Virus record (IMG/VR): IMGVR_UViG_3300042327_000272
Span: 1 to 35,124 of that record
DNA: 35,124 bases
Source: a virus
Direction: 5' to 3' (one strand)
The first letter of the stretch is position 1; each line of letters starts with the position of its first letter. This document shows, piece by piece, positions 1 through 35,124 of this stretch. A program made the position numbers and the translations under genes. The notes beneath the pieces are model-generated. The model was given only the letters and a program-made list of their open reading frames with translations, had not been told where the DNA came from and did not search any database.

Positions 1-249
1 GTGCGCGGCACCCTACACAACGGGTGCAATGCTTTGCTCGGTAAGGTAGAGAATAACTACAAACGCTACGGCGTGGTTAATCTTGCGGCCTTCACTCACG
101 GTGCAGCCGCCTACCTACAGCGCCATGCCACAAACCAAACAGGGTTCCTACACCCAACGTACAGAACCGATGACGAGAAAAGGTTGAAGCGCAATGCCAA
201 AGCAAGAGAGCGAAGAGCAGCGGGAAAGGAAGCGGGCATACCAAGCTAG
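1..249 (+). CDS. Endonuclease VII-like protein, C-terminal part (5' truncated by window)
   Basis: Only the last 82 codons are visible and the frame is open at the left edge, so the GTG at base 1 is probably an internal codon. The visible start, VRGTLHNGCNALLGKVEN, matches the second half of the recombination endonuclease VII zinc-binding region: V-R-G-x-L-x-x-x-C-N-x-x-L-G, where the cysteine belongs to the second zinc pair. A helix and a basic tail rich in Lys and Arg follow. Endonuclease VII cleaves branched DNA such as Holliday junctions before packaging; in phages of this group it stands in for T7 endonuclease I. The 3' end overlaps the next gene by 56 bases, and that gene is a second member of the same family. 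The family call is firm for a fragment; activity cannot be judged without the N-terminal HNH half. Confidence 0.72.
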   Translation: MRGTLHNGCNALLGKVENNYKRYGVVNLAAFTHGAAAYLQRHATNQTGFLHPTYRTDDEKRLKRNAKARERRAAGKEAGIPS

Positions 250-799
250 CTACCGCCTTGCCAACAAAGACAAGCATAGGCAGCAAGCTGCAAACTGGCG
301 GGCAGCAAATCGAGAGAAGGTTGCAGCGTCTAACGCAGCTTGGAAAATTGCTAATCCCCACGCAGTTAAGGAAGCGCACCTCAGAAGTAACTACGGCTTA
401 ACACTCGCTGGGTACGATACAATGTACTCCGCATGTGGTGGACTCTGCGAGATATGCAACGAGCCTATGTCGCACTTGTTGTCTGATGCACCAAGTAGTG
501 CTAAGGCTTGCGTAGATCACTGCCACTCGACAGGTAAAGTTCGCGGGTTACTGTGTCACAGGTGTAACAAGAGCCTAGCGTTCTTGGAAACCTTCGGCAA
601 GTCTGCAACCACATACTTAGAGAGAACGAAGATGAAAAGCGCGAACGAAGAAACGCAAAAGCAAGAGCAGCCCGTGCTGCAAGGAAGTCACCCGAGTGAG
701 GCGCTTGCAGGACGAATGGCCGAACCGGTGGTGGGTGAAGACTTCCCGCTAGGCTCAGCCTATTGTGGCACAGACGGTACTTGCGAAAGCTGCCAATGA
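194..799 (+). CDS. Endonuclease VII-like HNH protein (second copy)
   Basis: A 201-aa protein. Residues 1-60 are a highly charged basic helix. The core at about 65-140 has the endonuclease VII pattern: a YGLTLAGYDTM segment, a C85-E-I-C88 zinc pair, a V-D108-H109-C-H catalytic stretch, then G-K-V-R-G-L-L and a second zinc pair C121-H-R-C124-N. The C-terminal 50 residues are acidic and Gln-rich with no recognised domain. The family resolves branched DNA and mismatched heteroduplexes, so the expected role is clearing replication and recombination intermediates before packaging. The start at 194 lies inside the upstream Endo VII gene, preceded by AAAAGG. The stop overlaps the next start as ATGA. 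Two adjacent family members are unusual; this one may instead be a homing-type HNH relative with a long basic N-terminus. Confidence 0.8.
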   Translation: MPKQESEEQRERKRAYQASYRLANKDKHRQQAANWRAANREKVAASNAAWKIANPHAVKEAHLRSNYGLTLAGYDTMYSACGGLCEICNEPMSHLLSDAPSSAKACVDHCHSTGKVRGLLCHRCNKSLAFLETFGKSATTYLERTKMKSANEETQKQEQPVLQGSHPSEALAGRMAEPVVGEDFPLGSAYCGTDGTCESCQ

Positions 800-1575
800 A
801 CGGGCCGCGCATCAAGACGCTAGACATTGAGACTAGCCCGATTGTTGCGTATGTCTGGTCGCTGTGGAAAGTAAACATCGGCCTTAACCAGATCGTACAA
901 GAGTGGAGCATCCTCTCGTACTGTGTCAAAGACTTGGGCAAGAAGCAAGTACGTTACGTGGACACCAGCAAGAAGGCTGACCCCCGTGACGACAGCGACT
1001 TGCTCGTAGCATTACACGCAGAGCTTAGCGACTGTGACATCGTGATTGCCCAGAACGGCAAAGCGTTTGACTTGAAGAAGATCAACGCACGGTTCATTGA
1101 AGCAGGCCTGCCGCCAGTGCCACCGCTTAAAGTGATTGACACAATGCTAGTGGCTAAGGACGTAGCCAAGTTCACAAGCAATAAGCTGGAGTGGTTGAGC
1201 AAGCATCTTACGGATACACCTAAGTATGCCCACTCAGAGTTCCCCGGCATGGAGCTATGGACAGAGTGCTTGAAGGGTAACCCTAAAGCATGGCGCGTCA
1301 TGAAGAAGTACAACTGCATTGATGTACCGGCCACCGAGGAACTGTACCTCAAGCTCCGACCATACATGGTTGGTCACCCTAACGTAGCCGCATATTACGA
1401 TGACGAGAACACCCGTTGCCCACGGTGTGGCGGTACTCATCTGGAGAACGTCGGGCCAGTTTACACGCAGACCGGAGAGTACACCCGCTATCGATGCGGT
1501 ACGTGCTTTGGGTTTGCCCGTAGCCGGTACACCCAGAACAGTAAAGCCAAGCGACAAGCCCTTTTAGCAAACTAA
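796..1575 (+). CDS. DnaQ-like 3'-5' exonuclease with C-terminal zinc ribbon
   Basis: A 259-aa protein. The start at 796 is preferred over an upstream ATG at 763 because it overlaps the preceding stop as ATGA and places the first exonuclease motif at the usual distance. Exo I is L-D10-I-E12-T; the second motif is in NGKAFDLKKIN; the last acidic motif is in YNCIDVPATEELYLKL, giving a DEDD-type RNase H-fold nuclease. The C-terminus carries a zinc ribbon with C208-P-R-C211 and C234-G-T-C237. By family, it degrades single strands or 3' ends; in this position it probably works in host DNA breakdown or replication, as T7 gp6 does. The exact substrate cannot be read from sequence. Confidence 0.82.
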   Translation: MNGPRIKTLDIETSPIVAYVWSLWKVNIGLNQIVQEWSILSYCVKDLGKKQVRYVDTSKKADPRDDSDLLVALHAELSDCDIVIAQNGKAFDLKKINARFIEAGLPPVPPLKVIDTMLVAKDVAKFTSNKLEWLSKHLTDTPKYAHSEFPGMELWTECLKGNPKAWRVMKKYNCIDVPATEELYLKLRPYMVGHPNVAAYYDDENTRCPRCGGTHLENVGPVYTQTGEYTRYRCGTCFGFARSRYTQNSKAKRQALLAN

Positions 1576-1650
1576 CAGGATAGGTGTAACCCAAAGTGGT
1601 TGCATCTATCCGACCCACCCTGCGGGTGGAAACCTCCAAGGAGAACAGTA

Positions 1651-2052
1651 GTGTTCGGTGATATGAAACATAGCATAGTAGGACAGAAGCAAGAAGCTGA
1701 CCCAACAGGCCGTAGCCCGCATGAGGCAGGTGCCAAGCTCGATCAGGGTAAGGTACGACCAGCCCTCGTACTGGGTGGGTTTGCCCGTGCTCTCTGGGCA
1801 GTAAGTGAAGTAGGTAGCTTCGGTGCTATCAAGTACACAGAGAACGGGTGGGTGTCAGTCCCTAACGGGAAGGCACGGTACGAAGACGCAGACCTGCGAC
1901 ACTGGCTCAAGGACAAGATGGGCCAAGACAAGGACGAGGACAGTAACCTCACCCACCTAGCACACAAGGCATGGAATGCACTAGCTGCGCTAGACCTTGA
2001 GCTTCGCAAGAGAGAAGGCGAAGTACAGAAACCACAAGTGGTACGGATGTAA
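1651..2052 (+). CDS. dATP/dGTP diphosphohydrolase-type protein (DUF5664-like)
   Basis: A 133-aa protein starting at GTG 1651, chosen because AAGGAG at 1638-1643 sits 7 bases upstream; the ATG at 1663 would be 19 bases away. The core matches the N-terminal domain known as dATP/dGTP diphosphohydrolase (DUF5664): GAKLDQGKVRPALV, then GSFGAIKYTENGW, then a Y-x-D-A-x-L-R-H-W segment and THLAHKAWNALAALDL. Conserved His and acidic residues in an all-helical fold fit metal-dependent nucleotide hydrolysis. It sits between the exonuclease and ligase, so a role in adjusting purine deoxynucleotide pools during replication is plausible. The enzymatic role is inferred from the family name; it could equally be an unassigned MazG-like helical protein. 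Confidence 0.7.
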   Translation: MFGDMKHSIVGQKQEADPTGRSPHEAGAKLDQGKVRPALVLGGFARALWAVSEVGSFGAIKYTENGWVSVPNGKARYEDADLRHWLKDKMGQDKDEDSNLTHLAHKAWNALAALDLELRKREGEVQKPQVVRM

Positions 2053-2053
2053 C

Positions 2054-2302
2054 ATGGTAACCATTAACGGTAAAGCCATTACATTGGTAACACTTATATA
2101 CGGTAGTGAAATATCTATCCCGTTCGATAAGTCTGAATCTATTGAACTTGCAGTAGATTGCATGGGTATTACAGATGAAGCTAAGGCTGATCTATACTCG
2201 TTGCTTGAAGAATCCTTAGAGCAGGATACGCCTTACTTCGAAGCTATCGAGAAGGTGAAGACTGCACTCATTACACATTACGGAAGGTACCCGCATGGCT
2301 GA
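2054..2302 (+). CDS. Small protein of unknown function
   Basis: An 82-aa acidic protein. ATG 2054 lies just after the preceding TAA (2050-2052) with no clear Shine-Dalgarno, so it is probably translationally coupled. The N-terminal third looks like short beta strands (AITLVTLIYGSEISIPF) and the rest like helices (ITDEAKADLYSLLEES). No catalytic motif, signal peptide or membrane segment is visible. The stop overlaps the DNA ligase start by 8 bases, which supports it as a real operon member. I do not recognise the family. Confidence 0.6.
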   Translation: MVTINGKAITLVTLIYGSEISIPFDKSESIELAVDCMGITDEAKADLYSLLEESLEQDTPYFEAIEKVKTALITHYGRYPHG

Positions 2303-3233
2303 CTACATCGTACACAAAGCTATTGAAGCATCTGCCGTATCCGGCAAGACCAAGGCCCGACTTGAGGCAGAGACTGTGTGGGTCATCAGCCCCAAGTATG
2401 ATGGCTGTCATGCTGTCTTCTTGTTTGACAACGGTAGGTGTGTGGGTGTGTACTCCCGCTCTGGTGAGCGTGTGTTTAGCATGGACCATATTGCAGCTAG
2501 CCTGCTTGACTTGTACCCAATCCACCAAGGGCGCATCGCTATCACCGGCGAAGCATGGATGGTCGGTGAAGAGTTCAACGTAGTTAGCGGCACGTTCCGC
2601 CGACAGTCGCCGCAACCTCAGTTGCAGTTCGTGCCGTTCGACATCATCCCGTGGGACTACAACACGGACACAGCCAGTGGCCCAGTGGCGTACCTCGGTC
2701 AGCTTGACCATGTGCCGTACCCAGCGCCATACCGCAAGCGCATAAGGTCCTTGTGCGACATGCGCCGCGATGTAGTTAGCCAAGTGCTGCGGCCACGCTA
2801 CTTCGTGATAGGCAACACGCCATACTCAGCGGCTAAAGCAGCGGCTGACCTGTACGCTAAGGACCACAAGGCCCGTACGGACAGCTACTACGATGGCTCT
2901 ATCCTTGCTATGGCTAACGGCCTGTACGAGGTGGGCGCTGGTAAGGGTGGCGAGTTCATCAAGTGCAAGCCGCTCCTGAGCTACACCGTTAAGGTGACTG
3001 CCGTGATTGCAGACGTTGGTGCCAAGACTGGGAAGAACACCTGTGTCCTGTGCTTCGACCTTGATGGAGAAATCCAGAAGGTTAGCACAGGCCTGAGCCA
3101 AGAGCAGGTTGACCTGTTCGTACAAGACCCATACCAGATCATCGACAAGCACATCGAGGTCGAGGCAATGGGCAAGACTGTTAACAACTTACTACGGGAA
3201 CCCCGGTTCAAGGGGATTAGAACAGACGTATGA
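2295..3233 (+). CDS. ATP-dependent DNA ligase
   Basis: A 312-aa protein resembling T7 gp1.3. Motif I is S-P-K34-Y-D-G, with K34 the expected adenylated lysine. Later come a WMVGEEF segment, the acidic YYDGSILA motif (motif IV region) and K-C-K-P (motif V). The C-terminal 90 residues, from SYTVKVTAVIAD onward, fit the OB-fold that closes over nicked DNA. The family seals nicks using ATP during replication and recombination. GGAAGG lies upstream of ATG 2295 and the gene overlaps its upstream neighbour. The 3' end overlaps the RNA polymerase start as ATGA, tying the two together in one transcript. Confidence 0.92.
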   Translation: MADYIVHKAIEASAVSGKTKARLEAETVWVISPKYDGCHAVFLFDNGRCVGVYSRSGERVFSMDHIAASLLDLYPIHQGRIAITGEAWMVGEEFNVVSGTFRRQSPQPQLQFVPFDIIPWDYNTDTASGPVAYLGQLDHVPYPAPYRKRIRSLCDMRRDVVSQVLRPRYFVIGNTPYSAAKAAADLYAKDHKARTDSYYDGSILAMANGLYEVGAGKGGEFIKCKPLLSYTVKVTAVIADVGAKTGKNTCVLCFDLDGEIQKVSTGLSQEQVDLFVQDPYQIIDKHIEVEAMGKTVNNLLREPRFKGIRTDV

Positions 3234-5677
3234 CCGACTTGATGACACAGGTTAAAGTAGAAGAAGTAATGTACGTCGGCGGCATTAACCGTGCCGAGCG
3301 CACAATGGCCAAAGCGGAAGAAGCTGGCCGTGCCCACCAAAACCCATACGCTAAGGAGTTGTTCGATGAGTTTGTGTTACCTCTTGCAAGTGCCATCAAA
3401 GAAGACACCGACGCCAAGCGTGCCGGTCGCCGCCAAGCGCACACCATGCTACTTACTGGACTCGACCCGGATGCGGTTGCCTACCTCGCAGTCCGGTACG
3501 TTGTCTCCAACCTCTTGTCATCAAAGCCGGAAGACCACCGCAAGCTAGCCTACGGTATTGGTCGCACCATTCACCGTGAGCTAGTGCTTGCCCAGATCGA
3601 ACAGGAAGCCCCTGACCTGTATCACACACTGAGCAACGACTTTGCCCGCCGCCTGTCCAAGGACGAGCGCCACCGCCTGACTGTGTTCATGATGCAGGCA
3701 GAGAAGAACGGGCTTAACATTACTCAGTGGGACGTAGGTAGCCGCGAGCAAGTGGGCTTCTACCTGCTGGGTCTGCTGGAGGTTAGTGAGTTGGTGGTGC
3801 TGGGCGCTGAGCTACGCACTGGTTACAAGCGTGAGGCCCGCGAGGTTCTACTGCACCCTGAGATTGTTGAGCGCATCGACAAGATCAAGGCCTACGTATC
3901 CGTGTCCATGCCGGTATACGGCCCATGCGTTGAGCCCCCGCTCGACTGGGCACACGGCGTTATCGGTGGGTACCACACACCCAAGATGCGGAGCGCTAAC
4001 CCAACCCTCATTCACGGCCGCCGCTCTAGCCGTATGCTCGCCAAGGAGAATGACATGCCCGTAGTCTACGGTGCGGTCAACGCCTTGCAGCGTACAGCGT
4101 GGGCTGTCAATCAGCGTATGCTCGACACAGTGTATGCTGTGGCCAAGGAGTTCTCAACCAAGGAAATCGTTAGCCTCAATGACACGCCATCACCACCCCG
4201 CCCAAGCTGGCTTTCTGACGAGTGGGCTTCTAAGCTACCTAAAGACCAATGGCCTGCTGACAAACTCACAGAGTTCAAGCAGTGGAAGCGCGACATGGCC
4301 GAGTGGCACACAGAGCGCAAGCTGCTCGGAAGCCGATACTCCCGTTTCTACGCCGCTACCCGTGCAGCAGAAATGTTTAAGGCCTACCCTGCGATCTACT
4401 TTGTCTACTTCGCAGATAGCCGAGGACGCCTCTACCCACTCACGTATGGCCTCAATCCTCAGGGAAGTGACCTCAGCAAAAGCCTTATCCACTTTGCCAA
4501 GGGAAAGCCTCTGTCAAGCCCAGACGCGATCAAATGGTTCCATGTCCAAGGCGCTAACAAGTGGGGATTTGACAAGGCTACTCTCGAAGATCGAGTCGCT
4601 TGGGTTAAGGAGCGTACCGACCTCATACTATCCTTTGCCGACGACCCAGTTAATAACACAGGATGGACCGAAGCTGGCGACCCGTTACAGTTCTTGGCTT
4701 GGGCCTTTGAGTACGCAGAGTACCTACGAAATCCGAACTTCGTAAGCCGCATCCCAATCAGCATGGACGGTAGCTGCAACGGCTTGCAAAACCTGAGCGC
4801 CATGTTCCGTGACGAAATCGGCGGCGCTGCCACAAACCTTACGGCCAACACTGCGATGCGAGACATCTACGGTGACGTAGCCAAGGCTGCGACCAAGCGC
4901 CTTGCTGCTATGGTGCCAGAGGACGAGGCAGAGAAAGCCCTTATCTCCAAGTGGCTGGAGTTCGGCATTGCCCGTAGCGCGGTCAAGCGTTCCGTGATGA
5001 CCACGCCCTACGGTGTGACAGAGCGTACCGCGACAGAGTACATCGTCGATGACTACCTCCGCCACAACCTAGGCCCCACCTTCGACAAGACCGAGTACCG
5101 CCGTGCTGCCATCATCCTGATGAAGGCTGTGTGGCCCGCTATCGGTGACGTTGTGGTGAAAGGCCGCGAGGCTATGGACTGGCTCAAGAAGTCTGCACGG
5201 CAGATCGTCAAGGCCAACGAGCGTGAGGACAAGATGATTGTATGGCCCACGCCATCCGGCTTCCCAGCTAGCCAAGCCTACTACGAGGTAGAGGTACACC
5301 GTATCCGTACCCACCTGCACGGCCCCATGAAGATTCGTGTACACAGTGAGGCAGACGAGGCTGACCCAAAGCGCCATGCCAGCGGGCTTGCCCCGAACTT
5401 TGTGCATAGCATGGATGCAGCCCACCTGCACCTTAGCACTAACGACGCAGCGCTTGCCGGTATCGACAGCCTTGCCATGATTCACGATGACTACGGTACC
5501 CATGCCGAAGATGCCCAGAAGCTCTACGACATTATCCGTAAGCAGTTCGTAGCCATGTACCTAGCTTGCGACCCACCCGCCGAGTTGCTCAAGCTGTACC
5601 CTTACCTGACCCCGCCACCCACCAAGGGTAACCTTGACATCATGGAAGTGCTTGAGTCAGACTTCTTCTTCTCTTAA
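3230..5677 (+). CDS. T7-type single-subunit DNA-directed RNA polymerase
   Basis: An 815-aa protein, somewhat shorter than T7 RNA polymerase. The catalytic landmarks are present. Motif A is MDGSCNGLQNLSAM with D513. Motif B is K586-R-S-V-M-T-T-P-Y594-G, with the Lys-to-Tyr spacing found in T7. Motif C is IHDDYGTH with D753. NFVHSMDAAHL precedes motif C, and the protein ends ESDFFFS, resembling the C-terminal foot of T7 polymerase (DFAFA). It would transcribe virion and lysis genes from phage-specific promoters, and a candidate promoter begins 5 bases after its stop codon. Its place just upstream of the structural block is the phiKMV-like arrangement, in contrast to T7, where gene 1 is early. 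The thumb/N-terminal region is diverged, as expected for promoter specificity. Confidence 0.97.
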   Translation: MTDLMTQVKVEEVMYVGGINRAERTMAKAEEAGRAHQNPYAKELFDEFVLPLASAIKEDTDAKRAGRRQAHTMLLTGLDPDAVAYLAVRYVVSNLLSSKPEDHRKLAYGIGRTIHRELVLAQIEQEAPDLYHTLSNDFARRLSKDERHRLTVFMMQAEKNGLNITQWDVGSREQVGFYLLGLLEVSELVVLGAELRTGYKREAREVLLHPEIVERIDKIKAYVSVSMPVYGPCVEPPLDWAHGVIGGYHTPKMRSANPTLIHGRRSSRMLAKENDMPVVYGAVNALQRTAWAVNQRMLDTVYAVAKEFSTKEIVSLNDTPSPPRPSWLSDEWASKLPKDQWPADKLTEFKQWKRDMAEWHTERKLLGSRYSRFYAATRAAEMFKAYPAIYFVYFADSRGRLYPLTYGLNPQGSDLSKSLIHFAKGKPLSSPDAIKWFHVQGANKWGFDKATLEDRVAWVKERTDLILSFADDPVNNTGWTEAGDPLQFLAWAFEYAEYLRNPNFVSRIPISMDGSCNGLQNLSAMFRDEIGGAATNLTANTAMRDIYGDVAKAATKRLAAMVPEDEAEKALISKWLEFGIARSAVKRSVMTTPYGVTERTATEYIVDDYLRHNLGPTFDKTEYRRAAIILMKAVWPAIGDVVVKGREAMDWLKKSARQIVKANEREDKMIVWPTPSGFPASQAYYEVEVHRIRTHLHGPMKIRVHSEADEADPKRHASGLAPNFVHSMDAAHLHLSTNDAALAGIDSLAMIHDDYGTHAEDAQKLYDIIRKQFVAMYLACDPPAELLKLYPYLTPPPTKGNLDIMEVLESDFFFS

Positions 5678-5682
5678 ATTAT

Positions 5683-5696
5683 GGAACCTATACTAC
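5683..5696 (+). promoter_or_regulatory. Putative phage RNA polymerase promoter, copy 1
   Basis: The 14-base motif GGAACCTATACTAC lies in the short gap after the RNA polymerase gene. The same motif (W at position 3) recurs exactly at 8925, 23062 and 29367 on the same strand, each time before a gene block. The CTATA core resembles the melting region of T7-family promoters. Promoter function is inferred from recurrence and placement. Confidence 0.75.
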
Positions 5697-5699
5697 GCC

Positions 5700-5885
5700 A
5701 TGACACAGAACGTCGTTACCGTTAACCGACTGAGCAAGGAAGTCTTTGATGACTTTGCTAAGCAGTTCCGCCCAATCACACCCACTACCCAGACTACACC
5801 TATTGAGGTGGCTTACGCTCTGGGTATCCAAGCAGTCTTGCAAAAGCTGCGGGAAGGGTTGGTGGTAGATGCGCCTCGCAACTAA
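5700..5885 (+). CDS. Small protein of unknown function
   Basis: A 61-aa protein starting at ATG 5700. It has two helical stretches (LSKEVFDDFAKQF and PIEVAYALGIQAVLQKLREG) separated by a Pro/Thr-rich linker. The start is only 4 bases after the promoter motif, so a transcript from that promoter would be almost leaderless, and efficient translation may depend on read-through transcripts from the polymerase gene. The 3' end overlaps the next gene by 17 bases. No family is recognised. In related phages, small genes occupy this slot between polymerase and connector. Confidence 0.55.
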   Translation: MTQNVVTVNRLSKEVFDDFAKQFRPITPTTQTTPIEVAYALGIQAVLQKLREGLVVDAPRN

Positions 5886-6354
5886 GCTGGACCTACCTGC
5901 CTTGCTAGCAGCACTCACCTTCTTTGCCGAACAGGTGAAGGAGCAACCAGAGCACTACACTTTTGCCAAAGGGTATGACCTTAACTTTGCCTATGCCCAG
6001 CTTGCAAGCAGTATTACCCAGCCCTCACAGGGCGAGGTAGTCCTGTTCATTGATGGGTACATGGTATTCACTACGGTCGTTCAACCTTGGTACGGTGGTC
6101 AGCCATTCTTGCAAGAGTGGTTTACCATTAAGGTTGGTTTATCCCTCAACGGTACATCCGGTGTAGTCAAGTCACTTGAGGCATACGCTAGCTATAACGA
6201 GCTGCGTGGTGTGCTGGGTGGTGATAGCAGTCCTGTAAGTATCATGGCCAAGGCTTACGAGCAAAGCGGGTTCACCCCGTTAACCAAGGTTTACTTTAAG
6301 GAAACACAAGATGGGATTCATCCGACAGGCAGTAGCCAAAGTCACGGGGGCTGA
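5869..6354 (+). CDS. Unknown protein, possibly GNAT-like acetyltransferase fold
   Basis: A 161-aa protein. The second half, from LQEWFTIKVG through SIMAKAYEQSGFTPLTKVYFKE, resembles the end of GNAT acetyltransferases, where a helix after the acetyl-CoA site is followed by a G-F-x-P strand; a clear Q/RxxGxG/A acetyl-CoA loop is not evident. The N-terminus is helical (LDLPALLAALTFFAEQVKEQ). The last 15 residues are read in overlap with the next gene (44 bases), and the Gly/Ser-rich end looks unstructured. T7-group phages often carry a GNAT-like or structural protein between polymerase and connector genes, but function is not established here. Confidence 0.55.
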   Translation: MRLATKLDLPALLAALTFFAEQVKEQPEHYTFAKGYDLNFAYAQLASSITQPSQGEVVLFIDGYMVFTTVVQPWYGGQPFLQEWFTIKVGLSLNGTSGVVKSLEAYASYNELRGVLGGDSSPVSIMAKAYEQSGFTPLTKVYFKETQDGIHPTGSSQSHGG

Positions 6355-6646
6355 CGTACAAGCCGACCAAGCAGAACGTGCAGCACAGGACCAAGCAGCA
6401 GCTACCCGCTCTGCTGCCGATGCTGCCGCCCGAGCATCACAGGAACAGGCCGCACAGGCATCACGCTCTATGGACTCTAGCGCTGCCCGAGCAGCAGCAC
6501 AGGCACAGGCGGCTGACATGGCCGACAAGCCCGTAGAGAACCCCGACGTTCAGCTAGGCCGTAACAACGGCGTTAGCGCCAGCGGTGTGGCCCGTGCCCG
6601 CCGTGCCAAGTTCGGCACAGGCACCAGCGGTGGGGTTAGCATCTAA
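6311..6646 (+). CDS. T7 gp7.3-like tail assembly / host-range protein
   Basis: A 111-aa protein with an extremely Ala- and Gln-rich helical centre (about residues 15-75) and a basic, Gly/Ser-rich end, GVARARRAKFGTGTSGGVSI. The short N-terminal MGFIRQAVAKVTGA and the SGGVSI ending parallel T7 gp7.3, a small virion protein needed for tail assembly, and the gene sits immediately before the portal as gene 7.3 does in T7. AAGGA precedes the start. The stop overlaps the portal start as TAATG. Assignment rests on position, composition and the two ends, since the middle is too low in complexity to compare. Confidence 0.6.
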   Translation: MGFIRQAVAKVTGADVQADQAERAAQDQAAATRSAADAAARASQEQAAQASRSMDSSAARAAAQAQAADMADKPVENPDVQLGRNNGVSASGVARARRAKFGTGTSGGVSI

Positions 6647-8151
6647 TGAAACCTACCCGCGCATCAGAGTTCTGGGCAGAGCGGGAAGCATCACGCAGCG
6701 GGCTACTCGACAGGTTCGAGCGGTACGCTGCAATGACCATCCCCAAGGTACTGCACCCAGAAGAGTACCAACAGAAGGATGACCCGGCAACACTCGACTA
6801 CCAGAGCCTAGGCGCACAGGGTGTAACCCACCTTAGCAACAAGCTCATGCTAGCGATGTTCGCACCGAGTCGTCCATTCCTCAAGCTACAGGTAGTTAAG
6901 GACTTCCTCAAGAAAGCGCAAGCTCTTGGGGTGACCGAGACACAGCTTAACGAAACCCTTGTCGAGGGCGAGCGTTCTGCTATCAAGAAGCTGGACTCGT
7001 TGGGCCAACGGCCTAAGCTGTTCCAGATCATGCGCCACCTAATCGTAGTGGGCAATTGCCTGCTAGTGCTTGAGAAGAAAGCTATGCGGGTCATCAGTAT
7101 CCGCAACTATGTCGTTAAGCGCAACATCAAGGGTGAGGTCATTGAGGCCTGTATCCGTGAGCACGTTCGCTTTGACGAGCTAGACCCAAGCATCCAACGC
7201 TTGCTGACCCGCCAGTACACTGACGAGTCTAAGGTCTACTTCTACAAGTGGCTCAAGCGTGAGCAGAACGGTCAGATGTCCATGACCCAATGGGTCGAAG
7301 AGGTTAGGCTCCCCAAGGAGTTTAACGGGCGTTGGGCCGTAGACAAATGCCCCTACCAGATTCTCACATGGGACTTGTCCGATGATGCAGACTATGGCAC
7401 AGGCTTGGTCGAAGAGTATGCCCGCGACTTTGAAGCGATCAGCGTACTGAGCGAAGCACTTGTTAACGGTGGCGTACTGGCCGCCGAGTTCCGCTGGATG
7501 GTTAACCCCAACGGCGTGACGCAAGTAGAGGACGTAGCCAAGAGCAACAACGGCGACGCACTGCCCGGCCTAGAGGCGGACGTTAAGCCTGTGATGGGTG
7601 GTAACCCCAAGGCTATCGAAGTGCTGAGTGTTGCCCTTGATCGCTGGGAGCGGCGCGTTAGCCGTGGCTTCCTCATGGGCTCAGCCATCATCCGTGATGC
7701 CGAGCGTGTGACACAGGAAGAAGTACGGATGACTGCCAACGAGCTTGAGACAGCTTACGGCGGCGTGTACTCTACACTTGCTGCTAGCCTACAGAAGCCG
7801 GTTGGCCTCTGGTTGCTAGACGCTAGTGATGTGAGCATCCAAGGTACGCAGATCGAGATTACTATTGTGACTGGGCTTGACGCCCTTAGCCGCAACGGTG
7901 ACCTAGAGAACTTCCGCATGGCTATGGGTGACATGGCGCAAGTTGCACAGCTACCAGAGGCTGTACAAGCCCGCCTCAAATGGGACGAGATTAAAGCGTT
8001 CATCGGCCAAGGCCGCAACGTGGACCTTAACAAGTTCATGATGACAGATGCAGAGTTCGCCAAGAAGCAGGAAGCTGCAATGGCAACCCAAATGGCTAAC
8101 ACCGTAGGCACAGAAGCTGGTGTAGCCGCAGTACAACAAGGACCACAATGA
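6646..8151 (+). CDS. Portal / head-tail connector protein (T7 gp8-like)
   Basis: A 501-aa protein close to the T7 gp8 length. Characteristic stretches include the N-terminal YQSLGAQGVTHLSNKLMLAM, the central WDLSDDADYGTGLVEEYARD and the strongly conserved IIRDAERVTQEEVRMTANEL followed by AYGGVYSTLAASLQKP. The family forms the dodecameric ring at one capsid vertex through which DNA is packaged and to which the tail attaches. It overlaps its neighbours on both sides (TAATG upstream, ATGA downstream), matching the T7 order connector, scaffold, capsid. Confidence 0.95.
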   Translation: MKPTRASEFWAEREASRSGLLDRFERYAAMTIPKVLHPEEYQQKDDPATLDYQSLGAQGVTHLSNKLMLAMFAPSRPFLKLQVVKDFLKKAQALGVTETQLNETLVEGERSAIKKLDSLGQRPKLFQIMRHLIVVGNCLLVLEKKAMRVISIRNYVVKRNIKGEVIEACIREHVRFDELDPSIQRLLTRQYTDESKVYFYKWLKREQNGQMSMTQWVEEVRLPKEFNGRWAVDKCPYQILTWDLSDDADYGTGLVEEYARDFEAISVLSEALVNGGVLAAEFRWMVNPNGVTQVEDVAKSNNGDALPGLEADVKPVMGGNPKAIEVLSVALDRWERRVSRGFLMGSAIIRDAERVTQEEVRMTANELETAYGGVYSTLAASLQKPVGLWLLDASDVSIQGTQIEITIVTGLDALSRNGDLENFRMAMGDMAQVAQLPEAVQARLKWDEIKAFIGQGRNVDLNKFMMTDAEFAKKQEAAMATQMANTVGTEAGVAAVQQGPQ

Positions 8152-8915
8152 CAGATACATCCAATCCCGCAGTGAGCGACCCAAACCCCGGCAACGAGGA
8201 AGTAGAAAACACTACGCTGCTGATTGAGTCCAAGGAACCTGCCAGCCAAGAGGCCCCAAAAGAACCCGCTAAGGAACCTGCCAAGGTAGAAGTACCTGAC
8301 GGTGAGGCGGTAACCTTTGAACCTACTGGTGACGTTGGCCTTGACATGGCGCTGGAGTTCCTTGGTAAGCAAGGCTTCAGCGTTGAGCACCCTGCGATGG
8401 TAGCTGCCGGTAACGGTGACTTCACAATCCTTGAAGCACTGCTTGCCCAGAAGGGTGTGCAGGGCTGGGACCGTATGATTGCTCTTGGCAAAGCGGGCAT
8501 GGAGCGTATTGCCGGTAACCAGAAGGCCGAGACTGCCAAGACCTTGGACATTGTGACCAAGGCTGTCGGCGGTGCGGAAGAGTGGGGCAACATCCAGAAG
8601 TGGGCAGCGGCTAACGCTACTCCCGAGGAACGTGCCGCCATCAACGCTCAGCTTAATGCTGGTGGCCTGTCTGCAAAGATGGCTGCTACCTACCTCGCCG
8701 ACCTGTATGGCAAAGCCAACAACGTTAACATCACACCACCTGACGGTTCTACCTTCAAGGGTGGTGGCGAGAAGCCGCCTAGCTCTACCGGCCCGATGTC
8801 TGCAAAGGAATACACCGATGCGGTCAACGAGTTGCACCGTCGCTTGGGTGGGCGTATGGAAGAATCCCCTGAGTACGCATCGTTGAACCAACGTCGTATG
8901 CAGGCTATGCGCTGA
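8148..8915 (+). CDS. Capsid assembly scaffolding protein (T7 gp9-like)
   Basis: A 255-aa protein with an acidic, Pro/Glu-rich N-terminal 60 residues containing the near-repeat PKEPAKEPAKVEVP. A helical middle follows (VGLDMALEFLGKQGFSVEHP), then a C-terminus with PMSAKEYTDAVNELHRRLGG and a basic end. Scaffolds of this family direct capsid shell assembly and leave before or during DNA packaging; the basic C-terminus is normally the capsid-binding part. AAGGA precedes ATG 8148 and the gene overlaps the portal stop. It is identified by composition, length and position between portal and capsid. Confidence 0.88.
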   Translation: MTDTSNPAVSDPNPGNEEVENTTLLIESKEPASQEAPKEPAKEPAKVEVPDGEAVTFEPTGDVGLDMALEFLGKQGFSVEHPAMVAAGNGDFTILEALLAQKGVQGWDRMIALGKAGMERIAGNQKAETAKTLDIVTKAVGGAEEWGNIQKWAAANATPEERAAINAQLNAGGLSAKMAATYLADLYGKANNVNITPPDGSTFKGGGEKPPSSTGPMSAKEYTDAVNELHRRLGGRMEESPEYASLNQRRMQAMR

Positions 8916-8924
8916 TTGCGTATT

Positions 8925-8938
8925 GGAACCTATACTAC
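8925..8938 (+). promoter_or_regulatory. Putative phage RNA polymerase promoter, copy 2 (capsid)
   Basis: GGAACCTATACTAC, identical to the copy at 5683, lies between scaffold and capsid genes, where T7 has its strongest late promoter (phi10). Downstream, AGCCAGC (8939-8945) can pair with GCTGGCT (8957-8963) to form a 5' hairpin near the predicted transcript start. A competing hairpin, GTTAGC (8949-8954) with GCTAAC (8961-8966), shares the 3' arm. Confidence 0.78.
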
Positions 8939-8989
8939 AGCCAGCAAAGTTAGCGGGCTGGCTAACCAACTTTTACTATAGGAGGCTCG

Positions 8990-9997
8990 ATGCCTTTAGA
9001 TGACAGCTATTCGATTGTACGGCCCGGTCAATCGAACCAAGCAGGTGCGATCAGCGCACTGCACCTTGAGCAATTCACAGGCCACGTTGAAGGCACCATT
9101 GAGCGCAAGTCCGCTCTCAAAGGCTTCGTGCCAATCCGTCCCGTGAAGGGCACATCGGTTATCACTAACTTCGCGGTTGGTGAATCGACCTTGCAGAAGG
9201 CTGTCCCCGGCGGCCCCGCTCCTGACGGTACTGGTACCGACTTCGCAAAGCGCACACTGACCGTTGACACTGTTGTGTTGGCCCGTGCAGTGTTGCCTTT
9301 GCTGGAAACCTTCCAGACTTCTTACGATAGTCGTAAGCAGATCGGTATGGAGCACGGTAAGAAGATTGCCAAGTTCCAAGATCAGTCGTTCTTCATCCAA
9401 GCGATTAAGGCCGCACTGTTCACCGAGTCCACCTACAAGGGCTCTGGTGCTTCCGGTAAGCCTCTGGGTCACTTCGGTGGTTCTCAGCAGACCTTGGCCG
9501 CTGCCTCCGACTCTCTCGACCCAGCCAAGCTGTACGCAGCCATCGCTGACTTGTTCGTGAAGATGGAAGAGAAGGACGTTGACCCACGTACTGACGATGT
9601 GGTTATCGCCGTTCGCCCTGCCGAGTTCTACGCTCTGTTGCAGAACGAGCAGTTGATCGACGGTACCTACAAGACCTCCGAAGGTACGAGCATCCAAGCT
9701 CACCTGTTGAAGGCTTACGGCGTACCCGTGATTAGCTCTACCAACTTCCCTGCTGGTAGCAACATCACCGGTCACTTGCTGTCCAACGCCACCAACGGCA
9801 ACGCCTACGACGGCGACTTCTCCAAGGTCGCAGCCTGCGCCTTCTCTCCCCGTGCCCTGATGGCCGGTGAAACTATCCCCTTGACCACTGACGTGTTCTG
9901 GGATAAGGTCACCAAGCAGTGGTTCGTGGATGCCCACTTGGCCTACGGCGTTACGCCTGACCGCGCCGAGTTTGCTGGCGTTATCCTCAAACCCTAA
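8990..9997 (+). CDS. Major capsid protein
   Basis: A 335-aa protein of the T7-group HK97-fold capsid family. Recognisable parts are the N-terminal ALHLEQFTGHVEGTIERKS, the GTSVITNFAVGES segment, the VVIAVRPAEFYALLQNEQLI strand-helix region and the C-terminal TKQWFVDAHLAYGVTPDRAE. It forms the icosahedral shell. Expression signals are the best in the window: a dedicated promoter motif, a hairpin leader, a perfect AGGAGG at 8980-8985 four bases before ATG 8990, and a strong terminator 60 bases after the stop. Two stop codons in a row (TAATAG) end the frame. No slippery heptamer for a minor capsid extension was seen at the 3' end. Confidence 0.96.
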   Translation: MPLDDSYSIVRPGQSNQAGAISALHLEQFTGHVEGTIERKSALKGFVPIRPVKGTSVITNFAVGESTLQKAVPGGPAPDGTGTDFAKRTLTVDTVVLARAVLPLLETFQTSYDSRKQIGMEHGKKIAKFQDQSFFIQAIKAALFTESTYKGSGASGKPLGHFGGSQQTLAAASDSLDPAKLYAAIADLFVKMEEKDVDPRTDDVVIAVRPAEFYALLQNEQLIDGTYKTSEGTSIQAHLLKAYGVPVISSTNFPAGSNITGHLLSNATNGNAYDGDFSKVAACAFSPRALMAGETIPLTTDVFWDKVTKQWFVDAHLAYGVTPDRAEFAGVILKP

Positions 9998-10054
9998 TAG
10001 GTTTCAGACCCTTGGCCCTACTCACGTGGGGCCTTGTGCCTGACACTTAACCCT

Positions 10055-10086
10055 ACCCCATGCCCTCACCGGTATGGGGTTTTTTT
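10055..10086 (+). terminator. Intrinsic terminator after the capsid gene
   Basis: ACCCCAT (10055-10061) pairs with ATGGGGT (10074-10080), followed by a run of seven T ending at 10086. The position matches the T7 late terminator that follows gene 10. A weaker hairpin, GGCCC (10014-10018) with GGGCC (10029-10033), precedes it. Confidence 0.88.
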
Positions 10087-10103
10087 CCATTTTCGGAGTA
10101 ACC

Positions 10104-10694
10104 ATGTACACAACCCTTGAAGTTGTCAATGAGTGCCTTGCCTCTATGGGTGAGTCGCCCCTCAGCTCCCTAGCTGAACCCCATGCTATGAAGGGTGCAG
10201 CCGTAGCTAAACTCACACGCGCGAATAAGAACATCCAAGAGACTGGCCGATGGTTCAACACCGAGTACGTATCCCTTAAACCGGATAGCGTGAACAAGTG
10301 GATTACCTTTGGCGGTGGCGTACTCAAGTTCACTTCGGGTACACCCAACGCTGTAGCCAAGCCGTACCTCGTCCAACGTGGTAACCGCTTGTACAATTTG
10401 CAGACACGCTCCTATGTCCTTGATGAGGACGTTGAGGGCTTCATCGTTCGCCTTGTCCCATTCGAGGAACTCCCACCCGTTGCTGCTAACTACATCGGCT
10501 CACAGGCTGTGCTTAGGTTCCAGAGCGACTTCGATGCTGATAACAGCAAGCGGCAGGAACTCAAGGAGGCGTGGATGGCAGCGCGTATTGAGTTCAACGC
10601 AGAGCATGTCCGTCAGGTCAAAGTCAACCTGCTTGACTCTAACCGCACCTTGGCACGTATCCGCCAGCATAACACTAACACCCTGAGGTTCTAA
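10104..10694 (+). CDS. Tail tubular protein A (T7 gp11-like)
   Basis: A 196-aa protein. ATG 10104 is chosen because GGAG (10095-10098) lies 5 bases upstream; an in-frame ATG at 10074 falls inside the terminator stem. Family features are the MYTTLEVVNECLASMGESPL start, KANKNIQETGRWFN-like helix, the VSLKPD strand and the C-terminal basic helix ending in IRQHNTNTLRF. T7 gp11 forms the adaptor ring that joins the portal to the nozzle. It is directly followed by, and overlaps (TAATG), the tail tubular B gene, as in T7. Confidence 0.92.
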   Translation: MYTTLEVVNECLASMGESPLSSLAEPHAMKGAAVAKLTRANKNIQETGRWFNTEYVSLKPDSVNKWITFGGGVLKFTSGTPNAVAKPYLVQRGNRLYNLQTRSYVLDEDVEGFIVRLVPFEELPPVAANYIGSQAVLRFQSDFDADNSKRQELKEAWMAARIEFNAEHVRQVKVNLLDSNRTLARIRQHNTNTLRF

Positions 10695-13234
10695 TGAAAG
10701 TAGCTAACAGCTTTGCTAGTCTGCTGGGTGGCGTGTCTCAACAGACACCAAGCGCCCGCTTTGAAGGGCAGCACACCGAGCAGGTGAACATGCTGTCAGA
10801 CCCCGTTGAGGGCCTTTCTCGCAGGCATGGGAGCGTTCTTTTGAACGAGTCCTTGACTACCTACCCGCCCGCCCAATTCGCGGCGTATACGGCTGATACG
10901 GCCTCTTGGCGAACCCTCGACTTCAACACCGGTGGGAAAGAGTACGCACTACTCTACCGCACCAAGGCCCGCCCAGTTAGCGCTAACCCGCTCCCTGCTG
11001 TGCTGGTCTACAACAAGACGGACAAGGTGTTCCTCACCACACAGCGTAACGCAGTAGACGCCACCCTAGACACGTTCGAGACAGGTGGTGCTAGCGGTGC
11101 CGTGCAGGTAGGCAAGTACATCTTCATGTCGGGTAATGACATCGTTACGACCAAGACCTCAGTGGACCTGTGGGACAACCCCACTAACATGTCTCGCGCT
11201 GTGGTGTGGATTCGTGGCGGTGCGTATGCTCGTACCTACACGGTTAAGTGCAGGCTCCAGTCTGGTCAGTTGATTACGGCTAGCTACACCACGCCAACCT
11301 CCAGCTACCCCAACGCCCTGAATACGTCGGACATCCCGGCAGGCGCGAGCGATTACACCAAGCAAGTCAACGACCGCGTTAACGCCTACAACTCCGCTGT
11401 GACCCAGTGGATTGGTACTAGCGCTGCGGCTACCCAACCTGCTGCTATTGCCGCCTCGTTGGCACCGCTGCTGATTACAGCCTTTGCTGGTGCCGGTATC
11501 GTTAGCACACCGCTTAACGTGTACGGCTCGACCATTTGCTTCACACCTAACGGCAACGTGCGGTCCATTGAGGTAGACGATGGTGGTGACGGTAGCTTGA
11601 TTCGCGGCGTGGCCGATGAGGTCGAGAGCGTGGAGAAGGTGAGCGTTACCCACTACCCCGGTAAGGTGGTGAAGGTTCGTGGCAAGAATGCTGCTGAGTC
11701 CTTCTACCTTAAGGCCGTGGCTAAGGACAAGTCCGTGAACGCTGGCCTAGCCACTGAGGTCACATGGCTTGAGGGCGCGGGCATTGAGCACACCATCACA
11801 GGTGGCTTGGTGTACGTTACCGTGGTGGGCTCGACAGCCTACATTGCATCTAGCGCTACCCTACTCAACACCCTGACACCGGGGACTCACCCAACCTTTG
11901 ACGTTAGCACAGCAGGCGACAATGACTCAGCACCAGCACCATACTTCCTCGGACGTAAGATTTCCTACTTGGGTTCTTTTCAAAGCCGCCTCCTTGTGGG
12001 TAGTGGTGGCGTCCTATGCGTTAGCCGCACTGACGATTATCTCAACTTCTTCCGCACCACTGCCTTAACAGCACCGGCGGATGACGCCTTTGAAATGCTA
12101 GCCCAAGGTAGCGAAGATGACACACTGCGGTTCAGTACAATGTACGACCAGAACCTTGTGATCTTTGGTACCAAGCGGCAGTACATGATCGACGGACGCA
12201 GCCCACTTACGCCGACATCGGCTAACATGCCCGTGATGTCTAACTACGAGGACGTTGCTGATGCACCGCCCGTGGGCGCTGGCGGCTACATCATGTATGC
12301 CAAGACTCTGGCAGGTGCTACTAGCATCCACCAGATTCAACCCGGCCAGACACAGAACAGCCCCGAGAGCTACGGCGCATCTAGCCAGCTTAACTCGTAC
12401 ATCAATGGTGTTATGGTTGAAGCCTTGTCTAGCACAGGCAACCCATCGCACTTGCTGGTGCGTACTGACACAGGCCGCGACAGGCTGTACATATTCAGCT
12501 ACCTCGACCGGCAGGATGGCCGCAAGATGGATAGCTGGAGCACTCTAAAGTTCAACCCCTCGTTGGGTGTACTGATGGGCGCTAGCGTTGTACCATCTGG
12601 GTTCAACCTGTACTACCTGCGCCAAGGGCCGGATGGTCTGTACCTAGCTGCTGACTTCATGAGTGTACGTGCTGGCCTTGCCCAGACCCCACACCTTGAC
12701 AGCCAGCGCGTGTGGGCCACGGTTGCCAGTAACACTGGCACAGTACGGCCTACCAGTGGCGATGCCTATGCTGTGGCGTACACTGCTGCATCCCCCAAGC
12801 GCTTCGGTGGTGTACCCATGTCGGCCCGTGCCGAGGTGCTGGGCGACACAGTTGGCCTAGTGGCTGGTGCTACCCAAGAAGCCTACGTGATTCCTACTAA
12901 CCCGTTCATGCGGGACGGTAAGGGCAAGGCCATCCTGAGCGGTAGCCTGACCATCACTAAGTTCTTGGTGTCGCTGGCTAAGTCTGGTGGCGTATCGTGG
13001 GATGTGGTGTCTAACGGTATCAGCCGATCAAGCGGTACGTTCAACGGGCGTATCCTCGGTGACCCTAACAACATCATCGGCGTTGAGCCAATCGTCACGA
13101 CCCAAGTACCCATGACTGTGGGGCTAGAGGCCCGAGCCTTCGACATTACGATGAAGGCCCGCAACTGGGCACCCCTTAACATCACGGCCATCGAATGGTC
13201 GGGGCAATTCTTTAACCGCGTTCAACGCTTCTAG
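10694..13234 (+). CDS. Tail tubular protein B / nozzle (T7 gp12-like)
   Basis: An 846-aa protein whose start, FASLLGGVSQQTPSARFEGQ, is the signature N-terminus of T7-type tail tubular protein B. Other family stretches include PVEGLSRRHGS, PYFLGRKISYLGSFQSRLLV and TMYDQNLVIFGTKRQYMIDG, and the frame ends with an ITAIEWSGQFFNRVQRF-like C-terminal strand. The protein forms the hexameric tail nozzle through which DNA and internal proteins exit. GAGG lies just before the start, which overlaps the upstream stop. Confidence 0.95.
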   Translation: MKVANSFASLLGGVSQQTPSARFEGQHTEQVNMLSDPVEGLSRRHGSVLLNESLTTYPPAQFAAYTADTASWRTLDFNTGGKEYALLYRTKARPVSANPLPAVLVYNKTDKVFLTTQRNAVDATLDTFETGGASGAVQVGKYIFMSGNDIVTTKTSVDLWDNPTNMSRAVVWIRGGAYARTYTVKCRLQSGQLITASYTTPTSSYPNALNTSDIPAGASDYTKQVNDRVNAYNSAVTQWIGTSAAATQPAAIAASLAPLLITAFAGAGIVSTPLNVYGSTICFTPNGNVRSIEVDDGGDGSLIRGVADEVESVEKVSVTHYPGKVVKVRGKNAAESFYLKAVAKDKSVNAGLATEVTWLEGAGIEHTITGGLVYVTVVGSTAYIASSATLLNTLTPGTHPTFDVSTAGDNDSAPAPYFLGRKISYLGSFQSRLLVGSGGVLCVSRTDDYLNFFRTTALTAPADDAFEMLAQGSEDDTLRFSTMYDQNLVIFGTKRQYMIDGRSPLTPTSANMPVMSNYEDVADAPPVGAGGYIMYAKTLAGATSIHQIQPGQTQNSPESYGASSQLNSYINGVMVEALSSTGNPSHLLVRTDTGRDRLYIFSYLDRQDGRKMDSWSTLKFNPSLGVLMGASVVPSGFNLYYLRQGPDGLYLAADFMSVRAGLAQTPHLDSQRVWATVASNTGTVRPTSGDAYAVAYTAASPKRFGGVPMSARAEVLGDTVGLVAGATQEAYVIPTNPFMRDGKGKAILSGSLTITKFLVSLAKSGGVSWDVVSNGISRSSGTFNGRILGDPNNIIGVEPIVTTQVPMTVGLEARAFDITMKARNWAPLNITAIEWSGQFFNRVQRF

Positions 13235-13242
13235 GAGACACT

Positions 13243-13956
13243 ATGGCATTAGCACAGATGGCCAACACCGCTAAGGACATCATTGGCTCCATTAGCGCTG
13301 GCTGGTTAGCAGAAGGCAACGCCCGCGCACAGACCACGATCAATGAGGCCAACGCTTATGCGTCCAACCTTGTCCGGTCTAGCAACAACAAGGTAGCTGC
13401 TGCACGAAGCAGCCTTGCTCGTTACACTCAGTCGGTGAACAACAACCGAACCTTGGAGAATACGGGCAAGGCGTTCACGCAGAACAACGTCAACTACCGC
13501 CGCAGCCGCGATGCCGCCATGAGCGCTAGCCTTGAGGACCAGATCGCACAGGCTGAGCAGCAAGGGGCACAAGCCGCTGCCGCTGCATTCTCTGGACTTA
13601 GCGGTGGGGTGGCCGACGTTGTACGCAGCACTACCGCACTGCGGGCTAGCCGCATCAAGCAACGTAAGGACCAAGCCCTTGCCCAGATGGACAGCGACCA
13701 AGCTGCCCGCACAGGCGCACTGCTACAAGCTGGCTGGGACAACCTAGACCAGACTGACATCGTGGCTAACATCGACTACGGTAATGACGTACCCGTACAG
13801 GTACAGTATACCGGTGGCCTGTTCAGCGAAGTAATGGGCGGCGTTCTTAAGCAAGAACCTAAGAGCTTAGCCAACCAAGCAAGCTGGGCTAAGAACAAAG
13901 TCAGGGACTGGTTCGCGGCTGACACTATTCCCATGCAACCCGGAGGCGGATACTAA
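13243..13956 (+). CDS. Internal virion protein B (T7 gp14-like)
   Basis: A 237-aa protein, mostly helical and Ala-rich, with an N-terminal hydrophobic/amphipathic stretch (TAKDIIGSISAGWLAEG), long Asn- and Gln-rich helices (residues 25-110) and a C-terminus containing DQTDIVANIDYGNDVP. T7 gp14 is ejected into the outer membrane as part of the trans-envelope DNA channel. Order after tail tube B and before the gp15- and gp16-like genes is as in T7. AGGAGA precedes ATG 13243. Identification rests on order, length and composition. Confidence 0.85.
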   Translation: MALAQMANTAKDIIGSISAGWLAEGNARAQTTINEANAYASNLVRSSNNKVAAARSSLARYTQSVNNNRTLENTGKAFTQNNVNYRRSRDAAMSASLEDQIAQAEQQGAQAAAAAFSGLSGGVADVVRSTTALRASRIKQRKDQALAQMDSDQAARTGALLQAGWDNLDQTDIVANIDYGNDVPVQVQYTGGLFSEVMGGVLKQEPKSLANQASWAKNKVRDWFAADTIPMQPGGGY

Positions 13957-16196
13957 TGGCTAAAGACAATACGCTAGGCGCACCCACCGAGGGCCTAGGT
14001 CAGACGGTGACGTTCACCGCTGACGGTGGGGCCGGTGTGCCGCAGCTTAACCTGCCTGAGCGGGGAGCACTGCGTACCGGCGTGACTGGTGGTAACGTGA
14101 CCTCGACAGGCCGCGCTAACCAAGTGCAGGAAGCACGACCAGACCCAACGATGGAAGCCCTGATGAAGCTGGGCGGCGCTGTCCTACAGCCCATGATTAA
14201 GCGCGAGCAAGACGCCATGTTCATGGAAGGCATGCAGCGCGTAGCCCAAGGGCAGGCGGTTAAAGAGATCGTTGACGAGCAGCCGTGGTACTCCAAAATC
14301 TTTGGGCCTACCAACCTCGTCGATGGGGCTAGGGCTTACTCAGCCGCAGCCAAGGCAGCAGCGATTGCTACAGACCTCGACGCACGTATGGACGAGATTG
14401 CCGCTATGCCGGGGCAGACGTTTGCCCGACACATCAACGATGTGCTCGCCCAAAGCTCTACAGGCGATGACGGTACTGACGCCATTGTGCGCCAGCAGTT
14501 CATGAGCCAGATGCCCGAGGTAATGAAGAAGCAAGCGCGTAGCCACTACCTCTGGCAACAGAAGGAACTGGTCAGCGCTAACCGTGCGTTCGTGTCCACT
14601 ACCTTTAGCCGCCTTGCCGCAGCCGACGCTGCCAAGCGCAACGCTGCCGAAGGCACGGGCGAAGACGGTAGCATCAGCATCAACGCCACCGATGAGGGTG
14701 ACACCCTGACCGTGGGCATTGAAGCCCTTAAGGCTATGGAAACCCCAGCCGGTATGGACCCCAAGGTACACAAGAAGGCTGTAGCCGCAGAGGTGGTGCA
14801 GTCCATCAACACTGGCAGCTTTGCCGTGTACAACATGCTATCCCAGTCCGGCGCTATGGCCCAGTTTGAGCCAGAGCAAGCAGCACAGATTGAGTCTGCC
14901 GTTAACTCTATGCGCACCCGCACCCGTGCGGAGCTACCAATTGAGTTCTCTAAGGTCGTGGCCAAGGCCTCTGCTACGGCTAGCCGTGCTGAGAGCACTG
15001 AGGACGATGTGCTGTTGGCCGTTGAAGAAATCAACAAGGCCTACGCCAAGATCACCGGTGACAGCAAGCCATACGTTACAGCCACTGGTGCCACTAGCCT
15101 GTTGCAGTTGCTTGACCGTGAGCAGCAGCAGGAGCTAGAGCGGGCACAGCGTAAGGTGGCAGCAGCCAAGACACCTGAGGACAAGGCAGCAGCTAAGGCT
15201 GACCAAGTGATGGAACTGATGGGTGCGATCAAGGTGGGTCGTGCTATCAACGGCGCTAAGTCGGATGATGTCCGTGCAGCGTGGGCAGGCCTAGCCGCCA
15301 CTAACCCGCAGGAAGCATTCAATGCCCGTGCGCTTAATTACTCGACAATCACTGACGATCAGTTTGCCGAGACTATGCGTAACAACCTAGCCGGTGCTAT
15401 CAAGGCTGGCTCAGGCGCTGGGCTACACCAAGTCTACATGCAGCAGTACAAACCACTAGTGGACGCTGCTGGCGCTGATCTTGGTGAAGCACCTGCTCTC
15501 AAGTATGCTGGCCCACACGCTGAGACTATCAGCGCGTACCACAGGTACATGCGGGGTAAACAGAACCCTACTCAGGCAGACATCGACGCAGCCTATGCCG
15601 CAGCGCTCCAGCCTAAGATAAAAGAGCCCACCAAGCTGGAGCTAGCCGTTACCAAGGAACTGACCACCGGCGTTGTTGGTAACATCATCGACTGGTTTGA
15701 GGACGAGGTGGCGCTTAAAGACCCAGCGGGTGCGGCCCGTTTAGTTACACCCTTTGTTGTACCGGGTGCTGACACAGGCGCTGCCGTCAAAGCCGCCAAG
15801 GCAGTAGCGGCAGAGAGCGGCGTCAACCTACTGGGCGGTTATCACTGGCGCAGGGGCCAAGGCCAAAGCGACGTTATCAGCTACTTCCGTGGGAAGCATG
15901 ATGTACCTAACGGTCAGTACAGCCTAGCCGTAAAGATGGGTATTGAAACTGTAGCCAAAGAGAACGGCTTGGCGGACGTTAGCCAGATTATCCAAGTGCC
16001 CGATAACAACGGCATCCCACAGCTAGCAGTGTTCGGTATTATGGCCAACGGCGACTCAGGCTTTGCCCTGCTACCCGCTAACCGTATCGAAGACCTGTGG
16101 GCTAATAAAGAGAAAGTTAAGGTACAAGAGTACCGCGACAAGCAACGGGCATCCGACCCACGCAGCACCGCTGTACCAAGACCGCTACCTAAATAA
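13956..16196 (+). CDS. Internal virion protein C (T7 gp15-like)
   Basis: A 746-aa largely helical protein, the second of the three internal core proteins. It has an unstructured start, a PTMEALMKLGGAVLQPMIKR helix, an EQPWYSKIFGPTNLVDGARAY-type segment typical of the family, and many Ala/Gln-rich helices. T7 gp15 is ejected with DNA and forms a periplasmic tunnel with gp16. GGAGG (13942-13946) lies upstream and the start overlaps the gp14-like stop as TAATG. No catalytic motif was seen. Confidence 0.88.
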   Translation: MAKDNTLGAPTEGLGQTVTFTADGGAGVPQLNLPERGALRTGVTGGNVTSTGRANQVQEARPDPTMEALMKLGGAVLQPMIKREQDAMFMEGMQRVAQGQAVKEIVDEQPWYSKIFGPTNLVDGARAYSAAAKAAAIATDLDARMDEIAAMPGQTFARHINDVLAQSSTGDDGTDAIVRQQFMSQMPEVMKKQARSHYLWQQKELVSANRAFVSTTFSRLAAADAAKRNAAEGTGEDGSISINATDEGDTLTVGIEALKAMETPAGMDPKVHKKAVAAEVVQSINTGSFAVYNMLSQSGAMAQFEPEQAAQIESAVNSMRTRTRAELPIEFSKVVAKASATASRAESTEDDVLLAVEEINKAYAKITGDSKPYVTATGATSLLQLLDREQQQELERAQRKVAAAKTPEDKAAAKADQVMELMGAIKVGRAINGAKSDDVRAAWAGLAATNPQEAFNARALNYSTITDDQFAETMRNNLAGAIKAGSGAGLHQVYMQQYKPLVDAAGADLGEAPALKYAGPHAETISAYHRYMRGKQNPTQADIDAAYAAALQPKIKEPTKLELAVTKELTTGVVGNIIDWFEDEVALKDPAGAARLVTPFVVPGADTGAAVKAAKAVAAESGVNLLGGYHWRRGQGQSDVISYFRGKHDVPNGQYSLAVKMGIETVAKENGLADVSQIIQVPDNNGIPQLAVFGIMANGDSGFALLPANRIEDLWANKEKVKVQEYRDKQRASDPRSTAVPRPLPK

Positions 16197-16204
16197 GGAA
16201 CCAA

Positions 16205-19200
16205 ATGACTAACCCGTATCTCGACCTCGTTGCCCGCCTCGAAACCCGTGGCGGTGAGGCGACTATCAAAGGCCCCAAGGGCGAGGATAGTAACAACCTC
16301 TTCAACATCAAGGAAACCCGTGCGGGTAAGTCAGGCTACCGTGCCAAGGACAAGGCCGAGGGCTCTAACGATGCTTACCGTGTGTACGGTAGCCGTGATG
16401 AGTCTCAGGCCGACATGGAAGACTTGCTCTCCCGCCGTTACCCAGAGGCCTATGCAGCTATGCAGAAGCCTTGGTCGCCCGAGTCCGTAACCGAGTTTGC
16501 CACTGGCCTCAAGAAGCGTGGCTACGCAACCGACCCAGCCTACGTTGAAAAGCTGGTCAAGTTGTCGGGCCAAGTAGACGGTAGCGCCTACACACCTGCT
16601 GGTAAGAAGACTGACCTGAACGCTGCCGTAACTGCCGTGGTTAACTCCTACGTTATCCGCCCAGTAGATGAGCGCCTAGCACAGATTCGTCGTGAAGCTG
16701 CTAACTTCGATCAGCGCATCATTGCTGAGTCACAGCCCACCGTGTTTGAGTCTTTCGGTGCAGCAATGTCCGGTAACACAGACCAGCAGTTTGGTCGTGC
16801 AATCCGCGATACACTGTTTGGGCCTAAGTACCCAGCAGAGCAGGGCTTCGTGCCTGATGTCAACCTTATCCCCGACAACGCTGACGCCAACCTAGTCCAA
16901 GACTTTAAGGCTGCGAAGTCCCGTGCCGAGGTGGATGCACTCTTGGAAGAGCACCGCGATGAGGTAGCCCGTGGGCGGGCCATCATGGGCAACGGTACCG
17001 GCACAGGCATCGCCCTGAGCTTCCTGTCCGAAGTGCCCACATTGTCCAACCTGCTGCCCTCTATGGCCGCTGCAAAGGCCGCACGGCTGGCAGGGTATGC
17101 CAACTCCGCACAGATGCTGGCCGAGGGCCGCAAGGGTGCTATGGTGGGCGCTGCGGTGGCTGAGAACGTGGCTAGCGGTACTGTGGTTGAAGCACTCCGG
17201 CAAGGCGTGACAGGCGACTACAGCTTACAAGACCTTGGCTTGGCTATGGCGGCAGACGTTACCTTTGGCCTCGGTCAGAGCGCGTTGGCTGTGCGTAGCG
17301 GTGAGCGTACCTTGATGGCTGTGGCCCAAGAGCGCGAGCTTGCTAAGTACACAGCGTACCTGCAAGACGCTGAGAAGGCCCTAGGCCCCAGCGCCACACC
17401 CGACGAGCTTCGCAAGTGGGCTGACGCCAAGTACACGCAGGACATCGTGGACATTGCCCGCCAAGCGGACACACACGACCTGCCTAAAGAGCGCCGGTTG
17501 CTGGACGTAGTGGACGAGGCTGACGATAAGCCCGTTGAGGCGCAGGCTATGCGCATCCCCGAGGATGACGCTACTAAGTTCTCTAGCCCAACCAATGCTG
17601 CCCGAGTAGCCCGCGACATGACAGGCGATGACCGCTTCAACCAGATGGCGGACCTTGGCATCTTCACCAAGACTGACGACTTCGCAGAGCGTAAGGCTCA
17701 GTTCGATGCGCTAGACGCAACACCCGGTACGCACCTTGCTGCCGGTACGACTAGCCCCGTGTTCAAACGCTATGCTGCTGTAGTGGAGTCTTTGCGTAAG
17801 CAATTGCTGCCAGAAGTGTCTATCCACCTGACTGACGGTAAGACTGGCATTGGTGACGACATAGGTTTGCACGGTGTACTCAAGCCCGGTATGAGCATGA
17901 TCGCCGTTAAGCCCGGTGCTGGTGTCCGCGCTGTGGCCCATGAGTTTGCCCATGCCGTGTTCGCACATCGGTTGGCTAAGGCTAGCCCAGAGAACCGCAA
18001 GGCTATGGTAGAGGCTTGGCAGCAGTGGCAGAAGACAGTAGGCGAGCAGGGCCAGTCCCAGACTTCCATGTTGGCACGGAGCCCCGTGGCCGCCGAGGCA
18101 GACAAGTCCGGCGATGCAGCCTACCGACCCGCCCTGATGGGTGAGTGGGACAAGAGCCTAGCCGAAGTGTTCCAAGGGTCGTTCAAGACTAAGAGCGAAC
18201 TGTACAAGTTCCTCGACTACTTCGCTAACTTCGACGAGTTCAGCGCTGAGCAGGGCGTTAAGTACATGGAGGCTATCGTAGCCAAAGAGATTAAGAGCGA
18301 CCTTAAGCTGCCAACGCAGTTGCTGGAGTTCTTTAAGTACATCCTGAGTGCTGCCCTTGATGTGTTCAAAGCCGCTAAGAAAGAGGGACTGATCGCCCCA
18401 GCTACCCCGTTCAAGCAGTTCTTCGACGATGTGCTCGCCGGTAACAAGGCGAGCAAGTTGCCACCCCTGCAAGTAGAGGCCAGCGACCTACAGCCAATGG
18501 CAGTGCCCACCAAGGCACAGGCCCAGAGCGTAAGCGCCATTCAGACAGACCCGGACATCGCCCGCTTCGGGCTGTCTACCCTGCCTGTAGCTACAGACGC
18601 TGACCGTGCCACGGTTAAGCAGATGCTCGAACTGCACAAGCGGGCCGAGGCGTGGGCCGCTAAGAACCCGATTGACTCAGCCAAGGTGCAGAACCTAGCT
18701 GACAACAGCGTGTTCAACGTAGCGTCTATCGGCCTCATCATGCTCAAGTCGGAGAGCCCCTTGGTCCGAATGATCGCGTCGGAGTTGATGGAAGATGCAA
18801 GCGGTGTGCAGAACAGTCGCCGCGCTACAGCAGCTATCGCCAAGTATCTCACCAACAATGAGATTATGGGTAACGCCATCAACGACTACCAGAACGCTTA
18901 CGACCTGTGGAAGAAGCCCCGTACTGGCGCAGGCCTGTACGACGACATGGTGCGCGGTGAGAACAAGGCCGAGTTTGACAAGCTGGTGGCTAGCGAGATT
19001 GAAGCACGGCGCACTGCTAAGCAGCCCGTGACCACTGACGCTAACGTGAAAGCAGCAGCCGATGTGATGGAAGCAGCATACACCCGTGGCGCAGCAGCAC
19101 AGCGCAAGGCTAAGACCTTGGGTTGGGCTTCCTTGCCTGAGTCGTCTGTAGGCTACATGCCGCACAAGATGTCCCCACGCGCTGTCATGATGCTGACCAA

Positions 19201-20953
19201 CGAGCAGCAGCAAGTCTTGCACTCTGCGCTGACAGACCAGTTCATCACCATCGAAGGGTGGGATGCTAGCTTTGCTGACGAGCTTGCCTCTAAGTACATG
19301 AAGCGGGTGCGTGATCGTGCAGCCGGTGACTACAGCAGCACAGTCGGTGGTAACACTACCGGTGCAGCAGACATTGTGCAGGATGCCCTGATTGCTATGA
19401 ACCTGAGTGCGGCTGAGATTAAAGCCCACATGAAGAACTACACCAAGGGTGCGGCTAACTTCACCAAGAAGCGTATCGAGCTAGACCTGAACCGTGTGTA
19501 CGAGACATCGACTGGACCATTCCGATTGATGGACGTATTCGAGACTAACCAGATTGAGTTGCTTCGGGCACAGGCTGGTCGTGTTAGCGGTGATGTAGCC
19601 TTGGCCAAGTACGGCGTGTACGGTAAGCCCGGCTTGCAGTTGCTCCGCGACGCTATGCGTTTCGGAGAAGACGGTAAGAAGGCTAGCGTCCGCGACCTTG
19701 AGAGCTTCGACCAGATGGCAGCAGAGTTCCACAATGAGCCCTTTGGTACACAAGGCGGTAAGTTCATGGAGCGTGCGATGGCCGCTAACACCTTGGTCCG
19801 CATGGGCGGCATTGTGTTTAACCAGTTGGCTGAGACATTGAACGGCGTGTTCCACGTAGGCGCACTGCGTACAGCCGAGAGCGTTGCCTCTATCCCCCGC
19901 TTGCGGAGTGAGATTAAGGCACTGGCCCGAGGCGAAGCAGTAGATAACCCCATCATCGGCAGCATTGAGCTTGTTGGCGGTTCGGAGTTCGGAACAGACG
20001 GCTACAAGTTCGTTATGCCTTTCGACTCTCCAGACCACGCCTACCCTACCTACGGGCGCGACACGCTCACGTTGACAGACCGCTTGCTTCGCGGCGGCAA
20101 CCACCTACAGTCTAAGCTGTCCGGCTGGCGCACAATCCATAGCGCACAGCAACGTGGCATGGCAGAGCAGATCGTTCACAAGATGATGCGCTATGTTCGT
20201 GACGGTGGCGATGATGTGGCTTTGCGTGACTTCGGCATCACACCCGAGGTACAGGCCTACCTTCGTGAGAACCTGAGCAAGATCGCTACGTTCGATGGCG
20301 ACCGATTGGTACGCTTTGAGGCAGACAAGTTGCCCGATGGCCCGCTGCGTGACGAGGTTATCCAAGCCGTGTGGCGTGGTACAGCCCAGATCATTCAGGG
20401 AACCTTTATCGGAGAGCGAGGCAAGTGGGCACACGACGGCTTCTTGAAGCTGTTGACCCAGTTCCGCACGTTCAGCATTACCTCTATGGAGAAGCAGTGG
20501 GGACGCCAGCGCAACCAGCGCGGTGGCTATGCCGCCTTCGGTATGGCTGTCGGTGCAATGAGCATGGCTTGGCCTATCTACGCCGCACGGGTGTACGCTA
20601 ACAGCATTGGTCGCCCTGACCAAGAAGCCTACATTGAAGAGCGCCTGACACCGCAGAACGTGGCACGGGCTAGCCTGAACTACATCGCCATGAGCGGATT
20701 GGCAGGTGACTTCATTGATGCACTGACTGCTGTGGCACCAGACAGCGTGAAGGAAGCAACTGGCTTTAACCCTATGGGCAGCACCGGCAAGGAAGCGGAC
20801 CTCATTGGTAACTACGTGTTGCCATCTGCTGGCTTGGCTAACGATACCTTCAAGTGGTTGCAGAGTCCGCTAGAGGCTCAAGACGCTGCTAAGATCATGC
20901 CACTGTCCCGCCTACCGTATCTCGTCCCATTGATGAATACGACTAAGGACTAA
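16205..20953 (+). CDS. Internal virion protein D (T7 gp16-like) with glucosaminidase-like N-terminus and HExxH motif
   Basis: A 1582-aa protein, longer than T7 gp16. Residues 1-120 look like a GH73/glucosaminidase-type muralytic domain: a VARLE13TRGG candidate catalytic Glu, then NNLFNIKETRAG, VYGSRDESQADMEDLLSRR and GYATDPAYVEKLVKL. T7 gp16 instead carries a lytic transglycosylase domain here. Residues 579-588 read HEFAHAVFAH, an HExxH zinc-peptidase signature on a predicted helix. The C-terminal 200 residues resemble the T7 gp16 end, with FLKLLTQFRTFSITSMEKQW, a hydrophobic stretch (AVGAMSMAWPIYAARVY) and a final PLSRLPYLVPL. The family is ejected first, opens peptidoglycan and helps pull DNA in. 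TAAGGA lies before ATG 16205. Muralytic activity is likely; protease activity is a hypothesis. Confidence 0.9.
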   Translation: MTNPYLDLVARLETRGGEATIKGPKGEDSNNLFNIKETRAGKSGYRAKDKAEGSNDAYRVYGSRDESQADMEDLLSRRYPEAYAAMQKPWSPESVTEFATGLKKRGYATDPAYVEKLVKLSGQVDGSAYTPAGKKTDLNAAVTAVVNSYVIRPVDERLAQIRREAANFDQRIIAESQPTVFESFGAAMSGNTDQQFGRAIRDTLFGPKYPAEQGFVPDVNLIPDNADANLVQDFKAAKSRAEVDALLEEHRDEVARGRAIMGNGTGTGIALSFLSEVPTLSNLLPSMAAAKAARLAGYANSAQMLAEGRKGAMVGAAVAENVASGTVVEALRQGVTGDYSLQDLGLAMAADVTFGLGQSALAVRSGERTLMAVAQERELAKYTAYLQDAEKALGPSATPDELRKWADAKYTQDIVDIARQADTHDLPKERRLLDVVDEADDKPVEAQAMRIPEDDATKFSSPTNAARVARDMTGDDRFNQMADLGIFTKTDDFAERKAQFDALDATPGTHLAAGTTSPVFKRYAAVVESLRKQLLPEVSIHLTDGKTGIGDDIGLHGVLKPGMSMIAVKPGAGVRAVAHEFAHAVFAHRLAKASPENRKAMVEAWQQWQKTVGEQGQSQTSMLARSPVAAEADKSGDAAYRPALMGEWDKSLAEVFQGSFKTKSELYKFLDYFANFDEFSAEQGVKYMEAIVAKEIKSDLKLPTQLLEFFKYILSAALDVFKAAKKEGLIAPATPFKQFFDDVLAGNKASKLPPLQVEASDLQPMAVPTKAQAQSVSAIQTDPDIARFGLSTLPVATDADRATVKQMLELHKRAEAWAAKNPIDSAKVQNLADNSVFNVASIGLIMLKSESPLVRMIASELMEDASGVQNSRRATAAIAKYLTNNEIMGNAINDYQNAYDLWKKPRTGAGLYDDMVRGENKAEFDKLVASEIEARRTAKQPVTTDANVKAAADVMEAAYTRGAAAQRKAKTLGWASLPESSVGYMPHKMSPRAVMMLTNEQQQVLHSALTDQFITIEGWDASFADELASKYMKRVRDRAAGDYSSTVGGNTTGAADIVQDALIAMNLSAAEIKAHMKNYTKGAANFTKKRIELDLNRVYETSTGPFRLMDVFETNQIELLRAQAGRVSGDVALAKYGVYGKPGLQLLRDAMRFGEDGKKASVRDLESFDQMAAEFHNEPFGTQGGKFMERAMAANTLVRMGGIVFNQLAETLNGVFHVGALRTAESVASIPRLRSEIKALARGEAVDNPIIGSIELVGGSEFGTDGYKFVMPFDSPDHAYPTYGRDTLTLTDRLLRGGNHLQSKLSGWRTIHSAQQRGMAEQIVHKMMRYVRDGGDDVALRDFGITPEVQAYLRENLSKIATFDGDRLVRFEADKLPDGPLRDEVIQAVWRGTAQIIQGTFIGERGKWAHDGFLKLLTQFRTFSITSMEKQWGRQRNQRGGYAAFGMAVGAMSMAWPIYAARVYANSIGRPDQEAYIEERLTPQNVARASLNYIAMSGLAGDFIDALTAVAPDSVKEATGFNPMGSTGKEADLIGNYVLPSAGLANDTFKWLQSPLEAQDAAKIMPLSRLPYLVPLMNTTKD

Positions 20954-20954
20954 C

Positions 20955-20968
20955 GGTACCTATACACC
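20955..20968 (+). promoter_or_regulatory. Variant phage promoter motif, overlapping terminator
   Basis: GGTACCTATACACC matches the repeated 14-base motif at 12 positions, with the last four bases changed. It lies between the gp16-like gene and the tail fibre gene. Its 3' end runs into the terminator stem at 20967, so any transcript from it would begin inside that hairpin. It could be a weak promoter or a decayed copy. Confidence 0.5.
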
Positions 20969-20991
20969 CCGCTTCGGCGGGGATTCTTTTT
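20967..20991 (+). terminator. Intrinsic terminator with UUCG tetraloop
   Basis: CCCCGC (20967-20972) pairs with GCGGGG (20977-20982) around a TTCG loop, followed by ATTCTTTTT. It ends the internal-protein block just before the tail fibre gene; the fibre Shine-Dalgarno (GGAG, 20992-20995) starts directly after the T run. Confidence 0.88.
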
Positions 20992-20999
20992 GGAGACTT

Positions 21000-22637
21000 A
21001 TGGCTATCCCTAAATTACAATTACTGAGTCGCACCCAGTACGATACCGATGGTACGTCAACTGTGTGGGACTTTAACTTCTCCGGTGGGTACATCCTACC
21101 TGAGCACGTTAAGGCTTACTACGACTCACCCGAGGGTGTGCGTACAGTCGTTAACGGTACCCTGATCGGCGAGTATCAGCTACAGATCACACCAGCTATC
21201 CCAGCTAACAACGTCCTAACAATCTACCGTGATACACCCAAGGACAACCCGATGGTTGACTTTGTTGATCGCGGACAGATCAGCGAAGTAGCGCTGGACA
21301 CAGTGGCCCGACAGGCGATCTTCGTAGCTGCCGAAGCTAGCGATGACACAGTTACGGCTAACTCTGACGTAGCGGTTAATGCTGCTGAGCAGGCTTTGGC
21401 CCGAGCAGCCGACGCTGCCGCTAGCGCGGTTGCCGCTGGCGCGAGTGCTGACGCCGCAGCCGTATCGGTTGTCGCAGCTAACGGCGTTCTGACTAGCTTC
21501 CGCTCTGTGTGGCTGGGTTCTGCAACGGCCGACCCCACCGTAGACGACAACGGTAACGCCCTGATTGCTGGTGCCGTGTACCTCAACACCACCATTAACT
21601 TGCTGCGTGTGTACGATGGGGCTAACTGGCAAACAAGCTACGCCTCTACGCCACAGCTTGTGACCCAGACTGGGTTAACCGGTGCTATGAACGTCCCAGT
21701 TGGCACAACCGCTCAGCGCCCGACAGGCACTTTTGGGCAGCAACGCGCCAACAGCACGTTAGGCCAGATGGAGTGGCACAACGGGACAGCGTGGGGACCA
21801 GTTGGGGAGACAGGCCGAGCAGCCGCAGGCGCGAACAGCGACATCACAAGCCTTGCTGGGTTGACCAGCCCAGTGCGCCAAGTGCGTCAGTTGCAGCCCA
21901 TTGGTGCTGCTGTGTCTAGTAACGCCATGACCCTGAGTGCAGGCGCACTGGCGCTAGAGTTCCGCTCCGCGACCCTGACCAGCGGCCTCTCTGACTTTGT
22001 GCAGGGTACCCCGGCTAACCTAGTGATTCCGGCAGGGGCTGCACTCGGCACATTCAGTAGCCAGCAGTCTACCCTAGTGCTCATTGCGCTTAACGTGGGT
22101 GGTGTAATTGAGCTTGCGGTTACTAACCTTAATGGTGGACTCGCCCTTACAGAAGCAGGACTTGCCAGCACTACAGCAATCAGTGCGTCGGCCAACACTG
22201 CTAACGTCATTTACTCGACCACGGCTAGAACCAACGTCCCGTTCCGTGTGCTCGGTTTGATTGTAAGTCAACAGGGTGTGGCCGGTCAGTGGGCCAGCCC
22301 ACCCTCCCTTGTCCAAGGTAGCGGGGGGCAGGCTGTAACAGCAATGTCCTCCCTCGGTTACGGTCAGACATGGAAGAACGTTACAGGCTCACGTAGTAAT
22401 GCTACAAACTATTACAACACGACCGGTAAGCCCATCTGCATTCAGCTTGTACAGGCGGTAAGTGGCGCAAGTGACTATTTCAACGTAATCATTAACGGCG
22501 TAACTGTCGGTCTGATGTGGAACGTGGGCGTGTCCGGCGTGTCTTTCGGCTCCGGGTTTATGATTATCCCACCCGGTGCCGTGTACTCCGTTACGTCAAG
22601 CTACGGTAGCGGCCGTCAATGGTATGAACTAAGCTAA
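21000..22637 (+). CDS. Tail fibre protein (T7 gp17-like N-terminus)
   Basis: A 545-aa protein. Residues 1-110 match the T7 tail fibre attachment domain: the QYDTDGTSTVWDFNFSGGYI start, LTIYRDTPKDNPMVDFVD and an ISEVALDTVARQAIFVAAEA helix. An Ala-rich segment (about 115-165) likely forms a trimeric coiled shaft. Short strand repeats follow, including GAVYLNTTINLLRVYDGANW and LGQMEWHNGTAWGPVG, as in many fibre linkers. The C-terminal third, ending IIPPGAVYSVTSSYGSGRQW, resembles a beta-rich tip domain and should be the host-binding part. GGAG precedes ATG 21000. The N-terminal assignment is firm; receptor and host are unknown. Confidence 0.92.
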   Translation: MAIPKLQLLSRTQYDTDGTSTVWDFNFSGGYILPEHVKAYYDSPEGVRTVVNGTLIGEYQLQITPAIPANNVLTIYRDTPKDNPMVDFVDRGQISEVALDTVARQAIFVAAEASDDTVTANSDVAVNAAEQALARAADAAASAVAAGASADAAAVSVVAANGVLTSFRSVWLGSATADPTVDDNGNALIAGAVYLNTTINLLRVYDGANWQTSYASTPQLVTQTGLTGAMNVPVGTTAQRPTGTFGQQRANSTLGQMEWHNGTAWGPVGETGRAAAGANSDITSLAGLTSPVRQVRQLQPIGAAVSSNAMTLSAGALALEFRSATLTSGLSDFVQGTPANLVIPAGAALGTFSSQQSTLVLIALNVGGVIELAVTNLNGGLALTEAGLASTTAISASANTANVIYSTTARTNVPFRVLGLIVSQQGVAGQWASPPSLVQGSGGQAVTAMSSLGYGQTWKNVTGSRSNATNYYNTTGKPICIQLVQAVSGASDYFNVIINGVTVGLMWNVGVSGVSFGSGFMIIPPGAVYSVTSSYGSGRQWYELS

Positions 22638-22639
22638 CT

Positions 22640-23041
22640 ATGCAACATTACAAAGCACCTGATAACTCCCTTCACCAGATTGAAGCAGAGTTTGCCTACA
22701 TGCTCCCAGAGGGCAGCATCCCGATTAGCGACGAAGAGGCTGAGGCACTGCGCCCAAAACCAAATGAGAAATTGGTGGCGCTGCTGACGCTTGAGTCAGA
22801 GAATCAGATTACGCAGCGCAGGTTGCGTGAAACGATTATGCTTATGTCCGAGGCGTTTAAGCAGGTAACTGCTGGTGCCTTAGACCTAAGCCAGATTCCA
22901 GGCGTAGCGCAAGTCTACGCAGTGGAGTCACAAGCTGCCGCCCTACGCGCTGAGCTAGGCGGTTCTTACAACGTACCCTTGAACATACCCGATGCTGTCG
23001 ATACCACTGTTAATACTATACCCGCTGGCGATTCAGTATGA
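22640..23041 (+). CDS. Probable tail fibre assembly / chaperone-like protein
   Basis: A 133-aa protein directly after the tail fibre gene (2-base gap). Its start, MQHYKAPDNSLHQIEAEFAY, followed by IPISDEEAEALRPK, matches the usual opening of small tail fibre assembly proteins, in which a short substrate-describing beta segment precedes an ISxEEAxAL helix. The middle is helical (TQRRLRETIMLMSEAF) and the end is Thr/Pro-rich. Such proteins assist fibre folding or attachment. Evidence is position and the N-terminal pattern only. Confidence 0.6.
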   Translation: MQHYKAPDNSLHQIEAEFAYMLPEGSIPISDEEAEALRPKPNEKLVALLTLESENQITQRRLRETIMLMSEAFKQVTAGALDLSQIPGVAQVYAVESQAAALRAELGGSYNVPLNIPDAVDTTVNTIPAGDSV

Positions 23042-23042
23042 A

Positions 23043-23270
23043 GTGCGTAGGTGGCCGATTCGGTACCTATACTACGCAGTCGGGATAATTGACATTATCG
23101 CTAACTACACTGAGCTTGCTGTGCTGACGTTAGACTTTCCCCGTAAGGGTGAGTATACGTTCAGCCAGCGGCTACGTAGGTTGCAGTACGGTAATCGTTA
23201 CCACCGCCTCTGGGCGAGGGTCGTTATCCCCTACCTGAATTTCTTTCAAGCTAACCACGTACCTAAATGA
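23043..23270 (+). CDS. Small membrane-associated protein of unknown function
   Basis: A 75-aa protein read from GTG 23043, one base after the preceding TGA, giving VRRWPIRYLYYAVG as the start; an in-frame ATG at 22992 is possible but would add residues that only shadow the upstream gene. A hydrophobic segment (YLYYAVGIIDIIANYTELAVLTL) is followed by FPRKGEYTFSQRLRRLQ, a pattern I recall from small membrane proteins placed next to holins in T7-group phages. The phage promoter motif at 23062-23075 encodes residues RYLYY of this protein. The stop overlaps the holin start as ATGA. A lysis-related role is plausible. Confidence 0.6.
   Translation: MRRWPIRYLYYAVGIIDIIANYTELAVLTLDFPRKGEYTFSQRLRRLQYGNRYHRLWARVVIPYLNFFQANHVPK
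23062..23075 (+). promoter_or_regulatory. Putative phage RNA polymerase promoter, copy 3 (holin/terminase block)
   Basis: GGTACCTATACTAC, an exact match to the repeated motif, lies about 200 bases before the holin and inside the reading frame of the small membrane protein. It would drive holin, terminase and lysis genes. Confidence 0.72.
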
Positions 23271-23461
23271 TTACACAGGACACACTCAACGAGGCCTATA
23301 AGGCCGCCCCTCCCGTAACGGTAGGTGGCCTCACCTTCGTAGGTGTGCCCCTGTCGGATTGGCTTATCGTGGCTACCCTGATCTACACTGTCTTGCAGAT
23401 TGTGTTCCTCATCCGCGATAAGTGGTACATTCCACGAAAGGTCAAGAATGGCCGCAAGTGA
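23267..23461 (+). CDS. Holin, T7 gp17.5-like (class II)
   Basis: A 64-aa protein with the T7 gp17.5 layout: a soluble start with LNEAYKAAPPVTVGGL, then LSDWLIVATLIYTVLQIVFL as a membrane helix, and a short basic tail (RDKWYIPRKVKNGRK). In T7 the sequence around LNEWFYVAAIAYTVVQI aligns well with it. Holins accumulate in the inner membrane and set lysis time by making lesions. Position between the fibre region and TerS is as in T7. The start overlaps the upstream stop (ATGA) and the end overlaps the TerS start by 14 bases. Confidence 0.85.
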   Translation: MITQDTLNEAYKAAPPVTVGGLTFVGVPLSDWLIVATLIYTVLQIVFLIRDKWYIPRKVKNGRK

Positions 23462-23759
23462 TAAGACACTTGGCAACCTTCATGAGCTTGTAGCTACTGC
23501 ATTCTCTGAGCAGGTTGCTGGTTACACCGAGGTAGACGAAGAGGGCCGCGAGCGTAAGATTCGCCCTAGCCCCGCCCTGCTCGGTGCAGCCGTGACGTTC
23601 CTCAAGAACAACAACATTACCGCTGACGTTGAGGGCAACACAGCATTGCGCGACTTGAACGATAAGCTCAAGGCCCGCCGCAACAAGGCTATCCCGCAAG
23701 CCACACTCGACCAAGCCGCTGACGCCTTCTCGCAGCGCTTCGGAGGTACCCTACAATGA
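23448..23759 (+). CDS. Terminase small subunit / DNA maturase A (T7 gp18-like)
   Basis: A 103-aa protein from ATG 23448, chosen over an upstream in-frame ATG at 23400 that lies within the holin and lacks a ribosome site; AAAGG precedes 23448. It is helical with an N-terminal TLGNLHELVATAFSEQV helix, a SPALLGAAVTFLKNNNITAD segment typical of podoviral small terminases, and a C-terminal Arg/Lys- then Gln-rich helix. The family recognises phage DNA for packaging and regulates the large subunit. It ends in ATGA overlap with the large terminase gene. Confidence 0.9.
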   Translation: MAASDKTLGNLHELVATAFSEQVAGYTEVDEEGRERKIRPSPALLGAAVTFLKNNNITADVEGNTALRDLNDKLKARRNKAIPQATLDQAADAFSQRFGGTLQ

Positions 23760-25525
23760 GGGCACGGGAGAGTGCCGAGCTAGCCGAGCTACGCTGGGAG
23801 CAGCTTGAGGCTCTCCAAGCCCACTACAGTGAGTTCGTCCCATTCCTAGTGGATGTGATGGACGAGCTAGGCTTTAGCACTACCGACATCCAAAAGGACA
23901 TCGGGCGCTACATCGCCTATGGGCCACAGTACCTCATGGTACAGGCCCAGCGTTCTCAGGCTAAGACAACCATCGCGGCAGCGTTTGCCGTGTGGTACCT
24001 GATGCATAGCCCTAAGGGGCGTGTATTGATCGTGTCTGCTGGTGGCGACCAAGCTACCGACATTGCGACACTGATCGTCCGTATCATTATGAATATGGAT
24101 GTGCTTGAGTGTATGCGGCCAGACAAGAGTGCGGGTGACCGTACCTCTGTTGAAGGCTTCGACATTCACCATAGCCTCAAGGGTATTGATAAATCCGCAT
24201 CGGTTGACTGTATTGGTATTGATGCCAACTTGCAAGGCCGACGCGCTGACTTGCTCATCCCTGATGATATTGAGTCCAGCAAGAACTCAGCTACGCCCAC
24301 ACAACGGGCTAAGCTGCTGCACTTGACCAAGGACTTTACCTCGATTAACCAGAGTGGGCGCATCGTATGGCTGGGTACACCCCAGACGATGGAGTCCATA
24401 TACAACAGCTTGCCCGCACGGGGCGTGGTAACACGCATCTGGCCGGGCAGGTATCCTACACCAGAGCAGATGGGGCACTATGGCGCAAGCCTAGCTCCCC
24501 TGATCGCCTCTCGCTTAGCCGCTCACCCCGCGCTATGTTCTGGAGGTGGTTTGCTGGGCGATCAAGGGCAACCTATCGACCCCGAGCTACTAGATGAGGA
24601 CACGCTACAGAAGAAAGAACGCGACCAAGGTACGGCGTACTTCCAGCTACAGCACATGCTGAACACTGCGCTCATGGACGCAATGAAGTTCCCGCTCAAG
24701 CCGGAACGCATTGTGGTACTGAGCAACACGGGTAAGACATTCCCGCTGGCAGTTGTTCGCGGCATGACCGCTGATAAGCTCAAGGACTACGCTGCGCATG
24801 AGTTCGCGTTTAAGCTGAGCATCCCGCACACCATTAGCGATGAGGTGTCGCAGCTACAAAGCGTAGTTGCGTACATCGACCCAGCAGGCGGTGGCGCTAA
24901 TGCCGACGAGACAGCCTATGCGGTAGGTGGGTTCCTGAACGGGAACGTATACCTGCTAGCCGTAGGCGGAATCCCCGGCGGTTACGAAGAGTCTAAGCTA
25001 GAACTCCTAGCCCAACGACTCAAGCCCTTCTCGCCATCAGTCGTAAAGATTGAAAAGAACATGGGCTTCGGTGCTTTCCGAGCTGTGTTTACGCCCATTA
25101 TGCGTAAGCACCTCCCCGGCGCGGGTATTGACGATGACCTCGTTACCGGCCAGAAAGAAGCACGGATTATCAACACCTTGGAACCAGTGATGGGCCGAGG
25201 CGCGTTGATCGTCACCGAAGCTGCTGTAACACACGACGTTGACACGTCGATGACGTATGCTCCAAACATGCGTCTAACGTATAGCTTCTTCTACCAGCTA
25301 GCCAAGATTAGTATGACGCGCAATGCGCTCATTCACGATGACCGGTTAGATGCAGTCGAAGGATTGGTACGGCATTTCACTGAGGCGCTTGCCCTCGACC
25401 AAAACAAGCAAATCGCTGCCCTAATGGCTAAGGCTCACGCCGAGGCTATGGCTGACCCACTCGGCTACGGCCGTTATAAAACCCCAGTCGCTAGAGGTTC
25501 TAGTATGCTCAAGCGACGTAGATAA
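23756..25525 (+). CDS. Terminase large subunit / DNA maturase B (T7 gp19-like)
   Basis: A 589-aa protein. The N-terminal ATPase has a divergent Walker A, AQRSQAKTT, with K70, and a Walker B region D165-LLIPDDIES ending in D-D-I-E. LHLTKDFTSINQSGRIVWLGTP is a typical coupling region. The C-terminal RNase H-like nuclease has AYIDPAGGGANADETAYAVG with D375 and HDDRLDAVEG with D528, D529 and D532. The enzyme pumps concatemeric DNA into proheads and cuts it. GGAGG precedes ATG 23756. In T7, Rz and Rz1 separate genes 18 and 19; here TerS and TerL are adjacent, as in phiKMV-like phages. Confidence 0.95.
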   Translation: MRARESAELAELRWEQLEALQAHYSEFVPFLVDVMDELGFSTTDIQKDIGRYIAYGPQYLMVQAQRSQAKTTIAAAFAVWYLMHSPKGRVLIVSAGGDQATDIATLIVRIIMNMDVLECMRPDKSAGDRTSVEGFDIHHSLKGIDKSASVDCIGIDANLQGRRADLLIPDDIESSKNSATPTQRAKLLHLTKDFTSINQSGRIVWLGTPQTMESIYNSLPARGVVTRIWPGRYPTPEQMGHYGASLAPLIASRLAAHPALCSGGGLLGDQGQPIDPELLDEDTLQKKERDQGTAYFQLQHMLNTALMDAMKFPLKPERIVVLSNTGKTFPLAVVRGMTADKLKDYAAHEFAFKLSIPHTISDEVSQLQSVVAYIDPAGGGANADETAYAVGGFLNGNVYLLAVGGIPGGYEESKLELLAQRLKPFSPSVVKIEKNMGFGAFRAVFTPIMRKHLPGAGIDDDLVTGQKEARIINTLEPVMGRGALIVTEAAVTHDVDTSMTYAPNMRLTYSFFYQLAKISMTRNALIHDDRLDAVEGLVRHFTEALALDQNKQIAALMAKAHAEAMADPLGYGRYKTPVARGSSMLKRRR

Positions 25526-25534
25526 GGATTACCC

Positions 25535-26041
25535 ATGCGTGTTAACGATCTCCCATCTGCTGGCCTGCTGTCTAACGGCACCCGTATTCGTATTGAGGCT
25601 GCTAAGGCCATCAGTGCTGTTCAAGTGAACGCCGGTATTGCCGCTAACGCTGGCAAGTCCCGCAATGCCAAGCCCCTCAAAGACTTCTTCGACACATGCT
25701 CGGCTGCGCTGACTTCCTTGCTGGACGTTACTGCGCCTACCGTGGTTGCTCGTTCGATTGCCCCTAGCGCTGCTAGCGTGTTGACCATCACCCACAGCGA
25801 GGGTCTGGACAAGGCACACTTGCCCCTGCCCGCTGCCTTTGCCATCACTGGTCAGGTACGGACTATCTCCAAGGTCGTGATTGATGGCCCCTTCGTGCAT
25901 CTACATGTTACCGCGCCCTTTACGGCTGGTGCTGTGAGCGTGGCATACACCCAACCCGGTGGTGCTGCTAACCTGCAAGACGCTGGTGGTAACTTGGTGG
26001 CCAGCTTTACCGCTACCGCTGTGACTAACGGTATCGTGTAA
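25535..26041 (+). CDS. Probable virion protein with bacterial Ig-like (SwmB-type) domain
   Basis: A 168-aa protein. Residues 1-65 are helical and Ala/Asn-rich. Residues 68-165 read as an Ig-like beta sandwich of the kind found in repeat surface proteins: APTVVARSIAPSAASVLTIT, SEGLDKAHLPLPAAF, VHLHVTAPFTAGAVSVAYTQ and the hallmark NLQDAGGNLVASF before the last strand. Such domains on phage particles bind weakly to cell surfaces or polysaccharides. AAGGA precedes the start. It sits between the large terminase and the lysis genes, away from other virion genes; a decoration or adhesin role is inferred from the fold only. Confidence 0.62.
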   Translation: MRVNDLPSAGLLSNGTRIRIEAAKAISAVQVNAGIAANAGKSRNAKPLKDFFDTCSAALTSLLDVTAPTVVARSIAPSAASVLTITHSEGLDKAHLPLPAAFAITGQVRTISKVVIDGPFVHLHVTAPFTAGAVSVAYTQPGGAANLQDAGGNLVASFTATAVTNGIV

Positions 26042-26220
26042 TGGCTGATGTCTTCAACTTTGGCGGTTTCCTCAAGAAGGTAAACAAAGACCGCGAAGAG
26101 AAGGCCATGCCTGCTGAGCCTACTCAGAAACCCTCTGAGGAATCTCAGCCCACCATGAGCCAAGGCGATTTCTCGTATGGCCCCGAGGGCTATCGTAAGA
26201 ACAAGGACAAGAAGAAATGA
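26041..26220 (+). CDS. Small charged protein of unknown function
   Basis: A 59-aa protein that starts inside the preceding stop (TAATG) and ends in ATGA overlap with the endolysin. The N-terminus is MADVFNFGGFLKKVNKD, followed by an acidic Pro/Gln/Glu-rich linker and a basic GYRKNKDKKK tail. No signal peptide or membrane segment is visible. Close coupling on both sides supports it being translated. I do not recognise it. Confidence 0.6.
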   Translation: MADVFNFGGFLKKVNKDREEKAMPAEPTQKPSEESQPTMSQGDFSYGPEGYRKNKDKKK

Positions 26221-26822
26221 TTAAGCAACGTCTAGCGGCAGCAGTCTTATCGCTCAGTGCGCTAGGCGCTGCCGGAATCGTAGCTCATGAGGGTATGCGT
26301 AGGGTAGCCTACGTTGACCCCGTGGGCATTGTCACCGTATGTGCGGGTCACACTAAGACCGCTAAGCTGGGTCAGGTTAAGACCGAGGCCGAGTGCCAAG
26401 AGCTACTTAAGCAGGACGCCAAACACGCCGAGGCTGCTGTTAAGCGGCTCGTCAAGGCACCTGTAACTCAACGTCAGTTCGATGCGCTCACTAGCTTCGT
26501 GTTCAACGTAGGCGAGACTAGCTTCGCTAAGTCTACTCTGCTCAAGAAGGTCAATGCCTTCGACTGTTGGGGCGCTGGCAAGGAGTTTAGCAAGTGGACT
26601 TATGCCGGTGGACAGCAGTTACCCGGCCTCGTTAAGCGCAGGGCTGATGAACGTAGAGAATGGGAGAGCGGATGTGCCACAGGAAACTTTAAAGTTAGCT
26701 ACTCGGCGCATGGTAACCACGCACCTCAGGGAGCATGGGCACAAGCGCGTAGACCTAACCCCGGCTCTCCTGAGCTATTGGCACGGAAGGCTCAATACAG
26801 CCTTGTTCGACCGGGAGCTTAA
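26217..26822 (+). CDS. SAR-type endolysin, phage lysozyme (GH24)
   Basis: A 201-aa protein. Residues 6-23 form a weakly hydrophobic Ala/Gly/Ser-rich segment without a signal cleavage site, typical of signal-anchor-release endolysins. Directly after come E25-G, D34 and T40 in the E-8-D-5-T spacing of phage lysozymes, with AGHT following. FDALTSFVFNVG and the RRADERREWESGC end complete the fold, so the catalytic domain seems to finish near residue 155. The remaining 45 residues have no equivalent in usual members and lie in the stretch overlapping the SprT-like gene. It hydrolyses the peptidoglycan glycan strand in the periplasm after holin action. The start overlaps the upstream stop (ATGA). 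Confidence 0.9.
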   Translation: MIKQRLAAAVLSLSALGAAGIVAHEGMRRVAYVDPVGIVTVCAGHTKTAKLGQVKTEAECQELLKQDAKHAEAAVKRLVKAPVTQRQFDALTSFVFNVGETSFAKSTLLKKVNAFDCWGAGKEFSKWTYAGGQQLPGLVKRRADERREWESGCATGNFKVSYSAHGNHAPQGAWAQARRPNPGSPELLARKAQYSLVRPGA

Positions 26823-27069
26823 GCGCGTACCACTTACGTGCGGCAAGAGCATAGACATGGGTGGCCCTGTTATGGGCTACTACGACTATGACACTGATGA
26901 CCCTAGCCTACACATCGACTCTCGGTGTAAGACTAGGGCTGACATCATCAACACCCTTACCCACGAAATGGTACACCAGCTTCAACATCAGCGAGGCCTA
27001 CCTGTTAACCACGGTAAGTTCTTCAAGCGTCAAGCTAAGCGCCTCGCTAAGTATGGAGTAATGATATGA
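26674..27069 (+). CDS. SprT-like zinc metalloprotein
   Basis: About 131 aa from GTG 26674, preferred because GGGAG (26662-26666) lies 7 bases upstream; ATG 26647 and ATG 26710 in the same frame are alternatives. The SprT-like pattern is clear: LLSYWHGRLNTALFDRELKR near the start, then HEMVHQLQHQRGLPVNHGKF with an HExxH zinc motif and a third His, and a basic end. SprT/Spartan domains are metalloproteases or zinc-binding proteins acting on DNA-bound proteins; phage members are uncharacterised. The gene overlaps the endolysin by about 149 bases in another frame and overlaps the Rz start as ATGA, an odd location within a lysis cassette. Confidence 0.78.
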   Translation: MPQETLKLATRRMVTTHLREHGHKRVDLTPALLSYWHGRLNTALFDRELKRVPLTCGKSIDMGGPVMGYYDYDTDDPSLHIDSRCKTRADIINTLTHEMVHQLQHQRGLPVNHGKFFKRQAKRLAKYGVMI

Positions 27070-27374
27070 GATACGTGACCTTAGTGCTAGCGGCCCTAGT
27101 GCTAGCCCTCGGCGGCACCACATACGGCCTCTGGCAGCGACAAGCCGCCCTAGCAGCCCAGAACAAAACCCTCACAGAGGCCGTAGAACGGGCCGTGGAG
27201 CGCGAGAAACGCGACCGGAAGGTGCTGGTAGCCCGACAGGCTGAAATCGCCTCACAGGCTCTGAAATTGAAAAAGACGGAACGGGCGCTATCAGATGCGC
27301 TTTCTGCTAACCCGGCTTGGGCAGACGCACCAGTACCGGCTAACGTACAAGAGGTTCTAACCAATGGAAGCTAA
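27066..27374 (+). CDS. Rz-like inner-membrane spanin (i-spanin)
   Basis: A 102-aa protein with an N-terminal membrane segment (YVTLVLAALVLALGGTTYGLW), a long charged coiled coil (residues 25-80, with KTLTEAVERAVEREKRDRK) and the ending WADAPVPANVQEVL, which matches Rz proteins. It would sit in the inner membrane with its coiled coil in the periplasm and pair with Rz1 to fuse inner and outer membranes in the last step of lysis. It overlaps the SprT-like stop (ATGA) and the nuclease start (11 bases). Confidence 0.88.
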   Translation: MRYVTLVLAALVLALGGTTYGLWQRQAALAAQNKTLTEAVERAVEREKRDRKVLVARQAEIASQALKLKKTERALSDALSANPAWADAPVPANVQEVLTNGS

Positions 27375-27669
27375 ACACAAGGGCGCACACAGCGAGCTAG
27401 CTGCTTGCCTGTGGTTGCTTGAGCAAGGCTACGAAGTATTCAGAAATGTGAGCCAGCACGGTACTACCGACATGATTGCGCTTAAACACGACTGCACCAT
27501 ACGTGTAGACGTTAAGACTGCTCAGCAATACACCATGAAAGATGGTACGGTTAAGCACTACTGCAAACATCCGGCAGTACGCGGTGTCAGAATACTGGCG
27601 GCACTGTCAAATGGGGATTTTGTGTGGGCCGATCAAATGCCCCAGAACCGTCCGAAAGTACACGGGTGA
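27364..27669 (+). CDS. PD-(D/E)XK nuclease-like protein
   Basis: A 101-aa protein with the core of the restriction-endonuclease fold. E11 lies in a helix (GAHSELAACLWLLEQGYEVFRN), then G-T-T-D36, then the strand R-V-D49-V-K51, which together form the usual catalytic set. The size and the EQGYEVFRNVSQHGTTDMIA pattern resemble Holliday-junction-resolvase-like and group I intron-type PD-(D/E)XK enzymes. It may cut branched or host DNA. It is unexpected between Rz and Rz1, where spanin genes usually overlap or adjoin. Confidence 0.78.
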   Translation: MEAKHKGAHSELAACLWLLEQGYEVFRNVSQHGTTDMIALKHDCTIRVDVKTAQQYTMKDGTVKHYCKHPAVRGVRILAALSNGDFVWADQMPQNRPKVHG

Positions 27670-27674
27670 TACCG

Positions 27675-27914
27675 ATGTACCAACTGACGTTCAAAAAGCT
27701 CTCAGTGGGCCTTCTGATGGCCTTGCTGAGCGGCTGTAGCACGATTAAATATGTCCGAGAGTTGCCGCCTACTGAACTGCTGGCCGACTGCACGGAGACT
27801 GTAAGCGAGATTAAGACTAACGGACAGTTAGCCTCAGCTTACCTAGCGGCCAAGGGCGACCTAGCCAAATGCAACACAGACAAAAGGAGCCTGCGAGAGT
27901 GGGCTAAACAGTAA
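27675..27914 (+). CDS. Rz1-like outer-membrane lipoprotein spanin (o-spanin)
   Basis: A 79-aa protein from ATG 27675, chosen because it places the signal correctly: KK, then SVGLLMALLSGC, with LSGC as the lipobox and Cys as the likely lipidated residue. The mature part is about 60 residues with a short helical region and further Cys residues. Together with Rz it forms the membrane-spanning complex that completes lysis. In this phage Rz1 is a separate gene not nested in Rz, with a nuclease gene between them. It ends in TAATG overlap with the next gene. Confidence 0.85.
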   Translation: MYQLTFKKLSVGLLMALLSGCSTIKYVRELPPTELLADCTETVSEIKTNGQLASAYLAAKGDLAKCNTDKRSLREWAKQ

Positions 27915-28135
27915 TGCCAATCGTTAATTACAAACTGACGCGTGACCAGTATCGTTACGACAATGCCGCTGTGGTGCCCATTAACACCATCTTGCTGGAG
28001 TTTGAGACTACCGGCATGGGCGATCGTGTATTTTCTACACACGTCCAAAACCTTGGTACCAGCGGCCAGCTTCAATGGCAAGCGAGTGGTGATGGTGTGT
28101 GTCTGGTTGGTTTACAGTACCTAGCGAGGCAATAG
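27914..28135 (+). CDS. N-terminal part of a probable virion protein, split by frameshift
   Basis: A 73-codon frame starting in TAATG overlap with Rz1. Up to about residue 62 it reads as beta strands (VPINTILLEFETTGMGDRVF and GTSGQLQWQASGDG), a pattern common in phage structural or decoration proteins, where an S-x-D-G-x-x-W-x-x-L motif follows. The last 11 codons look unlike the family. The next reading frame, one base back, resumes with SGWFTVPSE. A change of one GT unit in the (GT)4 tract at 28095-28102 would join the two into one protein of about 291 aa. Confidence 0.65.
   Translation: MPIVNYKLTRDQYRYDNAAVVPINTILLEFETTGMGDRVFSTHVQNLGTSGQLQWQASGDGVCLVGLQYLARQ
28095..28102 (+). repeat. (GT)4 tract at the frameshift point
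   Basis: Four GT units lie exactly where the two frames of the split virion-like gene meet. With one unit removed the codons read GAT GGT GTG TCT GGT TGG, which gives D-G-V-S-G-W and a continuous frame. Confidence 0.7.
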
Positions 28136-28791
28136 CGGCATCAGGCTATACAACTAACCCGAACGCCGTGGGTGTTTACCTTACACGCCCCGTAGCCAAG
28201 TTTATGCGGCTTGCTATGGTCGCTGCCACTACCGCCGGTGCAACTAACATTGTGGTAACGTCTGCGAGCAGCGATTCTTGCCGGGTTAACTCCCTCGGTT
28301 CTGGCGTGGTGGGCCCTGTTGCTCACGACTCCCCTGTCGCCAGCTCCCCTGTTCGCACAGGTTCCCGAGCAGTAAGTGCCAACGTAGCGGCTGTCTCTAA
28401 CAACGACACTATTGACAACATCACGACCCTCGTTGGTGCAGGTATTGTCAAGCCTTTCAGCATCCCTGAGGCTGACTGGCAGTACGCTGCCCAAGCAGGC
28501 GGTATCGTCAACACTACAGACGTTGTGGTACGAGCAGCAGGTGCGGCCGGTATCCGTAACTACGTGACCGCTGTGCAGATTCGCAACGTAAGTACTGTCT
28601 CTACAGAAGTTGTGATTAAAGACGGTTCTACCATCATCTGGCGTGACTTCTTCCCAGCTAACAACTCAGCCCCCCAAGAGGTTGTATTCCCCACCCCGCT
28701 CAAGGGTACGGCAGCAACTGCCCTCAACGTAGCGTGCCTTACCACAGCCGCAGCAGTGTTCGTTAACGCCCAGGGTTACCAAGCCCCGTAA
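28099..28791 (+). CDS. C-terminal part of a probable virion protein, split by frameshift
   Basis: About 230 codons, open from base 28093; the only usable start codon near its beginning is GTG 28099, without a convincing ribosome site. The first residues (SGWFTVPSEAIAASG) continue the strand pattern interrupted in the preceding frame. VAKFMRLAMVAATTAGATNI is typical of the first beta domain in such proteins. A second domain follows (VVRAAGAAGIRNYVTAVQIR, TEVVIKDGSTIIWRDFF, ending FVNAQGYQAP), resembling the jelly-roll-like C-terminal halves of phage surface proteins. Likely a virion or head-surface protein; it may also be made as a separate protein by internal initiation. Confidence 0.65.
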   Translation: MSGWFTVPSEAIAASGYTTNPNAVGVYLTRPVAKFMRLAMVAATTAGATNIVVTSASSDSCRVNSLGSGVVGPVAHDSPVASSPVRTGSRAVSANVAAVSNNDTIDNITTLVGAGIVKPFSIPEADWQYAAQAGGIVNTTDVVVRAAGAAGIRNYVTAVQIRNVSTVSTEVVIKDGSTIIWRDFFPANNSAPQEVVFPTPLKGTAATALNVACLTTAAAVFVNAQGYQAP

Positions 28792-28799
28792 GGACTAAC

Positions 28800-28961
28800 A
28801 TGGTTACTATTCACAACAAGACCTTCGTTGATGGCGTATGGTACGTCGAGTGTGTCGTAGAGCTAGCCTCTGGGACTCGCTCGGGCACTGAGTCAGTAAG
28901 CGCACCCGAGGATGCTACCGAGCAAGACCTCAGTGAGGCTATCCTGCTGGCGTACCAGTAA
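28800..28961 (+). CDS. Small acidic protein of unknown function
   Basis: A 53-aa protein preceded by AAGGA (28790-28794) 5 bases before ATG 28800, a good ribosome site. The sequence is MVTIHNKTFVDGVWYVECVV, then a Ser/Glu-rich stretch with SAPEDATEQDLSEAILLAYQ at the end. It reads like two strands and a helix. It is the last gene of the late block before the long noncoding region. No family is recognised. Confidence 0.6.
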   Translation: MVTIHNKTFVDGVWYVECVVELASGTRSGTESVSAPEDATEQDLSEAILLAYQ

Positions 28962-28973
28962 GGTTAAGGACAA

Positions 28974-29058
28974 GCTCCCACATGAAATGCTCATAGTAAT
29001 CTGCCCATAGCGAAAGCTACAGGCAGATGCTAAATTTGCTAAGCATTTGTGTGGGGGC
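28974..29058 (+). ncRNA. Large structured RNA element / end-of-operon hairpin
   Basis: An 85-base region that folds well on itself. The outer arm 28974-28991 (starts GCTCCCACATG) pairs with 29042-29058 (ends GTGTGGGGGC) as about 17 pairs with two G-T wobbles and one bulged G. Inside, ATCTGCC (28999-29005) pairs with GGCAGAT (29022-29028), then a symmetric CA/CA internal loop, then TAGC-GAAA-GCTA with a GNRA-type loop. No T run follows, so a simple intrinsic terminator is unlikely. It could be a processing site, 3'-end stabiliser, packaging or replication element, or a stand-alone small RNA. It begins 13 bases after the last late gene. Confidence 0.6.
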
Positions 29059-29326
29059 ACCTCCAACTTCCCCAGCCCCAGTTTCCCCCGTAGGCCCTGC
29101 ACCATACGCGCTGGCCGAAGGCCGAAGGGGCTAGCTTACCGAGCATATAACAAGGGCCTTGCTAGTATAGCACACATCACAAAGCCTTGCAAGCATGGGG
29201 CTATTGCACAATGTGCTAGCATAGCGCGTGACATAGCGGGCGCATATTGGTCGCTAGGCTTAGCCTGTGAGCATGGGCTATCTGTCTTGCTGATAATGCT
29301 GATAATGCTCGGATAGCTTCGCTAGC
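29059..29326 (+). other. Noncoding stretch with short repeats, no supported gene
   Basis: I see no convincing gene here. The stretch holds a GGCC-GAA-GGCC mini-hairpin (29113-29123), two near-copies of TGCTAGYATAGC (29160-29171 and 29214-29225) and two adjacent copies of TGATAATGC (29291 and 29300). A frame of about 89 codons exists but has no ribosome site and reads as repeat-derived low-complexity sequence. As the right end of the genome in this phage group, it may contain part of the terminal region. Confidence 0.5.
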
Positions 29327-29337
29327 TGTGTTACAAT
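29327..29337 (+). promoter_or_regulatory. Host sigma70-type promoter P1 (extended -10)
   Basis: TGTGTTACAAT, an extended -10, first of a series sharing TGTGNTAYAATGCAG. No good -35 is seen, so it relies on the TGTG extension. It lies 30 bases before the phage promoter motif at 29367. Confidence 0.55.
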
Positions 29338-29366
29338 GGCGGTAGACGTTAAGGCTAACGTGATAC

Positions 29367-29380
29367 GGTACCTATACTAC
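29367..29380 (+). promoter_or_regulatory. Putative phage RNA polymerase promoter, copy 4 (upstream of early region)
   Basis: GGTACCTATACTAC, identical to copy 3, lies upstream of the early genes, inside the long noncoding block. It would let the phage polymerase re-transcribe the left arm, or serve in replication initiation or packaging, as end-proximal promoters do in T7. Confidence 0.75.
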
Positions 29381-29424
29381 TCATATCAACCAAGGGTTAG
29401 CCTATCGAATACTGTATCTATTGC

Positions 29425-29592
29425 CTAGTAAGCCTACTAGTAAGCCTTAGAGCTTCGCTCAGTTAGCCATAGAGCTAGAGAGCTATAGACGAGAGCTTAT
29501 AGACTAGAGAGTTAGCTAGTAAGCCTATAGACTAGACGTATAGACTAGAGCTTGTAGACTGTGCTATAATGCAGACAGGTTAGCTAGTAAGC
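29425..29592 (+). repeat. CTAG-rich short direct repeats (possible end repeats)
   Basis: Two repeat units interleave. CTAGTAAGC occurs at 29425, 29437, 29516 and 29584; TATAGACTAGA occurs exactly at 29498, 29526 and 29539. The tetramer CTAG is far denser here than elsewhere in the window. By position, between late and early genes and before the early promoters, this recalls the T7 SRL/SRR arrays of short repeats next to the terminal repeats. Function is inferred from that analogy. Confidence 0.65.
29565..29570 (+). promoter_or_regulatory. Host sigma70-type promoter P2
   Basis: A perfect TATAAT with TGTGC directly upstream and GCAGACA downstream. The -35 candidate TAGACT (29541-29546), 18 bases upstream, is weak and forms part of the TATAGACTAGA repeat. 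Confidence 0.65.
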
Positions 29593-29636
29593 TAGTTAGA
29601 TAGCAGCTAGGCAAAGCCTTGTAGAGCATAGCTCAG

Positions 29637-29664
29637 TTGACAAGCGAGTTAGTTAGTGTATAAT
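29637..29664 (+). promoter_or_regulatory. Host sigma70-type promoter P3 (consensus)
   Basis: TTGACA (29637-29642), 16-base spacer, TATAAT (29659-29664): both hexamers are perfect matches to sigma70 consensus. GCAGACA follows, as at P2. It is probably the strongest early promoter in the window. Confidence 0.85.
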
Positions 29665-29691
29665 GCAGACAATGCTAGAAATAGCAGCATG

Positions 29692-29719
29692 CTGTAAGGC
29701 TTTAAGCAAGGCTTTACAG
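29692..29719 (+). repeat. Inverted repeat overlapping the P4 -35 element
   Basis: CTGTAAGGCTTT pairs with AAGGCTTTACAG (two G-T wobbles) around an AAGC loop. On RNA started at P3 it would fold as a hairpin; on DNA it covers the -35 of P4, so it could be an attenuator or a protein-binding site. A smaller TGCTA-GAAA-TAGCA hairpin lies just upstream (29673-29686). Confidence 0.6.
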
Positions 29720-29742
29720 GATGGTTAAAACTGTGGTACAAT
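29713..29742 (+). promoter_or_regulatory. Host sigma70-type promoter P4
   Basis: TTTACA (29713-29718), 18-base spacer, TACAAT (29737-29742) with the TGTGG extension and GCAGTTA downstream. The -35 lies in the 3' arm of a 12-pair inverted repeat (29692-29719). Confidence 0.72.
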
Positions 29743-29820
29743 GCAGTTATTGATTAGCAAGACTTACATGCTAGTGGCTACAAGTTGGCCTAGGGTGTAG
29801 GGCTAGTTGATAAGTGATAG

Positions 29821-29850
29821 TTGGCAGTTGAGTTGATTGTGTGTTACAAT
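29821..29850 (+). promoter_or_regulatory. Host sigma70-type promoter P5
   Basis: TTGGCA (29821-29826), 18-base spacer, TACAAT (29845-29850) with TGTGT before it and ACAGT after. It matches the other members of the series. Confidence 0.7.
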
Positions 29851-29946
29851 ACAGTCTAGTGATTGACGTAAGGTTTGATGTATAGGTTGCCCTTGGGAGT
29901 GACTGAAATCTCTAAGCATGACCTGCCTTCGGGAGCAGAGTAGGCC

Positions 29947-29975
29947 TTGAAGATTGCTAGATTGTGTGGTATAAT
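29947..29975 (+). promoter_or_regulatory. Host sigma70-type promoter P6
   Basis: TTGAAG (29947-29952), 17-base spacer, TATAAT (29970-29975) with the TGTGG extension and GCAATCG downstream. Confidence 0.75.
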
Positions 29976-30030
29976 GCAATCGTTGCCGTAAGGCTTTGGT
30001 CCTAAGTATGACCTAAGGTAAAACTACTAG

Positions 30031-30059
30031 TTGCAATGTGTCGAAAGATGTGTTACAAT
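30031..30059 (+). promoter_or_regulatory. Host sigma70-type promoter P7
   Basis: TTGCAA (30031-30036), 17-base spacer, TACAAT (30054-30059) with a TGTGT extension and GCAGTTA downstream, identical in its downstream bases to P4. Confidence 0.74.
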
Positions 30060-30119
30060 GCAGTTAACGTAGTCGTGATGACTATACGTAGGTTGGTTGA
30101 GTAGCGTGTGCCTTAGGGT

Positions 30120-30130
30120 TGTGCTATAAT
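30120..30130 (+). promoter_or_regulatory. Host sigma70-type promoter P8 (extended -10)
   Basis: TGTGCTATAAT, a perfect -10 with the same extension as P2. No well-spaced -35 is visible. It is the last clear member of the array; about 530 bases of leader separate it from the first early gene. Confidence 0.62.
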
Positions 30131-30659
30131 GCTTATCTATGAAGACGGCTTTGATAGTTGTGTGCCTAGTTGATAGGCGTAGTGGTGAACCGATATACCA
30201 CTAATGGCAACTTATGCCCGAGGGATGTACGTAGGGTGGATTGTGTGTACATGCACATCACTTACGGGTTGAACGCACACTATGGCTGTAAGGTTGTAGT
30301 TACGTCTAGTTGACTCTAGACCAAGTTGCACTATGCTCGTAAGGTTTATGTGTGGGGGTTTGCACAGAATACCTAGCAAGGCTTACAGTATTTGATAACC
30401 AAGTTGTATCTGTAGGCGTTGCATGGGTTATACACTAGGCTAAGGGCCGAACTACGTATAGGATAGACAAAGCTCTATCTGTAAGCATGGTTGATGCCGC
30501 ATACTTAATCCGAAGAATCGTACCCAAAGTGCATTAGGTTGAAACATTACCCGTATTGCCATGATGGCGGGTCGTTAGGTGTGCCGTACATGCCGATTGT
30601 ACTAATCGGTTAACCATGCTTTCAGCTAGGGCTTTCCTAGTTTACTCTGAAAGACTCAC
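30131..30659 (+). other. Long early leader, no convincing gene, several hairpins
   Basis: No convincing gene longer than about 22 codons is seen. GTAAGGYTT motifs occur at 30288 and 30339 (also at 29694, 29868 and 29988 between the promoters). CCGATT (30593-30598) pairs with AATCGG (30604-30609). Just before the first early gene, TTTCAG (30620-30625) pairs with CTGAAA (30647-30652) around an inner CTAGG-GCTTT-CCTAG hairpin. Two 21-22-codon frames begin near the P8 start point. Such a long structured leader may hold RNase III sites or part of the terminal repeat. Confidence 0.55.
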
Positions 30660-31178
30660 ATGGAATTGAAAGTATTGAATAAGAAGATTGCTGCGCTCAA
30701 GAAGTCTAACGCTAAGGTGCGTGATGACATCCAAGCTCTCGGTCTGGTGTGTCTCGCTCACATTGAAGCTCATGGTGATGTTACGCCATTGAACAATCTG
30801 TACGATGCTCTCATCAAGACGCAGCATCAAGCGTTCGCTGAGTGGGCATTCTCGTTCGGCAAGGTGTCTAAGAACACCAATGCCAAGACTAAGGAAGCCA
30901 TGCCCTTGGCTTATGACAAGTCCAAGAAGACTGACATTGAAGCTGCCACGGCTAAGCCTTGGTTTGACTTCGCTGATGACAAGGCTAAAGCTACGGCTAA
31001 GGCGTTCGACTTCCAAGCTGCTGTGATGTCGTTGCTCAAGAAAGCTGCGGCTGCGGGTATCGACCATTCCAAGTTGGTTGCAGTTGCTGCTGTGGCTGAC
31101 ATCAAGGCTGAGAAAGTGCCTGCCACGGTCATGACTGCTGAGCAAGCTGCTGCATCTGTGGGTGAGGCTATCGTCTAA
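30660..31178 (+). CDS. First early protein, unknown, Ala/Lys-rich helical
   Basis: A 172-aa protein, likely the first translated early gene. It is mostly helical with many Ala and Lys residues: MELKVLNKKIAALKKSNAKV at the start, TQHQAFAEWAFSFGKVSKNT in the middle, FDFQAAVMSLLKKAAAAGID later, and an Ala-rich end. No catalytic motif or membrane segment is visible. The ribosome site is weak (GAAAG), with a hairpin directly upstream that may influence initiation. First early genes in T7-group phages often counter host defence or redirect host functions, but nothing here shows which. Confidence 0.72.
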   Translation: MELKVLNKKIAALKKSNAKVRDDIQALGLVCLAHIEAHGDVTPLNNLYDALIKTQHQAFAEWAFSFGKVSKNTNAKTKEAMPLAYDKSKKTDIEAATAKPWFDFADDKAKATAKAFDFQAAVMSLLKKAAAAGIDHSKLVAVAAVADIKAEKVPATVMTAEQAAASVGEAIV

Positions 31179-31191
31179 AGTACAGCCAGTT

Positions 31192-31212
31192 GGTCATACC
31201 CTCGGTGTGGCC
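31192..31212 (+). other. Intergenic hairpin, possible RNase III site
   Basis: GGTCATACC (31192-31200) pairs with GGTGTGGCC (31204-31212), nine pairs with two G-T wobbles, followed by TTCTG. A similar hairpin followed by TTCTG is found at 34085-34104. Confidence 0.5.
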
Positions 31213-31241
31213 TTCTGAGTGTTCTTTAACATGGAGAGACT

Positions 31242-31499
31242 ATGCGAACATCTGAAACTGCTAAGCTGATGGCGGCTGTGCAGACACGCCTTCTTAAGGC
31301 TGGTGTGCCTGCCAGCGATGCTGTAACCTTTGTTGAGCACGCCGTTGCTTACGCAATGGTTTACCGTGATACGCCTGTTGAGGAAGTCCTTGAACGTAGC
31401 TTTGAATACCGGCTGGGTGATTGGATGCTTGGTGCGTTCATCTATGCAGAGACACCCGAGGGCAATGCCTACTGGTGGGCCTTGCAACAGGGGCTGTAA
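31242..31499 (+). CDS. Small early protein of unknown function
   Basis: An 85-aa helical protein with GGAGA before ATG 31242. It reads SETAKLMAAVQTRLLKAGVP, then DAVTFVEHAVAYAMVYRDTP and a Trp/Tyr-rich end (FIYAETPEGNAYWWALQQGL). It stops one base before the kinase-like gene, so the two are co-translated. No family is recognised. Confidence 0.68.
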   Translation: MRTSETAKLMAAVQTRLLKAGVPASDAVTFVEHAVAYAMVYRDTPVEEVLERSFEYRLGDWMLGAFIYAETPEGNAYWWALQQGL

Positions 31500-31500
31500 C

Positions 31501-32046
31501 ATGTTACAGCAAGAAATGTTTACTAATGCCAAGCACGGTGAGTTGCTTGGCTCTGGTATGTACTCAAGTGCGTACCGCTTGTCCAATGGCCTTGTCATGA
31601 AGCATGGCCGGAATGACGGTACACGCAACTGGCTTGAGTTCTGTATGCATGAGCGTCAAGAGCCTCGCTTGTTGTCGCTCATGCCAGAGGTGTACCAAGT
31701 GGTATCTATTGGTGATGACCGCTACATGGCGATCATGCCTGAGTACCGCCGCGTTCTACCCACTGGTTGGTGGGGTGAAGATGAGACTGCCAAGAGGGAC
31801 TATGCTGGCTGCTGTGTAGCAGAACACCCAGAGTTTGAAGAGGTGTGCTTCCGCTTCCGCCAGTACATGAAACAGTTTGAGGGCTTTGATAGGACTGACG
31901 ACAACCATCGCCTCATGAACGACACCCATACAGATAACGTCATGTTGTGCCCTACTCGGGGCGTTGTCATCACTGACCCTTGCTGCTGGGAATACTTCAA
32001 AGTATTGCGGCCCGTTGACCTTGAGTTGACTCACACGGTACACTAG
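31501..32046 (+). CDS. Protein kinase domain, T7 gp0.7-like
   Basis: A 181-aa protein from ATG 31501, directly after the preceding stop. It matches the kinase part of T7 gp0.7: a glycine loop LLGSGMYSSAYRL (T7 has LGNGHFSAAYS), an ATP-binding Lys in L-V-M-K34-H-G, EFCMHE, PEVYQVVSIGDDRYMAIMPE, then the catalytic loop H143-T-D145-N146-V-M and the metal-binding I-T-D159-P. T7 gp0.7 phosphorylates host proteins and, through a separate C-terminal part, helps shut off host transcription. Here the protein ends soon after the DP motif, so only the kinase half is present. It may act on host RNA polymerase, ribosomes or RNase proteins. Confidence 0.82.
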   Translation: MLQQEMFTNAKHGELLGSGMYSSAYRLSNGLVMKHGRNDGTRNWLEFCMHERQEPRLLSLMPEVYQVVSIGDDRYMAIMPEYRRVLPTGWWGEDETAKRDYAGCCVAEHPEFEEVCFRFRQYMKQFEGFDRTDDNHRLMNDTHTDNVMLCPTRGVVITDPCCWEYFKVLRPVDLELTHTVH

Positions 32047-32105
32047 TGTCGCCTTCCTGAGCGTATCAGGCTCCGAAAGCAAGCATGGCTTAGGGTAAGG
32101 TCACA

Positions 32106-32219
32106 ATGCCGGTACCTAGACGTTACGTAGGTAGTGCCATTGCCTCGGCACGTAAACGGCTACTTGAGAACGCTCTCCTTAGCCCATTGGCCCGCAAAAT
32201 TCGGATTCCGTGGGACTAG
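32106..32219 (+). CDS. Possible small basic protein
   Basis: A 37-codon frame with TAAGG ending 5 bases before ATG 32106. The product (start MPVPRRYVGSAIASARKRLL, end ARKIRIPWD) is strongly basic and could bind nucleic acid or a host enzyme. It lies alone between the kinase and a tiny membrane gene. Size makes chance possible, but the ribosome site and composition favour a real gene. The start region also holds a degraded GGTACCTA fragment of the promoter motif. Confidence 0.45.
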   Translation: MPVPRRYVGSAIASARKRLLENALLSPLARKIRIPWD

Positions 32220-32255
32220 GAGTGCGCTTTTGCACCCAAACAATAGGAGGTTAAC

Positions 32256-32360
32256 ATGAGCGGTGGGTGGGAACCGCGTAACCCTAACCGTGATGGTGAC
32301 TGGCTAGTGATATTCTTTATCATGTGCTTGTTCGCTTCTACATTCAGGGGTTGCGCATGA
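32256..32360 (+). CDS. Tiny membrane protein
   Basis: A 34-aa product with a strong ribosome site (AGGAGG, 32245-32250) before ATG 32256. After a polar start (SGGWEPRNPNRDGD), WLVIFFIMCLFASTF forms a single membrane segment, followed by RGCA. The stop overlaps the next gene start as ATGA, so it is in a coupled pair. No family is recognised; small membrane early proteins often alter host envelope or defence functions. Confidence 0.6.
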   Translation: MSGGWEPRNPNRDGDWLVIFFIMCLFASTFRGCA

Positions 32361-32527
32361 GTATAGCATCTGAACTACGTCGGCTTGATGCACCACGTAA
32401 GGTGGTCGAGGCCGGTGAAGAGATTGACAAGCAAGTGCAGGCCAAGTTGCTTGTGTCCGTAACCTTGAGTGACTACGTTAAGTCGTGGGTCACCCGTAAC
32501 ATGGGGAACAATCGGTATGGTCGCTAG
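32357..32527 (+). CDS. Small early protein of unknown function
   Basis: A 56-aa protein coupled (ATGA) to the tiny membrane gene; that overlap fixes the start at 32357 instead of a longer frame from 32324. It is helical and charged: SIASELRRLDAPRKVVEAGE, then QAKLLVSVTLSDYVKSWVTR. The region before the end resembles a short dimerisation helix. Its end overlaps the next gene by 11 bases. No family is recognised. Confidence 0.6.
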   Translation: MSIASELRRLDAPRKVVEAGEEIDKQVQAKLLVSVTLSDYVKSWVTRNMGNNRYGR

Positions 32528-32882
32528 ACTGGTTACAATGAACATTGGGCTGTCGTGCCCCACGTTCTTGATGCCCGCATCACAGACCCGACACACGCTA
32601 GCCTCGCGGCAGGTTATGGCGGGGCGACTGATGCCTAACTTCATGCAGGTGCGTCAAGTCAAGCAAGTGATTGTGCCTCGCCATGTGTACGGCGGTGAGC
32701 CAGTGCTTGTGGTCAGCGCCCTGTACGAGCCTGAGAAGTTTGACTGGGCCTTGTACGACCTGTTGATAGCAATGGAGCAAGACTGCTGCGCTATCCTGTG
32801 CCATGCAACTGATGAGGGTGTACTCTTCGGCCCACATGCCGACAAGTGGGGCACCTTTAACCGTAACTACTTTGTAATGTAG
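32517..32882 (+). CDS. Early protein of unknown function
   Basis: About 121 aa from ATG 32517, with GGGGA about 11 bases upstream; ATG 32538 is an alternative without a ribosome site. The C-terminal two thirds look well folded: VKQVIVPRHVYGGEPVLVVS, ALYEPEKFDWALYDLLIAME and a final DEGVLFGPHADKWGTFNRNY. The Cys pair in QDCCAILCHATDEG could bind metal but no clear motif is present. No family is recognised. Confidence 0.6.
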   Translation: MVARLVTMNIGLSCPTFLMPASQTRHTLASRQVMAGRLMPNFMQVRQVKQVIVPRHVYGGEPVLVVSALYEPEKFDWALYDLLIAMEQDCCAILCHATDEGVLFGPHADKWGTFNRNYFVM

Positions 32883-32892
32883 GGAGATTGAC

Positions 32893-33408
32893 ATGAGCTT
32901 TAAAATCGGTGACCGCGTTGTGGTTAGTAACTGGTCTGGAGACGAGTGCTACGGACAAGGCTGGGTTGGTACTGTGACAGAACTTTGCAGCTACGTCCGT
33001 GTTTTGTTTGACTCTGGCCGCCGTGGAGGCTACCTTGTTAATGCGTATGAGCTGTCTTTGTACACCGAGCCCAAGGCAGCAGCTATTGCCGGTGGCTTGC
33101 AACCTCACAGCGTCGGTGACCTGTACCCACTGGCCGTTGTGACCTACGCTAACGGCGAAGGCACGGCGATCTTTGTAGAGAACCTGCAAGATGGCACTGT
33201 TGCTGTGTTGCGTGATAACTCCTCGTACCCATACGAGTTTGACTCACACGACCAAGCCTTAGCGGCTATCGAAAAGGGCGGATTGATCTTTGCCAAGGGC
33301 CGCCCACACTACGTAGCATCGGCCGATGTGTGGGTACTGTACAACGAGACTAATCCGGTGCGTGTGGTGCGCTTGCACAACATGCTACACCGTAACGAAT
33401 CACAGTAA
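32893..33408 (+). CDS. Early protein with KOW/SH3-like N-terminal domain
   Basis: A 171-aa protein with GGGAGA before ATG 32893. Residues 1-60 match a KOW/SH3-like barrel: FKIGDRVVVSNW, GWVGTVTELCSYVRVLFDSG and NAYELSLY, as in small phage proteins and ribosome- or polymerase-binding barrels. The second half (PLAVVTYANGEGTAIFVENL onward) is a separate mixed domain ending in a basic region. Function is unknown; a nucleic-acid or host RNA polymerase interaction is only a guess from the barrel. Confidence 0.68.
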   Translation: MSFKIGDRVVVSNWSGDECYGQGWVGTVTELCSYVRVLFDSGRRGGYLVNAYELSLYTEPKAAAIAGGLQPHSVGDLYPLAVVTYANGEGTAIFVENLQDGTVAVLRDNSSYPYEFDSHDQALAAIEKGGLIFAKGRPHYVASADVWVLYNETNPVRVVRLHNMLHRNESQ

Positions 33409-33462
33409 GGCAAAGCTAGCCTTAACGTGTAGCTGGTCACGACGGTGACAACATTCCTAGCC

Positions 33463-33585
33463 CAGCCCCTACGGGCTGCTAAGGTGGGTACGGTAACCCA
33501 CGGCGCGTAGCTACTAGGGTGCAGCCACTTGGACAGCTCATACGTACTGAACGTAACCTGTCCTCGTGAGTGCATCTTCGCACTC
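33463..33585 (+). other. Hairpin-rich intergenic leader
   Basis: The gap 33409-33628 holds no ATG and no gene but three hairpins: CAGCCC-CTAC-GGGCTG (33463-33478), GTGGGT with ACCCAC (33484-33501), and GAGTGC-ATCTTC-GCACTC (33568-33585). They may be RNase III processing sites or regulate the next gene. No T run follows any of them. Confidence 0.55.
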
Positions 33586-33628
33586 GGTAAGTAACCCTTA
33601 CTGTTAACCCAAACCAATAGGAAATCAT

Positions 33629-34066
33629 ATGACAGAAACTACCAACACCACTTCCGCTAAGACCGTGCTGACCAAAGACGAAAAGATTGCGGCCATCGTT
33701 GCCCAGATTGCGAAGCTCGAACTGCGCAAGTACAACTTGGAGAACGACATCGCTGAGCCAGCCCGTGCCAAGAAGGAAGTTGTGTTGCCCGAAGTTGGTG
33801 CTACCGTGTCCTTTGTGTACGGTCGCAAGACTGCTACGACTGAGCCCAAGACCATCACTGGTACTGTGGTTGCGGTCAAGCCTGCCACCGTTGACGGTGA
33901 GAAGAAGCTGCCCGCTCAGGTCAAGGTGTCCTACGGCGAAGGCTTCGATGCCGCATTCGCTGTGGTCTACCCTGCTCAACTGACCGTCATCAACGGCGAG
34001 CAGCAAGAGCAGGACGACGAGCAGCCCCAGTCTGTGACCGACTTGTACAACGGCACCGCCGAATAA
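33629..34066 (+). CDS. Early protein of unknown function, coiled coil plus beta domain
   Basis: A 145-aa protein preceded by AGGAAA. Residues 13-50 form a charged helix (KDEKIAAIVAQIAKLELRKY). Residues 52-120 look like a small beta barrel (EVGATVSFVYGRKTA, KTITGTVVAVKPA, AQVKVSYGEGFDAAFAVVYP). The acidic Gln-rich tail (QQEQDDEQPQSV) suggests protein binding. Structural hairpins lie on both sides of the gene, so its mRNA may be processed separately. No family is recognised. Confidence 0.68.
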   Translation: MTETTNTTSAKTVLTKDEKIAAIVAQIAKLELRKYNLENDIAEPARAKKEVVLPEVGATVSFVYGRKTATTEPKTITGTVVAVKPATVDGEKKLPAQVKVSYGEGFDAAFAVVYPAQLTVINGEQQEQDDEQPQSVTDLYNGTAE

Positions 34067-34084
34067 GCTAAGGCTTAGACAGTT

Positions 34085-34124
34085 GGGGATGGGTAACCGT
34101 CCCCTTCTGCCTGCGTCTTGCAGG
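34085..34124 (+). other. Intergenic hairpin pair before a small basic gene
   Basis: GGGGATGG (34085-34092) pairs with CCGTCCCC (34097-34104) around a GTAA tetraloop (one G-T wobble). A second hairpin, CCTGC-GTCTT-GCAGG (34110-34124), follows. TTCTG lies between them, as after the hairpin at 31192. A processing or regulatory role is inferred. Confidence 0.55.
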
Positions 34125-34143
34125 TTCATACTAAGGAACACTC

Positions 34144-34383
34144 ATGGCAAACAAACAAAAAGCATGGCGCTCTGCTGGCAAAGGTCGCAAGGCTAAGATC
34201 AATCATGTCAAGCTGCTGCCCACACCCAGCTTCCTGTTCATGGGGCTGATGATGAAGGCTGGGTTGTATGACCCGCTGCCACCAGTTGACCGCTTGCCTC
34301 TGCCACCTTCGTCGGCTATGCGTCAGTCTGGTAAGTCGTGGCTGACCCGAGCATGGGCACGGGCTAAAGGCCTGTTTGCTTAA
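34144..34383 (+). CDS. Small basic protein of unknown function
   Basis: A 79-aa protein with AAGGA before ATG 34144. It is rich in Lys and Arg at both ends (MANKQKAWRSAGKGRKAKIN and SWLTRAWARAKGLF) with a Pro/Leu-rich middle (PLPPVDRLPLPPSS). It could bind DNA. Its stop overlaps the primase start as TAATG, which links it to the replication genes. No family is recognised. Confidence 0.65.
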   Translation: MANKQKAWRSAGKGRKAKINHVKLLPTPSFLFMGLMMKAGLYDPLPPVDRLPLPPSSAMRQSGKSWLTRAWARAKGLFA

Positions 34384-35124
34384 TGTCACTTAGTCCCGCA
34401 TCGTGGGTTCACCATACCACTAACCTCCGCATGGGGGATAGGGTTAGAGTGGACCATGACTGTGGGGCGGGACGAACACTGACAGTTCGACGCGATGAGC
34501 GCGGACTCCATGCCTTCTGCTTCCGTTGTAACGACAGCGGCTGGCAGCCACCCGAGCCTGAGCCTCTTGAGGCCCGCTTGGCTAGGCTAGCTGCCGCTAA
34601 CACGGAGGACACGTTAGCATGTACGTCAGTGGGGTTGCCCGCCCCAATGGTCAGATCGTGGGACGAGTGGCCCGCACCAGCGCGGCTGTGGCTTTTGAAA
34701 GCAGGCCTCTCACGGGCCGATCTGCCCCGGCTGGGGGCCTACTATCACCCGCCCACCAATCGCGTCGTGTTGCCCGTTCTGGTGGATTCTCGGGTGGTTT
34801 TCTGGCAGGCCCGCAGCATAGATGGCAGGCTTCCAAAATATCTGGCACCGCCAGTCAACAAGGCTACCTTCATCCCCGTGTATGGTAGCGCAGAAGATGT
34901 TACCCTTACGGAAGACATCCTCTCAGCATACAAGGTGGGTAAGGTGGGCGAGGCGTGGAGCATGATGGGTACCTCAGCTAGTGCCCTCATGCTCGGTCGC
35001 TTAGCTTCACGCGGGTGCAAGGTCAACGTCTGGTTAGACCCCGATGCTGCTGGCCGCAAGGCAGTAGCTAAACTGATGCCGCAGTTACAAGCATTCGGCA
35101 TAAAGGCTATGGATATACGCTCGG
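34383..35124 (+). CDS. DNA primase, T7 gp4-type N-terminal part (truncated by window end)
   Basis: The frame from ATG 34383 runs open to the end of the window (247 codons). A zinc-binding region has H25-D-C27 and C46-F-R-C49, as in T7-type primases. A TOPRIM domain follows: FIPVYG, then L-T-E177-D-I-L-S-A with the catalytic Glu, a MMGTSASALMLGRLASRG helix, and W-L-D219-P-D221-A-A-G with the metal-binding DxD. It makes RNA primers for lagging-strand synthesis. In phiKMV-like phages primase and helicase are separate genes; whether a helicase domain follows cannot be seen. The start overlaps the preceding stop (TAATG). Confidence 0.85.
   Translation, partial: MSLSPASWVHHTTNLRMGDRVRVDHDCGAGRTLTVRRDERGLHAFCFRCNDSGWQPPEPEPLEARLARLAAANTEDTLACTSVGLPAPMVRSWDEWPAPARLWLLKAGLSRADLPRLGAYYHPPTNRVVLPVLVDSRVVFWQARSIDGRLPKYLAPPVNKATFIPVYGSAEDVTLTEDILSAYKVGKVGEAWSMMGTSASALMLGRLASRGCKVNVWLDPDAAGRKAVAKLMPQLQAFGIKAMDIRS

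Follow-up and report, generated by a model that had tools for sequence, protein, structure and literature searches.

Two adjacent open reading frames lying directly after the Rz1 gene, at 27914–28135 and 28099–28791, are, as sequence comparison shows, the two halves of one gene that has been split by a frameshift. It is very probable that this single gene, which is intact in relatives, was broken inside a domain by a small recent indel. The DNA analysed here (the window) comprises an entire IMG/VR virus record, 35,124 bases in length. Curvibacter phage P26059B (Autographiviridae, Kalppathivirus) has genes that align with those of the window, among them the genes for the RNA polymerase, head-tail adaptor, tail tubular proteins and internal virion proteins, with identities of 95% for the major head protein and 86% for the terminase. 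By relationship, the phage would be T7-like and Kalppathivirus-like, with a freshwater-type betaproteobacterium as host. Scans of the window for Rfam families and tRNAs gave no matches.

The two frames and their junction

The features of the region, all on the + strand, are:

27066..27374, +, Rz (i-spanin), 102 aa, counterpart of P26059B gp43
27675..27914, +, Rz1 (o-spanin lipoprotein), immediately before the split gene, counterpart of P26059B gp42
27914..28135, +, N-terminal piece, 73 aa, from ATG 27914 to the stop at 28135; matches the HMM of intact relatives at positions 10–62 (E 2.7e-8)
28093..28791, +, C-terminal piece, first start GTG 28099; matches the HMM at positions 64–127 (E 3e-6); AlphaFold model of 28315–28788
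28093..28135, +, overlap of both open frames, 43 bases; upstream limit of the second frame set by a TGA at 28090
28095..28102, +, (GT)4 dinucleotide tract GTGTGTGT at the join, seen in the sequence; frequency not above chance

The ATG at 27914 overlaps the Rz1 stop (TAATG), and the relatives begin at the same TAATG junction. The frame from this ATG encodes the first half of a beta-sandwich domain (domain 1) followed by approximately ten out-of-frame residues and a stop, and ends in SGDGVCLVGLQYLARQ. The second frame (...WCVSGWFTVP...) gives 230 amino acids from the GTG at 28099 and covers the second half of domain 1 (to approximately 28300), a linker and a whole C-terminal beta-sandwich module (approximately 28375–28788). 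The two pieces are in frames offset by one base, with the second in the −1 position. The change of frame must lie within the 28093–28135 overlap, and homology narrows it to about 28094–28111, that is, to within approximately 10–20 bases. A prior sequence-only reading, which had given frames from 27914 and 28093 with a GT tract at 28095–28102, was correct in both sequence and coordinates.

That reading had offered four causes for the split, of which a recent mutation and an assembly error fit the data, while phase variation and programmed frameshifting are without support. Programmed ribosomal frameshifting would join both frames and yield one short and one long product, a scheme compatible with the 43-base overlap and with a second frame at −1, the commonest programmed shift. 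However, the overlap contains no slippery heptamer (X_XXY_YYZ), and the RNA downstream folds no better than its shuffles (z −0.12), with no stable fold that could act as a stimulator. Furthermore, the frame arrangement is not conserved, relatives using a single continuous frame, and the short product would amount to half a beta-sandwich according to the model of an intact relative. This explanation is considered extremely improbable.

Intact relatives of the split gene

When 2.9 million viral contigs were scanned, the second piece had matches at 80 loci, most of which share the C-terminal ~138 aa only. Two of these, L003 (IMG/VR 3300042868_002047) and L002 (3300042549_001254), match the second piece from its residue 1, and the first piece matches there too (41% over 64 aa). 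Their genes lie in the same slot, in the order lysozyme, Rz, Rz1 and this gene, and have the same two domains as the window gene, the second piece being 55% and the first 41% identical to them. They differ in that both pieces are contained within one uninterrupted frame of 293 aa. Loci anchored on the terminase gave further syntenic relatives (L095, 300 aa; L120 and L145, 373 aa; L086, 361 aa; and L101, whose gene is truncated by the end of the contig). Each of them has the N-terminal domain of the split gene in a single frame directly after Rz1. A hit of the first piece in another locus (L082), located within a terminase-like protein (EFETTGMGD), was dismissed as due to chance.

Four intact-frame relatives, with the window left out, were used to build an HMM of the N-terminal domain (132 positions). 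The two pieces match adjacent halves of this model, and since these halves belong to one domain the pairing of the two frames is not due to chance. The domain is open across the position of the break without a stop in all 11 contigs carrying it (approximately 8 distinct sequences, most in the slot after Rz1). The proposal of the sequence-only reading that one gene is split near the GT tract is thereby upheld, and the fused product of approximately 291 aa that it expected is near the 293 and 300 aa of the intact relatives. It had suggested alignment to homologues with continuous frames, and such homologues exist in the same slot, open across the join. It had also named homologues encoding two separate proteins as the observation that would speak against a single gene; relatives with two ORFs in this slot were not found among the syntenic loci compared, each relative having one frame.

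The possibility of a second protein, for which translation would re-initiate at GTG 28099 or further downstream to give a single-domain C-terminal protein, was also considered. The C-terminal module is complete and predicted to fold alone as a domain, and proteins of 124–127 aa occupy the same slot in P26059B and three other loci (L142, L123 and L098). However, the start of the second frame is weak, with a GTG as the sole nearby start codon and a Shine-Dalgarno energy of −3.8 kcal/mol, and initiation at this GTG would begin in the middle of domain 1. The lone-domain proteins are marginally similar to the C-terminal module (best E 0.0007 in a 4-sequence search), and no relative has two ORFs at this place. 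Two separate proteins are considered highly unlikely.

Age and cause of the break

Divergence from L003 is much the same for the two halves of domain 1 (43% and 39% identity). This equal divergence does not support recombination at the join as the cause of the break. Nucleotide differences from L003 at codon positions 1, 2 and 3 number 26, 28 and 39 of 58 for the first piece and 68, 69 and 135 of 226 for the second. The equal divergence, together with the excess at the third position in both pieces, suggests that the gene was coded as one unit until recently. Loss of the frame would thus be recent on the scale of the divergence from L003, or be present in the assembly alone.

The course of events proposed is that one late gene, starting at the ATG that overlaps the Rz1 stop, would have encoded a two-domain beta-sandwich protein of approximately 290–300 aa, and that a small recent indel near 28094–28111 would have moved its second part into another frame. 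Translation of the sequence as written would then give a 73-aa product ending inside domain 1, with most or all of the C-terminal domain lost. The chance that the gene, variable and probably dispensable, lost its frame by natural mutation is put at about even. A consensus or assembly error is a serious possibility too, with natural mutation being somewhat more likely. None of the genes compared with P26059B elsewhere in the window contains a frameshift (Rz is changed by an insertion and not by a frameshift), and with an assembly that is otherwise clean the balance leans slightly to natural mutation. It should be noted that this clean comparison argues against an assembly that is error-ridden in general, although one isolated error would be compatible with it.

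The remaining cause put forward was slippage in the GT tract, by which production of the full-length protein would be switched on and off among the phages of a population. In its favour, the frames meet at a tandem dinucleotide repeat, the slot is one whose genes vary, and the protein could plausibly be a surface appendage. However, the tract is unremarkable, being no commoner than chance: dinucleotide tracts of at least 4 units occur twice in the window against 7.1 ± 2.7 expected from first-order Markov simulations. Four repeat units are also short for slippage-driven switching. Since residues 62–63 of L003, the closest relative, have no counterpart at the join, homology is no proof that the indel occurred in the GT tract. 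All of the relatives are in the "on" state. A gapped search for the same flanks with another tract length found no contig, and no near-identical contig for comparing tract lengths was found in the viral contig scans, from which near copies of the window may be excluded. Phase variation is accordingly judged very unlikely. It is equally hard to credit, if not slightly more so, that the tract is a real slippage switch by which a T7-like phage toggles between a two-domain appendage and either none or a lone C-terminal domain; if true, such a switch would act in a slot where gene replacement is a further source of variation. The split is real and ordinary in kind; rather than a switch, it is most probably an ordinary mutation or an error in the sequence. 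In an annotation pipeline the broken gene would come out as a pair of hypothetical proteins with no apparent relation.

The slot after Rz1 and the predicted protein

The single broken frame is seen in a variable accessory late gene. The content of the slot differs even between close relatives, with proteins of 126 aa in P26059B, 127 aa in L142 and 361–373 aa in L086 and L120. The P26059B protein, gp41, holds the same genome position directly after Rz1 and differs from the split gene in being short and of marginal sequence similarity to the C-terminal module. The gene after Rz1 has been replaced among eight of the loci (L083, L086, L091, L098, L104, L120, L123 and L142), the replacements being proteins of 124–127 aa, a 196-aa protein, multi-domain proteins of 361–373 aa and a collagen-like (GPQGIQG) protein of 437 aa. 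The slot is tolerant, close relatives replacing its content wholesale, and the gene itself is probably dispensable.

Two further observations concern the surroundings of this slot. Between Rz and Rz1, at 27270–27669, approximately 396 bp have been inserted in place of approximately 52 bp. The insertion carries a PD-(D/E)XK endonuclease-like ORF (27364–27669; PF11645 above the cut-off). Rz1 overlaps Rz in close relatives, whereas in the window the two genes lie apart and the C-terminus of Rz has been rewritten by the insertion. Phages Shivani and phiR201 are known to have a GIY-YIG endonuclease between their spanin genes (PMC6139136), and the insertion is a new example of an endonuclease in this place, of another nuclease type. 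Further downstream, 28970–30660 is a long stretch without convincing genes. It contains seven + strand matches to GTGNTAYAATGCAG with at most 2 mismatches, against 1.9 expected, and none of 100 shuffles reached seven. These are probably an array of host sigma-70 early promoters. The wider point is that beta-sandwich, collagen-like and other proteins are swapped among close relatives in the slot between Rz1 and these early-promoter-like sites, so that for this group of phages it is a promising place to seek appendages of the virion or proteins that aid lysis.

Neither of the two pieces nor the intact relative had a significant family match in Pfam or PHROGs, and a search of PDB sequences with a profile gave no match. 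Modelled with AlphaFold2 (mean pLDDT 76), the intact relative L003 has two beta-sandwiches, at residues ~1–118 and 189–293, joined by a low-confidence linker. In this model the break maps to residues 61–63, just past a strand in the middle of domain 1. It is thus predicted to truncate domain 1 and leave the C-terminal domain intact, the window's own C-terminal module being predicted as a complete sandwich (AlphaFold, 28315–28788).

The C-terminal module (~138 aa, 61–68% identity) also ends large proteins of lambda-type prophages, where the ORFs are roughly 300–900 aa long and the N-terminal parts to which it is fused are unrelated. In one such prophage (L010), the protein is encoded between a portal gene (PF05136) and a gene for a PF25209 capsid protein. 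This position suggests a location in the virion. It is plausible that the product of the split gene is also found there, and an appendage or capsid-associated role would be its most likely reading. In another prophage (L004, 2800–5118), a 497-aa protein with this module is broken by an inversion, with residues 1–290 on the − strand and 292–496 on the + strand; the head genes nearby are rearranged, which may reflect misassembly or a real rearrangement.

A Foldseek search with the model of the intact relative gave XepA as the top match (E 1.2e-5), with a whole-chain TM of 0.25, and YomS at a TM of 0.66 over one domain. The C-terminal module alone gave generic beta-sandwich matches, XepA and YomS being absent from the best 50. 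With the low whole-chain TM and these generic matches, a "XepA-like" assignment is a lead and not membership, and the predicted likeness is remote. XepA and YomS are pentameric beta-sandwich proteins of Bacillus prophage lysis cassettes, of which XepA is cytotoxic and YomS is not (PMC6834076). A protein of this type would have two C2-like beta-sandwich domains connected by a linker. The protein of the intact relative resembles XepA of PBSX (PDB 6i56) and YomS of SPbeta (PDB 6i5o) in its predicted layout of two beta-sandwiches and in its place beside the lysis genes, but differs from them in sequence, with approximately 10% identity, and in that their hosts are Gram-positive.
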